IMG/VR virus record: IMGVR_UViG_3300021957_004671
Location: 1-64,000 of that record
Strand: one strand, 5' to 3'
Origin: a virus
DNA length: 64,000 nucleotides
The notes beneath the pieces were generated by a model. That model saw only the letters and a list, made by a program, of their open reading frames with translations, ran no database searches and was not told the origin of the DNA. The translations under genes were made by a program, and so were the position numbers. This document shows, in pieces, positions 1 to 64,000 of this stretch. Numbering within the stretch: position 1 is the stretch's first letter; the number at the start of each line of letters is the position of its first letter.

Positions 1-809
1 AATGTGATACAGTCAAGAGTAAAGAAGACCAGCTTGAGGAGACTAGAGTTGGAATTGAGAAGTTGCAACAAGAGTTAGAGGTTGCTGAAAGTCGTATATC
101 AGAGATCTCATCTGTGCAGTCTGAAATTCAGATTAATCAGTCCTCTATTACAGAAAAGACTTGGCAGGTTAATAACTTACAAGATACTAATCAGAAGCTA
201 ACTCGCGATATCGAAAACTTATCTGATGTTAAGACGTCTAAGAATAAAGATGTAAAGCAGTTAGCTAAGTTTAATGACGAGAAAGAAGCTGGTGAGAGAG
301 CTAAAATTACTTTAGTTAACGATAGAAATACATTAAGTATTATCTCTTTCATCTTAAAAGATACTGGTATTAAGACACGAATTATTAAACAGTATGTACC
401 TATTATGAATAAGTTAATCAATAAGTATCTTGCTGCAATGGACTTCTTCGTACAGTTTGAACTAGATGAAGGCTTTAATGAAACTATTAAGTCTAGATAT
501 CGCGATGAGTTCTCTTATGCTTCTTTCTCGGAAGGTGAGAAGATGCGTATTGACTTAGCATTATTGTTTACTTGGAGAGCAGTTGCTAAGATTCGTAACA
601 GCGCATCTACTAATTTACTTATTATGGATGAAGTATTTGATTCCTCTCTCGATACATCTGGTACTGATGAGTTCCTAAAAATCCTAAATGAGTTGACTTC
701 TGACACGAATGTCTTTATAATAAGTCATAAGGGAGACCAACTTATTGACAAGTTCAATAATGTAGTACGCTTTGAGAAATATAAGAACTTTAGTAGGATA
801 GCAGCATGA
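1..809 (+). CDS. 46: Recombination nuclease large subunit gp46 (SbcC/Rad50-like), 3' part
   Basis: The reading frame (codons from base 3) is open to the left edge, so this is the C-terminal part of a longer gene. It starts in a charged, Glu/Lys-rich coiled-coil stretch and ends in the C-terminal half of an SMC/Rad50-type ATPase: the ABC signature (FSEGEKMRIDLAL), Walker B (LLIMDEVFDSSLD) and the H-loop (ISHK). In T4 the gp46-gp47 complex resects DNA ends for recombination-dependent replication. The stop overlaps the next start (ATGA). gp47 would be expected upstream, outside the window. Confidence 0.93.
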   Translation, partial: CDTVKSKEDQLEETRVGIEKLQQELEVAESRISEISSVQSEIQINQSSITEKTWQVNNLQDTNQKLTRDIENLSDVKTSKNKDVKQLAKFNDEKEAGERAKITLVNDRNTLSIISFILKDTGIKTRIIKQYVPIMNKLINKYLAAMDFFVQFELDEGFNETIKSRYRDEFSYASFSEGEKMRIDLALLFTWRAVAKIRNSASTNLLIMDEVFDSSLDTSGTDEFLKILNELTSDTNVFIISHKGDQLIDKFNNVVRFEKYKNFSRIAA

Positions 810-1015
810 AGCAAGAAGTAATTTATAAGGAATTAGGTCCTGATGATCTACACCCAGAAAAGAGAACCTGGTACTATGATGATTTCGGTAATCGATTAGA
901 TAAGAGTACTGACTTGCCAGTAGTTATAAAGAAGGCTAGTATCAATAGTGATGAGGTTAAACAAACTCTACTAAATGAGATATACCTTAACGGACCTGCT
1001 TATGAAACCATATAG
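806..1015 (+). CDS. Small acidic protein of unknown function
   Basis: A 69-residue ORF whose ATG overlaps the gp46 stop by 4 nt, so it is probably translationally coupled. It is hydrophilic with no signal peptide or membrane segment and no motif that I recognise. Its 3' end overlaps the start of the deformylase gene. The tight packing between two recognisable genes on the same strand supports it as a real gene. Function unknown. Confidence 0.6.
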   Translation: MKQEVIYKELGPDDLHPEKRTWYYDDFGNRLDKSTDLPVVIKKASINSDEVKQTLLNEIYLNGPAYETI

Positions 1016-1520
1016 AGCAATATTTCTAGGTCATCAGAATGATATGCTGAGGCAAGTAATACCTGAGTTTGAATTTAACTCTCCTTCTACTGACCCAGTA
1101 AAATTATCACACTTGTTAATTAATGCAATGAAAGATAATAATGGCATTGGACTTGCAGCCAACCAATTGGGTATTAATGTACGTGCTTTTGTTATGTATT
1201 CTGAGCCACCAATAGTTGCCTTTAACCCTAAGATAACATATTATAATGATGAAGAGGTCGTAATGGATGAAGGATGTTTATCTTATCCTGGTGTTACGAT
1301 TAAAGTTAAAAGACCAAGATTTATTCGTGTGAGGTTTCAGGACCCGTACGGTAATGTAGTGGTAAAGAAATTTGATGGAATGGCATCAAGAGTTTTCCAG
1401 CATGAACTGGATCATCTCGATGGAGTGGAATACTTTAAACGTGCGAATAGAATTCATAAAGAACGCTTTCAAAAGAATTGGAAGAAAGTTATCCGCACGG
1501 TTAAAAATCGAGATAAATAA
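1002..1520 (+). CDS. def: Peptide deformylase
   Basis: A 172-residue polypeptide deformylase, which removes the formyl group from N-terminal formyl-methionine using a metal ion. All three family motifs are present: GIGLAANQLG (about 48-57), EGCLSYPG with metal ligand Cys92, and QHELDHLDG with His134, Glu135 and His138. The ATG at 1002 gives an N-terminus close to the family's; an in-frame ATG at 975 would add nine residues, so the start is not certain. Phage deformylases are common in marine T4-like phages. Here it sits just ahead of the 7-deazaguanine genes. Confidence 0.94.
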   Translation: MKPYRAIFLGHQNDMLRQVIPEFEFNSPSTDPVKLSHLLINAMKDNNGIGLAANQLGINVRAFVMYSEPPIVAFNPKITYYNDEEVVMDEGCLSYPGVTIKVKRPRFIRVRFQDPYGNVVVKKFDGMASRVFQHELDHLDGVEYFKRANRIHKERFQKNWKKVIRTVKNRDK

Positions 1521-1571
1521 TTATACGAGTTGTGCCCTTCCACAACTAAAACAAAACTAGGAGTCAATACG

Positions 1572-2474
1572 TTGTCCGATAAAAACTATTACTATTCAGA
1601 GATCTTTAACTCTATTCAGGGTGAAGGTCAATATACAGGTGTACCTACTGCCTGGTTAAGATTTTTCCTATGTAATTTACAATGCAATGGCTTTGGTCAG
1701 AAAGAACCGACCAAGCCTGAAACGTATGAGCTCCCATATCAAGAACTAGATGTAAGTCAATATAAGACTATGGATGAACTTCCTGTTTTTGAGTTTGGGT
1801 GCGATTCGTCCTATTCATGGGCTAAGAAATTCAAAGGTCTTAATAATCAAGGAACCCCTAAAGAGATTGCGGATAAGATTCGTCAATGTATGGTAGGTCC
1901 TTGGAATCCTCAAGGTAAATTTAACTTTAATAATTCTGAACGTCATATGTGCTTTACTGGCGGTGAGCCTCTGATGAAGCATGGGCAAGAATGTTCTGTA
2001 GATATTATGAAAGTATATGAAGAGGAACGTGACCTACCTAAGTTTGTTACTTACGAAACTAATGGTACTCAAAAGCTTCATGATAAGTTCTTACAATACT
2101 ATGCTGAGTATAGAGATGTATGGGGCGGTGAATTATTCCTCTCTGTAAGTCCTAAGCTATGGTCTGTTGCTGGTGAAGAAGCTAAACGTGCTATTAAGCC
2201 GGAAGTAGTTGCCTCTTATCAAGAGGTATGTCATAATGGACAATTGAAGTTCGTTATTAACGGTACTGATGAGTCGTGGTCTGAACTCGATGATGTTATC
2301 GCTGCGTTTAGATATCATGGTGTCGATTGGCCTATTTGGATTATGCCAGCTGGAGCAACTGTCGAAGGGCAGAAGATATGCGATGCTGATGTAGCCACCG
2401 AGGCATTTAATCGTGGTTATAATGTAAGTGCGAGAGTACATACTTATCTGTGGGGCAATAAAATTGGTGTTTAA
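1572..2474 (+). CDS. queE: 7-carboxy-7-deazaguanine synthase QueE (radical SAM)
   Basis: A radical SAM enzyme that converts 6-carboxytetrahydropterin to 7-carboxy-7-deazaguanine (CDG). The N-terminal FNSIQGEGQYTG is typical of QueE, and TGGEP (129-133) is the SAM-binding motif. The cluster cysteines appear to be Cys34, Cys38 and Cys77: the third lies in GCDSSYSW, which matches the usual WCDTxYSW, but about 38 residues separate it from the second, where two are usual. The TTG start at 1572 was chosen because AGGAG lies 8 nt upstream; a TTG at 1530 is open but has no comparable site. The gene heads the queE-queD-folE-dpdA run. Confidence 0.9.
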   Translation: MSDKNYYYSEIFNSIQGEGQYTGVPTAWLRFFLCNLQCNGFGQKEPTKPETYELPYQELDVSQYKTMDELPVFEFGCDSSYSWAKKFKGLNNQGTPKEIADKIRQCMVGPWNPQGKFNFNNSERHMCFTGGEPLMKHGQECSVDIMKVYEEERDLPKFVTYETNGTQKLHDKFLQYYAEYRDVWGGELFLSVSPKLWSVAGEEAKRAIKPEVVASYQEVCHNGQLKFVINGTDESWSELDDVIAAFRYHGVDWPIWIMPAGATVEGQKICDADVATEAFNRGYNVSARVHTYLWGNKIGV

Positions 2475-3006
2475 CTATGAAGTGTTAGATATTTTCAATA
2501 AAGAAGATATTAAACTTTTTAATAAAATATATGATGAGTGTACTAACGAGAGAGTGAAGCGATTGCATAATCTCTTTTATGTTGATTATAGAAATATACC
2601 GTCTGATAAGTCTGGTGTTATTAAAGACAAGCTTGGTAAGCACTTCAAGTTAAATGCTGATAGAAATTATTTTTTAAATTATACAGAAGGCTCATTTACT
2701 AGACGTCATGCGGATGTTGGTCAGCAGTCTCAGTGTACAGTTATTACTTTACTTGAGAAGTCTGATGATCTAATAGGTGGAGAGACGATTGTATATACAA
2801 AGCATTATAAAAAAGATGATTTTGAGTTTGATGTAAATAGATATATGCGTAAAGATGACGCAGATGATGAGCAGGGTGCCGATATTATACCTCATGTAGT
2901 AAATTTAGAGGTTGGACAGTCAGTAGTATATGATGTAGAGATGTTGCATGAAGTTGCTGAGGTGCTTAAAGGTAATAGAAAGGTTTTAGTGAGTTGGTTA
3001 AAGTGA
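2467..3006 (+). CDS. 2OG/Fe(II)-dependent oxygenase, prolyl-4-hydroxylase-like
   Basis: About 179 residues with the double-stranded beta-helix signature of 2OG oxygenases: a proximal HxD in RRHADV, an EGSFT...GGETIVY core, and a distal His in LHEVAEV followed by KGNRKVLVSW, where the Arg would bind 2-oxoglutarate. The GTG at 2467 overlaps the queE stop and has GGGG upstream; an upstream GTG at 2428 is also open. The substrate is unknown. Its place between queE and queD allows, but does not prove, a role in base modification. Confidence 0.75.
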   Translation: MFNYEVLDIFNKEDIKLFNKIYDECTNERVKRLHNLFYVDYRNIPSDKSGVIKDKLGKHFKLNADRNYFLNYTEGSFTRRHADVGQQSQCTVITLLEKSDDLIGGETIVYTKHYKKDDFEFDVNRYMRKDDADDEQGADIIPHVVNLEVGQSVVYDVEMLHEVAEVLKGNRKVLVSWLK

Positions 3007-3013
3007 GGTTAGA

Positions 3014-3469
3014 ATGGATTATACATTAAAAGATTTTGAAGAAGGTGTAGAACACATCTATAATAATATACAGGCTATTGGTCAGCCTTTTAATCGAGTG
3101 GTTGGAGTAACTAGGGGTGGCCTTTTCCTAGCGGCTAGACTATCATATAAATTGGATATTCCAATGACTGCTATGTCATGGTCTACCCGTGATAGTACTG
3201 AGAAGGAATCTGTTGCTTGGATTCCAGAGGATATTAATAGCGGTATGCGTATATTATTAATTGATGATATCATTGATAGTGGTGTTACCGTTAAAGAGAT
3301 TATTCAAGACTGGAGGGATAGTGTACCCGATGAATTGGATATGGAAAATTTGAGTGTTGCATGTTGTGTACTTAATACTGATCAAGACTATATGCCTGAT
3401 TTCTGGCATAAGACTATTGAGCGAAGTAAAGATGACAGCTGGATTAACTTTTGTTGGGAGAAGAAATAA
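3014..3469 (+). CDS. Phosphoribosyltransferase (hypoxanthine/xanthine-guanine type fold)
   Basis: A 151-residue type I phosphoribosyltransferase. The PRPP-binding loop is clear (ILLIDDIIDSGVTVKEI, about 81-97), as is the early VVGVTRGGLFLA loop. Family members convert a purine base and PRPP to a nucleotide. Because it lies inside the 7-deazaguanine cluster, it could salvage guanine released by base exchange, or handle 7-deazaguanine bases. That is inference from context only. Confidence 0.82.
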   Translation: MDYTLKDFEEGVEHIYNNIQAIGQPFNRVVGVTRGGLFLAARLSYKLDIPMTAMSWSTRDSTEKESVAWIPEDINSGMRILLIDDIIDSGVTVKEIIQDWRDSVPDELDMENLSVACCVLNTDQDYMPDFWHKTIERSKDDSWINFCWEKK

Positions 3470-3471
3470 GT

Positions 3472-3924
3472 ATGGCATATTTAAGTACTAAACATTATGG
3501 GCATAATATTGGCCTATCATCCGTGTTCAGGCAGCCTAATGCTGATCATTCGCATTGTCATTTATTGCATGGTTATAGCTTGGCGTTTACCTTTACGTTT
3601 GGATGTAAAGAACTAGATAATAAAAACTGGGCTGTTGATTTTGGCGGTCTAAAAGAAATTAAAGCTTGGCTAGAAGATCACTTTGATCATAAAGTAGCCG
3701 TAGATAAAGATGATCCGCATATGGATAAGATGCGTGAGTTGGAAGAGATGGATATCGCTGAACTGCGAATCTTTGATGGAGTAGGCGCTGAGAAGTTTGC
3801 GTATCATGCATTTGTATTTGCTGATGAACTTATTAGGCGCAAGTCAAATAACCGATGCTGGGTCGAATCTGTTGAATGTGCTGAGCATGGAGCTAATTCT
3901 GCAATTTATAAGAAGGAGAAATAA
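3472..3924 (+). CDS. queD: 6-carboxytetrahydropterin synthase QueD
   Basis: A 150-residue member of the 6-pyruvoyl-tetrahydropterin synthase family. In 7-deazaguanine synthesis QueD turns dihydroneopterin triphosphate, the FolE product, into 6-carboxytetrahydropterin. Visible features are catalytic Cys29 in CHLLHGYS, WAVDFGGLK, the DHK region, and VECAEHGANS near the C-terminus. The usual HGH zinc motif reads HGY here (Tyr35). The ATG at 3472 was chosen for the GGGAG site 11 nt upstream; the upstream TTG lies in the previous gene. folE starts directly after the stop. Confidence 0.87.
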   Translation: MAYLSTKHYGHNIGLSSVFRQPNADHSHCHLLHGYSLAFTFTFGCKELDNKNWAVDFGGLKEIKAWLEDHFDHKVAVDKDDPHMDKMRELEEMDIAELRIFDGVGAEKFAYHAFVFADELIRRKSNNRCWVESVECAEHGANSAIYKKEK

Positions 3925-4587
3925 ATGTCGAAGAATAATCCCGAACTGGGTAAAGAAGTAAATGAGTATCTTGACCTCAAAGGTATTAATACCCCTGTTA
4001 CTGATCTTGTAGCTGAAGATCGTGAGGTAAAGATTGAGAAGATTGCTGATCTAACTAAGCAGATGTTAGAAGTACTTGGACTCGATCTACGTGATGATTC
4101 ATTAGAAGAGACTCCTATGCGCGTTGCTAAGATGTATGTAGATGAGATCTTCTCTGGTTTACGTTATGATACATTTCCTAAGTGTACTACTGTAGAGAAT
4201 AAGTTCTGTAATGGTGATGAGTTTGTTCTTGAGAAGGATATTACTATGTATTCTGATTGTGAGCATCATCTACGACCTATTATCGGTAAAGCTCATATTG
4301 CATATATCCCTGGTGAAAAAGTTCTCGGACTATCTAAGCTGAATCGTATTACTCAATACTTCGCTCAGCGACCTCAAGTTCAAGAGAGATTGACTCAGCA
4401 GATTGCAGAAGCAATTGCGTTTATTACTGAATCGGATGACGTTATGGTTATCGTTGAAGCAGCTCATACGTGTGTATCTCAAAGAGGTATTAAAGATACT
4501 AACTCCTCTACTTCTACTGCTTGTTGTTTAGGTAAGTTTGGTGATCATAATTCAGTGCTTCGTAGAGAAGTTATTGGAAGTATTTAA
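3925..4587 (+). CDS. folE: GTP cyclohydrolase I
   Basis: A 220-residue enzyme of the usual length for FolE. It opens GTP to dihydroneopterin triphosphate, the first step of both folate and 7-deazaguanine synthesis. Zinc ligands Cys112 and His115 lie in SDCEHHLRP and Cys183 in AHTCVSQRG; IPGEKVLGLSKLNRI and QERLTQQIAEAI are also conserved family segments. It follows queD without a gap and precedes the transglycosylase gene, so pathway supply and use are in one transcription unit. Confidence 0.96.
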   Translation: MSKNNPELGKEVNEYLDLKGINTPVTDLVAEDREVKIEKIADLTKQMLEVLGLDLRDDSLEETPMRVAKMYVDEIFSGLRYDTFPKCTTVENKFCNGDEFVLEKDITMYSDCEHHLRPIIGKAHIAYIPGEKVLGLSKLNRITQYFAQRPQVQERLTQQIAEAIAFITESDDVMVIVEAAHTCVSQRGIKDTNSSTSTACCLGKFGDHNSVLRREVIGSI

Positions 4588-4601
4588 ATAAGGTTTATAT
4601 T

Positions 4602-5402
4602 ATGAGAGTAGCACATGAAGCGCCTTTATCGATTATTCGTAAAGTGCAGCAATATACAGATTATGATTATGCGTTAGTGCATCTATTTGAAGAGAGTTTT
4701 GATTACTATCAATTCTTTCAAGAGGCAGTTGACCGCGGCCGCTATGTGATTCTTGATAATAGTATCTTTGAGTTAGGTACTGCTTTTGATATGGATCACT
4801 TTGCTACCTTTGTTGAAGATCTTAAACCTAGTGCTTATATAGTTCCGGATGTATTAGAAGATTGTCAAGGTACTATTGATAACTTTAAAGAGTGGGATAG
4901 TAAGTATAAAGATCTACCTGGTAAGAAAATGGGTGTGGTTCAAGGTAAAGATTGGAATGAGATACAGAGATGCTATCAGTATATGAATCAACATGCTGAT
5001 ATTATCGGTATCTCTTTTGATTATAGCTGGTATGAGTCTGAATATCCTGATGAGCCGACTAAGTATCATTCCTGGATGAAGGGTCGTCAACAAATGTTAT
5101 CACAGATGTTAGAGGATGGTATTATTAATACCTGTAAACCTCATCATCTTCTAGGCGCTGGTCTCCCTCAAGAGTTTGCTTATTATAGGCATTGGTCATG
5201 GATTGATACTATTGATACTTCCAATCCTGTAGTGCATGGTATTAAAGGTATTAGGTATCAACGTCAACCTGAGTATGATATTTACGGGCTAGATAATAAA
5301 GAGTCAGTAAAACTTTATACTATGATGGAGGAATCAGTTGCCAATGAAGAGGATATCTTCTATAATATAAACATGTTCAGGCACAATATAAGTGAGAGGT
5401 GA
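4602..5402 (+). CDS. dpdA: DpdA-like DNA 7-deazaguanine transglycosylase (TGT fold)
   Basis: A 266-residue protein with the layout of tRNA-guanine transglycosylases: an early Asp in ILDNSIFELG (Asp52), VPDVLED, MGVVQG (about 110-115), GISFD, then GAGLPQEF followed by WIDTIDTSNP (about 200-209), which matches the TGT stretch holding the nucleophile Asp (GVDMFDCVxPTR). The C-terminal zinc site of tRNA enzymes is absent. Such proteins (DpdA) exchange guanine in DNA for preQ0 or its derivatives. Its place inside a complete 7-deazaguanine pathway is the strongest support. The substrate form is inferred. Confidence 0.82.
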   Translation: MRVAHEAPLSIIRKVQQYTDYDYALVHLFEESFDYYQFFQEAVDRGRYVILDNSIFELGTAFDMDHFATFVEDLKPSAYIVPDVLEDCQGTIDNFKEWDSKYKDLPGKKMGVVQGKDWNEIQRCYQYMNQHADIIGISFDYSWYESEYPDEPTKYHSWMKGRQQMLSQMLEDGIINTCKPHHLLGAGLPQEFAYYRHWSWIDTIDTSNPVVHGIKGIRYQRQPEYDIYGLDNKESVKLYTMMEESVANEEDIFYNINMFRHNISER

Positions 5403-5404
5403 TT

Positions 5405-5908
5405 ATGTGGGTAGCGTTATTCTCTAACTCTGGTAATGAGTTAGCTAGTATATGTGAGAAGTTAGGTCGATGGCCTGATAAAGTATATCTAGATAAAGAG
5501 CGTACTGAAATTAATCCTTGGATTAAGAATCAATGTGAAGTATTACCTCATGCAGATATCCTTGAGAGATTAAAGGAACTGCCTGAAGATGCTATTGTTA
5601 CCTTGCATGGATACTTAAGGATCATTAGTGGTGATAGTATTAAAAGTAATATGTATAATGTTCATCCTGGTGATATTATTAAGTATCCTGAACTTGTTGG
5701 TATTCATCCTCAACGTAAAGCTGTCGATTTAAACTTACCTACTACTGGTGTGGTTATTCATAAAGTTACTGATAAGTTAGATGGCGGTGATATTCAGTTG
5801 TTCTTTAGTCATGATATTGAAGAAGGTACAGACGAGAAAAAATTAATTGATGAACTCAGAATCTTATCTGTTAAGATGTGGGTTATGTTACTAAAAGGTA
5901 AATTATGA
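5405..5908 (+). CDS. Formyltransferase-fold protein (PurN/Fmt-like)
   Basis: About 167 residues that fit the glycinamide-ribonucleotide formyltransferase fold: ALFSNSGNEL at the N-terminus, VTLHGYLRIIS matching the LAGFMRILS strand, NVHPGDI with the catalytic His region, and TTGVVIHKV..LDGGDI matching the TGCTVHFV..DxGPI end of PurN. Family members transfer a formyl group from 10-formyl-THF to an amine. It lies between dpdA and queF. A role in formylating the primary amine of preQ1 is possible but purely inferred. The ATG at 5405 has AGAGG just upstream. Confidence 0.7.
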   Translation: MWVALFSNSGNELASICEKLGRWPDKVYLDKERTEINPWIKNQCEVLPHADILERLKELPEDAIVTLHGYLRIISGDSIKSNMYNVHPGDIIKYPELVGIHPQRKAVDLNLPTTGVVIHKVTDKLDGGDIQLFFSHDIEEGTDEKKLIDELRILSVKMWVMLLKGKL

Positions 5909-6435
5909 GAATTGGTATAACGGGTGCGCAGTCGGTAGGTAAAACTACTCTACTTAACGCATTGAGATCAGAGCCTATGTTTAAAGGATATAGTATATGT
6001 GACGAGGTGACTCGTGAGATTAAGCAGATGGGGTTTGATATTAATGAGGCAGGGTCAGACTTGACTCAGCTTTTAATTATGCAAAAGCATATTGTTAATA
6101 TTTTTATGAATAAAGATATGTTAACTGATAGGACGTCTCTTGACGGTCTAGTATATACTCTATATTTAAATCTGGCTCATAAAGTGAAGCCAGAAACCTT
6201 AGCTAAGGCTCGCAGTATATACGAAAAAACTATAACAGAATATGATTACGTTTTTTATATCAGACCTGAGTTTGATATGGTTGATGATGGTGTGCGTTCT
6301 ACTAATCAGCAATTTAGAGATGATATCGTAAATATTTTTGAAGGACTAATATCTGAGATCCCTAGACCTGTACATGTATTGACTGGTTCAGTTAGGGATA
6401 GAGTAGAACAAGTATTAAAGACAGTAGGTGGTTAA
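5905..6435 (+). CDS. P-loop ATPase/kinase-like protein (NadR/AAA_28-type)
   Basis: A 176-residue protein with a Walker A loop at its start (GAQSVGKTT, about 7-15) and TDRTSLDGLVYTL and DDGVRSTNQQ further on, a pattern seen in NadR-type nicotinamide-riboside kinases and related small-molecule kinases. The ATG overlaps the previous stop. It lies between dpdA and queF, so a nucleoside or modified-base substrate is conceivable. The sequence does not identify the substrate. Confidence 0.65.
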   Translation: MRIGITGAQSVGKTTLLNALRSEPMFKGYSICDEVTREIKQMGFDINEAGSDLTQLLIMQKHIVNIFMNKDMLTDRTSLDGLVYTLYLNLAHKVKPETLAKARSIYEKTITEYDYVFYIRPEFDMVDDGVRSTNQQFRDDIVNIFEGLISEIPRPVHVLTGSVRDRVEQVLKTVGG

Positions 6436-6436
6436 A

Positions 6437-7381
6437 ATGAATGATAATACAAATAAGTTAAATGAGATTGTTTCTGAGCATTTAGGTAAAGCAGGAGATG
6501 GTTCAATTGTTAAACCGTATGTTACTCCTGATAAAGTAGATCCTAGTCTACTTGTACCTGTACCTCGAGTGCTTAATAGAGAGATATATGATATCGATGA
6601 AGATAGTCTACCGTTCGTAGGTTACGATACATGGAACTGTTATGAAGTTTCATTTCTTCTAGATAATGGATTCCCGATTAGTGGTGTAGTTAAGCTAGTA
6701 TATCCGTCTGAGAGTGAATGTATTGTTGAGTCGAAGTCTCTTAAGCTATATCTTAACTCATATAATATGGCTAAGTTCGGTGAATTTAAAAACTCAGCGA
6801 TTGGTAAAGTTCAATTAAAGATCTCTGATGACCTTAGTAAGGCATTAGATTGTAATGTGCAAGCTTGCTTTCATTACTATACAGATAATGATTTACCTCA
6901 ACCTGCTGTACTTGGTCACTTTGTACGCTTAGAGAGTATTGTAGATGTAGAAGAGACATCGTTCGATCATTATAATGAAGATCCTAAAATCTTAGAGCGT
7001 GCTCCTATGTTAGGGTTTATGCCGTTTCAGGTAACGTCTAATGCGCTTCGATCTAACTGTCGTGTTACTAATCAGCCGGATTGGGGTGATGTATATATTC
7101 ATATCGATGGTCCTGATTGTGTAACTCCTGAATCGCTTATGCAGTATATTGTATCAATGCGTAAAGAGAATCATTTCCATGAAGAGATTTGTGAGTGTAT
7201 CTATAAACGATTACGTGATATCTTAGACGAAGAGACTGAGATTCTAGTTGCATGCTTATATACTCGCAGAGGCGGCATTGATATCAACCCGGTAAGAGCT
7301 AGTGGTGATCATGTAATTGAAAAGATTACTCCTTACTTAATTGAAGAAACTATTCCACATCGTAAAACGGAGAGACAATAA
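6437..7381 (+). CDS. queF: NADPH-dependent 7-cyano-7-deazaguanine reductase QueF (bimodular)
   Basis: About 314 residues, matching the bimodular E. coli type of QueF, which reduces the nitrile of preQ0 to the aminomethyl group of preQ1. ESKSLKLYL (98-106) is the NADPH-binding motif. Catalytic Cys208 and Asp215 lie in SNCRVTNQPDWG, and the substrate-binding NHFHEEICE segment is intact, so an active enzyme is expected. The ATG at 6437 was preferred to the GTG at 6428, and it follows the previous stop directly. Its presence suggests the DNA base is preQ1-type rather than preQ0. Confidence 0.92.
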   Translation: MNDNTNKLNEIVSEHLGKAGDGSIVKPYVTPDKVDPSLLVPVPRVLNREIYDIDEDSLPFVGYDTWNCYEVSFLLDNGFPISGVVKLVYPSESECIVESKSLKLYLNSYNMAKFGEFKNSAIGKVQLKISDDLSKALDCNVQACFHYYTDNDLPQPAVLGHFVRLESIVDVEETSFDHYNEDPKILERAPMLGFMPFQVTSNALRSNCRVTNQPDWGDVYIHIDGPDCVTPESLMQYIVSMRKENHFHEEICECIYKRLRDILDEETEILVACLYTRRGGIDINPVRASGDHVIEKITPYLIEETIPHRKTERQ

Positions 7382-7539
7382 TGATTAATAAAGATCCAGG
7401 TAAGCGGCATTTTTATATTAGTATCGTAAAGAGTATTCTAAGGTTCGGAGCCTGTGGTTATCTTTACTTTGGTATGTATGAAGGCGCTGCCTTATTACTA
7501 TTCTCAGCAGAAGTGTTAGGAGTAGCAGAGGAGATCTAA
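7381..7539 (+). CDS. Small membrane protein of unknown function
   Basis: A 52-residue ORF fitting exactly between queF (TAATG overlap) and the next gene (TAATG overlap). A Gly/Leu/Phe-rich hydrophobic stretch in the second half suggests one membrane segment after a basic N-terminus (GKRHFYISIVKSILR). Short membrane ORFs in such positions are common in marine T4-like phages. Function unknown. Confidence 0.6.
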   Translation: MINKDPGKRHFYISIVKSILRFGACGYLYFGMYEGAALLLFSAEVLGVAEEI

Positions 7540-8483
7540 TGAGAGTTAGAATATTAAATGGTTGGGTAGTAGAGTTTAGTGATATTGACTTGAAGACTGC
7601 TTCAGACGAAGAGATGAAATTTATCGGCAGTACAGTCGTATCTAATCTCTGTGTTGTAATTAAAGGTCAAAAGCTAACTCCTGATGAGCAACTTAATATA
7701 TGTAATAAAATTGGTAATGTAGAGAGACATTTTAATACTGAGCAGAAAAAAGATATCCTTAAGGATGTATCTATTGCCGATGGTGTTTCCAGAGTGACTG
7801 GAGCGCTTAATGAAAGAGGTAAGCCTGGACTATTTAATAGAACAGAAGACCTTGAATGGCATGTTAATGCAGCATTTAAAAATAAACGGCATCCTCTAGT
7901 ATGGATCTACGCTGATAAAGGTGTAGAGGGCAGTCGTACTTCATGGCTTAATATGTCTAAGGTTTATTATAGTCTTGGTAGACATGAACGCTATAAGATG
8001 AAAGAGCTTAAAGTGCATGCTGGATTCAAGACAGATAGAACTGATATTAATGTTGGCTATGATAGTACTCTTGATATACTAAGCAGACATAAAGATCCTG
8101 ATCCTGAATTGTTAGAGAACCTAAAAGAGAATATGAAGAATCCTCCTGTAGAGGATGTATCGTTTGAGGACTGGTCGAAGATATGGCCTGAACTTAAACC
8201 CTTTGATCTCTATTATAAAAATCCAGCAGGCGTAGAAGGATTATATTTTCCCTTCTATCAAGTCGCTGGTATTAAAGGTTACTCTAAAGAAAAGTTTGAA
8301 GAGTTTAAAGAATATATAATGGAGCTTGCCTTAAACGATGATAACATATATCATCATGATTGGGAGTTGGGAGATATTGTTCTTAGCGAGCAATGGCTTA
8401 CTCTGCATAAGAGATGGGCGTTTGATAAAATGAATGACCGAGTAGTTCATAGAATTGCTCTAGATTATAGAAAGGTGATATAA
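7539..8483 (+). CDS. TauD/TfdA-like 2OG oxygenase-fold protein
   Basis: A 314-residue protein with TauD-family features: CVVIKGQKLTPDEQ near the N-terminus, LEWHVNAAF at the usual proximal iron site, and GDIVLSEQWLTLHKR...VVHRIALDY at the C-terminus with the distal His and 2OG-binding Arg. The usual HxD reads His108-Val-Asn110, so one iron ligand is changed; the protein may bind iron weakly, use a different chemistry, or be inactive. It lies between queF and queC. Substrate unknown. Confidence 0.6.
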   Translation: MRVRILNGWVVEFSDIDLKTASDEEMKFIGSTVVSNLCVVIKGQKLTPDEQLNICNKIGNVERHFNTEQKKDILKDVSIADGVSRVTGALNERGKPGLFNRTEDLEWHVNAAFKNKRHPLVWIYADKGVEGSRTSWLNMSKVYYSLGRHERYKMKELKVHAGFKTDRTDINVGYDSTLDILSRHKDPDPELLENLKENMKNPPVEDVSFEDWSKIWPELKPFDLYYKNPAGVEGLYFPFYQVAGIKGYSKEKFEEFKEYIMELALNDDNIYHHDWELGDIVLSEQWLTLHKRWAFDKMNDRVVHRIALDYRKVI

Positions 8484-8485
8484 TA

Positions 8486-8725
8486 ATGGAACTAGACCCT
8501 AACGTAAAGTTTGTAGTTGGTAAATACCTCGCGCGGGCCAGGGCAGGTAAAGTTAAGTATGGTACAGATACTGAGAGAGATGATCTTAAGTTCTGGGACT
8601 GGCTTAATCATTTACAAGAAGAGTTAATGGATGCAACTATCTATATTCAGCGTATGAAAGCTGATATAGAAGATCCAGAAAGATTAAACCCTCAGTTGGA
8701 GTTAGATTTAAATGAATTTGAGTGA
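8486..8725 (+). CDS. Small helical protein, possibly MazG/dNTP-pyrophosphohydrolase related
   Basis: A 79-residue acidic, helical protein. The segment WLNHLQEELMDATIYIQR resembles the EExxD helix of MazG-like pyrophosphohydrolases and related small phage proteins, but only one such helix is present. It ends inside the start of queC (14-nt overlap). Function not assigned. Confidence 0.5.
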   Translation: MELDPNVKFVVGKYLARARAGKVKYGTDTERDDLKFWDWLNHLQEELMDATIYIQRMKADIEDPERLNPQLELDLNEFE

Positions 8726-9476
8726 AGCAAAGAAAGCATTACCTGATACTAATAAGAATGTATTGGCAGTGCTGTCTGGAGGACTAGACTCTTCTGTTAT
8801 GACTATGATGCTTGTAGAGCGTTATGGTAGGGAGAAGGTTAGTGCTATTAGTTATGATTATGGTCAGAAGCAGAGAGTAGAACTTGAGAAGGCTTTTGAA
8901 CTATGTAATAAGTTAGGTATCAAGCATAAGATTCTTGACTTAAATATTCTAGGAGATATTGCTAAGCCTATGTCTGCTAATATTGGTGGTACGGATGTTG
9001 ATATGCCTACTATCGAAGACGTGTTGGGTGACCCTCAACCTGTTACTTATGTACCTTTCCGTAATATGATTCTCTTATCTCTTACTATGTCATGTGCTGA
9101 AGCTGCTAATGCTTCTCATGTATTTACAGGACTGCAAGTTCATGATGAGTATGGCTATTGGGATACTTCTCAGAAGTTTGTTGATAGTATGAATGCTGTT
9201 GCTAGTCAGAATAGAACTCACAAGGTAGAGATTGTTGCTCCCTTTAGTCATCTATCTAAAGCAGAAGAGATTAAAATATGTTTGGAAATGGAAAAAGAAC
9301 AGTTGCTATTAAGTACACTTTCATGTTATAATCCAGATAATAAAGGATGGAGTTGTGGAGAGTGTCCTACTTGTGCTGAGCGTATTGCTAACTTCGCTAA
9401 GGCAGGTATTGAGGATCCTATTCCATATCAAAGGCCTATTAACTGGCCGGAACTAATTACAGGGTATCTTACGTAA
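8712..9476 (+). CDS. queC: 7-cyano-7-deazaguanine (preQ0) synthase QueC
   Basis: A 254-residue enzyme that uses ATP and ammonia to convert CDG to preQ0. The PP-loop SGGLDS lies at 22-27, and the C-terminal zinc site is Cys205, Cys215, Cys218 and Cys221 (LSCYNP..SCGECPTC). VTYVPFRNM and the HVFTGLQVHDEYGY segment are typical of the family. It overlaps the amidotransferase gene by one base, so the two products may be made together. Confidence 0.95.
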   Translation: MNLSEAKKALPDTNKNVLAVLSGGLDSSVMTMMLVERYGREKVSAISYDYGQKQRVELEKAFELCNKLGIKHKILDLNILGDIAKPMSANIGGTDVDMPTIEDVLGDPQPVTYVPFRNMILLSLTMSCAEAANASHVFTGLQVHDEYGYWDTSQKFVDSMNAVASQNRTHKVEIVAPFSHLSKAEEIKICLEMEKEQLLLSTLSCYNPDNKGWSCGECPTCAERIANFAKAGIEDPIPYQRPINWPELITGYLT

Positions 9477-10102
9477 TGTGCGCAATATTTGGATCATATG
9501 ATATAGATAAGTTTAAAGAGCTTGCTGAACTAAACTCTTATAGAGGTCAGCATTCGTATTCTATATCAGCATATATTCCAAAGAGCAAGTCTCTAACTCT
9601 TATCGATAAAGGGTTTGGAGCATTTAAAATGCCGCCTATTGGATTCTATGAAACGGCATACTGGATTGGGCATATTCAAGCGCCTACGTCTGGTGAAAGA
9701 ACTCTTGATACTGTTCATCCTAGTCAAGAAGATAATTCTTGGTTATGGCATAACGGTATTATAAAAGAAGACTTTGTTAAGGAGATGCAAGGTGTGTATG
9801 GAGACCATAGTTGGGATACTCAACTCCTCAACTTATGGTTAAACGATCAGAGATCTCTAGATGAGGTGGATGGTACTTTTAGCTGCTTAAGGTTTAAAGA
9901 TGGGTGCCTTGAGTTATTTCGTAATGAGATCTCGCCGATGTTTGTTGACGGTGAGCTAAATATATCTAGCACTAAGTTTGCTAAATCCTCTAAATCGAAG
10001 GCGAATAAAGTTCTATCTATGAACTTTGATGATAATGTACTCGTGGACGGACCTTCGTTTACTACTAAAGAAAATCCCTATTATTTTGTGAATGGTGTAT
10101 AA
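9476..10102 (+). CDS. Class II glutamine amidotransferase (Ntn hydrolase), adjacent to QueC
   Basis: A 208-residue stand-alone class II amidotransferase domain. It begins MCAIFGSYD, so removing Met exposes the nucleophile Cys. Other family elements are Arg23-Gly24, GHIQAPT (from Gly65), WHNGII (91-96) and Asp114. Some phages carry a Gat-QueC fusion that makes archaeosine-type bases in DNA; here the same domain lies directly after queC as a separate, coupled gene. It could supply ammonia to QueC or amidinate preQ0. The choice is not settled by sequence. Confidence 0.8.
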   Translation: MCAIFGSYDIDKFKELAELNSYRGQHSYSISAYIPKSKSLTLIDKGFGAFKMPPIGFYETAYWIGHIQAPTSGERTLDTVHPSQEDNSWLWHNGIIKEDFVKEMQGVYGDHSWDTQLLNLWLNDQRSLDEVDGTFSCLRFKDGCLELFRNEISPMFVDGELNISSTKFAKSSKSKANKVLSMNFDDNVLVDGPSFTTKENPYYFVNGV

Positions 10103-10473
10103 TGAAAACTAATTTTGAACTTATTAAAGAATGGTCTGATGAACGTCTTATTACTCATCAAGCTCCTGACCGTAATGGCTTTGTCGCTATGATTGTCGAA
10201 GAGCTAGGTGAGTTTATTGAGGCTAGGACTGAAGAAGAACGCATTGATGCAATGGCAGATATTATTGTTTTTGCATACGGCGAGATAGCCAAGTATGGCT
10301 ACGATGGTAATAAAGTTATGAGCGAGGTTATTAAAGAAATTAATTCTCGTGTCGGCGCTTATGATCCAGCTACTAAGAAGTGGCAAAAAGATAAATCGGC
10401 TGAGGCTCAGGCTAAGTGGTATACTGCTGACCTCGCAAGCTGTAAACTTGATAACAGTACAGGAGTTAAATAA
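10102..10473 (+). CDS. mazG: MazG-like nucleotide pyrophosphohydrolase
   Basis: A 123-residue all-alpha NTP pyrophosphohydrolase. The metal-binding helices are seen as IVEELGEFIEA (about 32-42) and RIDAMADIIVFAYGE. Phage MazG proteins hydrolyse dNTPs or NTPs and are frequent in marine T4-like phages. The start overlaps the preceding stop (TAATG). Confidence 0.88.
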   Translation: MKTNFELIKEWSDERLITHQAPDRNGFVAMIVEELGEFIEARTEEERIDAMADIIVFAYGEIAKYGYDGNKVMSEVIKEINSRVGAYDPATKKWQKDKSAEAQAKWYTADLASCKLDNSTGVK

Positions 10474-10925
10474 TGTTTGTTAATCCAAATCCATATACCA
10501 ATGGTGTAGAAGAAGGTGGAGTGAAAGCTGTATCAGTTGAAGTGACTGCTGCTACAGTAAGAGGCTTCCAAGGTAATCCTCTCGTAAGTACAGAAGATAA
10601 TTACATGAAGCGTGAAACCTATGAATTACCTACGATGATCGATCCAGGTGATCCTAATAAAGAACGAGAGATCTGGCATATGTTTCCAGGCGCATATGAG
10701 TTCACTAGTGATGTGTATGTTAATGTACCTGACGGTCATGTAGCGTATATCGTAGCTACCTCTGATTTGTTTGATGGTGGTGTAACTGTTGATTCATTAA
10801 TCTTTGAGCCAGGATATAAAGGTCTTGTATCAGGTATTCTAAGAGTAGATGGAGGAGAGCTTTTCTTGCAAGCTGGTCAGCCTGTTGCTGAACTAGTAAT
10901 GCAGAAAGTGGAAGGAGCTGCTTAA
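10473..10925 (+). CDS. dUTPase/dCTP deaminase-family protein
   Basis: A 150-residue protein whose second half carries the dUTPase/DCD trimer fold pattern: VDSLIFEPGYKGLVSGILRV, then GGELFLQAGQPVAELVM, matching the family's GxIxPGYxG and GxRIAQLxF blocks. The typical dUTPase motif 3 is not obvious, so dCTP deaminase-like or a divergent dUTPase is the best description. Together with MazG, dCMP deaminase and ThyX it fits nucleotide-pool control. Confidence 0.65.
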   Translation: MFVNPNPYTNGVEEGGVKAVSVEVTAATVRGFQGNPLVSTEDNYMKRETYELPTMIDPGDPNKEREIWHMFPGAYEFTSDVYVNVPDGHVAYIVATSDLFDGGVTVDSLIFEPGYKGLVSGILRVDGGELFLQAGQPVAELVMQKVEGAA

Positions 10926-11902
10926 TGGAACTACAAGTTAATATTGATAAGGTACGTGAAAAAAAGCTAATGATTGCTGCACCTATGTATGGTGGCCAAT
11001 GTGCTGGTATGTTTACTAAGTCAACTAATGACCTATCTGCTCTATTTCGAGCTCATAATATTCCGCTTAAGTTTTACTATCTGTTCAATGAGAGTCTGAT
11101 TACTCGTGCACGTAACTACTGTGCTGATGAATTTATGCGAAGTGATTGTACTCATCTTATGTTTATTGACTCCGATATCGGATTTAGTGCTCAGGATGTA
11201 TTAGCAATGCTTTCTATTATTGATGGGCATGAAGATCTCAATGACGGCAAAGCGTTTGATATTATGTGTGGTCCTTATCCTAAGAAATGTATCTCATGGG
11301 AGAAAATTAAGCAAGCTGTCGATATGGGAGCTGCTGATGATGACCCTAATGTACTTGAGAACTTTGTAGGTGATTATGTATTTAATCCTGCTAATGGTAA
11401 AAATACTATTAAGCTAGATAAGCCTCAAGAAGTGCTCGAAGGTGGTACTGGCTTTATGATGATTCGACGTGAGGTATTTGAGAAGTTTCAAGAACAATAT
11501 CCTCAGATGTTATATAAGCCTGATCATGTACGTACTAAAGAGTTTGATGGTTCACGTGAGATCATGGCTTATTTCGATGCGCTTATCGATGATAAGTCTC
11601 AGAATCTAGTACCTGAGATTACAGCCTTCTATGATAATAATCCTAATCCTACTAAGGAAGAGGTAATTGAGTTTCTTGCCAATAAGCGTGAAGGCATTGA
11701 AAGAGAGACATACTCTAATCGCTATCTATCTGAAGACTATATGTTCTGTCAGTGGGTACGTAATATGGGTATGAGTGTATGGTTATGTCCATGGATGAAG
11801 CTGCAGCATGTTGGTAGTTATATCTTTGGAGGTAGTCTAGCAGACTTGGCTGCAGTTGGAGCAACCGCTACCGCTGATCAGTCGCAAGTCAAGCGTAAAT
11901 AA
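10925..11902 (+). CDS. GT-A fold glycosyltransferase-like protein
   Basis: A 325-residue protein: LMIAAPMYGG at the N-terminus, ITRARNYCADEFM, then THLMFIDSDIGF with a DxD-type motif (about 79-81), GGTGFMMIRREVFE, and a late SEDYMFCQWVR...MKLQHVGSY. These fit GT-A glycosyltransferases seen in phages; acceptor and sugar are unknown. It is followed after 14 nt by the sliding clamp. It could glycosylate DNA or a virion protein. Both are inference. Confidence 0.65.
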   Translation: MELQVNIDKVREKKLMIAAPMYGGQCAGMFTKSTNDLSALFRAHNIPLKFYYLFNESLITRARNYCADEFMRSDCTHLMFIDSDIGFSAQDVLAMLSIIDGHEDLNDGKAFDIMCGPYPKKCISWEKIKQAVDMGAADDDPNVLENFVGDYVFNPANGKNTIKLDKPQEVLEGGTGFMMIRREVFEKFQEQYPQMLYKPDHVRTKEFDGSREIMAYFDALIDDKSQNLVPEITAFYDNNPNPTKEEVIEFLANKREGIERETYSNRYLSEDYMFCQWVRNMGMSVWLCPWMKLQHVGSYIFGGSLADLAAVGATATADQSQVKRK

Positions 11903-11916
11903 TTGGAGTATATATT

Positions 11917-12594
11917 ATGGAATTAAGTGAAGCAGCAGTAGGAGTATTGAAGAATTTCTCTCAGATTAATCCTTCAGTCCTATTCAAACCAGGCAATGAA
12001 GTCAGTACTATTTCGCCTCAGAAGACTGTCATTGCTACTGCTACAGTGGATGAGACGTTCCCTGTGCAAGGAGGTATCTATGACCTCAATCGTTTCTTAG
12101 GTGTTGTATCATTGTTTGAGGCACCTGAGCTTTCTTTCTCTGAGCAACGTGTAACTATCAATGAAGGTAATAAAGCAATTAATTATACATTTGCTGAACC
12201 TGCTATGATTCTTACACCGCCAGATAAGAAGATCGACTTTCCTGAACCAGAAGTGAAAGTAGAAATTACATGGGCTGAGATCCAGTCTGTGTTAAGAGCA
12301 GCTAGCGTAATGCAGCTGCCTGAAGTAAGTATCAATGGATCGGCCGGTAAGGTTAGTATCTCAGCTGAAGATAGTAAGAACCCAACAGCTGATACTTATA
12401 GTAGTGATGTGGGAGAAACTGATAACGATTTTAAATTCGTATTTAAAGTTGAGAATCTAAAACTACTAAATCTGAACTATCTTGTTGAAGTGTCTAAGAA
12501 AGGTATTGCTCGATTTACTTCGGTTAATACATACGGACCTAGACTTGAATATTTTATTGCAACTGAAGCTAATTCTAGCTATACTGGAGATTAA
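11917..12594 (+). CDS. 45: Sliding clamp gp45
   Basis: A 225-residue protein of T4 gp45 length. The pattern QGGIYDLNRFLGVVSLF and the long beta-rich body with a late ENLKLLNLNYLVEVSKKGIARF strand fit the phage processivity clamp. It forms the ring that tethers gp43 and, in T4, also activates late transcription. A GGAG site precedes the ATG. The gp44, gp62 and RegA genes follow, matching T4 order, but with a peroxiredoxin gene inserted. Confidence 0.9.
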   Translation: MELSEAAVGVLKNFSQINPSVLFKPGNEVSTISPQKTVIATATVDETFPVQGGIYDLNRFLGVVSLFEAPELSFSEQRVTINEGNKAINYTFAEPAMILTPPDKKIDFPEPEVKVEITWAEIQSVLRAASVMQLPEVSINGSAGKVSISAEDSKNPTADTYSSDVGETDNDFKFVFKVENLKLLNLNYLVEVSKKGIARFTSVNTYGPRLEYFIATEANSSYTGD

Positions 12595-12595
12595 G

Positions 12596-13180
12596 ATGAC
12601 TACGGTTAAAGTTAAACGCGAATGGAACCTCTTTGATGACGACGAGCAAAAGTTACCTGCCGTTGTACCAAGTGTGGTATTCAAAACGCGTGTGAGGGAT
12701 AAGAGCATCCCTGGTGATAATCCATTCCGGTGGGAAGATGTTACAACGTTTGACTTGTTCGCAGGCAAGCGTGTTGTATTATTCTCGCTACCTGGTGCAT
12801 TTACACCTACTTGTTCTACTATGCAATTGCCTGGATTTGAAGATAACCATGCTGACTTTAAGAAGCTTGGTGTCAAAGACATCTATTGTGTATCAATTAA
12901 TGATACCTTTGTGATGAATGCATGGGCAAAAGCACAGAAAATTAAAAAGGTAAAAATGATACCTGATGGCTCTGGTGCGTTTACTCGTGCTATGGGAATG
13001 TCTGTGATGAAGAACAATCTTGGATTCGGTGAACGATCATGGCGCTATGCTTGCGTAGTAGATAATGGTAAAATTGAGAAGTGGTTTATTGAACCTGACG
13101 CTCAAGACGAAGCACCAGGCGATCCTTATGGTGAAACAGCACCTTTGAATATTCTTTCTTGGCTGAAAGAAAACTCATAA
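12596..13180 (+). CDS. Peroxiredoxin (Prx5 type)
   Basis: A 194-residue thiol peroxidase with the peroxidatic Cys motif PGAFTPTCS, followed by QLPGFEDNHADFKKLGV and the late RYACVVDNGKIEKW strand. It reduces hydrogen peroxide or organic peroxides. The ATG at 12596 follows the gp45 stop by one base; a longer in-frame start at 12482 would lie inside gp45 and is rejected. Its position between the clamp and the clamp loader is unusual. Confidence 0.9.
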   Translation: MTTVKVKREWNLFDDDEQKLPAVVPSVVFKTRVRDKSIPGDNPFRWEDVTTFDLFAGKRVVLFSLPGAFTPTCSTMQLPGFEDNHADFKKLGVKDIYCVSINDTFVMNAWAKAQKIKKVKMIPDGSGAFTRAMGMSVMKNNLGFGERSWRYACVVDNGKIEKWFIEPDAQDEAPGDPYGETAPLNILSWLKENS

Positions 13181-13209
13181 ACCTTTTTATATAATGTATG
13201 GAGTGAAAT

Positions 13210-14157
13210 ATGGCGAATATTCGCGACGAGTTTCTTTGGTGTGAAAAGTATCGACCAACTAGGTTGGCTGAAACTATTCTACCCGATGAACTAAAAACTA
13301 CCTTTAGTGAGTTTGTTACTAAAGGCAATATACCTAACCTGATCTTATCCGGAGGTCCAGGAGTAGGTAAAACTACAGTTGCTAGAGCTGTTCTAGAAGA
13401 ATTAGAATGTGATTATATTATCATTAATGGTAGTATGAACGGTAACATTGATACTTTGCGTAATGAGATTATGCAGTTTGCGTCAAGTGTATCGTTTCAA
13501 GGCGGTCGTAAGTATGTTATCCTCGATGAGGCTGATTACTTGAATGCTAATTCAACTCAACCTGCCCTTCGTAACTTCATGGAAGAGTTTTCTAGCAATT
13601 GTGGTTTTATTCTTACCTGTAACTTTAAGAACCGAATCATTGAACCTCTTCATTCGAGATGCTCTGTAATTGACTTTACTATCAAGAATAGCGATAAGCC
13701 TAATCTTGCTGGTCAGTTCTTTAAACGTCTATGTTCTATCTTAGAGATGGAATCAGTTGAGTATGATAAGCAGGTACTAGCAGCAATGGTGCAAAAGCAC
13801 TTCCCTGATTGGCGTCGAGTCATTAATGAAGTTCAACGGTACAGTGCTACCGGTAAAATCGATTCAGGTATTCTTGCTAACATTCAAGAAGTAACTCTTA
13901 ACTCTCTTATTGAGCAGATGAAGAATAAAAACTTTACTGCAGTAAGAAAGTGGGTTGCTGAGAATGCTGATAATGATCCGAGTTCTTTGTTTCGTAAGTT
14001 TTACGATCAAGCCGCTACCCTCTTTCAACCGAGTGCGATACCTCAGTTGGTATTAACTCTTGCTGATTATCAATATAAGGCTGCCTTTGTTGCTGATCAA
14101 GAGGTTAACATGTCTGCCTGTCTTGCTGAGATTATGGTGAATTGTGAGCTCAAATAA
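13210..14157 (+). CDS. 44: Clamp loader large subunit gp44
   Basis: A 315-residue AAA+ ATPase with Walker A GGPGVGKT (48-55), Walker B/DEAD ILDEADY (about 104-110) and the SRC motif HSRC. With gp62 it loads the gp45 clamp at primer ends. The N-terminal WCEKYRPTRL is typical. A TATATAATG stretch 15-20 nt upstream looks like a -10 box but has no good -35. Confidence 0.96.
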   Translation: MANIRDEFLWCEKYRPTRLAETILPDELKTTFSEFVTKGNIPNLILSGGPGVGKTTVARAVLEELECDYIIINGSMNGNIDTLRNEIMQFASSVSFQGGRKYVILDEADYLNANSTQPALRNFMEEFSSNCGFILTCNFKNRIIEPLHSRCSVIDFTIKNSDKPNLAGQFFKRLCSILEMESVEYDKQVLAAMVQKHFPDWRRVINEVQRYSATGKIDSGILANIQEVTLNSLIEQMKNKNFTAVRKWVAENADNDPSSLFRKFYDQAATLFQPSAIPQLVLTLADYQYKAAFVADQEVNMSACLAEIMVNCELK

Positions 14158-14164
14158 GAAAGAG

Positions 14165-14275
14165 ATGACTGTAAATGAGGCTAAGGAGATAGTTCAGAAG
14201 TATGAAAAGCTTGTGAACGAAGCTCGCGAGGTCCTAAATAAACATTGGCGTGAAGTTTTTAGGAAGATGGATTGA
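14165..14275 (+). CDS. Very small helical protein of unknown function
   Basis: A 36-residue charged ORF (starts MTVNEAKEIVQKYEK) just after gp44. It is predicted to be one amphipathic helix. Its stop overlaps the next start (TGATG), which supports translation. Nothing else can be said about its role. Confidence 0.45.
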   Translation: MTVNEAKEIVQKYEKLVNEAREVLNKHWREVFRKMD

Positions 14276-14433
14276 TGAGATATCTATGGAGACTATGGGC
14301 TAAAAGCTTAGGTGAAAAAGAAAGTGATGATGACTGGGAAGCTGATAAAGTGGCAATTATAAGAACTGTAATTGTTCTTGTTAACTTTATTACTTGTTTG
14401 GTTATTGTTGCTGGAAATATAAGGCACTGGTAA
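14275..14433 (+). CDS. Small membrane protein of unknown function
   Basis: A 52-residue ORF (starts MRYLWRLWAKSLGEK) with an acidic middle and one hydrophobic C-terminal segment (about 33-46) ending NIRHW. It is linked by TGATG and TAATG overlaps to both neighbours. I recall similar small proteins next to clamp-loader genes in marine T4-like phages. Function unknown. Confidence 0.6.
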   Translation: MRYLWRLWAKSLGEKESDDDWEADKVAIIRTVIVLVNFITCLVIVAGNIRHW

Positions 14434-14804
14434 TGAACCCTTTTGATTATGTAAATTCTATATCTTTTAATAAGAAGGATATAATGAAAGATGAGTACGA
14501 CGAGAAGCAGTATCCGGGCTATCTCGTCAATAGAGCTCTATCACTATACCCGGATACAATTTTCTACACTAATGAGATGAATATGCGACCTGATATCGAT
14601 AACAGGCTCGCGTATGACTATTACCTAAATAGTATCAGACCTCGTAAGAGATTTAGTAAATGGTTCAAAAGACAAGATAATGAGAGTATTGATATCGTCA
14701 TGGAATACTACAAAGTAGACTTTCCCCAGGCTACAGAATATCTAAAAATCCTCTCAGAAAATCAAATCAGTGAACTTAAAACGAGATTATATAAAGGTGA
14801 ATAA
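14433..14804 (+). CDS. 62: Clamp loader small subunit gp62
   Basis: A 123-residue protein matching the short gp62 of marine T4-like phages (T4 gp62 is longer). The segments DYVNSISFNKKDIM, PGYLVNRALS and TIFYTNEMN are the recognisable core. It works with gp44 to load the clamp. The ATG at 14433 overlaps the stop of the small membrane gene and was chosen over a GTG/ATG further upstream that would lie inside it. Confidence 0.85.
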   Translation: MNPFDYVNSISFNKKDIMKDEYDEKQYPGYLVNRALSLYPDTIFYTNEMNMRPDIDNRLAYDYYLNSIRPRKRFSKWFKRQDNESIDIVMEYYKVDFPQATEYLKILSENQISELKTRLYKGE

Positions 14805-14806
14805 TA

Positions 14807-15199
14807 ATGAATCTTGTAGAAAATTTGGTAGAAGTTAAATTAAAAGAAGATGATGATTTTCTGAAAGTAAGAGAGACGCTGACTCGTATCGGCGTAGCCT
14901 CTAAGAAAACAAACACTCTATTTCAATCATGTCATATCTTGCATAAGCAAGGTAAATATTATATTGTACACTTTAAAGAGCTTTTTGATCTTGATGGAAA
15001 GCCGACTGATTTCTCTAGTGAAGATAAGCAGCGTAGGAATACTATTACAACGCTATTGTCTGATTGGGGATTAGTTGAAGTGGTGAAAGAAGATAAGATT
15101 GATGATACAATTCCAGTATCACGGCTTAAAATTATACCACATAAACAAAAAGATCAATGGGAGCTTGTAGCTAAGTACAATATCGGTAAAAAGCGATAG
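14807..15199 (+). CDS. regA: Translational repressor RegA
   Basis: 130 residues with clear similarity to T4 RegA: EDDDFLKVRETLTRIGVA, LFQSCHILHKQGKYYIVHFKE, and a late HKQKDQWELVAKYNIG. RegA binds the start regions of several early mRNAs (in T4 including 44, 45 and its own) and stops translation. Position after gp62 is as in T4. Confidence 0.95.
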   Translation: MNLVENLVEVKLKEDDDFLKVRETLTRIGVASKKTNTLFQSCHILHKQGKYYIVHFKELFDLDGKPTDFSSEDKQRRNTITTLLSDWGLVEVVKEDKIDDTIPVSRLKIIPHKQKDQWELVAKYNIGKKR

Positions 15200-15205
15200 A
15201 ACTTA

Positions 15206-16867
15206 ATGCAAATTATAGCGACTGACGCTAAGCCTCAGTACCAGGGGCATGGCATTATTGTTGGCGGTATGGTTGAGAGACGAGATTCGTCTGATTCCAG
15301 AATACAAATTAACAATAGTAACGACTCAGCTCATACTAAGACATTAAACACGGAATGGATATCTATTAAACGTGCTCCAGGAGCGCATAGAATAGCTACT
15401 CATCTTCGTGATAATGGCTATGATATTGAGGTTGTCGATTTCTGGCAGGCATGGCCGCTAGATAAGTTTCAAGATTTTATTAAGCTTAGAGTTAGTAGAA
15501 AGACAAAGTTCCTTGCTATTAGTACTCTCTTCGCAATGACGAGTCCGAAACTAAAGCGCGAGCAGAATCAAAAACTTGCATGGTTTAAAAAGACTTATCC
15601 TTGGATACCTATTATAGCCGGAAGTATGAATCTGATGGCTAGTGCTTCATACAATCCTGTTGATTACTTTGTAACAGGCTTTGGTGAGAAAGGTATCATA
15701 CAGCTTCTAAAGCATTTAAGTAATAGAACTAGTGATGTTAAAATTAACAGCTATAATTATAAGAATAGAATCTATAATGTAGTTGAATGTAATAAATTCT
15801 ATCCTGCTTTTCCTGAAAAGGATTTAATAGTATCATATGAAGATAGAGACTTTATTCAGTCAGATGAAGTACTAACTGTTGAGCTAGCTAGAGGGTGTAA
15901 ATTTAAATGTAAGTTCTGCTCTTTCTCTGTACTTGGAGTAAAAGGAGATTATACTAGATGTCTTGATGGATTTAAGACTGAAGTAAAAGAGAATTATGAT
16001 AGATGGGGTGTTACATCCTATACAGTAAGTGATGAGACTATTAATGATAGAACTGAAAAGCTTATTGGTTATGGTGATGCAGTACAATCATTAGACTTTG
16101 ATTTGAATCTATTTGGATTCTTGAGAGGCGATCTAGTTGCAACACGTCCTGGTGACTGGGAACATATTGCGAGGATGGGATTGTGGTCTCACTTCTACGG
16201 TATTGAATCTTTTACACATAGTGCTGCGAAGTCAATTGGTAAAGGAATGGCACCAGATAGAGTTAAGGACGCTTTGTTTGGTATTCAGGATTACTTTAAT
16301 AAAAATGTAGGTAAGTATAGAGCTACCTATTCTCAGATTATCGGATTGCCGACTGAGACACCAGAAACATTTATAGAACAGTTTAAATGGTTAGTGAGTA
16401 ATTTTCCTAATCAATCATATAATTACTTTCCTCTTATGATGTCGAAAGCAGCTGATACGGCATTTATGTCTAATCCATCTGAGTTCGAACGAACATGGGA
16501 AGAGAGTAATATATTTACTGAGCTGGAAGGCTCAGATGTAAAACAACGTTGGCAGGATGCTAATGTAAGTGACGATGTAAAAGATCAACTTGGATCTCTT
16601 ATGTCAAGTAGTTCACTAGTAAAATGGAAAACTGATAGCATGGATATAATTCAAGCTGCAGAAACATATAATGAGTGTAGTAAGATAGTTGATCCTTCTA
16701 AAGTTGCACCTCATATCTTTTATTATCATAGATATGTAACTGACAATGATTATACTGTTAATGATATGGCTAAATCGTTCTCTGAAGTAGAGCCGTTTGG
16801 TGTTAATCACTATATGAAACATATGGAATTTTTTAATAAATATATTGACAGAAAGCTTGCATATTAA
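15206..16867 (+). CDS. Radical SAM protein with B12-binding-like N-terminal domain
   Basis: A 553-residue protein. Residues about 1-180 look like a cobalamin-binding-type Rossmann domain (APGAHRIATHLRDNGYDIEVVDF, then FVTGFGEKG). The radical SAM cluster motif follows as ARGCKFKCKFC (CxxxCxxC, about 228-238), with a TIM-barrel-like remainder and a helical C-terminus. The reaction is unknown; relatives methylate or rearrange varied substrates. It lies after regA and before hsp20, at the end of a replication operon. Confidence 0.75.
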   Translation: MQIIATDAKPQYQGHGIIVGGMVERRDSSDSRIQINNSNDSAHTKTLNTEWISIKRAPGAHRIATHLRDNGYDIEVVDFWQAWPLDKFQDFIKLRVSRKTKFLAISTLFAMTSPKLKREQNQKLAWFKKTYPWIPIIAGSMNLMASASYNPVDYFVTGFGEKGIIQLLKHLSNRTSDVKINSYNYKNRIYNVVECNKFYPAFPEKDLIVSYEDRDFIQSDEVLTVELARGCKFKCKFCSFSVLGVKGDYTRCLDGFKTEVKENYDRWGVTSYTVSDETINDRTEKLIGYGDAVQSLDFDLNLFGFLRGDLVATRPGDWEHIARMGLWSHFYGIESFTHSAAKSIGKGMAPDRVKDALFGIQDYFNKNVGKYRATYSQIIGLPTETPETFIEQFKWLVSNFPNQSYNYFPLMMSKAADTAFMSNPSEFERTWEESNIFTELEGSDVKQRWQDANVSDDVKDQLGSLMSSSSLVKWKTDSMDIIQAAETYNECSKIVDPSKVAPHIFYYHRYVTDNDYTVNDMAKSFSEVEPFGVNHYMKHMEFFNKYIDRKLAY

Positions 16868-16885
16868 GCTCAAAGGCATTATATA
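16857..16885 (+). promoter_or_regulatory. Sigma70-like promoter upstream of hsp20
   Basis: TTGCAT at 16857-16862 and TATATA at 16880-16885 are 17 nt apart. Transcription would start near 16892, directly at the base of the hairpin at 16892-16914. Confidence 0.5.
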
Positions 16886-16891
16886 TATACG

Positions 16892-16914
16892 TGTACGCCG
16901 CAAGTGCGGGTATA
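16892..16914 (+). other. Stem-loop in the hsp20 leader
   Basis: About nine pairs with one bulge close around an AAGT loop (CCGC at 16898-16901 with GCGG at 16906-16909, extended outward). It would form the 5' end of the hsp20 mRNA if the promoter at 16857 is used. It could stabilise the message or end upstream transcription; there is no T-run after it. Confidence 0.4.
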
Positions 16915-16948
16915 CAACATTCTTGCTTTAAAATAAGGAGAAAGCGAC

Positions 16949-17356
16949 ATGACAAGAACACAAACACTATTCCCCCGTTCAGCATTTATTGGTTTCGATC
17001 ATCTATTAGATGAGATGAATGTAGCAGTAAAAAGAGCTGGCGATCATTACCCACCACATAACATTATCAAGATAGCCGATGATGAATATACAATTGAGAT
17101 TGCTGTAGCCGGCTTTAGCAGACAAGATATTAAAGTCGAACAGAAAGAACGATCATTAATTGTATCAGGTGTGTATACTAGTAAAGAGCGTGAAGTTATT
17201 CATCGAGGTATTTCGACTCGTAACTTTAAACGCTCGTTTAGACTATCTGAGTATGTCCAGGTAACCGGTGCATCTTTTCAGGACGGTATTCTTGCAATTC
17301 AAATGAAGTTAGAAATCCCAGAAGAGAAGCAGCCTCGTTCTATCAAAATCGATTAA
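16949..17356 (+). CDS. hsp20: Small heat-shock protein Hsp20
   Basis: A 135-residue alpha-crystallin-domain chaperone of the IbpA type. The domain (about 38-125) includes YTIEIAVAGFSRQDIKVEQ, SLIVSG and FKRSFRLSEYV..ASFQDGILAI. Marine T4-like phages often encode Hsp20, thought to help folding during infection. AAGGAG lies 9 nt upstream of the ATG, behind a promoter and a leader hairpin of its own. Confidence 0.94.
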   Translation: MTRTQTLFPRSAFIGFDHLLDEMNVAVKRAGDHYPPHNIIKIADDEYTIEIAVAGFSRQDIKVEQKERSLIVSGVYTSKEREVIHRGISTRNFKRSFRLSEYVQVTGASFQDGILAIQMKLEIPEEKQPRSIKID

Positions 17357-17370
17357 ACGAGGATAAATCA

Positions 17371-17490
17371 ATGTTAAAAAAAGTAAAAGAGCACTTCTGT
17401 TTAGATTCTGCTCTCCACTTGGCACTTTTTGTTTCTACTATGGCACTCATGGTAGTAGCATTAGCGCCGTTGTCAAGACCTTTTGGCTAG
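17371..17490 (+). CDS. Small membrane protein of unknown function
   Basis: A 39-residue ORF: a basic N-terminus (MLKKVKEHF) then one hydrophobic segment (about 14-33). A GAGG site lies upstream. It lies between hsp20 and a late-type promoter motif. No family recognised. Confidence 0.5.
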   Translation: MLKKVKEHFCLDSALHLALFVSTMALMVVALAPLSRPFG

Positions 17491-17498
17491 ACAACAAA

Positions 17499-17506
17499 GC
17501 TAAATA
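17499..17506 (+). promoter_or_regulatory. Putative late promoter GCTAAATA
   Basis: GCTAAATA matches 6 of 8 bases of the T4 late box TATAAATA, and the same octamer recurs ahead of other genes here (30103, 35644, 58039, and reversed at 58016). It precedes the 98-residue gene at 17555; a hairpin lies directly downstream. Confidence 0.45.
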
Positions 17507-17508
17507 GA

Positions 17509-17532
17509 CGGGAGCCTGTAACAGGGCTCCCG
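17509..17532 (+). terminator. GC-rich hairpin in the leader of the 98-residue gene
   Basis: A perfect 8-bp stem (CGGGAGCC with GGCTCCCG) closes an 8-nt loop. There is no T-run after it, so it is either a weak terminator for hsp20-side transcripts or a 5' stabilising hairpin for mRNA started at the GCTAAATA box just upstream. Confidence 0.5.
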
Positions 17533-17554
17533 CAACTTATTAGAGGAGACTAAA

Positions 17555-17851
17555 ATGGCCATTGAACCCTGTTTTACGAAAGAACTTCGTAATATTAATC
17601 CAGAGCTCGAAGATGCTGCTATTGAGGCTGCCAAGACTGCAGCTGAAGCCATCGAAGGTTTTGAAGACATTGCACCACTAACACAACACGTAGTTGGTAT
17701 TGTAATATGTCTAGACACATTAACAGATGAATTAAAAGCAGCATGTGTAGCTGGTGAGCATGAAGCAATCGAAGCTGGTATTGATGCTACTGCTTTAGAA
17801 GACACAACCAAAGAATACTTAAAGGACCGAGTCGGTCTAGATTTTGAATAA
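17555..17851 (+). CDS. Acidic helical protein of unknown function
   Basis: A 98-residue, Ala/Glu-rich acidic protein, mostly helical by composition, with AGAGGAG 8 nt before the ATG. It has its own late-type promoter motif and leader hairpin, suggesting strong expression. No known family or motif is recognised. Confidence 0.65.
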   Translation: MAIEPCFTKELRNINPELEDAAIEAAKTAAEAIEGFEDIAPLTQHVVGIVICLDTLTDELKAACVAGEHEAIEAGIDATALEDTTKEYLKDRVGLDFE

Positions 17852-17856
17852 AGTAG

Positions 17857-17885
17857 TTGCCGTTTAAACGGTTTCTCTATATAAT
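17857..17885 (+). promoter_or_regulatory. Sigma70-like promoter of DNA polymerase gene (leaderless)
   Basis: TTGCCG at 17857-17862 and TATAAT at 17880-17885 are 17 nt apart. Start of transcription is expected near 17892, the A of the gp43 ATG, so the mRNA would have no leader. A 12-bp palindrome (CCGTTTAAACGG, 17860-17871) covers the end of the -35 box. Confidence 0.75.
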
Positions 17886-17891
17886 GTAATA

Positions 17892-20387
17892 ATGCGATTC
17901 TATACTAACGTTCAATTAATTGGTGATAAGATACTCCATCGTGGGTATGAAGATGGCAAGCGCTTCAGTTATATGGAGCCTTGCCGTCCTTATCTTTTTG
18001 TTTCACCCTATAACGGTCCTACCGACTACTTCACGTTGGACGGTAAACCTGTCAAACGAATTGACTTCGAAACCCCTTACGAAGCTCAAAACTTTATCAA
18101 GCGTAGAAAAGATGTAGGTAACTCTCAAGTACATGGGCTACCCATGTTTGCTTATACCTATATTAACGATAACTATAAAGATGTCGAATATGATGCTGAT
18201 GCGATTCGAGTTATTAATATCGATATCGAGGTCGCTGCTGATGAAGGCTTCCCTGATATCAATCTAGCTGATAAAGAGATTACTGCTATTGCTTTCAAAT
18301 TTAGAGATAAGTTTGTTGTCATTGGTGGTCAACCTTATACTCCTAAACAAGATAACGTCCATTATATTCAAGCTACTAGCGAAGCTAATCTACTGATGAG
18401 GTTTGTTGACGCTTATCGAGCTGTTGATCCTGATGTTATTACTGGATGGAATGTTGAGCAGTTCGATATACCGTATATCATTAACCGTATTAAGAGAGTG
18501 CTTGGTGATGAGTTTGCTAAGAAGCTATCTCCTTTCGGTAAGTTACGTGAGCGTCGTGTTGTTATTGCTGGTCGTGAGAATCTATTCTATGAACCTCTAG
18601 GTGTTTCTACTCTCTGCTACTTGCAAATGTATCGTAAGTTTACATTCGTAATGCGTGATAGTTATAGTCTTAATAATATTGCTCATATTGAACTCGATGA
18701 AAAGAAGCTTGACTACTCAGAGCATGATAGTCTATTTGACTTATATAAGCATGACTGGGAAAAGTTTATTGACTACAATATTCAAGACGTTGAGCTAGTT
18801 GCTCGTCTAGATGATAAGCTTAAACTTATTGAGCAGGTATATGCGATTGCGTATGATGCTAAAGTTAATTATCAAGATACGTTTACTTCAGTACGAATGT
18901 GGGACTTGATTATTCATAACCATCTTATGAATAAGAATATTGTTGTACCTCAATTTAATATGGTCGAGAAAGAACGTCAAGCTGAAGGTGCTCACGTTAA
19001 AGATCCTATGGTGGGTATGAGTAAGTGGGTAGTATCTTTTGACCTTAACTCTCTATACCCTCATTTAATTATGCAGTATAATATCTCACCTGAGACTTGG
19101 AAGGGTAAGATAGGAGCAGCGCCTTCTATAACTGATATTATTGAGAAGAGAGCTTGGGATGCTTATAGTGAGGAGTTAGAGGCTCGTAATGTAGCTGTGG
19201 CTGCAACTGGTGACTTATACGATAAAGACTATAAAGGTTTCCTCCCTACTCTTATGCAGAGTATGTATGATGATCGAGTTGTATGGAAGAATCGAATGCT
19301 TGATTATAAGCGTGAGTATGAGAAGAAGCCTTCAGAGGAACTTACTAAGAAGATTGCTCAATGTCATAATATGCAATTGGCTAAAAAGATTCAACTTAAC
19401 TCAGCTTATGGTGCGTTAGGTAACCAATACTTTAGATGGTTTGATCTTAAGTATGCTGAGTCGATTACTAAAGGTGGTCAGTTATCTATTCGTTGGATTG
19501 AGAAAGCTCTTAATGAATGGCTTAATAAGACTCTCGGTACTGAGAATGAAGACTTCGTTGTTGCTATTGATACTGACTCTGTTTATATTACCTTAGAGAA
19601 ACTAGTTAATAAAGTATACCCTGATGGTGCAGATGATAATAAGATTGTTGACTTCCTAGATAAGTCTTGTGATGAGATTATTGAACCTATTATTGATAAA
19701 TCTTATCAGCAACTTGCTACGTATGTAAATGCTACTGAGAATAAGATGTTCATGAAGCGAGAGAACATCGGTAATAAAGCTATATGGACTGCTAAGAAGC
19801 GTTATATTATGAACGTGTTTGACTCCGAGGGAGTTAGATATGAAGAACCTAAGCTTAAGATTATGGGCATTGAGGCTGTACGATCTAGTACGCCTTCTTC
19901 TTGTCGAGAGAATATTAAGAAGGCTTTGCTTGTGATAATGAATCAGAGTGAAGAAGAGCTTATTCAATTCATTGAAAGCTTCCGTGAAGAGTTTAGATCT
20001 TTACCTTTCGAAGATATTGCTTCACCGCGCGGTTGTAGAGGTTTAAATAAGTATATTGATGCTGCGATGATTTATAAGAAGGGTACTCCGTTACATGTAC
20101 GTGGTGCTTTGATGTATAATCATTTACTGGTTGAGCATAAGATTGAGCGCTTTCAACCTGTGCAAGAAGGTGATAAGGTTAAGTATATTTACTTAAAGTT
20201 ACCTAACCCTTCTCGCGAAAACGTTATTGCTGTATCCGGTCAGTTACCAAGGCAGTTAGGATTAGATAAGTATATTGACTATGATAAGCAATTTGATAAA
20301 GCGTTCCTTGATCCTATGCGTACTATTATTGAAGCGATTGGATGGAATGTTGAAAAGCAAATGACCTTGGAGTCATTCTTCGGATAA
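17892..20387 (+). CDS. 43: DNA polymerase gp43 (family B)
   Basis: 831 residues, slightly shorter than T4 gp43. The 3'-5' exonuclease motifs are INIDIEV (Asp111, Glu113), ITGWNVEQFDIPYI and YNIQDVELV. Polymerase motif A is SFDLNSLYP (about 383), motif B QLNSAYGALGN (about 500) and motif C DTDS (about 560), so the enzyme looks intact. No Shine-Dalgarno site precedes the ATG, and the promoter places the transcript start at the start codon. Replicates the phage genome with the gp45 clamp. Confidence 0.97.
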   Translation: MRFYTNVQLIGDKILHRGYEDGKRFSYMEPCRPYLFVSPYNGPTDYFTLDGKPVKRIDFETPYEAQNFIKRRKDVGNSQVHGLPMFAYTYINDNYKDVEYDADAIRVINIDIEVAADEGFPDINLADKEITAIAFKFRDKFVVIGGQPYTPKQDNVHYIQATSEANLLMRFVDAYRAVDPDVITGWNVEQFDIPYIINRIKRVLGDEFAKKLSPFGKLRERRVVIAGRENLFYEPLGVSTLCYLQMYRKFTFVMRDSYSLNNIAHIELDEKKLDYSEHDSLFDLYKHDWEKFIDYNIQDVELVARLDDKLKLIEQVYAIAYDAKVNYQDTFTSVRMWDLIIHNHLMNKNIVVPQFNMVEKERQAEGAHVKDPMVGMSKWVVSFDLNSLYPHLIMQYNISPETWKGKIGAAPSITDIIEKRAWDAYSEELEARNVAVAATGDLYDKDYKGFLPTLMQSMYDDRVVWKNRMLDYKREYEKKPSEELTKKIAQCHNMQLAKKIQLNSAYGALGNQYFRWFDLKYAESITKGGQLSIRWIEKALNEWLNKTLGTENEDFVVAIDTDSVYITLEKLVNKVYPDGADDNKIVDFLDKSCDEIIEPIIDKSYQQLATYVNATENKMFMKRENIGNKAIWTAKKRYIMNVFDSEGVRYEEPKLKIMGIEAVRSSTPSSCRENIKKALLVIMNQSEEELIQFIESFREEFRSLPFEDIASPRGCRGLNKYIDAAMIYKKGTPLHVRGALMYNHLLVEHKIERFQPVQEGDKVKYIYLKLPNPSRENVIAVSGQLPRQLGLDKYIDYDKQFDKAFLDPMRTIIEAIGWNVEKQMTLESFFG

Positions 20388-20393
20388 AATAAT

Positions 20394-20606
20394 ATGACAT
20401 TACCTAATGAACGTAAATGGGCTGTTGAAAATACTAGATTGTTTTTAATTAATTTAATGGACCCAAAGAAAACGCCACGTGTACCTAAAGCAGTAAGAAA
20501 AGAAGCTTATCGCTGCCTGAGACATTATCCAGGCGATTATCATATGGATAAGGCAGCAGAAGAAGCACCAGCAGTGTTTGGCAATTGGGATGGTGAATTT
20601 AAATGA
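20394..20606 (+). CDS. Small conserved protein, BPSL0761-like
   Basis: A 70-residue protein with the pattern LPNERKWAV..TR.FL, TPRVPKAVRKEAYRCLRHYP, which resembles the BPSL0761 family of unknown function found in bacteria and phages. It lies 6 nt after gp43 and overlaps the next gene by 4 nt. Confidence 0.6.
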   Translation: MTLPNERKWAVENTRLFLINLMDPKKTPRVPKAVRKEAYRCLRHYPGDYHMDKAAEEAPAVFGNWDGEFK

Positions 20607-20968
20607 ACTTAATTAGAAACGCATTACAAACCCCAGATGGGACTATTTTAGAATCTACTCATAGACACGACTATAAGACATATACTGATGCAAACGGCAA
20701 AGAGTATATGGTTGATGGTGGGCTTTCATATCTTCGAAGATCAATTCATGAAGATCAGAAAGATATTTCCTTATACGATAATGAACCTCATGAAGTTCAA
20801 GCTTCAGTTTTAAAGTGGGGCACTTATGGTATTAATGGAGACCAGCCATTGAGTTTTATAAGTATTAGCGATATGGATATTGATCATATTGTAAATGTAT
20901 TAGGAATGGGTAATATAAGTCCTGCTCACAAAAAGTGTATGGAAAACGAATTAAAGAATAGGAGATAA
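20603..20968 (+). CDS. Conserved phage protein of unknown function
   Basis: A 121-residue soluble protein beginning MNLIRNALQTPDGTILES and containing KEYMVDGGLSYLRRS. This type of protein recurs in T4-like phages near replication genes as far as I recall, but no function is known. It overlaps the preceding gene by 4 nt. Confidence 0.6.
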   Translation: MNLIRNALQTPDGTILESTHRHDYKTYTDANGKEYMVDGGLSYLRRSIHEDQKDISLYDNEPHEVQASVLKWGTYGINGDQPLSFISISDMDIDHIVNVLGMGNISPAHKKCMENELKNRR

Positions 20969-20969
20969 A

Positions 20970-21239
20970 ATGGCTAAAGAATATAATTTTGATTTCGGAT
21001 TCTCAGCGATGGATGAGGATGAACTAGAAGCAGTACAACAAGCATCTGCTCAAGTCACAGAAGCAGCCAGTAACGCTGTTGATATTGAAAACCGATTAAA
21101 TACATTATATAATATGGTACAACCTCTTCTAAACAACTTAAAAGCTAATCCAGAAAAGGGTTACATTTACTGGCCTAATAGATTAGAAAAGATTGAGACA
21201 TTTAGTGACGCAATAGATAAGGTTTACAACGGTAAGTAA
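20970..21239 (+). CDS. Small acidic helical protein of unknown function
   Basis: An 89-residue protein: acidic N-terminus (YNFDFGFSAMDEDELEAV), a coiled-coil-like middle and a C-terminal GYIYWPNRLEKIETF segment. That last element is familiar from small proteins of marine T4-like phages, function unknown. It starts one base after the preceding stop. Confidence 0.55.
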   Translation: MAKEYNFDFGFSAMDEDELEAVQQASAQVTEAASNAVDIENRLNTLYNMVQPLLNNLKANPEKGYIYWPNRLEKIETFSDAIDKVYNGK

Positions 21240-21242
21240 AAT

Positions 21243-22019
21243 ATGAAAGACCTTTTTAGTATACCGCTGTATCATGAAAATATACTGAATAATAGTTGCT
21301 CTGATGAACTTAATGTAAAGGACATTAATCAATCTGTTATAGATGATTGCGTTGATTTTTATCTTAAAAAGCAAGAGAACTTAGAAGGTACAGATACTAC
21401 TAATCAGACTATAGTACGTACTACTAGTCTTTTTGATGTAAATGGTGAATGGGTTTCTGCAGCTGGAGGCGTAGCAATGACACCGGTTAAGAACTGGTCA
21501 TTGTTAGAGTCAGCTATTACTAGAGAAATTACTAACTATGTAAATTATATTTCGAAATATAATGCACTTAAGAAGAGTACTGAATGGGCTAATGAGACTT
21601 GGTTTAATGTATTAGAGAAGAGTGATACATATGCATGGCATGATCATAACCTATACTTTATTTCTTGCGTTTATTATCCCTCTGAAGGTCCTGGCAATCT
21701 ACCAATTATTTTTAAATCGCCAATGTCTGGTATTATTAATACCTGGTGGCCCGGTCCTACGTTCGGTCGACCAGACATGGATAGATGGAATCAAGAGGTA
21801 GTTATATATCCTAAGAAAGGTGATTTAATTATCTTTCCATCGTGGCTTGAGCATACTGTTAATACTCCTACTCATAGCTTTACTAAGACATCTGAGATGG
21901 TCGATATGAGCTTTGGTCATACTCAAAGAGATAATAGTGTATCATCAGATGATCCTTATAGAGTATCAATTAATGGTAACTATGGATTGAAAGAGGTTAT
22001 AGATGACATTTCTAAATAA
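21243..22019 (+). CDS. 2OG/Fe(II) oxygenase-like protein, first of a tandem pair
   Basis: A 258-residue protein with the layout of the TIGR02466/2OG-FeII_Oxy_5 group: WFNVLEKSDTYAWHDHNLYFISCVYY, FKSPMSG, then GDLIIFPSWLEHTV, giving proximal and distal metal-binding histidines. The next gene is a diverged copy with the same blocks, so the pair arose by duplication. Substrate unknown. It ends with a 17-nt overlap into the copy. Confidence 0.65.
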   Translation: MKDLFSIPLYHENILNNSCSDELNVKDINQSVIDDCVDFYLKKQENLEGTDTTNQTIVRTTSLFDVNGEWVSAAGGVAMTPVKNWSLLESAITREITNYVNYISKYNALKKSTEWANETWFNVLEKSDTYAWHDHNLYFISCVYYPSEGPGNLPIIFKSPMSGIINTWWPGPTFGRPDMDRWNQEVVIYPKKGDLIIFPSWLEHTVNTPTHSFTKTSEMVDMSFGHTQRDNSVSSDDPYRVSINGNYGLKEVIDDISK

Positions 22020-22779
22020 CATGAGTATACCACTTAAGGTGGTTGACATATATGAAGAAAAGTTATTTAATAGATTAAGTACTTCTATTATGGACCAATA
22101 TAATTCTCGTGAACTTAAAGATGGTGTGCAATCTCATCTCAATTTACTAGACGAGAAGCAAGATAAAGGTTCAGGTGCTGATCCACTATCTCTTACAGAT
22201 GGTGGTGATGAGATAAAGAAGATAGTAAGACGTGAGATGGTTAAGTACTGTGAGGATCTCGGAGCAGATAAAAGGTTCGTTTATCAAAAGCTTAATTCTG
22301 ACTACGGTATTAGTTGGTGGAATGTATTAGAGAATAAAAAGGATTGGTATCCGATTCATGATCATCGTAACTGGTTTGTATCAGCTGTACTCTATGTAAA
22401 GGTTAACATTAATCAACAACCAACACGATTCAAATCTCCGTTAACTGGATTAATGGATAGCTGGTTTAGACCAGCAGGTAGAATGTTTGGAGTAGGTACT
22501 AATTGTGCACAAGAGTATGACCATTTCGGTACCTCAGGTCAATTACTTATATTCCCACCTTGGTTAGATCATTCAGTTCCTCCAATCATGCCTAAAGAGA
22601 TTGCATCAGTTTTAGAGAACAGTAAACTACCTGGAGTGGATGGAGCGAAGGCTAGATATCAAAAAGCAATAAATGGTAAGACGCCAGTTAGAAGAAACAT
22701 CTCGAATTCATCTATCCTTTGCGATGACAAAGATGAACAAGAAAATGAACCAAGAATTTCAATTGCATTTAATTTTTAA
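22003..22779 (+). CDS. 2OG/Fe(II) oxygenase-like protein, second of a tandem pair
   Basis: A 258-residue protein with the same ordered blocks as its neighbour: WWNVLENKKDWYPIHDHRNWFVSAVLY, FKSPLTGLMDSWF, GQLLIFPPWLDHSV. Both keep the HDH metal-site pattern, though overall identity looks low. The start at 22003 overlaps the upstream gene; an ATG at 22021 is an alternative. The protein ends just before the uvsX promoter. Confidence 0.62.
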   Translation: MTFLNNMSIPLKVVDIYEEKLFNRLSTSIMDQYNSRELKDGVQSHLNLLDEKQDKGSGADPLSLTDGGDEIKKIVRREMVKYCEDLGADKRFVYQKLNSDYGISWWNVLENKKDWYPIHDHRNWFVSAVLYVKVNINQQPTRFKSPLTGLMDSWFRPAGRMFGVGTNCAQEYDHFGTSGQLLIFPPWLDHSVPPIMPKEIASVLENSKLPGVDGAKARYQKAINGKTPVRRNISNSSILCDDKDEQENEPRISIAFNF

Positions 22780-22780
22780 G

Positions 22781-22809
22781 TTGACTTTAAAGTCAAGCTA
22801 TACTATAAT
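22781..22809 (+). promoter_or_regulatory. Sigma70-like promoter of uvsX with a palindrome over the -35 box
   Basis: TTGACT at 22781-22786 and TATAAT at 22804-22809 are 17 nt apart. Bases 22781-22796 form a perfect 16-bp palindrome (TTGACTTTAAAGTCAA), which could be an operator. AAGGAG follows at 22821-22826 before the uvsX ATG. Confidence 0.75.
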
Positions 22810-22832
22810 AGGTGATCATTAAGGAGTACGTT

Positions 22833-23918
22833 ATGAGTAAGAATAATTTTTTTAGAGATTTAGTTGAAGATATTAAAGATGAGGATACCGTAATTGCAGC
22901 TGACGGTACCGGCTCTGCCGAGTTTACAGGAACGATTGATACTGGTTCCTATATCCTAAATGCTGCTTTATCAGGCTCTATCTATGGCGGTGTACCTAAT
23001 AATAAGGTTACAGCTTTTGCTGGTGAATCCGCTACTGGTAAGACGTTTTTTGTATTAGGTGTTGTACAGCACTTTCTGGCTACTAATCCAGATGCAGGTG
23101 TTGTATATTATGATACTGAGGCGGCTGTTACTAAAGGTATGATGGAGTCAAGAGGGATTGATACCTCGCGAGTTATTCTCGCTGAGCCTGATACTATTCA
23201 AACCTTCCGTCATCATGCGCTTAAAGTTATTGATGCTTACGAGAAGCAACCTAAGGGTCGCCGCCCTCCAATGATGTTTGTACTTGATTCTCTAGGCCTA
23301 CTGTCTACTACTAAAGAGATGGAAGACACCGTCAGCGGTAAGGAGACAAGGGATATGACTAAGGCTCAGCTTATTAAGGCGACCTTTAGAGTACTTACGC
23401 TTAAGTTAGCTAAGGTACGTATTCCTATGTTGGTTACTAACCATGTCTATGATGTTATAGGTTCATATGTTCCTATGAAAGAGATTGGTGGTGGTACTGG
23501 TCTAAAGTATGCTGCGTCGTCTATTGTGATGCTAGGTAAGAAGAAAGATAGAGAAGGTACTGATGTAGTAGGTAATATTATTAAATGTACTATGCATAAG
23601 TCTCGTCTTACTAAAGAGCAGACTAAGACAGAAGTACGACTATCGTTCACTAAAGGTCTCGATCGTTATTATGGTCTAGTAGGTCTTGCTGTAAAGTATG
23701 ATATCTTTAAGAAAGTATCTACTCGTATTGAATTGCCTGATGGTACTAAAACGTTTGAGAAATCTATCTATAAGGATCCAGAGAAATACTTTACTGAAGA
23801 TATTCTTACCAGGCTTAATGAAGCTGCTAAGAAAGAATACTGCTACGGTACAGAAGACGATCCTGCAGATATTGAAGCTGAAGAAGTTGATTTGGAGCTA
23901 GTCGAACAAAATGATTGA
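22833..23918 (+). CDS. uvsX: RecA-like recombinase UvsX
   Basis: 361 residues; Walker A is GESATGKT (about 64-71), Walker B is PMMFVLDSLG, and LVTNHVYDV and GGGTGLKYAASS match the UvsX core. It catalyses strand exchange for recombination-dependent replication and repair. The ATG at 22833 was chosen because AAGGAG lies 6 nt upstream; an in-frame GTG at 22812 lacks a site. It overlaps the helicase gene by 8 nt. Confidence 0.95.
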   Translation: MSKNNFFRDLVEDIKDEDTVIAADGTGSAEFTGTIDTGSYILNAALSGSIYGGVPNNKVTAFAGESATGKTFFVLGVVQHFLATNPDAGVVYYDTEAAVTKGMMESRGIDTSRVILAEPDTIQTFRHHALKVIDAYEKQPKGRRPPMMFVLDSLGLLSTTKEMEDTVSGKETRDMTKAQLIKATFRVLTLKLAKVRIPMLVTNHVYDVIGSYVPMKEIGGGTGLKYAASSIVMLGKKKDREGTDVVGNIIKCTMHKSRLTKEQTKTEVRLSFTKGLDRYYGLVGLAVKYDIFKKVSTRIELPDGTKTFEKSIYKDPEKYFTEDILTRLNEAAKKEYCYGTEDDPADIEAEEVDLELVEQND

Positions 23919-25278
23919 GAAAAGTATTTTCAACGGTCTGCTAAACGATGAAGAGTACGTTAGAAAAACTATACCTTATCTTAAGGAAGATTACTTTTCT
24001 GATCTTGTCGATAAAAAGCTCTTCCTTCTATTCAAAGACTACTATGAGAAGTTTGGTGTTCTACCCTCTAAGGATGCTCTGTTAATTGAGTTATCTGCTC
24101 GTAGTGGTTTGAGTGATGAGCAAGTATCTAATGCATGTGAAGTTATTAGATCTCTCGTACCTGTTGAAGAGAAAGATCGTGAATGGTTAGTTGAAACGAC
24201 TGAGAAGTTCTGTCAAGAAAAAGCTGTCTATAATGCTATTATGGATAGTATTCAGATCATTGATAATAAGAGTCCGGAAGATAAAGGTGCTATTCCGCAG
24301 CTGTTATCTGATGCTCTTTCAGTATCGTTTGATACCCATATCGGTCATGACTTTATTGAGGACGCTACTGCACGTCATGAGTTCTATAATGCAAAAGAAG
24401 TTAAGATACCTTTTGATATCGATCTACTTAATAAAGTCACTAAAGGGGGTCTATCTACGAAGACTCTTAATATAGCTCTTGCTGGCACTGGTGTTGGTAA
24501 GTCGCTATTCATGTGTCATTGCGCTGCTGCTAATCTTGTACAAGGCCGAAACGTACTCTATATCACCTTAGAAATGGCTGAAGAGAAGATTGCAGAGCGC
24601 ATTGACGCTAACCTACTTAATGTTACTATGGATGAACTTAAAATGCTTCCTAAGGATGCATATGATAAGAAGATTGAAAGAGTATCGAGTAAGACTAAAG
24701 GTAAGCTTATTGTTAAAGAGTATCCTACTGCTTCTGCTCATACTGGTCACTTTAGACATCTATTAAATGAACTAAAACTTAAGAAAGGTTTCAAGCCTGA
24801 TATTATCTATGTTGACTATCTAAATATCTGTTCATCTGCTCGCATTAAAGGTGCTGCAGTTAACTCTTATACATATGTTAAGGCGATCGCTGAAGAGCTG
24901 AGAGGACTAGCTGTTGAATGGGCAGTACCTATTGTATCTGCTACTCAGACTACTCGTTCTGGTTATACTAATACAGATGTAGGACTTGAAGATACTTCTG
25001 AATCGTTCGGACTGCCTGCTACTGCTGACTTTATGTTTGCTATTATCTCTACAGAAGAGCTAGAAGATATGGCTCAAGTAATGTTTAAGCAGCTTAAGAA
25101 TCGATACTCTGACCCTAACTATAATAAACGTTTTGTAGTAGGTATTGATAGAGCGAAGATGAGACTATATGATGTAGAGCAAAATGCTCAAGAAGATATA
25201 GTAGATGATGGACCTGCATTTGATAATAGTCATGCTGGTCAAACGATAATGGCTGAGAAGTTTAACGGATTTAAATAA
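23911..25278 (+). CDS. 41: Replicative DNA helicase gp41 (DnaB family)
   Basis: A 455-residue RecA-fold helicase: an N-terminal helical domain, Walker A GTGVGKS (about 192-198), YITLEMAEEKIAERI, and Walker B PDIIYVDYLN. The Arg-finger region near SATQTTRSGY is present. It unwinds the fork and recruits the primase encoded at 41.9 kb. Its start overlaps the uvsX stop. Confidence 0.95.
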   Translation: MIEKSIFNGLLNDEEYVRKTIPYLKEDYFSDLVDKKLFLLFKDYYEKFGVLPSKDALLIELSARSGLSDEQVSNACEVIRSLVPVEEKDREWLVETTEKFCQEKAVYNAIMDSIQIIDNKSPEDKGAIPQLLSDALSVSFDTHIGHDFIEDATARHEFYNAKEVKIPFDIDLLNKVTKGGLSTKTLNIALAGTGVGKSLFMCHCAAANLVQGRNVLYITLEMAEEKIAERIDANLLNVTMDELKMLPKDAYDKKIERVSSKTKGKLIVKEYPTASAHTGHFRHLLNELKLKKGFKPDIIYVDYLNICSSARIKGAAVNSYTYVKAIAEELRGLAVEWAVPIVSATQTTRSGYTNTDVGLEDTSESFGLPATADFMFAIISTEELEDMAQVMFKQLKNRYSDPNYNKRFVVGIDRAKMRLYDVEQNAQEDIVDDGPAFDNSHAGQTIMAEKFNGFK

Positions 25279-25285
25279 TAAGTAG

Positions 25286-25314
25286 TTGCCTTAAAACGTG
25301 TATGATACTATTAT
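25286..25314 (+). promoter_or_regulatory. Sigma70-like promoter upstream of the 209-residue gene
   Basis: TTGCCT at 25286-25291 and TATTAT at 25309-25314 are 17 nt apart. Transcription would start near 25321, leaving about 22 nt of leader with AAAGG before the ATG. The AGTAGTTGCC context is the same as at 17853 and 26520. Confidence 0.7.
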
Positions 25315-25342
25315 AAGTAATCATTAACGAAAAGGTAACTAT

Positions 25343-25972
25343 ATGAATATTTTTATACTTGATCAAGACCCTAAGCAAGCAGCTATGATGATGTGTGATA
25401 AGCATATCAATAAGATGATTATCGAATCTCAGCAGATACTATCCTGTGTATTAGATAAACGATATCAAGAGCGACATCTATCTAAGGATAAAGATGCTCT
25501 TACTCCCTCCAAACAATTAGGTCTACCTCAATACCCTAAAGCTCATGCTAAGCATCCTTGTACATTATGGGCGCTAGAATCTCGTGCTAACTTTAAGTGG
25601 TTACTTAAGCATACTAGACAGTTAGTATCTGAGTATAGTTTCCGTTACCGTGAGCGTAATGGCGCTAGAAAAGTTCATTCGTTAGAAGGCAATCTCTGCA
25701 TCTACGAAGCTCAAGGTCAGTATCTAAGCTTCCCTAAGGCTAAACTTACTCCCTTTGCTCAAGCCATGCCTGTAGATTATAAAGAGCCTGGTAATGCAGT
25801 TGCTGCTTATCGTACTTACTATCTTATGGATAAGTCGTTCGCTAAGTGGGAAAAGCATCGTGGTGTTCCTACGTGGTATAAATATGGACGTCTAATGATG
25901 CTTCATCAAACCCGCGGGTTCCTTTTACGGAGTACTTTTAATGAAACTATTGAAAGCAAGTTTGCGGCTTAA
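25343..25972 (+). CDS. Conserved phage protein of unknown function
   Basis: A 209-residue protein beginning MNIFILDQDPKQAAMMMCDKHINKMIIES, a start I associate with a family found across tailed phages with no established role. His-, Lys- and Trp-rich segments (HAKHPCTLWALES, FKWLLKHTRQL) suggest a nucleic-acid enzyme or a metal site, but this is not established. It has its own promoter and overlaps the next gene by one base. Confidence 0.6.
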   Translation: MNIFILDQDPKQAAMMMCDKHINKMIIESQQILSCVLDKRYQERHLSKDKDALTPSKQLGLPQYPKAHAKHPCTLWALESRANFKWLLKHTRQLVSEYSFRYRERNGARKVHSLEGNLCIYEAQGQYLSFPKAKLTPFAQAMPVDYKEPGNAVAAYRTYYLMDKSFAKWEKHRGVPTWYKYGRLMMLHQTRGFLLRSTFNETIESKFAA

Positions 25973-26520
25973 TGAATAATTTTATTGAGCAATACCCTAC
26001 AGCCTTGTCTGATAATATGTGTGATGAGCTAATTGATGAGTGCGAGTCATTGATCAATAGCCATCACCCAGGCGCTGAGTTTATTGACTCTAAATCCCGA
26101 ATAGATCATAATATATTTCTTAATGAGTTTGATAGATTCAAACCGTATGTTGAAGAGTTAAAGTATAACTTACATAGACATATGAAAGATTATGCTAATA
26201 AGAACGAATTAAATTATAGTCAAGAAGATTTAGAAGATACATTTAAGCTTCAAAAGTCCTCAGAAGGTCAAGGTTTCTTTACCTGGCATACTGAACAAGG
26301 CCACGGTAAGAATAACAGATCAAGATATGCAGTATGGATGTATTATCTTAATGATGTTACCGAAGGAGGAGCTACTGAGTTCATGCATCAAAAGATCTCT
26401 GTACAGCCTACTAAAGGTACATTGGTATTATGGCCTGCTTCTTATACTCATGTACATAGAGCAGCACCTAATCTTAAACAAGAAAAATATATCTTAACTG
26501 GATGGTTTAGATATGAATAG
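25972..26520 (+). CDS. 2OG/Fe(II) oxygenase, prolyl-4-hydroxylase-like
   Basis: 182 residues with a typical P4H layout: FFTWHTEQGH (an HxE in place of HxD), RYAVWMYYLNDVTEGGATEF, KGTLVLWPASYTHVHRAAP with the distal His, and KYILTGWF. Glu is used instead of Asp at the iron site in some family members, so activity is plausible. Target protein or small molecule unknown. Confidence 0.8.
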   Translation: MNNFIEQYPTALSDNMCDELIDECESLINSHHPGAEFIDSKSRIDHNIFLNEFDRFKPYVEELKYNLHRHMKDYANKNELNYSQEDLEDTFKLQKSSEGQGFFTWHTEQGHGKNNRSRYAVWMYYLNDVTEGGATEFMHQKISVQPTKGTLVLWPASYTHVHRAAPNLKQEKYILTGWFRYE

Positions 26521-26523
26521 TAG

Positions 26524-26552
26524 TTGCCTTAAAATACGTTACAGGCTATTAT
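26524..26552 (+). promoter_or_regulatory. Sigma70-like promoter of the dCMP deaminase gene (leaderless)
   Basis: TTGCCT at 26524-26529 and TATTAT at 26547-26552 are 17 nt apart; an overlapping TATAAT at 26550-26555 is 20 nt away. Either places the transcript start at or within 3 nt of the ATGATG at 26559. Confidence 0.7.
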
Positions 26553-26558
26553 AATAAA

Positions 26559-27041
26559 ATGATGAATAAGTATGATGATGCCCATATGGAAGTCGCTAAG
26601 ACCTATGCGAAGCTTAGCTCTGCGCGACGAATGCAAGTAGGATGTATACTAGTTAAAGATCAAAAGATTATCTCTATTGGTTATAACGGTATGCCTTCTG
26701 GTTGGACTAATGATTGTGAAGAAGTTGTCTTAACTGATAATCCATTACCTAGTGGAGTAGTATCTTTAGGTAATGATATAAAACTAAAAACAAAGCCGGA
26801 GGTTCTTCATGCGGAGACGAATGCAATCGCAAAGGTTGCGCGCTCAACAGAGTCGGCGGAGGGTGCAACGTGTTATACAACCTGTGCTCCCTGCCTCGAC
26901 TGTGCAAAACTCATCTATCAAGCCGGCATCGAACGTGTCGTATACGGACACAGGTACAAAGACGATAATGGATTAGACTTTTTAACTAAATGTGGAGTAG
27001 AGGTACTAGATTATGAATCAGAGACGCGCGAAGACTTATAA
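26559..27041 (+). CDS. cd: dCMP deaminase
   Basis: 160 residues (one fewer if the second of two adjacent ATGs is used). The zinc/catalytic motifs HAETNAI and CAPCLDCAK are complete, as is SARRMQVGCILVKD. It converts dCMP to dUMP, feeding ThyX. The stretch from about 26,800 to 26,960 uses clearly more GC-rich codons (GCG, CGC, TCG, GGC) than the rest of the gene. No Shine-Dalgarno site precedes the start. Confidence 0.94.
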   Translation: MMNKYDDAHMEVAKTYAKLSSARRMQVGCILVKDQKIISIGYNGMPSGWTNDCEEVVLTDNPLPSGVVSLGNDIKLKTKPEVLHAETNAIAKVARSTESAEGATCYTTCAPCLDCAKLIYQAGIERVVYGHRYKDDNGLDFLTKCGVEVLDYESETREDL

Positions 27042-27222
27042 AGCGACTGGCATGGATGACCATCAGGGCATGCGTCAGTTGCAGTTTATTAAAGCATGTA
27101 AGGTAGCATTAGAAGGCTCAGGCTATGACGATGCTGCATTTTATTTTGAACAGATTGAGGATTGGATTAGGTCTGGGAAGTCTCTTGACCCCGCTAAAGC
27201 AGCTCGAATACTGGGGCTGTAA
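27013..27222 (+). CDS. Small protein of unknown function
   Basis: A 69-residue ORF overlapping the deaminase end by 29 nt. A basic N-terminus is followed by helical segments (GMRQLQFIKACKVALEG, YFEQIEDWIRSGKSLD). An ATG at 27052 is an alternative start. It fills the gap before the next gene exactly. No family recognised. Confidence 0.5.
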   Translation: MNQRRAKTYKATGMDDHQGMRQLQFIKACKVALEGSGYDDAAFYFEQIEDWIRSGKSLDPAKAARILGL

Positions 27223-27223
27223 T

Positions 27224-27838
27224 ATGTCCAAGACAGTATCATATGATGGTTTTATCCATATAGTAAAGGCGACACTCCCTCTAGTAAAAGAAAGGAAAAT
27301 AACACTTGAAGAATTTGGTAGATGCGCTATGCTTGCTTTTGGGGATATTGGGTCTGTACATAGCGGCCTTATTTCTTCTGACATTATCCGTACTCATAAT
27401 CCTACTGGCCGTATGTGGAGAGGTAGTGAAGTCACTCATGAACACTTTAAAACTAGGACAGTTACGTGCAGAGAAATCTGCCAAGAATATCTTGACGGAA
27501 ATCTCACAGACGAGAGACTAATAGAATTAATAGAAGAAGGTCGTAAAGTACACTATGTTACTAAGCAAGAAAATATAGACTTATGTGTACATCAACAAAA
27601 TAAAGACCTTACTACATGGCAGGAGCAATATGAAGCTTGTGGCATTAAACTTGTAAAAGATGTAGAATTATTCGGTAACAAGACTTACTGGTATAGAGTT
27701 GACGGTATTGCATATGCTGATAAGCATGAAGCAGCTGCAGCTCATTCTTGTGGTTCTTCTACCGTAGTAAATAGATCTCGAAATAAGAAGTTTCCTAATT
27801 GGAAGGAATATAAATACACAAGCGAACAGTTTAAATAA
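27224..27838 (+). CDS. Protein of unknown function
   Basis: A 204-residue soluble protein starting at the ATG one base after the previous stop. It contains THNPTGRMWRGSEVTHEHF and a C-terminal basic stretch (RSRNKKFPNWKEYKY). No known domain is recognised. A hydrophobic ORF in another frame (27306-27521) overlaps it and is considered a shadow. Confidence 0.55.
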   Translation: MSKTVSYDGFIHIVKATLPLVKERKITLEEFGRCAMLAFGDIGSVHSGLISSDIIRTHNPTGRMWRGSEVTHEHFKTRTVTCREICQEYLDGNLTDERLIELIEEGRKVHYVTKQENIDLCVHQQNKDLTTWQEQYEACGIKLVKDVELFGNKTYWYRVDGIAYADKHEAAAAHSCGSSTVVNRSRNKKFPNWKEYKYTSEQFK

Positions 27839-27849
27839 TCGGGTGTATA

Positions 27850-28854
27850 ATGCTATCTTTTAGGAAATATTTGCGAGAAAATATGGTTAGACCTTTTAAT
27901 CCTTTATCAATTGGTGATCTACGAAAAGATGAAAACCGGCCTGCTAACTTTATAGCAAAGATAGAAGATGGCACTCCCTTTCAAACAACTCGTAAAGGTA
28001 ATGTATTAATAACTAAGACTGAACTTAATAGTGTTAGAGCCTTTATGACAGCTGACAGCGGTAAATATCCCGCCACAAGAACTTCTATGATGGTTAACAC
28101 CAGTAAAGGTTCACTTAAAATACCTAATGACTTTCTTAAGACTGGTGACTTTGGCGGTAAGGGCCAGGGCTCTGGAACTAGTGCTGAAGATATGGCCATG
28201 AAAGACTTTAATAAGAAGCTTATAAAGATATTAGAAAAAAATCCTACTGGTGAGATTAAAGTAAGAATTAACGGTAGAATAGTACCTGTTGGTTTAATGG
28301 TTAAGACAGAAGGTAAGTATCAAGGTAAAGAACCTAAGTCTGATATGACTCTCGTTGATGCTCAAGGAAACCCTCAAGCATATATCTCACATAAAGCGGG
28401 TCGTACTGCTAAAGACTATCAGCAGTATGGTGGCTTATCTTATAGACAATATAATACTAATACTAATATTGCTAACTTTATGAAAGCGGTACAAAAAGAA
28501 GCTCCTGATGGTCTTTCTAGTGGGCAATCATTCTACCGAAAAATATCAGATGACAAGTTAGTAAAAGAAGCCATATATGGACCTGAATATGGTGGTCGGC
28601 CTAGTATAAGTAATATTGATGAGTTTCATCTAGGTAACATGAGCCTTAAAGGTACAGGTGAAGGCCCTTATACTATTACATCTACCCATAAAGGAGCAAA
28701 CGGCGATTTACCTAAAGGTCAATTCGAAGCTGTATACTTTATTCGATATCAAGCCAGAAGAGGCGACGCCAGAGCCGGTGGTGAAGTTGTTAAAAATGCA
28801 CGAGTAGGTATTTTTCCAATAGCAAAAATTTCTAGTACATCGAGAGAGATATAA
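27850..28854 (+). CDS. Protein of unknown function, possible nuclease-like core
   Basis: A 334-residue protein beginning MLSFRKYLRENMV, a start shared with late or virion-associated proteins of marine T4-like phages. The stretch KSDMTLVDAQGNPQAYISHKAG resembles the strand-strand-Lys core of PD-(D/E)xK nucleases (Asp, then SxK), but this is a weak match. It is coupled to the ligase-like gene downstream (ATAATG overlap), which may hint at joint action on nucleic acid ends. Confidence 0.5.
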   Translation: MLSFRKYLRENMVRPFNPLSIGDLRKDENRPANFIAKIEDGTPFQTTRKGNVLITKTELNSVRAFMTADSGKYPATRTSMMVNTSKGSLKIPNDFLKTGDFGGKGQGSGTSAEDMAMKDFNKKLIKILEKNPTGEIKVRINGRIVPVGLMVKTEGKYQGKEPKSDMTLVDAQGNPQAYISHKAGRTAKDYQQYGGLSYRQYNTNTNIANFMKAVQKEAPDGLSSGQSFYRKISDDKLVKEAIYGPEYGGRPSISNIDEFHLGNMSLKGTGEGPYTITSTHKGANGDLPKGQFEAVYFIRYQARRGDARAGGEVVKNARVGIFPIAKISSTSREI

Positions 28855-30092
28855 TGATAAAGTTTAAAACTTATATTGAAGAGTCAAAGAATACTCATAT
28901 GGAACATTTAGAAGATAATGTTCTTAACGGCGGTGTAAAGGGTGCACGACAGTCGATCAACTTTCTTCGCCAACTACGAGATGCCCTCTCCGGTGACGCG
29001 AGAGAAGCTGTTAATGCTACTGTTAAATGGGACGGAGCTCCTGCTATCTTTGTAGGTAATGATCCTTCTGATGGCAAGTTCTTTGTTGCTAAAAAAGGTA
29101 TCTTTAATAAGAACCCTAAAGTATATAAAACTAAAGCTGATGTCGATGCTGATACGTCTGGTGATTTAGCCGATAAGTTAAATATGGCTCTTACAATGCT
29201 ATCTGGAATGAAGATTGACGGTGTTGTTCAAGGCGACTTTCTATTTAGTTCGAGTGATTTAAAATCGCAGAACATTGACGGTGAAACATATGTAGTGTTT
29301 CATCCTAATACTATTGCTTATGCTGTACCTAAGAAGTCTTCTTTAGGTAAGAAGATCTTAAACTCTAAGATGGGTGTTGTATGGCATACAATGTATAAAG
29401 GTAATTCATTTGAAACTATGAGAGCCTCCTTTGGTGCTGATGTTAGTAAGTTCGGTAACATTCCAGGTGTATGGCAAATTGATGCTGGTTATGAAGATGT
29501 ATCTGGATCTGCAACTATGACTAAAGCAGAGACTGCTGAAGTAACAAAACATCTTGCAGCAGCTGGTAAGACCTTTAATAAAATTAAAGCTACTAACTTA
29601 AACTTCATTGCAGATAATGATGAACTATTAGCCAGAATGAAAGTATATCATAACTCTCGTATTAGAGAAGGTCAAGAGATTAAGAATCCTACTGCCCATG
29701 CTAAAGGTATGGTTCAATATATGATGGCATACGAAAAGAAAGAGCTTGCTAAGCGTAAAACTGAAAGAGGTAAGGACGGTTTCAGAACTAAGTTTGAGCC
29801 TATTAAAAAGTTTATTGCTAATACTCCTATACAACAGATAGTTGCTATCTACGAACTTCAAATGCACTTAGTTCATACTAAGAAACTTATTATTGATAAG
29901 ATGAATAGAGCATCTAAACTAAAAACATTCCTTAAGACTCGTAAAGGGTTTACTATTACTGGTGAAGAAGGTTATGTAGCCATTGATAAACTATCAGGTA
30001 ATGCAGTTAAGTTAGTAGATAGACTAGAATTCAGCTATGCTAACTTTAGTGATGATATTATAAAAGGATGGCAAAACGACTCAAGACGCTAA
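28854..30092 (+). CDS. Ligase/nucleotidyltransferase-like protein (KxDG motif)
   Basis: A 412-residue protein with the adenylation signature of covalent nucleotidyltransferases: ATVKWDGAPAI (KWDG at 58-61, motif I with the acceptor Lys), FFVAKKGIF, VVQGDFLFSS, YVVFHPNTIAY, and a late GEEGYVAIDK resembling motif IV. This suggests an ATP-dependent DNA/RNA ligase fold. It starts MIKFKTYIEES, like other late proteins here, and is followed by a late-type promoter. Whether it ligates, caps or adenylylates is unknown. Confidence 0.6.
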   Translation: MIKFKTYIEESKNTHMEHLEDNVLNGGVKGARQSINFLRQLRDALSGDAREAVNATVKWDGAPAIFVGNDPSDGKFFVAKKGIFNKNPKVYKTKADVDADTSGDLADKLNMALTMLSGMKIDGVVQGDFLFSSSDLKSQNIDGETYVVFHPNTIAYAVPKKSSLGKKILNSKMGVVWHTMYKGNSFETMRASFGADVSKFGNIPGVWQIDAGYEDVSGSATMTKAETAEVTKHLAAAGKTFNKIKATNLNFIADNDELLARMKVYHNSRIREGQEIKNPTAHAKGMVQYMMAYEKKELAKRKTERGKDGFRTKFEPIKKFIANTPIQQIVAIYELQMHLVHTKKLIIDKMNRASKLKTFLKTRKGFTITGEEGYVAIDKLSGNAVKLVDRLEFSYANFSDDIIKGWQNDSRR

Positions 30093-30102
30093 ATTTAGTT
30101 TA

Positions 30103-30110
30103 GCTAAATA
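30103..30110 (+). promoter_or_regulatory. Putative late promoter GCTAAATA
   Basis: The octamer GCTAAATA lies 70 nt before the 744-residue gene. The leader holds a small hairpin (GGTTT 30156-30160 with AAACC 30164-30168) just before the GGGG ribosome site. Confidence 0.5.
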
Positions 30111-30180
30111 TTAACGTGAGTAAGGCTATTAGCAAACCTCATAGATGACAGGTAAGGTTTAACAAACCCTGGGGAATAAA

Positions 30181-32415
30181 ATGGAAAAAGAAAAATTGAA
30201 TAAGTCTAAGAAGACGGCTACTGGTCAACCACGCGATGAGATCAAGATCCGCCCGAAAGACGAGAAACTAAATGAAGCTAAAGGTAAAACTGCTGTTATA
30301 ACCTTTGGTCGTATGAATCCTCCGACGATTGGTCATGAAGTTCTTGTTCAGAAAGTTGTAACTACTGCAAGACAATCTAGTGGAACTCCCTTAATATTTC
30401 TGTCACACAGTTCCGACCCAAAGAAAAATCCGCTCTCCTATGAAGAAAAGGTCCGATTGGCTCAGGCCGCTTTTGGTCGTAACATTGTAGTGAAATCACG
30501 CGCCCGTACCATTATAGAAGTACTGAAACAGTTGACTGGTCAGTATGATAGTGTGAAGGTTGTGGTTGGTTCGGACCGAGTGCCAGAATTTGAAAGGATC
30601 CTTAAAACTTATAACGGCAGAGACTTCAAGTTTAAGTCCGTAGAAGTTGTATCCGCTGGCACTCGGGACCCGGACGCTGAAGGCGTTTCCGGTATGTCTG
30701 CATCCAAGATGCGTGATGCGGCCGCTAAAAACGATAAGAATTCATTTAAGAAAGGCCTGCCAAGAGGTTTAAAATCTATGGCTGATATGGTCTTTACTAT
30801 GGTACGTGCAGGTATGAAGCTCGCTGAAGAGCTAGAAGCTGACGGGTTGCTTGCTGAAGCACCATTAACTGCACTCCAAAGACGTAAGAAAGCCCTCTCC
30901 GCAAGACGATTTAAATCACGTCTCAAGTTCGCAAGAAAGCGTCAATCAAAACGTATGGCATCTCGTAAGCGTATTGCTAAGAGATCCGCACGTGCTGCTA
31001 TTAGAGTTATGCGTAAGAGACTTGCTGGTAAAAGAGGCCAAGGTTATAGTAAATTGACTGCAGCTGAAAAAGGTGCAATCGATAAAAGAGTACAGGCACG
31101 TAAAGGTGTTCTTAAAAAGATCGCTAAGAGATTAATGCCTAAAGTACGTAGAGCAGAGATTGCTAGACACGCAGGTACTAGAAGAGAAGAGTTTGATGTA
31201 TTCTTTGATAAGTATTTGCTTGAGACTGAATCAACTATCCATTTAAACTCTTTGGAAGAAGTTTATGCAATGGTTGATCGCTTCCTCGATCGTATAGAAA
31301 CTCCTCTCATTACTGAGAAAGCCGAACTTAATATTATTAAAAGAAGTGAGAAAACTGGTATTGATGTTAATGCCTTATTCGAAGCATATTTTGAAGGGTA
31401 TAAGATGCCTAAAGATCACGAGACACCTGAACAATCAGGTTTCAGAAATATGAATGAGTTAATTAAGAGTGTTGTTGCAGAAGATATTACTCGTCATGCA
31501 GACCAAAAAAGAGTAAAGGTCAAAGGACCAGATGGTAAAACTACTTGGCGTAATGTTAAACGTGAAGTTAAAATTGAAGGTACTGCATCACTTACTCCAG
31601 AAAAAACTCTTGGCGGCGTTCAACAGAAAAAAGCTCTAGAGTTAGAGACTAAAGGTGCTCCTAAAGGATACCATTTTACTCGTGACGGCAAGCTTAAGAA
31701 AGGCGATGCTGGAGCTGATGGAGATGGCGGACCTAAGCTTCGTTCTGATCCTCTAGACAAACAGCGCAGTAAGATTCCTCCGCTGCCTGAGAATAGAACT
31801 AAGACTGTCAATACAAGACAGAACAAAGAACTTAAAAGACTGAAGATGAGACATGTACGTCAAGATGCTGCAGCAAAAATTAGTAAACTTAAGAAGACTA
31901 ATCCTAATCCAACTGCTAGAGTTAATGAAGAGTTTGAGGCTCTTGATGAGCTGTACTTCAAAGTTAAACTGAATCAACTACCTCCTTTCTTTGTTGATGC
32001 TAATTCAGCTGGTGAAGTAAAGCGTGATCTTAGAATGATGATCAAGAAGCCTGATGAAAATATTCGCAGTATTGAAAGACAGACTCCTTCTAAAGTACGT
32101 AAACACTTTAGAGATCTAGCCAAAGGTAATGCACCTGAAGAAGCTGATATTGAAGAAGAAGGCGGAGCAGGTGATATCGGCACTAATAAGCTGGCTAATA
32201 AATATAAGAAAGAAACACCTGGACAGAACGCTAATGAGATGTTCGAGAACTTTATGGATGGTAAAAATCCTGAAGATAAAGGCGACAGTGCTAGACATGG
32301 GATTCCAAAGAAGGCAACTAAAGCTCAGTTAAAGAAGATCAGAAGTTCAGATAGTTCTAGCCCTAGAAAAAAACAGCTCGCGCATTTTCAACTTAATATG
32401 CGTAAGAAGGATTAG
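30181..32415 (+). CDS. Nucleotidyltransferase domain fused to a basic scaffold-like protein
   Basis: 744 residues. About 36-220 form a cytidylyltransferase/NMNAT-type domain: VITFGRMNPPTIGH with the TxGH motif (49-52) and SASKMR (173-178) matching the family's ISSTxIR. About 225-345 is extremely Arg/Lys-rich (KRQSKRMASRKRIAKR) and likely binds nucleic acid. The rest is low-complexity and charged, like virion or core proteins. The fusion suggests a packaged enzyme. Substrate unknown. It follows a late-type promoter. Confidence 0.7.
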   Translation: MEKEKLNKSKKTATGQPRDEIKIRPKDEKLNEAKGKTAVITFGRMNPPTIGHEVLVQKVVTTARQSSGTPLIFLSHSSDPKKNPLSYEEKVRLAQAAFGRNIVVKSRARTIIEVLKQLTGQYDSVKVVVGSDRVPEFERILKTYNGRDFKFKSVEVVSAGTRDPDAEGVSGMSASKMRDAAAKNDKNSFKKGLPRGLKSMADMVFTMVRAGMKLAEELEADGLLAEAPLTALQRRKKALSARRFKSRLKFARKRQSKRMASRKRIAKRSARAAIRVMRKRLAGKRGQGYSKLTAAEKGAIDKRVQARKGVLKKIAKRLMPKVRRAEIARHAGTRREEFDVFFDKYLLETESTIHLNSLEEVYAMVDRFLDRIETPLITEKAELNIIKRSEKTGIDVNALFEAYFEGYKMPKDHETPEQSGFRNMNELIKSVVAEDITRHADQKRVKVKGPDGKTTWRNVKREVKIEGTASLTPEKTLGGVQQKKALELETKGAPKGYHFTRDGKLKKGDAGADGDGGPKLRSDPLDKQRSKIPPLPENRTKTVNTRQNKELKRLKMRHVRQDAAAKISKLKKTNPNPTARVNEEFEALDELYFKVKLNQLPPFFVDANSAGEVKRDLRMMIKKPDENIRSIERQTPSKVRKHFRDLAKGNAPEEADIEEEGGAGDIGTNKLANKYKKETPGQNANEMFENFMDGKNPEDKGDSARHGIPKKATKAQLKKIRSSDSSSPRKKQLAHFQLNMRKKD

Positions 32416-32416
32416 T

Positions 32417-32683
32417 ATGTATAGTTTTAAACAGTTTACTGAAGCTACTTATCAAGGTAAGAAAGTAACTCTTAATAAGCCTAGTTCCGGTGATGTAAAG
32501 AAATCAAAAGTGTATGTTGACCCTGACGGAGACGGCAAAGCTCAAAAAGTTAATTTCGGTGATAAGAATATGTCTATTAAGAAGCATATTCCAGCTCGAA
32601 AGAAGTCATTTAGAGCAAGACACAATTGTGATAACCCTGGTCCAAAAACTAAAGCGAGATATTGGTCCTGTAAAGCCTGGTAA
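32417..32683 (+). CDS. Small basic protein, conserved in marine T4-like phages
   Basis: An 88-residue protein; the C-terminal RARHNCDNPGPKTKARYWSC is a distinctive block that I recall from proteins of unknown function in cyanophages and relatives, often beside virion genes. KVYVDPDGDGKAQKV may bind a metal. It starts one base after the previous stop. Confidence 0.65.
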   Translation: MYSFKQFTEATYQGKKVTLNKPSSGDVKKSKVYVDPDGDGKAQKVNFGDKNMSIKKHIPARKKSFRARHNCDNPGPKTKARYWSCKAW

Positions 32684-32697
32684 CTTGAGGTAATATT

Positions 32698-33528
32698 ATG
32701 AAGATTGCAGTCTATGGTGATAGCCAAGTAGACCCTCATCACGTGCGCATATGCGCCGATGCAAACCCACTTATCGATTATGAATACGCATTAGAGAATA
32801 CATGGTATAATCTTCTTAAGAAAGATGGCCATGAAGTAACTGTGTATGCACAAGTCTCCAGAGATAATTTCTGGATCGACCGTAAGTGGCAGAAACACCA
32901 CAAAAACTATGACTTAAATATAATTAGGCCGGCAGAAGGTACTAGACCTTACTTCCGTATACCTGACCATGAATGGCATGATGTGCATACTAATGTCTTT
33001 GGTAATTTTGGACCGGGCCCTCAGACGTTTAACTATTCAAATGTAGATATTAATAATAAATATATTAAGAGTATTCATTTCTGGGTCGAGTATATGATGC
33101 ATAAGGACACTGCTAATAGAGTATTTGATCTACTATGTAGAGACTGGGGTGATGACGAGTCAACTATTGTATTCCCTATGAATACTATTGCTAATGTATC
33201 TGGTGCTGAAGAGCTCTTCGTAGTTGAGAATAAGCCGCAGAAAGAGCGCCGTGATTGGGTTAGATATATGCTTGAAAAGTATCCAGGCATTAACGTTAAT
33301 AAATGTAAAACTGAATTCCATGCTCTTCCCTATCATAGAAATCCTAATCATATTACTTTAGAAAATCATAAACTACTTTATGGTTTATTCTCTAAATATA
33401 TAGAGACAGGTAAACTAGAATTACCTATTCACGTAGACAATAACGAAACATATACCTTCCCTCACCCTATTATGGATGCTGTTGAAAGGCATATATGTGA
33501 ACAGAACGGTATATCGTATGTTGAATAA
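32698..33528 (+). CDS. SGNH/GDSL hydrolase-like protein
   Basis: A 276-residue protein beginning MKIAVYGDSQVDP, with the GDS nucleophile block, and ending with NHITLENHKLLYG, a likely catalytic His region. SGNH members are esterases, lipases or deacetylases. A GAGG site precedes the ATG. The desaturase gene overlaps its end, which may point to lipid or surface-polymer chemistry, though this is inferred. Confidence 0.62.
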   Translation: MKIAVYGDSQVDPHHVRICADANPLIDYEYALENTWYNLLKKDGHEVTVYAQVSRDNFWIDRKWQKHHKNYDLNIIRPAEGTRPYFRIPDHEWHDVHTNVFGNFGPGPQTFNYSNVDINNKYIKSIHFWVEYMMHKDTANRVFDLLCRDWGDDESTIVFPMNTIANVSGAEELFVVENKPQKERRDWVRYMLEKYPGINVNKCKTEFHALPYHRNPNHITLENHKLLYGLFSKYIETGKLELPIHVDNNETYTFPHPIMDAVERHICEQNGISYVE

Positions 33529-34246
33529 TAAGAAGGTATTCCCATATCTATTATTAGCCGGTCAGCTTATAAGCATGTTGGCCGTTATACCTATGTTCAT
33601 GTTTGGCGAAGTATGGCAATGGGCTATTACTATAGCTGTGTATTGTTTCTTTATGCTAAGCATTACAGTAGGATATCATAGACTAATATCACACAGAGCA
33701 TTTAAATGTCCGCAATGGATACATAATATTTTAATGGTCGGTGGCGGGCTTCCGTTTTACGGTCCTGCTCTTGTATGGGTAGCCAATCATAGAGAGCATC
33801 ATAGGTATGCTGATACAGCAAAGGACCCTCATAGCCCTTATTATAGAGGTGTTCTTAGAGCATACTTCCTACAGGTACTATCCCCTATTAACTTTAAGTA
33901 TGTAAGAGATCTGCTACGTAAGCAAGTATATAGAGATCAAGTAAAGTATTATTGGCACTTTATTATAGGTTATGTTCTCTTACTTGCAATCATGGATCCA
34001 TTTGCTATTGTGTACGGATTTCTAGCTCCTGCTGGTCTTTCTAAATTATTCGGCGGATTAGTATTTACTTACTCACATAGAGGTCGAAAAGCTCATAGTG
34101 ATCTATGGGTTGGTTTAGTTACTTTAGGTGAAGGCTTCCATGAAGAGCATCATAAGAAAGCTTCTACTCATCGCTGGCACACTCTTGATGCTGGTGGTAT
34201 TTTAATTGAGATGATTGACAATGATAAGAGAACACAAAAAGCATAA
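33518..34246 (+). CDS. Fatty acid (acyl-CoA type) desaturase
   Basis: A 242-residue integral membrane di-iron enzyme. The three histidine boxes are complete: HRLISHR (54-60), HREHH (91-95) and HEEHH (208-212). Several hydrophobic segments flank them. It introduces a double bond into acyl chains and may adjust host membrane fluidity or supply lipids during infection. The ATG at 33518 overlaps the SGNH gene by 11 nt. Confidence 0.9.
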   Translation: MLNNKKVFPYLLLAGQLISMLAVIPMFMFGEVWQWAITIAVYCFFMLSITVGYHRLISHRAFKCPQWIHNILMVGGGLPFYGPALVWVANHREHHRYADTAKDPHSPYYRGVLRAYFLQVLSPINFKYVRDLLRKQVYRDQVKYYWHFIIGYVLLLAIMDPFAIVYGFLAPAGLSKLFGGLVFTYSHRGRKAHSDLWVGLVTLGEGFHEEHHKKASTHRWHTLDAGGILIEMIDNDKRTQKA

Positions 34247-34883
34247 ATTCCCGCCGTTTGCAGAATTACCTGTAAAACCTAATGCTGAATTAATATCTGA
34301 TTTTATGTATGAGAATTACCATAGATGGGAAGATAATATCACTGCTCATAAAGGGCTTGCAGTAGCTAGTAATAACATTGCTAATGAGACTTATAAGTGT
34401 GTAGAACATTTTCATTTAACGGTTCCTAATAAGTCAGATGAGTCAATAGGTGAGGCAGGAGATTATAGTTTAAAGGATAAACTAAAGAGGCAAGTAGCTC
34501 ATACTATGGATGAACACAACTGGAAATATCCAGCATCGTTTTATGATAGTACTCCTCTTGAAGATCATCTTAATAGTTTATTCAAAGCAAAGATTATTAG
34601 AGCAAGATATTCTAGAATGAAACCAGGAGGGTATGTACCTCCACATATAGATTACAATACCACATATGCTGTCCGTTGGATTATGCCTATTAATGGTAAT
34701 GAAGGTGTTGTTAATAAGTTCTGGTATAAAGGTGAAGAGAGAGAATTACATATGGAAAATGGTAAGATGTACTTTTTAAATATTGGATTCAGACACTCTG
34801 TTGAGCACAACGGGCCAAATCTTCGGCACTACTTAATGGGTTCTCTCGCTTCACAAGAGGACATTTTACATTTAATGGATTGA
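34221..34883 (+). CDS. Aspartyl/asparaginyl beta-hydroxylase-like 2OG oxygenase
   Basis: About 220 residues: YVPPHIDYNTTYAVRWIMPI carries the proximal HxD, and FLNIGFRHSVEHNGPNLRHYLMG the distal His and Arg. The pattern resembles aspartyl hydroxylases and related oxygenases. The ATG at 34221 overlaps the desaturase end by 26 nt. Substrate unknown. Confidence 0.7.
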   Translation: MIREHKKHKFPPFAELPVKPNAELISDFMYENYHRWEDNITAHKGLAVASNNIANETYKCVEHFHLTVPNKSDESIGEAGDYSLKDKLKRQVAHTMDEHNWKYPASFYDSTPLEDHLNSLFKAKIIRARYSRMKPGGYVPPHIDYNTTYAVRWIMPINGNEGVVNKFWYKGEERELHMENGKMYFLNIGFRHSVEHNGPNLRHYLMGSLASQEDILHLMD

Positions 34884-34885
34884 TA

Positions 34886-35425
34886 ATGGATAGAGCATAT
34901 TTTATAAAAGACTTAATTACTGAACGAGAGTACGATATACTTCGTAGCGCTGTAGGCACGATGTATGACTATTACGTACAAGATGATGGCAAGGCGTGGT
35001 TAACTGATAATGGAAAAAATGTAGATACACATTATCAGGCAGCTCCTATTGATAGGATTGATAACTTTATAGCTAAACTTTTATGTGATAGATATGGTAT
35101 TGAATTTGGTCAACATATCTTTATTGGATCTAGACTCGGAGCAGGTGTTATACCTCATAGAGATCATAGTAAGAGAAATTGTCTTCTGAACTTTCCTTTA
35201 TATACTGCATCAAAAACTTTTATAGGGTATGCTGATAAAGAAGGTAAAGAGATTGTACAAGAATTTGTTTATAACAAGCCATGTATATTAAATACATCTG
35301 ATTGGCATGGAGCAAAGCATAACGGCGATACTCCTCAGGTTGTTTATCAAATAAGTACATCCCAAACAATGAAAGAGGTAGTAAGTATTCTGAGAACGAA
35401 AGGCTTACTGATAGAAAATGAGTAA
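34886..35425 (+). CDS. 2OG oxygenase-like protein
   Basis: About 179 residues with IFIGSRLGAGVIPHRDHSKRNCLLNFPLY (HxD at HRD) and LNTSDWHGAKHNGDTPQVVYQIS (distal His). It probably belongs to the same broad oxygenase group as its upstream neighbour. The ATG at 34886 follows the preceding stop by 2 nt. Substrate unknown. Confidence 0.6.
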   Translation: MDRAYFIKDLITEREYDILRSAVGTMYDYYVQDDGKAWLTDNGKNVDTHYQAAPIDRIDNFIAKLLCDRYGIEFGQHIFIGSRLGAGVIPHRDHSKRNCLLNFPLYTASKTFIGYADKEGKEIVQEFVYNKPCILNTSDWHGAKHNGDTPQVVYQISTSQTMKEVVSILRTKGLLIENE

Positions 35426-35648
35426 CTGCTATTTTTGGACTTTCTGGAAAATATTAACAGAAGGTGGTAAAGTCAAGTGGTATAAGAGTAAAACATGGTT
35501 TGGTTACCATTGTACTTGGATAGATAGTAAGGGTATTGAGTGGGAATACACTATGCCTAGAATGACAAAGAAGCCTTTGTGGTACATTCCTATATTATAC
35601 AAAGGTAAGATAAGAAGAGTCAGAAGACAGAGATCAAATAATAGCTAA
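35418..35648 (+). CDS. Small Trp-rich basic protein of unknown function
   Basis: A 76-residue protein with many aromatic residues (CYFWTFWKIL, KWYKSKTWFGYHCTW) and a basic tail (KIRRVRRQRSNNS). The start overlaps the previous gene by 8 nt. No family recognised. Confidence 0.5.
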   Translation: MSNCYFWTFWKILTEGGKVKWYKSKTWFGYHCTWIDSKGIEWEYTMPRMTKKPLWYIPILYKGKIRRVRRQRSNNS

Positions 35649-35651
35649 ATA
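35644..35651 (+). promoter_or_regulatory. Putative late promoter GCTAAATA
   Basis: The octamer GCTAAATA overlaps the stop of the preceding gene and lies 32 nt ahead of the 343-residue late gene. It is followed by the palindrome TGAATATATTCA (35656-35667) and a GGAG site. Confidence 0.5.
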
Positions 35652-35683
35652 ATACTGAATATATTCAACATTTGGAGTAAAAA

Positions 35684-36715
35684 ATGCAATTCTCAGACAG
35701 CAAAATTAGTAAAGATGTTATCGACATCGCAGCTAGAATCATGCGCGGTGAAAAAATTGAAGAAAAAAAGAAAATGGATCCTGTAGATAAGGATGAACTT
35801 AAGGGTAAACATACCGATCGTGATGATAAAGATATCGATAATGACGGTGATTCAGATGAGTCTGATGAGTATCTCCATAAGAAGCGTAAAGCTATTTCTA
35901 AATCTATGAAGGAAGATCAAAAGCCTATTAAGTTAAAAGGCTTCGGTAAAGATAAAGCCGGCATGGCTAGTATCAAAAATCCTATTGCTCGTGCAGCTCT
36001 TATGCGCAAAGATAAAGCAAAGAAAGAGGAAGTGGAAGTAGAAGAAGGATATTCATCTGCTGACCGTCCAGGGCAACAACCTAAGAAAATTAAAAGACCA
36101 AAGCAAGGCGATTATAAGAATTATGTCGATTTAAGACCTTCAAAACTTAATGCGCCTGGTGGAAGAGACAAAGTAAAGTATGTCGGTGAAGAAGAAGACT
36201 ACTGTGATTGCGGCTGTGATTGCGGTAAGAAAGTCTGTGAATCATGCGGTAAAGAGCATAACCCAGCTAGCATTAAAGAGAGTGATTCGTATTATGCACA
36301 CCATGCCGCTGTTAAAAGTGCTGGTGGAAAGACATCTGGATCAGATTATGATCATCACCTCGGAAACGAAATGAAGAAGCGCGGTTATTCTAAAGGTGCT
36401 TATCGAGGACACGGATCATATACTTGGAATAAGACACATAAGCCTACTCACGAATCTGAGGATATGGATACTGCCAATGCTCAAAAAGCTGTAAAGCATG
36501 ACTGTGCTACACACGTTGTTCATAAAGAGCATGGCGAAGGTCGTTGTGTACCTGGTATGCATACTCTTGAAGAGAATGAAGATGGTACAGGTTATGTAAC
36601 TCATTATGACGTAATGTTTAGTGGCGAAGAAGGCCCATACATTCTTGAGGATTGTCCAGTAGAAGATCTGGATATCGTTAAAGAGATGCATCACGGTCAT
36701 AAAAAGAAGAAGTGA
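35684..36715 (+). CDS. Charged late protein with Asp-rich loop and Cys-rich knot
   Basis: A 343-residue hydrophilic protein. DDKDIDNDGDSDESDEYL (about 49-66) looks like an EF-hand-type calcium loop. YCDCGCDCGKKVCESCGKEH (about 173-192) could bind zinc. The remainder is Lys/His-rich and low in complexity. Such proteins in marine T4-like phages are probably virion or capsid-interior components. The late-type promoter supports late expression. Function unknown. Confidence 0.55.
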   Translation: MQFSDSKISKDVIDIAARIMRGEKIEEKKKMDPVDKDELKGKHTDRDDKDIDNDGDSDESDEYLHKKRKAISKSMKEDQKPIKLKGFGKDKAGMASIKNPIARAALMRKDKAKKEEVEVEEGYSSADRPGQQPKKIKRPKQGDYKNYVDLRPSKLNAPGGRDKVKYVGEEEDYCDCGCDCGKKVCESCGKEHNPASIKESDSYYAHHAAVKSAGGKTSGSDYDHHLGNEMKKRGYSKGAYRGHGSYTWNKTHKPTHESEDMDTANAQKAVKHDCATHVVHKEHGEGRCVPGMHTLEENEDGTGYVTHYDVMFSGEEGPYILEDCPVEDLDIVKEMHHGHKKKK

Positions 36716-36722
36716 GGCTATA

Positions 36723-38234
36723 ATGCAAGAAGGTAAAAAACCAGGATTGTGGGATAATATCCATGCTAAGCGTAAGCGAATTAAATCCGGATCAGGAGAA
36801 AGTATGCGTAAGCCAGGATCAAAGGGTGCACCAAGTAAGCAAGACTTTAAAGACGCTTCAGAGAGTACTGTAGAGTACGGTAAGTCACAAGAGAAGATTA
36901 GAGATAGGCAGAAGAATGATAACATTAGTTCTTCCGATAAATCTAAACTTAAGAAGCTTTCTGATATGATGAAGAACGCCAATAAAGTTAACGAGGCTAT
37001 CCAAGCTAGTGATTATAATACTGGTCATGAGAAGTCAGCTAAAGGTTATAGACCAAAGGTTACTCATAAAGAAAAAGGTACTGCTATGTATCTTGGTAGT
37101 ACTAGCTATAAGACAAAAGATCATGCAAAAGGTCATGCTGATGCATATCTAAAAGGTTATGCCAAACGAGGCCCAAACCATGCAGATGATATGGCACATT
37201 CTTATAAGAAGTCTAATAGTGACCATATTAATGAGGATGTTAAAGAAGGTGCATTTAGCAGAATGGATGCTCAACGTAAAGAACGTGAACGTCTTGGCAA
37301 AAATAAAGTAAAAGGGTCTGGCTTAGATACTTATAAAAAGAAAACTAGTGAGCCGAAACGTTCTCTATCTCGTATGGAAGACTTAGAGAAAGATGGACCT
37401 AAGCGATCCTATCAGTTTAGAGTTCCAACATCTAAGGCTGCAATGGATTATAGCGCCAAAAAAGCTGCTGTACGTAAAGCAATGAACCAGAAAAATGACC
37501 CGGGCGCAGCTAAAAAAGGTTATGCTCTTTCAGTAACAGATAAAGCAAAAGCTGCTAAGAAGAGGAGAGAGCATATGGCTAAGAATGAATCTACCACATA
37601 TAATGTAAATGTTGCAGGTGAAGGTGGTACTCGAGTAAAAGCTAAAACTCCTAAGCATGCTGCATCTAAAGCATTTAAGAATATGGGTATTGCTCAAAGA
37701 CATCGCTCAAACATTAAGCACACTGTTACTCCTCATAAAGAAGAAGTACAAGTTGACGAGTATATCACAGGTAAGCAGATTCGAATGGCTAAAGGTATTG
37801 CTAATGATCCTCGTCATAAAGGTGGCGATCATACAGGCGCATCTAAGAAGATGGAGAAGATTAAAAAAGGTCTTTCAAATCATCCTGCTGTAGCTAAAGC
37901 ACTTAAGAAGGCTAATGAAGAAAAAGAATCAATCTTATCATTCATGGAAGTAGCAGGCCAGAGAGGTCGCCCTAAGAAGGGTGAAATGGCTCAATCTGAT
38001 CAGCATATTATTATGCAATTAAGATCAGCACAAGATATGCATCGTATGGGCGGTGATAAGCATATTACGTTCAGCGGAGGCCAAAAAGCTAAAGTTAAAC
38101 CACATCATGTGAATGCTATTTTGCAGGCACATGATAAATTAAACCCTATGGCTAAACGTAAGTTGAGAGCTGCTATTGGTCGTAATCCACAAGGATTGAC
38201 TAAAGTAGGTACTATGCTTACTAAGAAACGATAA
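36723..38234 (+). CDS. Large basic late protein, probably virion/DNA-associated
   Basis: A 503-residue, strongly Lys/Arg-rich protein. The N-terminus KKPGLWDNIHAKRKRIKSGSG is a block I recall from late proteins in marine T4-like phages. GQRGRPKKGEM (about 418-428) matches an AT-hook, suggesting DNA binding. It lies 7 nt after the preceding late gene. A role inside the capsid is plausible but unproven. Confidence 0.55.
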   Translation: MQEGKKPGLWDNIHAKRKRIKSGSGESMRKPGSKGAPSKQDFKDASESTVEYGKSQEKIRDRQKNDNISSSDKSKLKKLSDMMKNANKVNEAIQASDYNTGHEKSAKGYRPKVTHKEKGTAMYLGSTSYKTKDHAKGHADAYLKGYAKRGPNHADDMAHSYKKSNSDHINEDVKEGAFSRMDAQRKERERLGKNKVKGSGLDTYKKKTSEPKRSLSRMEDLEKDGPKRSYQFRVPTSKAAMDYSAKKAAVRKAMNQKNDPGAAKKGYALSVTDKAKAAKKRREHMAKNESTTYNVNVAGEGGTRVKAKTPKHAASKAFKNMGIAQRHRSNIKHTVTPHKEEVQVDEYITGKQIRMAKGIANDPRHKGGDHTGASKKMEKIKKGLSNHPAVAKALKKANEEKESILSFMEVAGQRGRPKKGEMAQSDQHIIMQLRSAQDMHRMGGDKHITFSGGQKAKVKPHHVNAILQAHDKLNPMAKRKLRAAIGRNPQGLTKVGTMLTKKR

Positions 38235-38237
38235 ATA
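38230..38237 (+). promoter_or_regulatory. Putative late promoter GATAAATA
   Basis: GATAAATA matches 7 of 8 bases of the T4 late box. It overlaps the stop codon of the preceding gene and lies 22 nt before the next ATG, which also has AAGGAG. Confidence 0.5.
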
Positions 38238-38259
38238 AAGATACATTAAGGAGATTAAA

Positions 38260-38571
38260 ATGGCTTTATATGGAAAAAGAGACCAACTCTCAGACGCACC
38301 TAAGTTTGTTGTGAGAGCTGATACTGGTGAAACCGGTAAAGAACAATTCGGTAACACTGTATTTGGTGTAGATGCTACCGAAGTAGGTGTTAAGCAAGAA
38401 GCAACTCATTCGGGTTGGGTTCGAGTAACTACTGGTACTGGCGGACGTTCTGGTCGTAAGCAGTATGAAGTATTGGTTGCTGGCGGAATTGAAGGCGATG
38501 CTACTGACTTTGTTGGTGGTGCAGCTAATTCAACTGGTACAGCTGACGATTCGTCTTTCGCTGACGCGTAA
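38260..38571 (+). CDS. Small structural-type protein
   Basis: A 103-residue Gly/Thr-rich protein. THSGWVRVTTGTGGRSGRKQYEVLVAGG is close to a block I recall from a small protein of T4-like cyanophages found with virion genes. It has a strong ribosome site and a late-type promoter. Probably a virion component; not certain. Confidence 0.55.
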   Translation: MALYGKRDQLSDAPKFVVRADTGETGKEQFGNTVFGVDATEVGVKQEATHSGWVRVTTGTGGRSGRKQYEVLVAGGIEGDATDFVGGAANSTGTADDSSFADA

Positions 38572-38589
38572 ATTAAAGAGTAATATAAT

Positions 38590-38968
38590 ATGGCTAAAAA
38601 ACTAACTGAGTTAAATGCAGTTTCTGAAGTAGCCTGGTGATGTCTTTATGATTGTCACTGATGTGAGTGATTCATCTTTAATTGAGACGAAAAAGATTAC
38701 TGCTAATAGTCTTGCTAATACGTTATATACAATATCTAATGGGAATAATATCACTGCTAATATTGTCGGTGGTACTATTTCCATTGGTGTTAATGATATA
38801 CCGTCAGTTCGCAGACTTAATTTTAGAACAGCTCTTACACCTGCAAATGGTACCTTTATTTCAAATAATGTAACTATGGTGCAAGGAGATGCTTTCTATG
38901 ATGAAGGATATTTGTACGTAGTTACTAGTAATACTGAAATTAAGAGGGTTGTGCTAGGGTCTTTCTAG
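38590..38968 (+). pseudogene. Small virion-type protein split by a +1 frame change
   Basis: An ATG at 38590 opens MAKKLTELNAVSEVAW and then meets TGA at 38638-38640. The next frame continues from there as PGDVFMIVTDVSDSSLIETKKITANSL to the stop at 38968. The two parts together read as one protein of about 125 residues, of a type I recall in marine T4-like phages. Either a base change (gain of one or loss of two) broke the gene, or the ribosome shifts +1 at TGG TGA T, or the sequence has an error. Confidence 0.6.
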
Positions 38969-38971
38969 TTG

Positions 38972-38979
38972 CATAAATA
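38972..38979 (+). promoter_or_regulatory. Putative late promoter CATAAATA
   Basis: CATAAATA matches 7 of 8 bases of the T4 late box, directly after a stop codon and 22 nt before the ATG at 39002, which has AGAAGGA upstream. Confidence 0.5.
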
Positions 38980-39001
38980 TATGTGATTAGAAGGATATAT
39001 T

Positions 39002-39406
39002 ATGATCGATAAATTAGATAGCTCAAATGCTTTATTATACGCAGCAAAACACTATGACAATCCTAGTTGTATGGATGTTGTAGAGTTTTATGACGATCTC
39101 AAACGATTCAAATACATAAAAAGACTGCTTAATAAGTATAGAGATTCAAGACAGCTTAAAATTAGGCTAGTAATGAATCATATTATTTTGCTCTACAATT
39201 TATTTGGACAAGAGGCCGCAACAAGACTTCTCTTTCTCAAGCTGGAAGGATATTACTCAGAGCTTATACCGTTCTTAGAATATCTAAATAGAGTACCTGA
39301 GGTAGTTCATCAGATTGGATTACCGCCAAAAGATATTCATACTGCACACATCAAGCCTGATATCAGGCTGTTTGAGCTTATAAAGGAGACTGTTGATGGC
39401 AAATGA
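39002..39406 (+). CDS. Conserved late-region protein of unknown function
   Basis: A 134-residue helical protein: NALLYAAKHYDNPSCMDVVEFYDDLKRFKYIKRLLN then RLVMNHIILLYNLFGQEAATRLLF. These blocks are familiar from a conserved protein of unknown function in marine T4-like phages. It overlaps the next gene by 11 nt. Confidence 0.65.
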   Translation: MIDKLDSSNALLYAAKHYDNPSCMDVVEFYDDLKRFKYIKRLLNKYRDSRQLKIRLVMNHIILLYNLFGQEAATRLLFLKLEGYYSELIPFLEYLNRVPEVVHQIGLPPKDIHTAHIKPDIRLFELIKETVDGK

Positions 39407-39887
39407 TGTAGTTAGCTTATATGCCACATATAAGTTTCTTAAACGGCTCGTAACGCCTTTCGATCAATGGGAAGCATACCGTTTAGGTATAATTGACGAA
39501 AGAGGCGATATTAAGATCAAAGCCAGAGATCGAAATACTCTTGAGTTAAAAAGAGGCCTTCCTAAATTTGATCTCCTTGTATTAAAAATTAAAAGACTCA
39601 TGGAAAAAGTTCCAGGAGGACGTAGTCGTATAGCCTCATACGCTGCTGCTCTTTATCTCATTAAAGAAGACGTTAGTAACTACTCTGCTACTGAACTTGA
39701 ATCATTAGATATTGATAATGATATACTTAAGTTAATGGAAGATATTGCTAATACTACTGGCTCAGATGTTGCTGGTACAGGTGACGATAAAGTACATTGG
39801 TATAAGAAGAAGAAACGTAAAGGCTATAAAGAACGTAATAAGCTTGAATCACCTGAAGTGAATAAAGCATTTGAGGAATTTGTATAA
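39396..39887 (+). CDS. Conserved late-region protein of unknown function
   Basis: About 163 residues. YKFLKRLVTPFDQWEAYRLGIIDERGDI and RLMEKVPGGRSRIASYAAALYLIKE are the distinctive blocks, again of a marine T4-like type. The C-terminus is Lys-rich (HWYKKKKRKGYK). The ATG at 39396 follows a TTG; it ends in a TAATG overlap with the spanin gene. Confidence 0.65.
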   Translation: MANDVVSLYATYKFLKRLVTPFDQWEAYRLGIIDERGDIKIKARDRNTLELKRGLPKFDLLVLKIKRLMEKVPGGRSRIASYAAALYLIKEDVSNYSATELESLDIDNDILKLMEDIANTTGSDVAGTGDDKVHWYKKKKRKGYKERNKLESPEVNKAFEEFV

Positions 39888-40273
39888 TGTTGGGTGGAGT
39901 ATTAAGTAAAGTATTAGCTGGTGTAGTTTTAGTTATGGGAATCGGTATGATGTTTCTCTATAATAAAAACCAATCATTAATGGCTGAAAAGGTCGCATTG
40001 GATGTTGCTTTTCAAGAGCAAGTACAGACTATTAATTCATTACAGCAAAACTTTCAGTTGCAAACTGCAGCCCTTACTGACATGCAAAAGAAAAATAATG
40101 AAATTATGGGAGATATGAATCGTTATCTTGATATCTTTAAACGCCATAATCTAACCAAGCTCGCTGCTGCTAAGCCTGGTTTAATTGAACCAAGAATTAA
40201 TGCAGCAACAAAGGAAGTGTTTGATGGTATTGAAGAAGACAGCCGTATTATTAGCAGCCTCGCTAGCAATTAG
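39887..40273 (+). CDS. Inner-membrane spanin-like protein (Rz type)
   Basis: A 128-residue protein with one N-terminal membrane segment (about 7-25) followed by a coiled-coil periplasmic part (EKVALDVAFQEQVQTINSLQQN). A lipoprotein gene begins inside its 3' end in another frame, the classic nested Rz/Rz1 arrangement. With that partner it would join inner and outer membranes in the last step of lysis. Confidence 0.75.
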   Translation: MLGGVLSKVLAGVVLVMGIGMMFLYNKNQSLMAEKVALDVAFQEQVQTINSLQQNFQLQTAALTDMQKKNNEIMGDMNRYLDIFKRHNLTKLAAAKPGLIEPRINAATKEVFDGIEEDSRIISSLASN

Positions 40274-40622
40274 TGGTTGTTCAGTTTTTGGTCCAAAAAG
40301 GGTTGAGGTTATTACCAAGCCTGTTGAGATTGAGATTGTACAACCTACATTACCTAGAGCACTAGACTTGAAAGAACCATATTGGTATGTAGTAAGTGAA
40401 GCGAACCTCGAGGAATTCCTAGCTAAAGTACGTAAACAGTCAGGTGAAAATACAGCATTTGTTGCCATGACAGTTGCCGATTATGAGCTTATGGCTTATA
40501 ATGTACAAGAGATAAGAAGATACGTAAGAGAACTAGGTGAAGTAATTATCTATTATAGAAAAGTAACGACTAAGGATGATAGCGTTGGCAAAGAAGAAGC
40601 GGACACCGCAGGAAATAATTGA
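40224..40622 (+). CDS. Outer-membrane spanin lipoprotein (Rz1 type)
   Basis: About 132 residues from the ATG at 40224: a signal peptide MVLKKTAVLLAASLAISGCS with a lipobox and lipidated Cys19. The gene starts 50 nt inside the i-spanin gene and continues past it. The mature part is longer than lambda Rz1 and contains an EVITKPVEIEIVQPTLP linker. It points to a Gram-negative host. An upstream in-frame ATG at 40185 would bury the signal peptide and is rejected. Confidence 0.75.
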   Translation: MVLKKTAVLLAASLAISGCSVFGPKRVEVITKPVEIEIVQPTLPRALDLKEPYWYVVSEANLEEFLAKVRKQSGENTAFVAMTVADYELMAYNVQEIRRYVRELGEVIIYYRKVTTKDDSVGKEEADTAGNN

Positions 40623-41361
40623 TTTAAATCTCTTCAATGAGATTAGTATTGCAGCATACTTATCTAAGATTGTATATGAAGATAGTGTAGCCAGGCTGCT
40701 ACGTAGAGACGGATACATGGCAGTTAAATTCTGCGATGTAGATGGCGCTCAAGCGGTATGTTGTGTTAAAGATAATGTAGCATACGTAGCATTTAGAGGA
40801 ACTCAGCCAGATAAGCGTAATGATATCGTTGCTGATCTGAAGTTCTGGAAACGAGATAGTAAATTAGGTGGATCAGTTCACTTAGGTTTTCAGACTGAAG
40901 TACTTAAGATTGAAGATGATGTTAGAGCTTGGGCTAAAAAGAATACTATTAAGAAGTATATTATTACAGGCCATTCACTAGGCGGAGCAATGAGCACCAT
41001 CTTTGCTTCTAGACAAAATCCCGAAAAAGTAAATAAAGTTATTACATTTGGTGCGCCAAGAGTAGGCGGTAATGATTTCCGTAAAGCTTTTAATCAACAG
41101 TACGAACATATCAGACTAGTAAACAATAACGATATTGTACCTAGTGTTCCTCCTGCTCCTTTCTATAGACATACTGGTGTCAGTATTTACTATGATCATA
41201 AGGACAACTGCTTTGTTAATCCTTCTAAATCTAAACTAGTTCAGTGCTGGTTATCAGGTTTTTGGAATGCAATGAAAAAAGGTAACTTTGCTGATATGCT
41301 TACAGATCACAATGTGCATAAATACATGTATCTTGTTGAAAACAGTTTAGATGACTTTTAA
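40576..41361 (+). CDS. Class 3 lipase
   Basis: 261 residues with an alpha/beta-hydrolase lipase core: VAYVAFRGTQ (oxyanion side), GHSLGG (132-137, Ser134), ITFGAPRVG, Asp185 in NNNDIVP and His244 or His247 in TDHNVHKYM. It has no signal peptide, so it would act from the cytosol or be released at lysis. The start overlaps the o-spanin gene by 47 nt. Its place in the lysis module suggests membrane breakdown, but this is inferred. Confidence 0.85.
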   Translation: MIALAKKKRTPQEIIDLNLFNEISIAAYLSKIVYEDSVARLLRRDGYMAVKFCDVDGAQAVCCVKDNVAYVAFRGTQPDKRNDIVADLKFWKRDSKLGGSVHLGFQTEVLKIEDDVRAWAKKNTIKKYIITGHSLGGAMSTIFASRQNPEKVNKVITFGAPRVGGNDFRKAFNQQYEHIRLVNNNDIVPSVPPAPFYRHTGVSIYYDHKDNCFVNPSKSKLVQCWLSGFWNAMKKGNFADMLTDHNVHKYMYLVENSLDDF

Positions 41362-41363
41362 AA

Positions 41364-41516
41364 ATGACTGACATTGATGTACTTAAATTAGAAATTGCGA
41401 CGTTAACAGAACAGCTATACAATGCTTATGGTAAGATAAAGAAATTACAGGAAGAAGTAAACTCGTATGGCGACTCAAAACGAAAAAATGCAGGAAATGC
41501 AGACCAGGCTGACTGA
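41364..41516 (+). CDS. Small coiled-coil protein of unknown function
   Basis: A 50-residue ORF (MTDIDVLKLEIATLTEQLYNA) forming a short coiled coil, overlapping the next gene by 50 nt in another frame. It starts 2 nt after the lipase stop. Its early part fills a gap that no other gene covers. Confidence 0.45.
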   Translation: MTDIDVLKLEIATLTEQLYNAYGKIKKLQEEVNSYGDSKRKNAGNADQAD

Positions 41517-41883
41517 GTTGTCAGGTGAAGTGCGTTTTAATGAAAATTTACTCTTAAGATCTGAGACAGTACTTCAGGAATTAGTAGAACTTAACGCCGA
41601 GTGCAAGGCTCGTAATGACGTTCAAGATGAGCGTATGTTAAGAATTCTAGAAGAGCTTAAACACAATCATAACGATATTGATGAGCTCAAAAAAAATCAT
41701 AACGTAAGTAATACAGAAATACTCAATAGAATGCAAGGAGCAGAGAAACTTCTACTTGCAAGATTGGATACAATTGAGGAAAGAGTAAACGCGCTTGAGA
41801 AATGGCGTTGGTTTGTTCTTGGTGTTGCAACGTTCGCAGTTTTAGTCATAGAAAATTTCAATATATCTGCACTCTTTAGTTGA
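41467..41883 (+). CDS. Coiled-coil protein with C-terminal membrane anchor (holin/XhlA-like?)
   Basis: 138 residues: a long coiled coil (about 1-112), then WRWFVLGVATFAVLVIENF as a single C-terminal membrane segment. The layout resembles XhlA-type proteins that work with holins. Its place after the spanins and lipase supports a lysis role, but no holin function is shown. Confidence 0.55.
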   Translation: MATQNEKMQEMQTRLTELSGEVRFNENLLLRSETVLQELVELNAECKARNDVQDERMLRILEELKHNHNDIDELKKNHNVSNTEILNRMQGAEKLLLARLDTIEERVNALEKWRWFVLGVATFAVLVIENFNISALFS

Positions 41884-41908
41884 CTTATACCAAAATATAG
41901 CCTATAAT
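41880..41908 (+). promoter_or_regulatory. Sigma70-like promoter of the primase gene
   Basis: TTGACT at 41880-41885 and TATAAT at 41903-41908 are 17 nt apart. Transcription would start near 41915, and a TGAGG ribosome site lies before the ATG at 41936. Confidence 0.75.
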
Positions 41909-41935
41909 CATCATGTAGAATGAGGACTATATACT

Positions 41936-42970
41936 ATGAGTTGGCTTGATCAGAAGTACGTTGGATTGATGTCTAATCAATTTGACCTGTTTAAAAAGAA
42001 GGGTGATGCCCTTTATAATCTAAGATGCCCAGAATGCGGCGATTCCCAGAAGAACAAATATAAAGCGCGCGGTTACTTATACTCAAAAAGTAACAAGTGG
42101 TTCTATAAGTGTCATAACTGTGGCTACAGTGTCTCCCTTTCAAATTTCATGAAAAAGCATTCCCCTATACTGTATAAAGAGTATGCATTAGAACGCTTGT
42201 CTGAAGGGGTCTCCAAGGGTACGCTTATGGATTTCACTGATCCTGTAGAAGCTGATGAAGCTATCGATAAGCAAGAACCTGTACGAGGATTATGGCCTCT
42301 CAAGAAGATTAAGAAGATAAGTCAACTGCAGTGGGATCATTCTGCTAAGGTATATATTCAATCTAGAAAGATACCTAATCCTTATCATACTAATCTATAC
42401 TATACTCCTAACTTTGCTGAATGGGTAAATACTATGTTACCTGATAAGCTTAATCCTAAGAATAAAGAGAAGCGTATTATTATTCCTCTCATTAGTAAAG
42501 ATAATAACTTAGTAGGCTTTCAGGGTAGATTAGTTAGAGGTGACGGTCAGAGATATATTACTATCATACTGAATGAGAGAGCGCCTAGAGTATATGGACT
42601 AGATAAGGCTAATCTAGGAAAGCATCTATATTGCTTCGAAGGACCTTTTGATAGTATGTTCATACCTAACTCTATAGCGGTATGTGGATCTGATATGGTA
42701 CAGGGGTTGCAACGCGTAGATGTCGACAGATCTAAGGTTACTCTGGTTTTTGACAATGAAAGACGTAACCCTCAGATAATAAAAAAGATTGAAAATGCGA
42801 TCGATAGCGGCTATAATATATGTCTATGGCCAGGAAATATCGAACAGAAGGACGTTAACGAAATGGTATTGTCAGGGAAGTCTCTGGCCGATATTAAATT
42901 AATCATAGACAGTAATACATATAATGGGCTCTCTGCTAAGATGGCTCTATCAACTTTTAAGAGGATATAA
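41936..42970 (+). CDS. 61: DNA primase (gp61-type)
   Basis: 344 residues. A zinc ribbon (CPECGDSQ...FYKCHNCGYS, about 30-62) binds template, and the TOPRIM core is seen as LYCFEGPFDSMF and VTLVFDNE. This is the small phage primase type that works with the gp41 helicase. The ATG overlap with thyX (ATAATG) couples the two. Confidence 0.9.
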   Translation: MSWLDQKYVGLMSNQFDLFKKKGDALYNLRCPECGDSQKNKYKARGYLYSKSNKWFYKCHNCGYSVSLSNFMKKHSPILYKEYALERLSEGVSKGTLMDFTDPVEADEAIDKQEPVRGLWPLKKIKKISQLQWDHSAKVYIQSRKIPNPYHTNLYYTPNFAEWVNTMLPDKLNPKNKEKRIIIPLISKDNNLVGFQGRLVRGDGQRYITIILNERAPRVYGLDKANLGKHLYCFEGPFDSMFIPNSIAVCGSDMVQGLQRVDVDRSKVTLVFDNERRNPQIIKKIENAIDSGYNICLWPGNIEQKDVNEMVLSGKSLADIKLIIDSNTYNGLSAKMALSTFKRI

Positions 42971-43623
42971 TGACAGCTAAGCTAATAAGCTACTCACAGA
43001 ATGAAAATGGTGACTCACTACTTGATCAGATTGCATATGCAGCAAGAGTGTCTAACCCAAATAACCAGAACAATAAGGATACCGCTGAGAAGCTAGTTCG
43101 CTATCTTATTAAGGAAGGCCATTGGTCACCTCTAGAGATGGTAAGTGCTACTTTGGAGATTGAAACTACTAGAGATATTGCACGTCAGATTCTACGTCAT
43201 AGATCATTCTCGTTTCAAGAGTTTAGTCAACGATATGCTGATCCGACTAAGGACTTGGACTTTGTATATCGCGAAGCAAGATTGCAGGATCCTAAGAACA
43301 GACAGAACTCAGTAGAAGTAGATGATATTGATTTGCAACGAGACTGGGATAGAGCTCAAAGACGCATTGCTCATCTATCTAAAAAAGAGTATGTTTGGGC
43401 TATTAAAAATGGTATTGCTAAAGAACAAGCACGTGCAGTATTGCCAGAAGGTATTATGAGCTCACGTGTCTATATGAACGGAACACTGCGTTCTTGGGTC
43501 CACTATATATCTTTACGGTCTGGAAATGGAACCCAGAAAGAGCATATGGATGTAGCAAGAGAATGTGCTAATGCTCTAAGTCCAGTGTTCCCTATGATAA
43601 ACGAATTTTTGGAAGATGTATAA
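42970..43623 (+). CDS. thyX: FAD-dependent thymidylate synthase ThyX
   Basis: 217 residues with the ThyX motif RHRSFSFQEFSQR (about 77-89) and a GHWSPLEMVSATLEIE start block. It makes dTMP from dUMP using NADPH, FAD and methylene-THF. With dCMP deaminase and ribonucleotide reductase it completes a thymidine supply route. Confidence 0.96.
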   Translation: MTAKLISYSQNENGDSLLDQIAYAARVSNPNNQNNKDTAEKLVRYLIKEGHWSPLEMVSATLEIETTRDIARQILRHRSFSFQEFSQRYADPTKDLDFVYREARLQDPKNRQNSVEVDDIDLQRDWDRAQRRIAHLSKKEYVWAIKNGIAKEQARAVLPEGIMSSRVYMNGTLRSWVHYISLRSGNGTQKEHMDVARECANALSPVFPMINEFLEDV

Positions 43624-44061
43624 ATGGCTTATGAATATAATTGTCGCGTTAGGCGCGTGGTCGACGGCGATACTGTGGACGTTGACATTGATCTTGGTTT
43701 CGATATTATACTTTCTAATCAGCGTATTCGCTTATATGGTATTGACACCCCTGAGTCACGCACGAGGGATAAGACAGAAAAGATATATGGTAAGCTTGCG
43801 ACGAAGTATGTCGAAAATTACCTGGTCAAAGGCAAAAAGGCAGTTCTTAAAACGAGATTAGATAAGACTGGTAAGTTCGGAAGAATACTTGGCGAGTTCA
43901 TTGTATACGATAAGTCAGAAGACAGATATCAAAGCATGAATGAGATGATGATTAGAGACCATATGGCTGTTAGGTACCACGGCCAATCAAAAGAAGCGGT
44001 ACAATTAGAGCATATTGAGAATAGAATTTTATTAGGATCCCCACATGAAACAGACGGTTGA
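43624..44061 (+). CDS. Thermonuclease (SNase)-domain protein
   Basis: 145 residues of the staphylococcal nuclease fold: VVDGDTVDVDIDLGF (metal Asp), RIRLYGIDTPESR (catalytic Arg and Glu) and GKFGRILGEF (second Arg). No signal peptide is present, so it would be cytoplasmic, perhaps degrading host DNA or processing DNA. It starts right after thyX. Confidence 0.9.
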   Translation: MAYEYNCRVRRVVDGDTVDVDIDLGFDIILSNQRIRLYGIDTPESRTRDKTEKIYGKLATKYVENYLVKGKKAVLKTRLDKTGKFGRILGEFIVYDKSEDRYQSMNEMMIRDHMAVRYHGQSKEAVQLEHIENRILLGSPHETDG

Positions 44062-44194
44062 ACAACGTGACGAAATTATTGCAAGAGCAGTAGAGCAAGC
44101 AAGACAGAATGTACTTAAATTAAACGCAGGACCAATGAAGCATACCCTAGCTAAAAGAGCACGGCTGGAGAAGAAACTTTCTAAGAGAAGATAG
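44045..44194 (+). CDS. Small basic helical protein of unknown function
   Basis: A 49-residue ORF (MKQTVEQRDEIIARAVEQ) overlapping the nuclease gene by 17 nt and ending 3 nt before nrdA. Lys/Arg-rich C-terminus (KRARLEKKLSKRR). No family recognised. Confidence 0.5.
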   Translation: MKQTVEQRDEIIARAVEQARQNVLKLNAGPMKHTLAKRARLEKKLSKRR

Positions 44195-44197
44195 ATT

Positions 44198-46486
44198 ATG
44201 GATTATACAATAACAGTAGGTAAGCGGGACGGCTCGAAAGAAAGTCTCGATCTAGAAAAATTTCATAAAGTAGTACAGTTTGCTTGTGAAGGTATTGCAG
44301 GGGTCTCTGAGTCAGAGATCGAGCTTAAATCGCATATTAATTTCTACGATAAGATCACATCTAAAGAGATTCAAGAAACTCTGATTAAAGCTGCTGCTGA
44401 TCTTATCTCTGAAGAAACACCTAACTATCAGATTGTTGCTGGTAGGTTGATCTCTTATGATCTTCGTAAAGAGGTGTTCGGTGATTACGAACCTAAAGAG
44501 CTTATTGAGCATGTTAAGGATGTAGTTGCTGCTGGCTTCTATGATGAGAAGTTACTTGATTGGTATGATAGTCTAGAGTATGCGCAGATGAATAGCTGGA
44601 TTAATCACTCACGTGATGATAATCTAACTTATGCTGCAATGGAGCAGATGCGCGGTAAGTATCTAGTTAAGAATAGAGCAACAGGTAAATTTTATGAGAC
44701 GCCTCAGATTGCTATGATGCTAATTAGTGCGACTCTATTCCATAAGTACGGTGAAGATAGAATGACTTATGTGAAAGACTTCTATGATGCATTGTCTCTA
44801 TTTGATGTATCTTTACCTACACCTGTTATGGCCGGAGTAAGAACTTCGGTACGTCAGTTTAGTTCTTGTGTGCTTATTGAGACTGACGATTCATTAGATT
44901 CTATTTCAGCTACAGCGAGTTCAATTGTTAAATATGTTTCAAAAAGAGCAGGTATTGGTATTGGTGCAGGAAGAATCAGAGCGCTTGGAAGCTCTATCAA
45001 CGGTGGTCATGCTACTCATACTGGTGCTATCCCGTTCTATAAGCATTTCCAGTCTGCTGTCAGATCTTGTAGTCAAGGCGGTGTCCGTGGTGGCGCTGCT
45101 ACTTTGTATTATCCTATTTGGCATTATGAAGTTGAGGATCTTCTTGTACTTAAAAATAATAAAGGCACTTCAGATAATCGAATCAGACACCTAGATTATG
45201 GTGTACAATTTAATAAAGTATTTTATGAGAGGTTACTAAGCAATGATGATATTACACTCTTCTCACCCTCAGATGTACCAGAGTTATGGGACCCGTTCTT
45301 TAGTGACTCCGATAAGTTCCGCGAGCTCTATGAAGCAGCAGAACGAAAGACATCAATCAGAAAGAAGAAAATATCAGCAATCGATCTATTCTCAGCGTTC
45401 ATGCAAGAGAGAAAAGATACTGGACGTATATATCTGATGAATGTAGACCATGCTAATGATCATGGTGCATTTATTAAAGAAGTAGCTCCTATTAGACAAT
45501 CTAATCTATGCTGTGAAATTAACTTACCTACTAAACCGTTATCTAATATTGACGATGAAGAAGGTGAGATTAGTCTTTGTACTCTAGCAGCTATTAACTG
45601 GGGTAATATTAAGAAGCCAGAAGACTTTGCTAAACCAGCTAACTTGCTAGTAAGAGCCTTAGATGAGCTTCTAGATTATCAAGAGTACCCTGTAATTGCA
45701 GCTGAGCTTTCTACTAAGAATAGACGACCATTAGGTATTGGTATTATTAACTTTGCATATTGGATGGCAAAAAATAATATGACTTATTCTGAACCTAATC
45801 TAGAATTGATTGACGAGTATGCTGAAGCATGGTCTTATCACTTAATTAATACTTCTATTGAGCTAGCTGAGACTAAAGGTCCATGCCCTAAAGCACCTGA
45901 GACTCATTACTTCCATGGACGTATGCCTATTGATACATACAAGAAAGAAGTAGATGAACTAGTACCTAATAACCCTAAGATGAATTGGGACAGTCTAAGA
46001 TATAGAGCCAGAGCAAGCGGTATTCGTAACTCTACTCTAATGGCATTAATGCCTTCTGAGACTTCATCGCAGATTAGTAATGCTACTAATGGTATTGAGC
46101 CTCCTAGAGCATTAGTATCAGTTAAGCAATCTAAAGACGGTGTACTAAAGCAGGTTGTACCTCAGTTCCATCACTTAAAGAATAAATATGAACTGCTATG
46201 GGATCAGCAATCACCTGAAGGTTATCTTAAAATTGTTGCAGTACTTCAGAAGTATATTGATCAAGGTATCTCAGTCAATACTTCATATAATCCAGTATTT
46301 TATGAAGACGAGAAGATCCCTATGTCTATTATGCTGCAGCACTTGCTTATGTTCTATAAGTATGGCGGTAAGCAACTCTACTATTTCAATACATATGATG
46401 GTGCTTCAGATGAGCAAGGTGAAGATACTCCTCTAGAAGAGAGTGAAATGGTGGATGGTGAAGAATGTGACGCCTGTACAATATAG
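44198..46486 (+). CDS. nrdA: Ribonucleotide reductase class I, alpha subunit NrdA
   Basis: 762 residues with an N-terminal ATP-cone (KRDGSKESLDLEKFHKVV), FSSCVLIETDDSLDSI, GGVRGGAATLYYPIWH and NLCCEINLP with active-site Cys. The C-terminal CDACTI supplies the redox-active Cys pair. It reduces ribonucleoside diphosphates to deoxy forms with NrdB. The glutaredoxin at 60.2 kb could recharge it. Confidence 0.97.
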   Translation: MDYTITVGKRDGSKESLDLEKFHKVVQFACEGIAGVSESEIELKSHINFYDKITSKEIQETLIKAAADLISEETPNYQIVAGRLISYDLRKEVFGDYEPKELIEHVKDVVAAGFYDEKLLDWYDSLEYAQMNSWINHSRDDNLTYAAMEQMRGKYLVKNRATGKFYETPQIAMMLISATLFHKYGEDRMTYVKDFYDALSLFDVSLPTPVMAGVRTSVRQFSSCVLIETDDSLDSISATASSIVKYVSKRAGIGIGAGRIRALGSSINGGHATHTGAIPFYKHFQSAVRSCSQGGVRGGAATLYYPIWHYEVEDLLVLKNNKGTSDNRIRHLDYGVQFNKVFYERLLSNDDITLFSPSDVPELWDPFFSDSDKFRELYEAAERKTSIRKKKISAIDLFSAFMQERKDTGRIYLMNVDHANDHGAFIKEVAPIRQSNLCCEINLPTKPLSNIDDEEGEISLCTLAAINWGNIKKPEDFAKPANLLVRALDELLDYQEYPVIAAELSTKNRRPLGIGIINFAYWMAKNNMTYSEPNLELIDEYAEAWSYHLINTSIELAETKGPCPKAPETHYFHGRMPIDTYKKEVDELVPNNPKMNWDSLRYRARASGIRNSTLMALMPSETSSQISNATNGIEPPRALVSVKQSKDGVLKQVVPQFHHLKNKYELLWDQQSPEGYLKIVAVLQKYIDQGISVNTSYNPVFYEDEKIPMSIMLQHLLMFYKYGGKQLYYFNTYDGASDEQGEDTPLEESEMVDGEECDACTI

Positions 46487-46490
46487 TCAT

Positions 46491-47291
46491 ATGATACCAA
46501 TAGAATATACTGAACTTAGATGTGCATTTGACCCAGAAAAGCTAGAAGCATATGAAAGCTTCTGTAAAGATTACGTTAAAGATAAAGTAGTCTGCGACCT
46601 CGGTGCTGGATGTGGTATACTAAGCCATATTGCACTTCATTATGGCGCATCTAAAGTTATATGTATGGATCAGAATGATAAAGCTTTAGAGATAGCAAAG
46701 AGATTATTGAACACTGATAAAGCCGAATATATTACATGTGATCTAACTAATGTAACCTTCCCAGAAGCTGATATCTATATTCATGAGATATTCGGTACTG
46801 TTTTATATGAAGAAAAGATTACTAGCATCTTTAGTAACTTAAAGAAACAAGGCCTTGAGAATAAATGCTTTCCTAATAAAGGTGAGTTCTTCTCGTTTGA
46901 GTGTGATAAGTTAACTGAAGAAGATTATGAATATAATATTGAGGATTTTCCTGAAGCAACTAAAGAGTATCACGCTCTTCTCAATGAAGAGGAAATAAAA
47001 TTAGGGTCGAGAATAATGTCATCTCGCTTCTATAATTATAAAGAAAAAAAGTTGCTAAAAAGCTTTGATTTAAGTGTTGACTCTGGGACGAGGTACATAT
47101 ATAATATGTTAGAATTGGTCCCCAGGTTCGGTTGGCGGGCTTACTTCCCAAACGGAGCTAGTTTTTCAAATACCCCGCGCATCGGGAACAATTGGTATGT
47201 ACTTGATGGAAGCCGTAATGGCCGATACGTCAAGCGCATGCAGTTAACATATAAACCAGAAGCAATAACAAATCCATATGAGGTCGATTAA
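46491..47291 (+). CDS. PRMT-like SAM-dependent methyltransferase
   Basis: About 266 residues. Motif I is VVCDLGAGCGILS (about 33-45), followed by an acidic Asp60 at the end of strand 2. IHEIFGTVLYEE (about 97-108) resembles the double-Glu loop (SEWMGxxLxxE) of protein arginine methyltransferases, with Glu99 and Glu107. The ATG at 46491 follows the nrdA stop; in-frame GTGs lie upstream inside nrdA. Inserted between nrdA and nrdB. Target unknown. Confidence 0.72.
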   Translation: MIPIEYTELRCAFDPEKLEAYESFCKDYVKDKVVCDLGAGCGILSHIALHYGASKVICMDQNDKALEIAKRLLNTDKAEYITCDLTNVTFPEADIYIHEIFGTVLYEEKITSIFSNLKKQGLENKCFPNKGEFFSFECDKLTEEDYEYNIEDFPEATKEYHALLNEEEIKLGSRIMSSRFYNYKEKKLLKSFDLSVDSGTRYIYNMLELVPRFGWRAYFPNGASFSNTPRIGNNWYVLDGSRNGRYVKRMQLTYKPEAITNPYEVD

Positions 47292-48367
47292 TGTCAGTAT
47301 TTACAGTAAGCAAGAAACCATCTAAATCGCGTAACATGTTCTTCGACGATCCGGTCGATATTGCGCGTTATGATGATGTTCGTTATCAACAGTTTGAAAA
47401 GCTTACTGACAAGCAATTAGGATTTTTCTGGAGACCTGAAGAAGTAGATATTCTTAGAGATTCAAAAGACTTTAAGAACATGAGTGAAGCAGAGCAGCAT
47501 ATCTTTACTTCCAATCTTAAGCGTCAGATTTTATTAGATTCTGTACAAGGACGAGCTCCTAACTTAGCGCTTCTTCCTATTGTGTCTCTTCCAGAACTTG
47601 AGACATGGATTGAAACCTGGGCATTCTCAGAAACTATTCACTCTCGTTCATACACGCATATTATTAGAAATATCTATGCTGATCCTTCTATTGTATTTGA
47701 TAAGATTACCTCTAATAAAGAGATTACAGATTGCGCTGAGAGTATTAGTAAGTACTATGATAACCTTATTGCTCGTAATAGAATCTCACCTGGTTTTGGT
47801 TCCTATGAGCATAAGAAGGCTTTATGGTTATGTATTAATGCCGTTAATGCACTAGAGGGTATTCGTTTCTATGTATCCTTTGCATGCTCATGGGCATTTG
47901 CTGAGCTTAAAAAGATGGAAGGCAATGCTAAGATTATTAAGCTTATTGCCAGAGATGAAAATGTACATCTCGCATCTACTACTCATATCCTTAGACTGCT
48001 TCCTAAAGAAGATAAAGACTTTGTTAAAATTAAAAAAGAGTGTGCTGACGAGGTATTAGAGATTATGAAAGAAGTAGTAGCTCAAGAAAAGTCCTGGGCT
48101 GATTACTTGTTTAGAGATGGCTCTATGATTGGTTTAAATGCTAGTGTACTTAAAACATATATTGAATGGATTGCTGCTAAGAGATGTACTGCAGTTGGTA
48201 TCAAGCATAGTTTTGCTGGAGGGTCTAATCCTCTACCATGGACTCAAAAATGGATCGGTGGAGGCGAAGTACAAGTCGCTCCTCAGGAGACAGAAATTTC
48301 GTCTTATATTGTAGGCGGTGTTAAAAAGGATGTGAGTTCAGATACATTTAAAGGATTCAGTTTATAA
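47291..48367 (+). CDS. nrdB: Ribonucleotide reductase class I, beta subunit NrdB
   Basis: 358 residues. The di-iron ligands lie in SEAEQHIFTSNL, WAFSETIHSRSYTHI (which also holds the radical Tyr) and ARDENVHLAST. It is uninterrupted, so unlike T4 nrdB it has no intron. The C-terminal tail (SSDTFKGFSL) would dock on NrdA. Confidence 0.97.
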   Translation: MSVFTVSKKPSKSRNMFFDDPVDIARYDDVRYQQFEKLTDKQLGFFWRPEEVDILRDSKDFKNMSEAEQHIFTSNLKRQILLDSVQGRAPNLALLPIVSLPELETWIETWAFSETIHSRSYTHIIRNIYADPSIVFDKITSNKEITDCAESISKYYDNLIARNRISPGFGSYEHKKALWLCINAVNALEGIRFYVSFACSWAFAELKKMEGNAKIIKLIARDENVHLASTTHILRLLPKEDKDFVKIKKECADEVLEIMKEVVAQEKSWADYLFRDGSMIGLNASVLKTYIEWIAAKRCTAVGIKHSFAGGSNPLPWTQKWIGGGEVQVAPQETEISSYIVGGVKKDVSSDTFKGFSL

Positions 48368-48534
48368 TGGCTGTGACAATAAGAGTAAACTGCCTAGAAT
48401 GTGATTGTACTTGCCTAGTAGATATTGAGACAACATGGGACATTAGATATTGCCCATCATGTGGAAGTGAAGTAGAAATAGACGAAGATGACGTTATACA
48501 TGAAGATGTGAACTTCGATGATTGGGATGATTAA
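48367..48534 (+). CDS. Small zinc-ribbon protein
   Basis: 55 residues: NCLECDCTC and RYCPSCGSE give a likely CxxC...CxxC zinc ribbon, followed by an acidic tail (EIDEDDVIHEDVNFDDWDD). TAATG overlaps link it to both neighbours. Possibly a transcription or protein-binding factor, but nothing further is shown. Confidence 0.6.
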   Translation: MAVTIRVNCLECDCTCLVDIETTWDIRYCPSCGSEVEIDEDDVIHEDVNFDDWDD

Positions 48535-48956
48535 TGGTTTGGTTATATGAGGGTAAAGAATTTACTTCAGAAGATATCGGAGATTATCAAGGGTTCGTTT
48601 ACTTAATTACTAATCAAGAAAATGGAAGAAAATATATTGGAAAAAAGTTCTTCAAGAAGCCTAAAGTATTACCAAAGACCAAGAAAAGAAAACGCCGTGT
48701 CAGAACAACAGTTGAGTCAGACTGGAAAACATACTACGGATCATCTGAGCATCTTCTCAGAGATATCGAACAGTGGGATGATGACCAAAGAGGAGTGGGA
48801 CTTAAACGTGAGATTACACGCTTGTGTAAAACCAAAGGTGAATGTTCCTACTACGAAATCAAAGAGCAATTAGCTGTTGATGCTTTATTAGATGAGAGTT
48901 ACTATAACTCATTTGTAGGTTGTAAGATACATAGAAAACATATAATAAATGAATAA
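48534..48956 (+). CDS. GIY-YIG-like endonuclease (Seg-like)
   Basis: 140 residues with FVYLITNQENGRKYIGKKFF, a variant GIY-YIG block, then a basic run and VESDWKTYYGSSEHLLRD. Similar free-standing proteins occur in T4-like phages as putative homing or structure-specific endonucleases. It lies 3' of nrdB, a common site for such genes. Confidence 0.7.
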   Translation: MVWLYEGKEFTSEDIGDYQGFVYLITNQENGRKYIGKKFFKKPKVLPKTKKRKRRVRTTVESDWKTYYGSSEHLLRDIEQWDDDQRGVGLKREITRLCKTKGECSYYEIKEQLAVDALLDESYYNSFVGCKIHRKHIINE

Positions 48957-49620
48957 CTATGCAATTAAATATAGACCAGGAGCAGGAGGCGAGTTCCTAG
49001 TATGTATGATTGAGGGGCTAGATAAAGATATTATCGTAGAGCCAGATGAGAATAATAGATACGTGGGTGCACATGTTGAGTCTTGGCATCAAAGCTTAGG
49101 TAATTATTTTAATAATTCAGGTCTTACTTATAATAATACTCCTAGATTTAGTAATCATGAGGTACCTGATAAGCACTGTATGACATTTCATCTATGGAAC
49201 TTAGATTATATTATTCAGCTATGTAAATTAAAGACAAAAGTCCTAGTTATAGAGGACTCAACCATACACTCTGATATATTGGCATTCCACAAGATACCTA
49301 CATATAAAGGTAAATCAGCTGAAGATCATGTTAAGGTGCAAATGCCTCGTTATAAAGAATGGTCTCAAGTCTATAGTGATAATGAGACTGTTATGAACTA
49401 TGCTAAGAAGCTACTTGATATACGAACAGTTGAGCATGATGAGTTTTATGAATATTCTTTTGAGCAATTAGAAGAAATACTTGCATGGCTCGCTGGAGTA
49501 AAATTAACAAAAGAATGGTATGAGATATTTAAAACGAATACTATTACCAATAAAGGTATTATAAATATACACAAAGATGACTTTATAAGGAACCTGGAGA
49601 CGGAAAATGACACCAACTGA
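48949..49620 (+). CDS. Protein of unknown function
   Basis: A 223-residue protein beginning MNNYAIKYRPGAGGEFLVCMIEGL; the GAGG loop could bind a nucleotide or sulfate as in sulfotransferase-like proteins, but no second motif confirms this. It overlaps both neighbours. Function unknown. Confidence 0.5.
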   Translation: MNNYAIKYRPGAGGEFLVCMIEGLDKDIIVEPDENNRYVGAHVESWHQSLGNYFNNSGLTYNNTPRFSNHEVPDKHCMTFHLWNLDYIIQLCKLKTKVLVIEDSTIHSDILAFHKIPTYKGKSAEDHVKVQMPRYKEWSQVYSDNETVMNYAKKLLDIRTVEHDEFYEYSFEQLEEILAWLAGVKLTKEWYEIFKTNTITNKGIINIHKDDFIRNLETENDTN

Positions 49621-50299
49621 ATTTGTAAAAGATATTATGAAAGAAAACGAAGCACTGTTTAAAGCTTCTAAGATGAACGTGAAGAAGTACTTCGAAGATC
49701 AGCCTGATCAGTCACATCTAGTAGACCACTTTATTGGACGTATGGTTAATGAGCATATGAACTTTGAAGAAATTACTCAGCAGCTACATGATAATGATAA
49801 AATGCCTAAGGATGAGCGCAGACTACTTGCTAAACAAGCAATGGATGAAGCAAAGCATACTAAGATGGTACGCGAAGTTATCGAGCATATTCTCGGAGAA
49901 GAGATTGACTTTGATGCTGCAGTAGCTCGTGAAAAAGAACTTAATACTGCTAAAGGTGCTACGCTTCTAGAGACATACGGCGCTCAAGATGACGAGGCTG
50001 CTCTTGCTGCTTATCAATTAGTAGCTGAAGGACGAGCTCAAGCAGTATGGGATCAGATGGCTGATACTATTGAAGATGATTTCATTGCAATTAGATATCG
50101 CGAGATCGCTAAAGACGAAGGTTTCCACTCTAAGATTGGTGCTCGTAAATTGTCTAAGATTGCTACAACTGAATCGATACAAGATAAGGTACGTACTCTA
50201 GTATCTAATATGAGAAAAGATCTCTTTGAGATTAGTTGCAAAAACACAACAGAAGCACCTGGCTCCCGTCAGTTGGTTCAAGAGGCTTACGGCTGGTAA
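49607..50299 (+). CDS. Ferritin-like di-iron protein
   Basis: A 230-residue helical protein with two carboxylate/ExxH pairs: Glu49 region and MDEAKH (Glu81, His84), then AEGRAQAVW (Glu141) and DEGFHSK (Glu171, His174). This is the four-helix di-iron pattern. It might act as an oxygenase or oxidase; the substrate is not known. It starts inside the previous gene's end and is followed by an amidotransferase gene. Confidence 0.68.
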   Translation: MTPTEFVKDIMKENEALFKASKMNVKKYFEDQPDQSHLVDHFIGRMVNEHMNFEEITQQLHDNDKMPKDERRLLAKQAMDEAKHTKMVREVIEHILGEEIDFDAAVAREKELNTAKGATLLETYGAQDDEAALAAYQLVAEGRAQAVWDQMADTIEDDFIAIRYREIAKDEGFHSKIGARKLSKIATTESIQDKVRTLVSNMRKDLFEISCKNTTEAPGSRQLVQEAYGW

Positions 50300-50302
50300 A
50301 AA

Positions 50303-50881
50303 ATGATTATAGGACTCTCCCAACGAGTCCTAACCTATAGGGAGAGGGAGTATGACTCTTTAAGCAGGGACTTTTATAAGTTCTTTAAGGGTCATACTCT
50401 TCTACCCATACCTAACGGGTATAGTATAGATTATGATGCGTTGGTAAATCAGATTGATATTTTTGTAATTACTGGTGGAGAAGCTCATCCAGATAGAACT
50501 CAAACCGAGTTACTTATAGCACAAAAAATGACGTCGATTGGCAAACCAGTAGTTGGTATTTGTTATGGTGCATTCCTATTAACGGAAGTGTTAGAAGGAT
50601 CTGTACAGACAAAGTACGATATGCCTCATGGTGTTGATCATAAGATATTCTATCATACTGATCTAGAAGAATATGAAGTAAACTCTTTTCACAATCAAAT
50701 TATCACCCATGAGCCTCCAGGCTCAGAAGTACTATGTTCAGATGAATATGGTTATGTTGAAGCATGGGTTAAAGGGAATGTAGCAGCTGTAGTATGGCAC
50801 CCAGAAAGAATGAATGAACCCTGGTTACCATCTGAGATTAATAATCTTTTGAAAAAACAGTTGCAATATGTGTTACATTAG
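50303..50881 (+). CDS. Class I glutamine amidotransferase (peptidase C26-like)
   Basis: 192 residues: VITGGEAHPDR, VGICYGAFLL with nucleophile Cys87, and VVWHPERM with His166 and Glu168. The triad of a class I amidotransferase or gamma-glutamyl hydrolase is complete. The acceptor enzyme is unknown; the neighbours (ferritin-like, cupin) suggest a small-molecule pathway. Confidence 0.8.
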   Translation: MIIGLSQRVLTYREREYDSLSRDFYKFFKGHTLLPIPNGYSIDYDALVNQIDIFVITGGEAHPDRTQTELLIAQKMTSIGKPVVGICYGAFLLTEVLEGSVQTKYDMPHGVDHKIFYHTDLEEYEVNSFHNQIITHEPPGSEVLCSDEYGYVEAWVKGNVAAVVWHPERMNEPWLPSEINNLLKKQLQYVLH

Positions 50882-50889
50882 GATATAAT
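50861..50889 (+). promoter_or_regulatory. Sigma70-like promoter of the cupin gene (leaderless)
   Basis: TTGCAA at 50861-50866 and TATAAT at 50884-50889 are 17 nt apart. The predicted transcript start is about 50896, the A of the cupin ATG. Confidence 0.68.
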
Positions 50890-50895
50890 TATAGC

Positions 50896-51549
50896 ATGAT
50901 TAAATTAAAAGAACCATTAACAGTAAGAGATAGATGGAACTTCAAAGTTACCTATCTCGAAGAGCATGAATACCAGACCTTTACTCCAGAAGGAATGGCT
51001 TACATTATGTTGAATAAATCAATGTACTTCAATGACGATGGCTATATGGCCCATAAGACAGGATGTGTACAGACATCTTCAAGGTTCGGTATTACTACCG
51101 ATGAAGGCACCGCAGTTGTTATCGAGTATCCAGGATTACATCTTCTAGAGGATCGTATCTATATACAGAACGAACTAGATATGGGTAATCTTGCTTACAT
51201 GGATGGCGGCACGAACACCACTGCTATTAACCCAGGCAGGTTAGGTGATCCGGTTGTAAACTATGTACACTTCCCTGCAGGTATGCACCAAACTCTACAT
51301 ACACATCCATCACATAGAATAGGATTATGTGTATCGGGTAACGGTAGAGTGCAGCTAGAAGGTCATGAGTACTTTGATGTGAAAAATGGCGAGGCATTCT
51401 TTATGCGACGCAACGAACTTCATAACTTTATGTGCCAAGATGAAGATGTAGTATTATTTGTGTGGGCTCCAGACTCTGGAACAGGTCCTACCGATGAAGT
51501 AAATCCTTTGAAAGTAAGAACTTATGTCGGGCAACAATTCACAAAATAA
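50896..51549 (+). CDS. Cupin-domain protein
   Basis: 217 residues. The cupin fold is in the second half: FPAGMHQTLHTHPSHRIGLCVSGNGRVQLEG (His-rich motif 1) and FFMRRNELHNFMCQ (motif 2 His). The N-terminal half is of unknown fold. It may bind a metal and act as a dioxygenase, isomerase or binding protein. Predicted to be made from a leaderless message. It overlaps the next gene by 26 nt. Confidence 0.75.
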   Translation: MIKLKEPLTVRDRWNFKVTYLEEHEYQTFTPEGMAYIMLNKSMYFNDDGYMAHKTGCVQTSSRFGITTDEGTAVVIEYPGLHLLEDRIYIQNELDMGNLAYMDGGTNTTAINPGRLGDPVVNYVHFPAGMHQTLHTHPSHRIGLCVSGNGRVQLEGHEYFDVKNGEAFFMRRNELHNFMCQDEDVVLFVWAPDSGTGPTDEVNPLKVRTYVGQQFTK

Positions 51550-52183
51550 ACGTCTTCTCATTCTAGCAGGCGCTCAAGGTTCAGGTAACCATTTGTTTGC
51601 TAGATTATTCTCTCTACATGACAGCGTTAAAGGCTGGGATGAACTGCTTGAAAAGTATTGGGTACCTTCTGATGAGGAACCCTTCGCGAAAGCGTTTGTA
51701 GACCCTTCAGAGCTTAACGCTGAGCTATTGGAAGAGTATACGGTAATGAATGTGTCGTACCCGTTCATATACAATGGAGAGAAGGTTTATCCTAAGATTA
51801 AAGAAGTGGCTAACCTAGCTACTGACTTAGGAGTTAAGGTACAGATTGGTATTATAGTAAGAGATCATAATATCAATCAATTGCAGCAGCAACGTGTAAG
51901 AGGCTATGTTGCATTTGAAGAGGCCAGAACTTATTTCAGACATTTAGATAATGAAGAGTATGATATACATTTCATTAGTCACGAATCCTTATTTGCATAT
52001 CCTAATATGTATATGAGATATCTAGGACAGCAGTTAGATTTTCCTGTTGACTGGAAAAATGCTAGCAGTCATATTGACGTAGCACCTAATAGTAAGTATG
52101 TAAAGTACGTTGAGGAGCATTGGCTTGATGAACTAGTTCACGCAGGCCTTCGCACTAAGAGCGAGAGGGGCATAGATAATTAA
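51524..52183 (+). CDS. Sulfotransferase-like P-loop protein
   Basis: 219 residues with LAGAQGSGNHLFARLFS (about 14-30), a 5'-phosphosulfate-binding-type loop, and HESLFAYPNMYMRYLGQQL, which resembles the 3'-phosphate side of sulfotransferases. Acceptor unknown. Its last codons form one arm of a 14-bp inverted repeat with the end of the convergent cyclase gene. Confidence 0.62.
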   Translation: MSGNNSQNKRLLILAGAQGSGNHLFARLFSLHDSVKGWDELLEKYWVPSDEEPFAKAFVDPSELNAELLEEYTVMNVSYPFIYNGEKVYPKIKEVANLATDLGVKVQIGIIVRDHNINQLQQQRVRGYVAFEEARTYFRHLDNEEYDIHFISHESLFAYPNMYMRYLGQQLDFPVDWKNASSHIDVAPNSKYVKYVEEHWLDELVHAGLRTKSERGIDN

Positions 52184-52221
52184 AGGGAGGTGAGTCAATC
52201 ACTGGAACCCTCTCGCTCTTA
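52156..52221. terminator. 14-bp inverted repeat between convergent genes, probable bidirectional terminator
   Basis: TAAGAGCGAGAGGG (52156-52169) and CCCTCTCGCTCTTA (52208-52221) pair perfectly across 38 nt; a smaller GTGA/TCAC pairing lies in the loop. The left arm codes for the C-terminus of the sulfotransferase-like protein and the right arm contains the cyclase stop codon. ATCCTTTTT follows to the right. Confidence 0.65.
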
Positions 52222-54042
52222 ATCCTTTTTATAAGTAAAGATTTCAATTAACTCTTCTTTACCTTTAACCTTGATATCACCAATCTTAACTGATTCAATA
52301 TCAACTAGCTTATCTTTAGTAAAGCCTGAGTATATTGTAGGCTGATCTATATAATCACCTCTAGCAGCAGTCGCCTCTAATCGCGCAGCTAGATTAACCG
52401 CATCGCCGATAACACTATAATCAAAGCGGCTAACGGACCCCATATTACCAACAATACAGTCACCAGTATTAACTCCAGTCCCGACACGGATTGTTGGAAG
52501 ACCCATTTCTCTATAAACTTCTTGTAACTCTTTAGTAGCATCTTCTATCTCCATAGCTGATTTTACTGCCATATCAGCATGATTATCGCACGGTAACGGA
52601 GCATTCCAAAAGGCCATAATACAATCGCCCATATACTTGTCAATAGTACCGCCGTTGTTAAGAATAATAGTAGTCATTTTATCTAAGTAGTTATTAATAA
52701 GATTAACTAATCCTTCCGGATCATTATTGTTTTTATAGTGTTCTGATATTGGAGTAAATCCACATATATCCATAAACAGGAATGTCATCTCTTTTCTCTC
52801 ACCGCCAAGTTTAAGGAGTGATGGATCTTTAGCAAGAGCATCAACCATATCTGGAGATAAGTAAGTACCGAACTGTCCTTTTATCATCTGCTTCTGCTTA
52901 AAGTTAGTATAGAATTGTACAAAAGAACCATGAGCAAATACAAGCATGAGAGTTAAAAGAGGGAACGTTGGATCAAATAAGAAATAATTATAACTGAATA
53001 GATCAGATGCTCCATACACAACACCCATTGAGAATACTATGAATACACCACCAGCAACTAATATAGGTGCTAACCTCAGAAATAATATAACTAGTATGGA
53101 AAGAAGTACTGTTGTAATGATTTCGTATATCATGAACTCAGGCATTCTTTTAATGCTGACTCCATCGATCATAGTTTTAAGCAAGTTAGCCTGAACATCA
53201 TGAGGGTACATTGAACCTAATGGTGTAGATACTATAGTACTTCCGTTAAATGTAGCTCCTAGTATAGCAATAGATCCGGCTGGAATTTTATCTATATCAG
53301 TAAATGAGTATCTCTTAAATTTGTTCCAATATGCTACAGTTACATTACCTTGATTGTCTGTAACGATATTATCAAACTTTGGAATACGTACAAATAGAAT
53401 ACCAAGAGGGTCAGTCTTAATCTGAAATGTTGTATCACCTGCTGTAACTCTAAGTATATCTAGAGCAAAGGATGGATACATTTTATCTTCGTACAAATTA
53501 ACTAGAGGTATACGTCTAATAATACCATCCTGATCTCTAGTACTATCTACAAGTCCGAATCCATATGCTGATTCATGCAGTTCAGGTCTAGCGAATAATA
53601 ATCCGTCTTTCTCTCGTACAAAGTTAGAGATTGGATCTTCTCCGAATTGAGCAAGTCCAGGTACTCTAGGTCTATAGTCTGTATTGGTTCGGTCACTAGA
53701 ACTGATTGCAAGAATCGATGTCATTCCAAACAATGTATCTGATAAGGCTTTATCTCCACCAGTTCTATCTTCCTCACTCATTATAATATTAATACCGAGG
53801 ATAGAATCTTTTGCTTTGTATAGTTCCTTAGCTAATATATCTCTCGGTAAAGGATATTGACCATACTTAGCAAGTGTATCTTCATCTATATCAATTAGTA
53901 CAATTTGCTCTGATTGTTCTGGTGCTTGACTGCGTTGGAGAAAATCGAAGAAAGAAAGTCGAGCACTTTCCATTAAGAAGGGATCGAGTACTCTTAGTCC
54001 TATAAGAAGAACTAATGTAATTAATACGTGCCAGATTTTCAT
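52219..54042 (-). CDS. CHASE2-domain class III adenylate cyclase
   Basis: 607 residues. An N-terminal membrane segment (about 5-20), an extracytoplasmic CHASE2 sensor region (about 25-300), three membrane segments (about 305-375), then a cyclase domain (about 415-600). Catalytic residues look complete: metal Asp425 (FMDICGFT) and Asp473 (KYMGD), adenine-selecting Lys469, and Asn550/Arg554 in VNLAAR. It would make cAMP in the infected cell in response to an outside signal. It is last in the minus-strand block. I know of no established phage example. Confidence 0.93.
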   Translation of the reverse strand: MKIWHVLITLVLLIGLRVLDPFLMESARLSFFDFLQRSQAPEQSEQIVLIDIDEDTLAKYGQYPLPRDILAKELYKAKDSILGINIIMSEEDRTGGDKALSDTLFGMTSILAISSSDRTNTDYRPRVPGLAQFGEDPISNFVREKDGLLFARPELHESAYGFGLVDSTRDQDGIIRRIPLVNLYEDKMYPSFALDILRVTAGDTTFQIKTDPLGILFVRIPKFDNIVTDNQGNVTVAYWNKFKRYSFTDIDKIPAGSIAILGATFNGSTIVSTPLGSMYPHDVQANLLKTMIDGVSIKRMPEFMIYEIITTVLLSILVILFLRLAPILVAGGVFIVFSMGVVYGASDLFSYNYFLFDPTFPLLTLMLVFAHGSFVQFYTNFKQKQMIKGQFGTYLSPDMVDALAKDPSLLKLGGERKEMTFLFMDICGFTPISEHYKNNNDPEGLVNLINNYLDKMTTIILNNGGTIDKYMGDCIMAFWNAPLPCDNHADMAVKSAMEIEDATKELQEVYREMGLPTIRVGTGVNTGDCIVGNMGSVSRFDYSVIGDAVNLAARLEATAARGDYIDQPTIYSGFTKDKLVDIESVKIGDIKVKGKEELIEIFTYKKD

Positions 54043-54419
54043 TAATTTACCAGACTGTAGTTATGAGCAATAGTAACACTAAGAATACCATTTACAATAT
54101 TAATAGTCATTCTATCCCCATAATAATGAATAATAGTACCAAGCACAGCTTTATGGATTATTAGATCAGAGAGAGATGGTCTCTTAGGCAGCAAAGGGTT
54201 AATTTCTCTGCAGTCAGAACACTTTCTCATTGCTCTGTCTGTTGTATATACATCTAAAGCATTAAGAGTCCAGAACAACAACATCTGATTGTCTGTTGGC
54301 TGATCAAAAGTCTGAACCGGAGCATCACTGATATGATATTCCCAGTCTGGTTTAGGTCCATATACTTCTGCATGAAGGGGAGTTGAAAATAGTATTAAAA
54401 ATAGTAGAAGTTTTTTCAT
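54042..54419 (-). CDS. Small secreted protein of unknown function
   Basis: 125 residues with a Sec signal peptide (MKKLLLFLILFSTPLHA). The mature part contains FWTLNALDVYTTDRAMRKCSDCREINPLLPKRPSLSDLIIHK, a pattern resembling DUF5658-type proteins. One CxxC could form a disulfide. It lies between the FecR-domain gene and the cyclase gene, overlapping both. Function unknown. Confidence 0.65.
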   Translation of the reverse strand: MKKLLLFLILFSTPLHAEVYGPKPDWEYHISDAPVQTFDQPTDNQMLLFWTLNALDVYTTDRAMRKCSDCREINPLLPKRPSLSDLIIHKAVLGTIIHYYGDRMTINIVNGILSVTIAHNYSLVN

Positions 54420-55534
54420 TGCTTTATATTTATAACAGTTGCTGACCCGTTAATTATAACAGGATCTAGCTCTTTACCGCCTTGCATTAAATTTACTTCA
54501 GTCTCTGCATCGGCCTCAAGATCTGCTCTAAAGCTTCCAGTAACCTCTCTTCTTAGAGATAAAAGGTTACCGTCTATAATAGTACTAAATTGGGTATCAG
54601 AATCGAATCCTTCTTCTGTGCCTTGTATAGCAGCTGTACCAGTAAACTCTTTAGTACCTAGATTATCCATATCAAGATCACTATAATCATCTAGTAAATC
54701 TTCTAATAGATCAACATCAAGATAGTTAATATCTAGTTCAGTATACTCTAACAGATCTTCTTCTAATTCGTCCTCTAAAAGTTGCTCATCTAAGAAATCT
54801 ATATTAAGGGGATTAACATTCTTATTAGCATTAACTGAAGAGTAAAATTCATCTACTGTTTCTACTCTCTTAGGAGGTGAAATGATCATTATATTATCTA
54901 ACATATCTAACGTTAGATCTAATATAGCAGGTGTGGAAGGAAATGACTCCAGAACTGATGCAGTAGTTGATTCAAATGGCTTATTAAGAGTAACATCACC
55001 CATCTGAGTTGATACTATAATTTCACCAGATGATAATCCATTAACGTCAGGTAACAATACTACAAGAGTTCTTCCTAACTCATCAACAGTTACTGTAAAG
55101 TCAGTACCTCTAATGGATATAGAGGCGCTTGGTGTTCTCAGGCTTATATTCTCTTGATTAATCCTTCCAATCTCACCAGATACAAATCTAGCTGTTCCTT
55201 GTGCAAAGGTCATAGCCAATGAAGACTTGGAAGGATCGGGGTCAAGAACTACTTTATCTAATATAATACGAGAGTGCTCAGTCATTCTAAGCTTAGACTC
55301 ATCAACAAATAGAATCTCCATTCGACCCTCGCCTGTGCGAAGGTCGTCCTTAGAAACTATATCAGAACCAGATGTAGGCTCTAACTTACTCTCATCTCTT
55401 ACAATCTGACGCCAACCAATAGCTCGGTTAACTTCACCAACGTCAGCTACTGGATTACTAGCAGCCTGTTGCGGAGCCAGAATCAGACTGACTAATACAA
55501 AGAGTTGCAGGAGTTGTTGTTGTGCCTGATCCAC
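54416..55534 (-). CDS. Secreted FecR-domain protein
   Basis: 372 residues. A signal peptide (about 1-25, LLQLFVLVSLILAPQQAAS) is followed by a FecR domain (about 35-185: LRTGEGRMEILFVDESKLRMTEHS, TPSASISIRGTDFTV). A very acidic stretch (about 240-295, rich in Leu/Asp/Glu) and a C-terminal domain follow. The GTG start at 55534 lies 77 nt inside the curlin-like gene. FecR domains occur in surface-sensing and secreted proteins; here it may bind the exported fibre or a partner. Confidence 0.78.
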   Translation of the reverse strand: MDQAQQQLLQLFVLVSLILAPQQAASNPVADVGEVNRAIGWRQIVRDESKLEPTSGSDIVSKDDLRTGEGRMEILFVDESKLRMTEHSRIILDKVVLDPDPSKSSLAMTFAQGTARFVSGEIGRINQENISLRTPSASISIRGTDFTVTVDELGRTLVVLLPDVNGLSSGEIIVSTQMGDVTLNKPFESTTASVLESFPSTPAILDLTLDMLDNIMIISPPKRVETVDEFYSSVNANKNVNPLNIDFLDEQLLEDELEEDLLEYTELDINYLDVDLLEDLLDDYSDLDMDNLGTKEFTGTAAIQGTEEGFDSDTQFSTIIDGNLLSLRREVTGSFRADLEADAETEVNLMQGGKELDPVIINGSATVINIKQ

Positions 55535-56186
55535 TGAATTCCACCGTTACATTATCGCTCTGAAGCGTTGATTGCTGATCTATTGTAATATCTATGTTAC
55601 TACCGACTCCAGTAATGGATGAAGTATGACCATCATACCCATCTGCATCGTAAGCAATGCTTACATTGTCGCCGTCAATATCTAGATATGTATCTACATC
55701 ATTGCTGTCAATATTGTAATCAAGATTAAAGTAGTCACCAAGTAATGTCCAATCAAGTACTAGACCAGTTGCCTGATCGTCAGTAGCAATATCAAGATCA
55801 ATACTAGCACTATTACCGTCTAAATCAATCTTTATATCACTACTGTCACCGCCATATGTATCTGTAGGATCAACGTCAATAGCCAGGCTATTCGTATCAC
55901 CGTCAATATCAATAACAGTAGTAGTAGTACCTATAATGTTACCTATTACTTTGTTAGTACTTCCAACTGTAGATATGCTTACAGCGGAATTATCACCATC
56001 AATTTTCATAGCTGTAGTACCATCTAGACTACCAGCTATGATATTACCACTACCATCTTGAGTTAAGTTGATATCAGAACCACTACCTACTTGATCTATA
56101 TAGATGGTATTATCCTGTGCAGCTGCATTATAAGAAGTCATAGCGAAAAGTAAGCACATCGAATATTTTAAATGTCTTAACTTCAT
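55458..56186 (-). CDS. Secreted Asp-rich curlin-like repeat protein
   Basis: 242 residues from the ATG at 56186, with a signal peptide ending NAAAQ. Mature repeats of the kind IYIDQVGSGSDINLTQDGSGN, then IDIDGDTNSLAID, IKIDLDGNSASIDLD and LDIDGDNVSIAYD recall the QxGxxN repeats of CsgA/CsgB but are Asp-rich. Two Cys lie in the last 15 residues. csgG and csgF homologues lie directly upstream. It is the best candidate for an exported amyloid-type subunit. Confidence 0.72.
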   Translation of the reverse strand: MKLRHLKYSMCLLFAMTSYNAAAQDNTIYIDQVGSGSDINLTQDGSGNIIAGSLDGTTAMKIDGDNSAVSISTVGSTNKVIGNIIGTTTTVIDIDGDTNSLAIDVDPTDTYGGDSSDIKIDLDGNSASIDLDIATDDQATGLVLDWTLLGDYFNLDYNIDSNDVDTYLDIDGDNVSIAYDADGYDGHTSSITGVGSNIDITIDQQSTLQSDNVTVEFSGSGTTTTPATLCISQSDSGSATGC

Positions 56187-56995
56187 TAGTCTTCCCCTTT
56201 GAAGGTCCAAAACCCTGAGGCCGCGCCTCTGTTAATAAGCTCAAGGACTCCTGTCTCGATAGCACGTTGAGTTGCAATCGAAACGCTTTCGTTACGGGCC
56301 AAGCCACTCTCGATTTCGACGAGAGAGGTTCCCTGTTCTATAAACCGGAATACATCACCTGACATATTCGTCGATAATATAGTCTTAGAAGAGATAACCT
56401 CTAAAACAACCTCACCAGTCGCAACACTAATTAACCTAATGTTAATAGTAACTGTGTCACGACTAAACTGTCTCATTGCTCCAATACCAAGATATCTGGC
56501 ACCAGAACCACCCGAGTCAGAAGAGTGATCATAACCAACTATTCCACCTGTAACTAATAGTCCCGCAAATTTAAGCGCTGGGAGTTTAGTAGCATCTTCC
56601 CCATCATAACTCTGACGAGTCTGTCTAATAAGCTGTCGCTCTTTAGTTAGATCGTCAAGAATAGTTCTATCAATCACTGTAAAGAACCTACCACGAGCGG
56701 CTCTTAACAGTGCTCTTGTTAAATACACATCAGGAGCTTGAGTAACGGCTGAACTAAATGACGTTCCCCCTGCTGCATTCTGTTTTTTCTGTCCTGTCAA
56801 GTCTCCAAACCTATAAATGGCGACTGTTGGTGATCTTACTGGTGCAGGTAAATTATATAAATCTTCCGATAAGAGTTCCTGCTGTACTTTGGCAGGCTCA
56901 ATATCTTTTGGAATATCTATTTTACTATAGCTTGCACAGCTAGATACCAAAATCGCCGACAGGAATAGACACGACCGTTGTAACACCGTTCTCAT
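56186..56995 (-). CDS. csgG: Curli secretion channel lipoprotein CsgG
   Basis: 269 residues, close to E. coli CsgG (277). Signal peptide with lipobox ILVSSC (Cys20), then PTVAIYRFGDLTGQ, SSAVTQAPDVYLTRAL, GGIVGYD..SGGSGARYLGIG and VTINIRLISVATGEVV, all conserved CsgG segments. It forms the outer-membrane pore for curli subunits. It overlaps csgF by 56 nt and the curlin-like gene by one base. Confidence 0.94.
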   Translation of the reverse strand: MRTVLQRSCLFLSAILVSSCASYSKIDIPKDIEPAKVQQELLSEDLYNLPAPVRSPTVAIYRFGDLTGQKKQNAAGGTSFSSAVTQAPDVYLTRALLRAARGRFFTVIDRTILDDLTKERQLIRQTRQSYDGEDATKLPALKFAGLLVTGGIVGYDHSSDSGGSGARYLGIGAMRQFSRDTVTINIRLISVATGEVVLEVISSKTILSTNMSGDVFRFIEQGTSLVEIESGLARNESVSIATQRAIETGVLELINRGAASGFWTFKGED

Positions 56996-57479
56996 CTGTT
57001 ATTGTTAACTCCACAAAATCGCCATTATTGACGTATGAAATCCCCACTCCATCCAATTCAAAGGAACCAGTACTGCTTGGATTCTCACCAAACATACTTT
57101 CAACTAATTGTCTTGAAAGAGTAGAGTATACTCTCGATTCAAAGTTACGCAAAAATCTTGCTAATGTTGTACTCTCTGCTTCACGCTCAGCATCCCTAGC
57201 TGCATCTTCTAAATCTTGTGCATTCTGTTTCTTACGAGTGCTTTCTTGATTCTCGATAGTCAGATAGTGAGAAGAAGTATTCTGACCGTTAAATGAGGGC
57301 GACTTAAACTTATGTTCTGATGGTCCTGCTGTCGCCTTGCATGCTAATACTAATGATAAGCCAAAAATTAAACCAACTGTAAATGACTTAACAATCTCAC
57401 CAAATGAGCAATTATATATCCCGATGGACTTACGCATTCTTGCCCAAGCATCCTGCTCAATTTTACTTCTTCTTTGCAT
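56940..57479 (-). CDS. csgF: CsgF-like curli assembly factor
   Basis: About 179 residues from the ATG at 57479 (AGAGG 7 nt upstream). A membrane/signal segment (about 32-52) is followed by SEHKFKSPSFNGQ, matching CsgF FxFxNPxFGG, then RNFESRVYSTLSRQLVESMF and VELTITDENGVTTVVSIPV, matching the CsgF C-terminus. CsgF plugs the CsgG pore and aids nucleation outside the cell. No CsgE or CsgD homologue is seen in the window. Confidence 0.8.
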   Translation of the reverse strand: MQRRSKIEQDAWARMRKSIGIYNCSFGEIVKSFTVGLIFGLSLVLACKATAGPSEHKFKSPSFNGQNTSSHYLTIENQESTRKKQNAQDLEDAARDAEREAESTTLARFLRNFESRVYSTLSRQLVESMFGENPSSTGSFELDGVGISYVNNGDFVELTITDENGVTTVVSIPVGDFGI

Positions 57480-57717
57480 CGTCAGCCTCTTTTCGTCTAT
57501 ATTCAAGCACGACATTTACCTTCTGTTGTAGTCGTATTAGATCTTGGTCTAGCATACGGGTTTGATCAATAACTCTTATAAGAGCTATATGCATTTCTTC
57601 AAGCTTAGGGTCTAGTCTATCGGTTACAAATTTCCATACATAATAAATAAAATATCCTAGACCTACTAATGCTACTGTTTGAAATCCAAACTCTGCAATT
57701 AGTTGTCCCAAATCCAT
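57463..57717 (-). CDS. Small membrane protein with coiled-coil tail, second of a pair
   Basis: 84 residues: one N-terminal membrane segment (about 9-31, FQTVALVGLGYFIYYVWKF) and a charged helical tail. The next gene has the same plan, so they are probably paralogues. They head the curli-like operon. Possible roles include holin-like or helper functions. None is shown. Confidence 0.6.
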   Translation of the reverse strand: MDLGQLIAEFGFQTVALVGLGYFIYYVWKFVTDRLDPKLEEMHIALIRVIDQTRMLDQDLIRLQQKVNVVLEYRRKEADDAKKK

Positions 57718-58010
57718 TAATCCCTTCTTGCATCTATGCTTCCATCCTCAACAAAGTTCTCTGATCGAGCGACTCGATCAATATCAGGCTGTAAATCCAA
57801 TGCACTAGAGACCAATAAATCAATCTTGATAATCTCATTACTCATAGTACGGGTTCTATTCTCAAGTCCTTTGCAGAAGATAGTTAGTGTGTCAATCTGC
57901 CCAAGCACGCCTTCAAGGATCTGTTTAATTACCAGAAAGATAAAAAAACCAGCTCCGATGGCAGCGGCGATAGGTACACCAACTTCTCGTATTAATTCAA
58001 ATATATCCAT
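57717..58010 (-). CDS. Small membrane protein, first gene of the minus-strand operon
   Basis: 97 residues with a membrane segment (about 10-30, GVPIAAAIGAGFFIFLVIK) and a helical, partly acidic tail. It follows a late-type promoter box at 58016-58023 and is coupled to the next gene by an overlap. Function unknown. Confidence 0.6.
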   Translation of the reverse strand: MDIFELIREVGVPIAAAIGAGFFIFLVIKQILEGVLGQIDTLTIFCKGLENRTRTMSNEIIKIDLLVSSALDLQPDIDRVARSENFVEDGSIDARRD

Positions 58011-58015
58011 CTCTA

Positions 58016-58023
58016 TATTTAGC
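58016..58023 (-). promoter_or_regulatory. Putative late promoter of the minus-strand operon
   Basis: Read on the minus strand this is GCTAAATA, ending 5 nt before the first ATG of the operon. It mirrors the plus-strand copy at 58039-58046. Confidence 0.55.
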
Positions 58024-58038
58024 TAATCCTATACTAAA

Positions 58039-58046
58039 GCTAAATA
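58039..58046 (+). promoter_or_regulatory. Putative late promoter, divergent partner
   Basis: GCTAAATA lies 6 nt before the ATG at 58053. Together with the mirrored copy it forms the inverted repeat ATATTTAGC (58015-58023) and GCTAAATAT (58039-58047), 15 nt apart. Confidence 0.55.
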
Positions 58047-58052
58047 TCACGT

Positions 58053-58682
58053 ATGAAACTACTTAAAACAGATTATATGATTAATCCAAAGAAGTATTGG
58101 GTTATGGAGTCAGTTCAACCTCTGACATATGATGATCTAGAGCTATTCGATCAAAATGGATATGATCTATGTAAAGCTGAGCAGAAGTTTGCGGACGGTA
58201 ATGGTTACTCACCACAAGAGCATCGATATAGATATACATGTAAGGCGCCTTGGTACTTAGAGACGCATCGAGAGATGAGTGGACCTCATTTAAATCACGC
58301 TGATCTTTACTTCAGAAGAGGTTTCAGCGGTGATGCAAAGGAACAGCTTAAAAGATTAGCACAAGAAGATGCAGCATTCTATAAATTAATGGCAATGAGA
58401 CCAAAATGGGGTGTTGATATGAGTGTTGACTATGCTGATAGTGATGGTAATGTATTTGAATTATTACATTTTGAATGGGACGGCTTTGATTACTATGAGG
58501 TTCTAAAGAATAAACTATTAGTTGAAGATGTTATTGCTAATATAGATTGGTATAAAGGCGCTAATGAAATGCTTGAACGTAAGGAAGAATGGCATACTTT
58601 AGACTTCTTTGGACAATCAGATTGGAAGCAGGCTTACTGGGGACTACCTAGAGAGCAGTTTAAAGAAGTCATATGGGAATAA
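58053..58682 (+). CDS. Conserved phage protein of unknown function
   Basis: A 209-residue soluble protein with RPKWGVDMSVDYADSDGNVFELLHFEWDGFDYYEV and many aromatic residues. It starts close behind the divergent late-type promoter. I cannot assign a family with confidence. Confidence 0.6.
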   Translation: MKLLKTDYMINPKKYWVMESVQPLTYDDLELFDQNGYDLCKAEQKFADGNGYSPQEHRYRYTCKAPWYLETHREMSGPHLNHADLYFRRGFSGDAKEQLKRLAQEDAAFYKLMAMRPKWGVDMSVDYADSDGNVFELLHFEWDGFDYYEVLKNKLLVEDVIANIDWYKGANEMLERKEEWHTLDFFGQSDWKQAYWGLPREQFKEVIWE

Positions 58683-58687
58683 TAAGC

Positions 58688-58716
58688 TTGACTTATGTAC
58701 AAAATGAGGTTATAAT
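58688..58716 (+). promoter_or_regulatory. Sigma70-like promoter of the methyltransferase gene (leaderless)
   Basis: TTGACT at 58688-58693 and TATAAT at 58711-58716 are 17 nt apart; the predicted start near 58723 coincides with the ATG. Confidence 0.75.
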
Positions 58717-58722
58717 ACTTAA

Positions 58723-59274
58723 ATGAATATGAGCATAGAAGAGTACTTTAGTAAGCATTGGCAGCAGGACTGGAGCCAATTCGATCTAACTGGATATAAT
58801 ATACTTTCTAAGTTGCCATGCAACGGTAAAGAAACTATAATAGATGTTGGTTGTGGATATAATCCACTTAAACAATGGTTCGAAGATAGGCTGGTAGGGA
58901 TTGATCCTTATAACGATTCTGCTGATGTTAAGGTATCTATTGAAGATTTTGAAACAGATCAAAAATTCGATATCGCTCTAGCATTAGGTTCGATTAATTT
59001 TGGATCTATGCAAGATATATTCTGGCAAACAGAGAAGATGTGCTCATTAATTAAAGAGGGCGGTAAAGTAATATGGAGGCAGAATCCAGGTATTCATGAT
59101 CACCCTAATGATTATTTTAAGGACATAGATCTCTTTAACTGGACGTTTAAGATAAATATAACGATAGCAGAAGCCCTAGATATGGAAGTTGTTGACCTCC
59201 GTTGGGATAATAATCGGATTTATTCTGAATGGAGAAAGCCTTATGTTGGAAATGTTACAGGAGTTAGCGACTGA
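58723..59274 (+). CDS. SAM-dependent methyltransferase
   Basis: 183 residues with class I motif I (TIIDVGCGYNPLKQW, about 39-53), an acidic strand-2 end (GIDPYND), and FDIALALGSINFG. It resembles small-molecule or surface-sugar methyltransferases; the target is unknown. Predicted to be translated from a leaderless message. It overlaps the next gene by 32 nt. Confidence 0.78.
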   Translation: MNMSIEEYFSKHWQQDWSQFDLTGYNILSKLPCNGKETIIDVGCGYNPLKQWFEDRLVGIDPYNDSADVKVSIEDFETDQKFDIALALGSINFGSMQDIFWQTEKMCSLIKEGGKVIWRQNPGIHDHPNDYFKDIDLFNWTFKINITIAEALDMEVVDLRWDNNRIYSEWRKPYVGNVTGVSD

Positions 59275-59611
59275 ACGTATTTGGATATATACTAGTATAG
59301 GAGGTTCCTTAGTTGGTGCTGGATTCTTATTCTGGTTTAAAGATACTAAGATGTCTACATGGGCAGTAAGTAAGTTTGATAGTACTCTTGAATTACTTGC
59401 TAAACGCTGGGGATGGACCTGGCTACAGAATGACCCTAATGCATGGCGTAAGAGATACCCTCGCATTACTCAAAAGATTGACGAGTTAGAATCTCGTTTA
59501 GAAAAGTTAGAAATGGATAGTCACCCATCCAGAGAATTAGAAGAATTCGATTGTTGGCCTGGCTTAGATGCCCGATTAAAAAAACTAGAGGGCAAGTTGA
59601 AGAAGAAGTAA
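59243..59611 (+). CDS. Membrane-anchored coiled-coil protein
   Basis: 122 residues from the ATG at 59243 (GGAG 8 nt upstream). One membrane segment (about 13-31, WIYTSIGGSLVGAGFLFWF) is followed by a basic stretch and a coiled-coil tail. The short membrane protein after it suggests a two-gene membrane module. Function unknown. Confidence 0.55.
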   Translation: MLEMLQELATERIWIYTSIGGSLVGAGFLFWFKDTKMSTWAVSKFDSTLELLAKRWGWTWLQNDPNAWRKRYPRITQKIDELESRLEKLEMDSHPSRELEEFDCWPGLDARLKKLEGKLKKK

Positions 59612-59634
59612 CCTATATAATCAAGGAGAAAGAT

Positions 59635-59799
59635 ATGATTAATTGGATTAAAGATCGCTGGTCAGAGAGAACATCTAAAGACGGCGCAGTATTAATTGGT
59701 GCAGGAGTTATTTTCTTGCTATTTAAACCGCTCGGTGTTATTGCTGCATGGGTAGCAATTGGTTACGGAGCCTGGACAATTTATAAAGAGGAAAGCTAA
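59635..59799 (+). CDS. Small membrane protein (holin-like size)
   Basis: 54 residues with a GGAG ribosome site 7 nt before the ATG. Most of the protein beyond a charged N-terminus is hydrophobic (VLIGAGVIFLLFKPLGVIAAWVAIGY), enough for one or two membrane spans. A holin role is possible but not shown. Confidence 0.55.
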   Translation: MINWIKDRWSERTSKDGAVLIGAGVIFLLFKPLGVIAAWVAIGYGAWTIYKEES

Positions 59800-60143
59800 T
59801 GGCTGATAACGTTCAACTTGTTATTACCGTTGATGGTAATACTGACACGAACTGGACTACATCTGCAGATGCTATGACCGATATACTCGGATCGTATACC
59901 ACTGCAGGTGTAACCTCCATTCTTGAAACAGAATGCAGTGAAGGAAGAATGGTTCGTACAGAAACTCTTCTAGATAGTAATTCTATTGAGATGACATATT
60001 CCTGGAATGATTCTAACAATGTAGCATCGTTCTTTGAATCTGCAGACTTCTCAGCTACTAAAACTGTTGTAAGTACTAACGTTTGGACCAGCAGTGGCAA
60101 GATTATCTATCTTAACGACACGGAACAAACATTTACTATTTAA
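59799..60143 (+). CDS. Small beta-rich protein of unknown function
   Basis: A 114-residue Thr/Ser-rich protein starting MADNVQLVITVDGNTDTNW. Composition suggests a beta-sheet virion or surface protein. TAATG overlap with the previous gene. No family recognised. Confidence 0.5.
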   Translation: MADNVQLVITVDGNTDTNWTTSADAMTDILGSYTTAGVTSILETECSEGRMVRTETLLDSNSIEMTYSWNDSNNVASFFESADFSATKTVVSTNVWTSSGKIIYLNDTEQTFTI

Positions 60144-60155
60144 TAAAGGTTTATT

Positions 60156-60419
60156 ATGATTATTGAAATTTACAGTAAGGATAACTGTCCTCATTGTGTG
60201 AAGGCTAAGTATGCTGCACAATCTTTCGTTCAAGAGACACACCATACAATTGTGGAATATAATATGTCTCAAGATGAACAGTATAGAGAAAAACTACTAA
60301 CTGAAGTTCCACAGGCTAGATCAGTACCACAATGTTTTATTGATGGTAAGCATATTGGTGGTGCTGATGAGCTTATTGAATTTATTGAGCAAGCGAATAA
60401 GAATATATTATTAGGTTAA
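60156..60419 (+). CDS. grx: Glutaredoxin
   Basis: 87 residues with the thiol motif CPHC at 11-14, SVPQCFIDGKHIGGADEL for glutathione binding, and a thioredoxin fold length. It probably reduces the NrdA C-terminal cysteines. Lies 12 nt after the preceding gene. Confidence 0.92.
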   Translation: MIIEIYSKDNCPHCVKAKYAAQSFVQETHHTIVEYNMSQDEQYREKLLTEVPQARSVPQCFIDGKHIGGADELIEFIEQANKNILLG

Positions 60420-60422
60420 ATT

Positions 60423-61448
60423 ATGGAATTTAAATTTGTAGAAGACGGTATTGAGAAGAACGAAGTCGACTCAAATGCTATGGGCGGTACTGAGCTAATG
60501 AAGTTTGGTCTGCATGAAAGGCTAGACCCAACCTTACTAGATGACTTTCAGATTATCCCTTCAAGAGTACGAGAGCTAAAAGATGATAAGCTTAAAGTTC
60601 TATGGCTGCATGATCTGCCATGGGACCCTGAGTCACAGCATTTGCATGATGAAGGCTGGAAGAAGTTTGATAAGCTTGTATATGTTTCTGACTGGCAAAA
60701 AGAGCTATATCAGAACATGTTCTCAATTCCACCATCAAAAGGTGTTGTACTAAAGAATGCTATTGTACCACTAGAGGAACATGTTAAACCTGATCCTAGT
60801 GAAGAGATTCGAATTATCTATCATACAACACCTCATAGAGGTCTTGAGCTTCTAGTACCAGTGTTTGAATCCTTATGTACTGTATACGATAACATTCATC
60901 TGGATGTATTCTCTTCATTCAATGCTTATGGATGGGGTGATAGAGATAAGCCTTATGAGCCGTTATTTGAACGTTGTCGTAATAACCCTAAGATTACCTA
61001 TCACGGATTTCAACCTAACGATGTTGTTCGAGAGCATTTGAAGTCTGCTCATATCTTCGCATACCCATCCATATGGCTAGAAACGTCATGCATCGCTATG
61101 ATGGAAGCAATGAGTGCTGGATGTCTATGTGTACATCCTAACTTAGGTGCTCTACCAGAGACTACTGGTCAATGGACTTATATGTATAACTTTCATGAAG
61201 ACGCTCAGCAACATGCTAATGCATTTGGATCTAATCTAACTGAGTGTATTGAGATATTCAAGAACGAAGAGAGACGTGAGCTAATTAAGAATAGACTGAC
61301 TATGCAAAAGCAATATGCTGATTCATTCTATGACTGGAATGTAAGAGCAATTCAGTGGAACCATTTTTTAGGAGCTATGAAAAATGCCCAAAGCCAAGCG
61401 CAAAATGACGGAAGCGCAGAGGAAGGCAGCAGTCGAGAGACTAGCTAA
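60423..61448 (+). CDS. Glycosyltransferase family 4-like protein
   Basis: 341 residues of GT-B type: MGGTELMKFGL, KVLWLHDLPWDPES, KLVYVSDWQKELY, IIYHTTPHRGLELL, and YPSIWLETSCIAMMEAMSAG with the donor-binding Glu block. It would transfer a sugar to an unknown acceptor, perhaps DNA, virion or surface. It overlaps the next gene by 65 nt. Confidence 0.82.
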   Translation: MEFKFVEDGIEKNEVDSNAMGGTELMKFGLHERLDPTLLDDFQIIPSRVRELKDDKLKVLWLHDLPWDPESQHLHDEGWKKFDKLVYVSDWQKELYQNMFSIPPSKGVVLKNAIVPLEEHVKPDPSEEIRIIYHTTPHRGLELLVPVFESLCTVYDNIHLDVFSSFNAYGWGDRDKPYEPLFERCRNNPKITYHGFQPNDVVREHLKSAHIFAYPSIWLETSCIAMMEAMSAGCLCVHPNLGALPETTGQWTYMYNFHEDAQQHANAFGSNLTECIEIFKNEERRELIKNRLTMQKQYADSFYDWNVRAIQWNHFLGAMKNAQSQAQNDGSAEEGSSRETS

Positions 61449-61926
61449 GGCTAGGGAAGCTCGCAAGAAGAAGCCTACTGAACTTAAGAACGTTCACCCT
61501 GATGTAGCCAAACTTCCCTCTGATCATTATCTAAGTTATGACAACTGTAAAAAGTATCTAAAGGCTTGTAAAGAGCAAATTAGTGCTGCAAGATCTGATA
61601 TGCGTCGTAATGTTAAAGGCGCAAGTGCTCAGTATCATATATGGAAAGGATATGAAGGTAATATTAATACCTATATCCGAAACGGTGATTGGCTAGATGA
61701 TTTCTACGGTGAAGATCATAATAAGAGAATACTATGGACTGTAACTCGTATGGCATATCACGATTCTGGTAAGCCTAAACGAATCATTGGCTATAAGTAT
61801 CCTGATGTCGGTGCAGTATGGACACAGGAAATGGAAGACGAAGAGATGCAAGCTTTTGGACTAGTCAAGAAGCAGGTTACTACAGTAAAGTCTAGAAAAC
61901 GTAAACGTATTGCAAAAGCTAAATAG
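61384..61926 (+). CDS. Basic protein of unknown function, conserved in marine T4-like phages
   Basis: 180 residues with Lys-rich ends (AKAREARKKKP; KSRKRKRIAKAK). LSYDNCKKYLKACKEQI and RNGDWLDDFYGEDHNKRILW are distinctive; I recall similar proteins near RNase H in such phages. It probably binds nucleic acid by composition. Function unknown. Confidence 0.6.
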   Translation: MPKAKRKMTEAQRKAAVERLAKAREARKKKPTELKNVHPDVAKLPSDHYLSYDNCKKYLKACKEQISAARSDMRRNVKGASAQYHIWKGYEGNINTYIRNGDWLDDFYGEDHNKRILWTVTRMAYHDSGKPKRIIGYKYPDVGAVWTQEMEDEEMQAFGLVKKQVTTVKSRKRKRIAKAK

Positions 61927-61930
61927 TTGT

Positions 61931-62269
61931 ATGACAGACAATGTTATACCATTCCCTAAAAAAATGTTCACGCAAGAAGAGCGCAAAGAAATGCAGCGAG
62001 AGTTGCTTATCGATATCGCGCTTGATATGTCCATTAGTGTATTCAATAAGCTTGATATATTTATAGACTGTATAGACATTCCTGAGGATGAGGTCAGTAT
62101 GGCCTTCTCACCAGAGAATAAAAGAGATATGATTTTAATTCACGAAGCAATTAAGTCATGCTTATATAGACTACATAATAAGGATCATGCACTTCATCAT
62201 ATATCAGATAACTATGTGCCTGATATCCCAGAGCTTAAGTTTGAGATAATGGATGATATTGAAGAATAG
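61931..62269 (+). CDS. Small acidic protein of unknown function
   Basis: 112 residues from the ATG at 61931, starting MTDNVIPFPKKMF. Helical and acidic, no known domain. A GCTAAATA box overlaps the preceding stop (61918-61925), 5 nt before this ATG. It lies upstream of a terminator. In T4 this area holds gene 33, but no specific gp33 match is seen. Confidence 0.5.
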   Translation: MTDNVIPFPKKMFTQEERKEMQRELLIDIALDMSISVFNKLDIFIDCIDIPEDEVSMAFSPENKRDMILIHEAIKSCLYRLHNKDHALHHISDNYVPDIPELKFEIMDDIEE

Positions 62270-62275
62270 GGTTAT

Positions 62276-62301
62276 GGCCTTTTCCTTTAAATAAAAAGGC
62301 C
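62276..62301 (+). terminator. Intrinsic-type terminator
   Basis: GGCCTTTT (62276-62283) and AAAAGGCC (62294-62301) form a perfect 8-bp stem with a 10-nt loop, followed by CTCTTT. It separates the preceding operon from the RNase H promoter. Confidence 0.65.
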
Positions 62302-62309
62302 CTCTTTAG

Positions 62310-62338
62310 TTGCCTATTACCTCTAGATATCATATAAT
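62310..62338 (+). promoter_or_regulatory. Sigma70-like promoter of the RNase H gene
   Basis: TTGCCT at 62310-62315 and TATAAT at 62333-62338 are 17 nt apart. The start near 62345 leaves an approximately 19-nt leader with AGAGGA before the ATG. Confidence 0.75.
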
Positions 62339-62363
62339 GATAATCTAAATAGAGGACTAACTT

Positions 62364-63251
62364 ATGATTATTATTGACCTAAACCAAGTGATGATTGCGA
62401 ATATGATGGCTCAACTGGGCAACCATACTAACGCATCAATTAATGAAGACCTACTAAGACATATGGTTCTTAATTCGATCAGGAATTATAGAAACAAGTT
62501 TGTAGAAGAATATGGCGAGATTGTTATTGCCTGCGACGGTAAGAATACATGGCGTCGAGGCTTCTTCCCATATTATAAAGCACACCGTCGCAAGTTCCGC
62601 GAAGAGTCAGAGATGGATTGGAATCTAATATTTCAATCACTCAATAACATTCGCGAAGAATTACGTGACAACTTCCCATACAAGTATATCCATGTTGAAG
62701 GCGCTGAGGCAGATGATGTCATCGGTACTATTTGTCATACGCATGGTACGCAGCTAGGTAAGAATGACCCTATTCTGATTCTATCAGGCGATAAAGACTT
62801 TATTCAGCTGCAAGTATATTCGAATGTTGAGCAGTTTGATCCTATCCGTAAGCGATGGCTCAAGCATAACAATCCTGCTAATTATCTATTAGAGCATATT
62901 ATTAAAGGTGATCGAGGTGATGGTGTACCTAATATGTTATCTAAAGATGATTGTCTAATTAATAGCAGGCAGAAACCATGTCGACAGAAGTTTATTGATG
63001 CTCTAACTAAGCAATTCAGTAACGTGCATGACTATTCTGATCTGAGTAATATTGACTTTACTAATGATGAGTATGCACGTAACTTTAATCGTAACATGCA
63101 TTTAGTTGACCTCAGAATGACACCTGATGACATCAAGCTAAATATATTAGAACAATTTGCCCAAGAAGCAATAGGTAAACGTTCGAACTTATTTAATTAT
63201 TTTATTGAAAAGCGGCTTAAAGGCCTTGTAGAAAGTATTGGAGATTTTTAA
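62364..63251 (+). CDS. rnh: T4-type RNase H (5' nuclease, FEN-like)
   Basis: 295 residues: MIIIDLN (metal Asp), YYKAHRRKFR, GAEADDVIGT, LSGDKDFIQLQ and KGDRGDGVPN, the full set of FEN/T4 RNase H acidic motifs. It removes RNA primers from lagging-strand fragments. It overlaps the next gene by one base. Confidence 0.95.
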   Translation: MIIIDLNQVMIANMMAQLGNHTNASINEDLLRHMVLNSIRNYRNKFVEEYGEIVIACDGKNTWRRGFFPYYKAHRRKFREESEMDWNLIFQSLNNIREELRDNFPYKYIHVEGAEADDVIGTICHTHGTQLGKNDPILILSGDKDFIQLQVYSNVEQFDPIRKRWLKHNNPANYLLEHIIKGDRGDGVPNMLSKDDCLINSRQKPCRQKFIDALTKQFSNVHDYSDLSNIDFTNDEYARNFNRNMHLVDLRMTPDDIKLNILEQFAQEAIGKRSNLFNYFIEKRLKGLVESIGDF

Positions 63252-63787
63252 TGGCTACACCTGGTGTATATGAAGTGTTTGGCGAACTGGCTAAACTAGA
63301 GAGTGAGAGTGAGAAAGTAACTTTCCTTAAGAAGTGGGGAGATAACTTTGCAATCAAATCTATCTTGCAAGGATGCTATAACCCTAATGTAAAGTTCTTG
63401 TTACCTGCAGGGAGTCCTCCTTATCAAGAGAATGACCCTACGATGGTAGAGACTCGTCTTTATGGTATGGCTAAACGATTTAATATGTTTGTTGAAGGCG
63501 GTCGTAATATTGCGTCTCAGACTAAACGTGAGATGCTATTCATTGAGCTTCTAGAATCTATTCATCCAGAAGACGCTAAGATTGTATTGAATATGGTAGC
63601 GAAGACTGATCCGGTTGAAGGTATGACTCAGAATGTTGCTCATTTAGCATTCCCTGATCTAATCCCTGAACCTGCTGTTGTAGTAGAAGAGGTTGTGGAA
63701 GCTGAAGTAGTAGAAGCTAAACCTAAACCTAAAGCGAAGCGTAAGCCTCGTGCAAAAAAGGCAGCAGCTAAAAAAGCTAGCAAGTGA
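63251..63787 (+). CDS. Conserved protein with Lys-rich tail
   Basis: 178 residues. The folded part (about 1-138) has VYEVFGELAKLESESEKVTFLKKW and TKREMLFIELLESIHPEDAKIVLNMV, blocks I recall from a protein beside RNase H in marine T4-like phages (DUF6433-like, from memory). A repetitive Pro/Lys/Ala tail (about 160-178) may bind DNA. Function unknown. Confidence 0.6.
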   Translation: MATPGVYEVFGELAKLESESEKVTFLKKWGDNFAIKSILQGCYNPNVKFLLPAGSPPYQENDPTMVETRLYGMAKRFNMFVEGGRNIASQTKREMLFIELLESIHPEDAKIVLNMVAKTDPVEGMTQNVAHLAFPDLIPEPAVVVEEVVEAEVVEAKPKPKAKRKPRAKKAAAKKASK

Positions 63788-64000
63788 CATCAGACTACTT
63801 CAAGGATTATACTGGAAACCCTGATCATGGTAAGAAGCCGGACGTATTTGATCCGGTGCATAATACCAGGATAAGGATTAACTATACTTACTATAATAGT
63901 CCAGAAGTATTCCAAGAGATTATAGACTGGTATAATGAAGCTGATCCATATCATAGCTTTGATTATACAGTCATAGATGATGGCTCTCAATCCAAACCTA
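63784..64000 (+). CDS. Glycosyltransferase family 2-like protein, 5' part
   Basis: A GTG at 63784 (overlapping the previous stop) opens a frame that runs off the right edge. Its first 72 residues end ...INYTYYNSPEVFQEIIDWYNE..YTVIDDGSQS, the N-terminal strand-helix and VIDDGS motif of GT2 enzymes. The rest lies outside the window. Confidence 0.65.
   Translation, partial: MTSDYFKDYTGNPDHGKKPDVFDPVHNTRIRINYTYYNSPEVFQEIIDWYNEADPYHSFDYTVIDDGSQSKP

Follow-up and report, generated by a model that had tools for sequence, protein, structure and literature searches.

Why should a phage carry genes for the export of curli, and what would it export with them? The question is raised by an operon in the first 64,000 bases (1-64000, referred to here as the window) of a 76,198-base IMG/VR virus record, which is itself a fragment. 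Eight minus-strand ORFs, overlapping or touching one another, run from 58010 down to 52219. They encode two small membrane proteins, CsgF, CsgG, a curlin-like protein, a secreted FecR-domain protein, a 125-aa protein and a CHASE2 adenylate cyclase. All remaining larger gene-like ORFs of the window are on the plus strand, and many of them have collinear matches at 84-143 kb of the Pelagibacter phage HTVC008M. The original prediction of eight overlapping minus-strand genes in an otherwise plus-strand, T4-like genome is thus borne out; it correctly listed CsgG, CsgF, the curlin-like protein and the FecR-domain protein, but overlooked the cyclase. The DNA polymerase of the window matches single-cell marine viruses and cyanophages at about 51% versus 44% for HTVC008M. 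No RNA elements, tRNA or tmRNA of the kind found in phage Melnitz were detected within the 64 kb. There is about an even chance, in our estimation, that the operon represents a FecR-linked subtype of curli (type VIII) export in its phage form and would make a fibre or coat at the cell surface late in infection, with FecR replacing CsgB and with a sensing role for FecR and the CHASE2 cyclase.

GC skew inverts exactly across the curli block and GC content is unchanged; third-position GC is 0.27 in the block versus 0.31 in the flanks. Misassembly of bacterial DNA, which would have undermined the prediction, was rejected on the basis of skew and composition, the presence of the same block in independent contigs, and the collinearity with HTVC008M. 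Recent acquisition from a bacterium was also rejected, as the base composition of the block is unremarkable relative to its flanks.

Phage curli clusters have been described previously. CsgF and CsgG had been annotated in HTVC008M, and in 2020 they were recognised as a widespread phage curli cluster (Zaragoza-Solas; PMC7029224). Melnitz carries the operon, and a role in lysis was proposed for it (Buchholz 2022, PMC9004378). In 2022, podophages and myophages were reported to carry a near-complete module, which included FecR, an adenylate cyclase and a 'histidine kinase' (PMC9599517). The window operon is therefore not new in kind; the novelty that the original prediction implied does not hold, with phage curli operons in print since 2020, and the benefits it suggested (adhesion, aggregation, superinfection, release) were largely in print already (PMC7029224, PMC9004378, PMC9599517). 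The window contains a further, diverged and relocated copy of the known module, in a myophage. What is new here is the late promoter of its relatives, the curlin-kernel C-terminus of FecR, the lack of a kinase domain in the probable counterparts of the 'histidine kinases', and the five-gene core and CsgG branch shared with Hyphomonas.

IMG/VR was scanned with one CsgG query; 206 contigs encode a relative, and 80 of these were kept. The genes for tmA (the first small membrane protein), CsgF, CsgG, curl1 (the curlin-like protein) and FecR are present in all 31 loci with enough flanking sequence, and the cyclase gene in 29 of them. The order, which had been proposed as a check across phage genomes, is constant in all 31. 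One group of relatives has about 70% CsgG identity to the window, on contigs of up to 144 kb; a second, at about 53%, probably represents the podophages of PMC9599517. The pelagiphage T8SS module has the same order as the window (small gene or genes, CsgF, CsgG, curlin-like protein, FecR, optional gene, cyclase), but in the window the slot for a second curlin holds the 125-aa non-curlin protein. In HTVC008M the curli block is located at 6.9-13.8 kb and adjoins tail genes, whereas the window operon is inverted and lies away from tail genes, with the ribonucleotide reductase region on one side and the RNaseH region on the other. Two close relatives (L009 and L020) have it after RNaseH on the same strand. 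These differences in placement indicate that the operon moves.

One cellular relative of the whole set was found. In Hyphomonas sp. TMED17 (L095), genes for CsgF, CsgG, a curlin, FecR and a CHASE2 cyclase follow one another as they do in the phages; they lie on a 705 kb contig, in ordinary bacterial surroundings. This cluster has the five-gene order of the phages but no tmA or tmB, its curlin is a 504-aa protein with many repeats, and its FecR ends in VFILE rather than xIxQ. Two overlapping samples, of 398 and 385 genomes, gave no other bacterial full-length match to the FecR profile, and no other bacterial cyclase or full-length FecR in the samples searched comes nearly as close. A gammaproteobacterial MAG (curli plus FecR) joins the phages and Hyphomonas in one branch of the CsgG tree (97/96), apart from other sampled bacterial CsgG; Hyphomonas and the MAG are at its unresolved base, on long branches. 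These loci define a FecR-linked curli subtype that is known mostly from phages.

CsgG and CsgF are the most readily recognised members of the operon. CsgG (56186..56995, minus strand) is a predicted outer-membrane pore lipoprotein (PF03783, E 1.9e-43) with a VSSC lipobox and an invariant Cys20; its profile matches the solved CsgG structure (E 3e-64), a lipobox is present in 49 of 51 distinct CsgG sequences, and the window protein shares 43% identity with the HTVC008M one. CsgF (56940..57479, minus strand; PF10614, E 2.1e-17) has 179 aa from the chosen start, although the start codon is uncertain. Both Pfam matches are far over the cut-off, which upholds the prediction for these two proteins. 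Both are homologous to proteins of the E. coli csgBAC/csgDEFG system; the phage operon differs from that system by the addition of FecR and the cyclase, and by CsgE, which was not found in the 76-kb record. Since the record is a fragment and CsgE is missing from other pelagiphage modules too (PMC9599517), its absence does not define a phage subtype; it is an observation that counts against a late-made fibre. No CsgC or CsgD was seen in the operon, and no five-repeat CsgA or CsgB in the window. Homology, gene order and conservation give good support to the prediction of a phage-borne operon for curli-type export.

The timing of expression can be judged from upstream DNA. Of 17 distinct upstream regions from the myophage group, which includes HTVC008M and Melnitz, 13 contain an exact T4-type late core, TATAAATA, no more than 100 nt before tmA; composition shuffles gave a mean of 0.28 and a maximum of 3, and the 17 regions are mutually related and so do not count independently. 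In the window, the variant CTAAATA takes the place of the exact core. Its late-promoter-like site, GCTAAATAT, is at 58015..58023 on the minus strand, 12 nt before the first start codon, and a scan of the sequence revealed a divergent second copy on the plus strand at about 58039-58047, preceding the gene at 58053. CTAAATA is mildly enriched between genes of the record (5/18, uncorrected p ~1e-3). Generic sigma-70 promoters show no excess over shuffles in this analysis. As far as the relatives' DNA shows, the operon would be switched on late in infection; that the window itself has only the variant speaks against a late fibre. At the other end of the operon, a hairpin at 52160..52217 (-21.3 kcal/mol, z -2.6), at the junction with a converging plus-strand gene, is likely to be a two-way terminator.

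The first two genes encode small membrane proteins. tmA (57717..58010, minus strand) has 97 aa with one membrane segment and a helical or coiled tail; tmB (57463..57717, minus strand) is its 84-aa paralogue. Both belong to phrog_18771, a PHROG of unknown function, and neither has a Pfam match. Among the loci searched, this type is confined to phage loci and phage-like MAG contigs. The published 'histidine kinases' are probably these 84-116 aa membrane proteins, equated here by their slot in the operon; Pfam detects no kinase or HATPase domain in the proteins of this slot. Such proteins could be holin-like helpers of the CsgG pore, together forming a gated hole in the envelope that times lysis and release, the curlin part being secondary or vestigial, as proposed for Melnitz (PMC9004378). 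The late promoter of the relatives agrees with this, as do the restriction of tmA and tmB to the phage module, the faint YvrJ likeness of this type (4 of 16), the failure to find the CsgE gate in the record, and the lack of clumping in Melnitz-infected cultures (PMC9004378). However, CsgG opens the outer membrane and not the inner one, and holin families gave no significant match to tmA or tmB. Moreover, every one of the 31 loci retains FecR, CsgF and curl1, the last with its curlin residues conserved, and these proteins would be superfluous for a bare hole. We therefore consider a role in lysis improbable. The lack of clumping in Melnitz infections also speaks against a fibre, and no fibre has been seen from any phage of this kind.

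The nature of the exported protein depends on curl1 (55458..56186, minus strand), a putatively secreted, curlin-like, all-beta protein of 242 aa recognised by Pfam, strand pattern, conserved residues and a structural model. It has a single clear curlin repeat (N-x5-Q-x10-Q-x4-N) at residues 26-48 (56043..56111, minus strand), which scores 17.3 bits in a protein scan and 21.2 bits in a six-frame search against a Curlin_rpt cut-off of 20.7. There are three h-x-h-x-Q-x-G strands versus 0.13 in shuffles. D25, N26, Q32, G34, Q43, G45 and N48, at the mature N-terminus, are invariant across 37 related sequences. The AlphaFold2 model is all-beta (pLDDT 81); its only good matches are phage 'curlin associated' models, and nothing significant was found among solved structures in the PDB. 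A secreted curlin-like repeat protein is the weakest of the original claims: one repeat at the cut-off and the conserved curlin-like positions stand in its favour, and no solved fold matches it. One clear repeat in curl1, with no second curlin in most loci, is an argument against a fibre.

Alternatively, curl1 could be a non-fibrous outer coat that masks the receptors of other phages (superinfection exclusion) and needs no amyloid. Compared with the 504-aa Hyphomonas curlin, curl1 has lost most canonical repeats. It also has two C-terminal cysteines, invariant in the same 37 sequences, which hint at a folded, disulfide-closed protein; the mature parts of E. coli CsgA and CsgB have no cysteines, and the curl1 counterparts in HTVC008M and Melnitz are without this pair. 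Against this, curl1 retains the Q/G/N ladder positions typical of curlins, and a coat expressed late would shield the cell only at the end of the cycle. Masking is a doubtful explanation, about on a par with lysis.

In the surface fibre or coat of curl1 that we prefer, the part of CsgB, which in E. coli provides the link between CsgF and CsgA (PMC6957492), would be played by another protein. The FecR-domain protein (54416..55534, minus strand; PF04773, E 2.1e-10, in agreement with the prediction) is a candidate. It has 372 aa, and its GTG start lies within the end of curl1, in a different reading frame. A signal-peptide-like stretch at the N-terminus is followed by the FecR domain and, in the model, by a linker of low confidence and a beta domain. 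Pfam detects no domain besides FecR, in particular no anti-sigma domain, and no solved relatives were found by sequence; the modelled FecR domain matches that of PupR, a siderophore regulator, which signals in the periplasm (E 5e-5). Its last seven residues (366-372, T-V-I-N-I-K-Q; 54419..54439, minus strand) form a curlin-kernel strand; the curlin kernel is defined as N-x-h-x-h-x-Q (PMC10192328). All 48 distinct FecR proteins from phages have a last strand of the form I/V/L-x-I/V/L-x-Q; these are related sequences, and the motif is preserved between groups that are only about 30% identical. Among 250 ORFs from two phages that served as background, three end in this way, each from a curli operon (0/247 outside the operon). 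Outside curli, six complete FecR proteins of bacteria, encoded close to CHASE2 cyclases, do not have the C-terminal kernel. E. coli CsgB has a similar ending, AIRVTQR. The FecR protein is thus a putative nucleator or tether for curl1.

FecR/PupR cell-surface signalling proteins share the periplasmic FecR domain with the phage protein, but the latter has no detected cytoplasmic anti-sigma domain and ends in a curlin strand, for which reasons a role as an iron regulator is unlikely. The proposal that the pore admits scarce molecules such as cofactors and siderophores, with FecR as the iron sensor (PMC9599517; uptake also in PMC7029224), gains from the FecR domain and its PupR-like model, but is very unlikely given a promoter that is late rather than early, the architecture of FecR just described, and a curl1 left without a role.

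The final gene encodes a CHASE2 adenylate cyclase of 607 aa (52219..54042, minus strand; PF05226, E 2.1e-33; PF00211, E 1.2e-19) with intact catalytic motifs. By sequence it has the complete class III set of two metal-binding Asp, the Lys/Asp purine pair and the Asn/Arg pair. D425, K469, D473, D547 and R554 are invariant and N550 nearly so (Ser in Melnitz). The first two catalytic motifs are found in 41 of 41 distinct cyclases and the third in 40, the exception (L073) running off its contig. Cyclases of the Sinorhizobium CyaD1 type also combine CHASE2 with a class III cyclase and have a FecR-domain gene nearby (PMC5498481); the phage cyclase differs in being part of a curli operon, in which no Crp-type regulator was found. 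A FecR gene is located near 8 of 20 alphaproteobacterial CHASE2 cyclases outside curli. Of 20 ordinary curli loci from the order to which Hyphomonas TMED17 belongs, none has FecR or a CHASE2 cyclase (0/20). In Sinorhizobium, the cAMP pathway targets SMc02177, the FecR-domain gene adjacent to CyaD1, and this gene is dispensable for signal perception (PMC5498481), which calls for caution in regarding FecR as a sensor.

Between FecR and the cyclase is a variable slot, which is empty in most loci. In the window it holds the 125-aa protein (54042..54419, minus strand), secreted or membrane-bound and not a curlin; it has no Pfam match, and one relative shows a faint DUF5658 likeness. HTVC008M and Melnitz have a second, clearer curlin here, which has been described as frequent but not universal (PMC9599517). 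By eye, a Staphylococcus-type nuclease-like gene occupies the slot in L020, and in L016 it is found beside the 125-aa protein.

The FecR-linked curli reading would then work as follows. Late in infection, CsgG-CsgF would pass curl1 to the cell surface, where it would form a short amyloid-type fibre or a coat; fibre export by this operon is plausible. The FecR protein would stand in for CsgB and use its terminal strand to seed or tether curl1. The FecR domain and the inner-membrane CHASE2 cyclase may act as an envelope sensing pair which relays the state of export to cAMP, and the coat would change contact with neighbouring cells or competing phages. More tentatively, and with a clearly lower chance of being right, the phage FecR could combine an envelope signalling domain with a nucleator of the CsgB type and so couple the exported fibre to the cyclase. 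The host would thereby acquire from the virus a complete export-and-sense circuit, in which cAMP signals the condition of the cell surface late in infection.

In the ocean, curli operons of viruses are common: one protein query recovered 206 contigs. The placement of late promoters disfavours early metabolic roles for them. The terminal strand of FecR offers a concrete guess at what replaces the missing CsgB, and the Hyphomonas cluster, a relative from a cellular genome, may prove more tractable.

The CsgG, CsgF, cyclase and FecR genes of the operon (window 52219-58010), together with the two small paralogous membrane proteins tmA and tmB, match PHROGs 20175, 35372, 35576, 37870 and 18771. All five families are labelled as of unknown function. 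The interval between the FecR and cyclase genes, which holds a 125-aa protein in the window, seems to be open to varying cargo; a gene judged by eye to resemble a Staphylococcus-type nuclease lies there in two related operons (L016, after base 7500; L020, 8873-9300). The operon region is bordered by genes (50303-51549 and 60423-61448) whose products are a class-I glutamine amidotransferase, a cupin protein and a glycosyltransferase, a setting that suggests an island for sugar or surface modification.

In Pseudomonadota, FecR domains are often located within giant open frames, here of 4,900 to 7,800 aa (loci L262, L273, L278 and L294); these frames resemble surface proteins more closely than they do iron regulators. 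Phage-type curli operons are also found on contigs binned in bacterial MAGs (L089-L094, L096 and L098), assigned to Maricaulis, Neomarinimicrobiota, Pelagibacter, Rhodobacteraceae and Flavobacteriaceae. Several carry tmA/tmB, and most are probably misbinned phage DNA. The unverified 1499-base record of Salmonella phage S.Kent 1-2-1 (L004, 1-1499) contains a CsgG-like gene with approximately 40% identity to pelagiphage CsgG; it is probably a contaminant.

The DNA polymerase of the window (17892-20387) has approximately 51% identity to cyanophages and the single-cell marine viruses AG-345-L05/F15, versus 44% to the Pelagibacter phage HTVC008M. The nearest relatives of its ribonucleotide reductase (44198-46486) are from phages of Stenotrophomonas and other gammaproteobacteria. 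The virus may infect a host other than SAR11.
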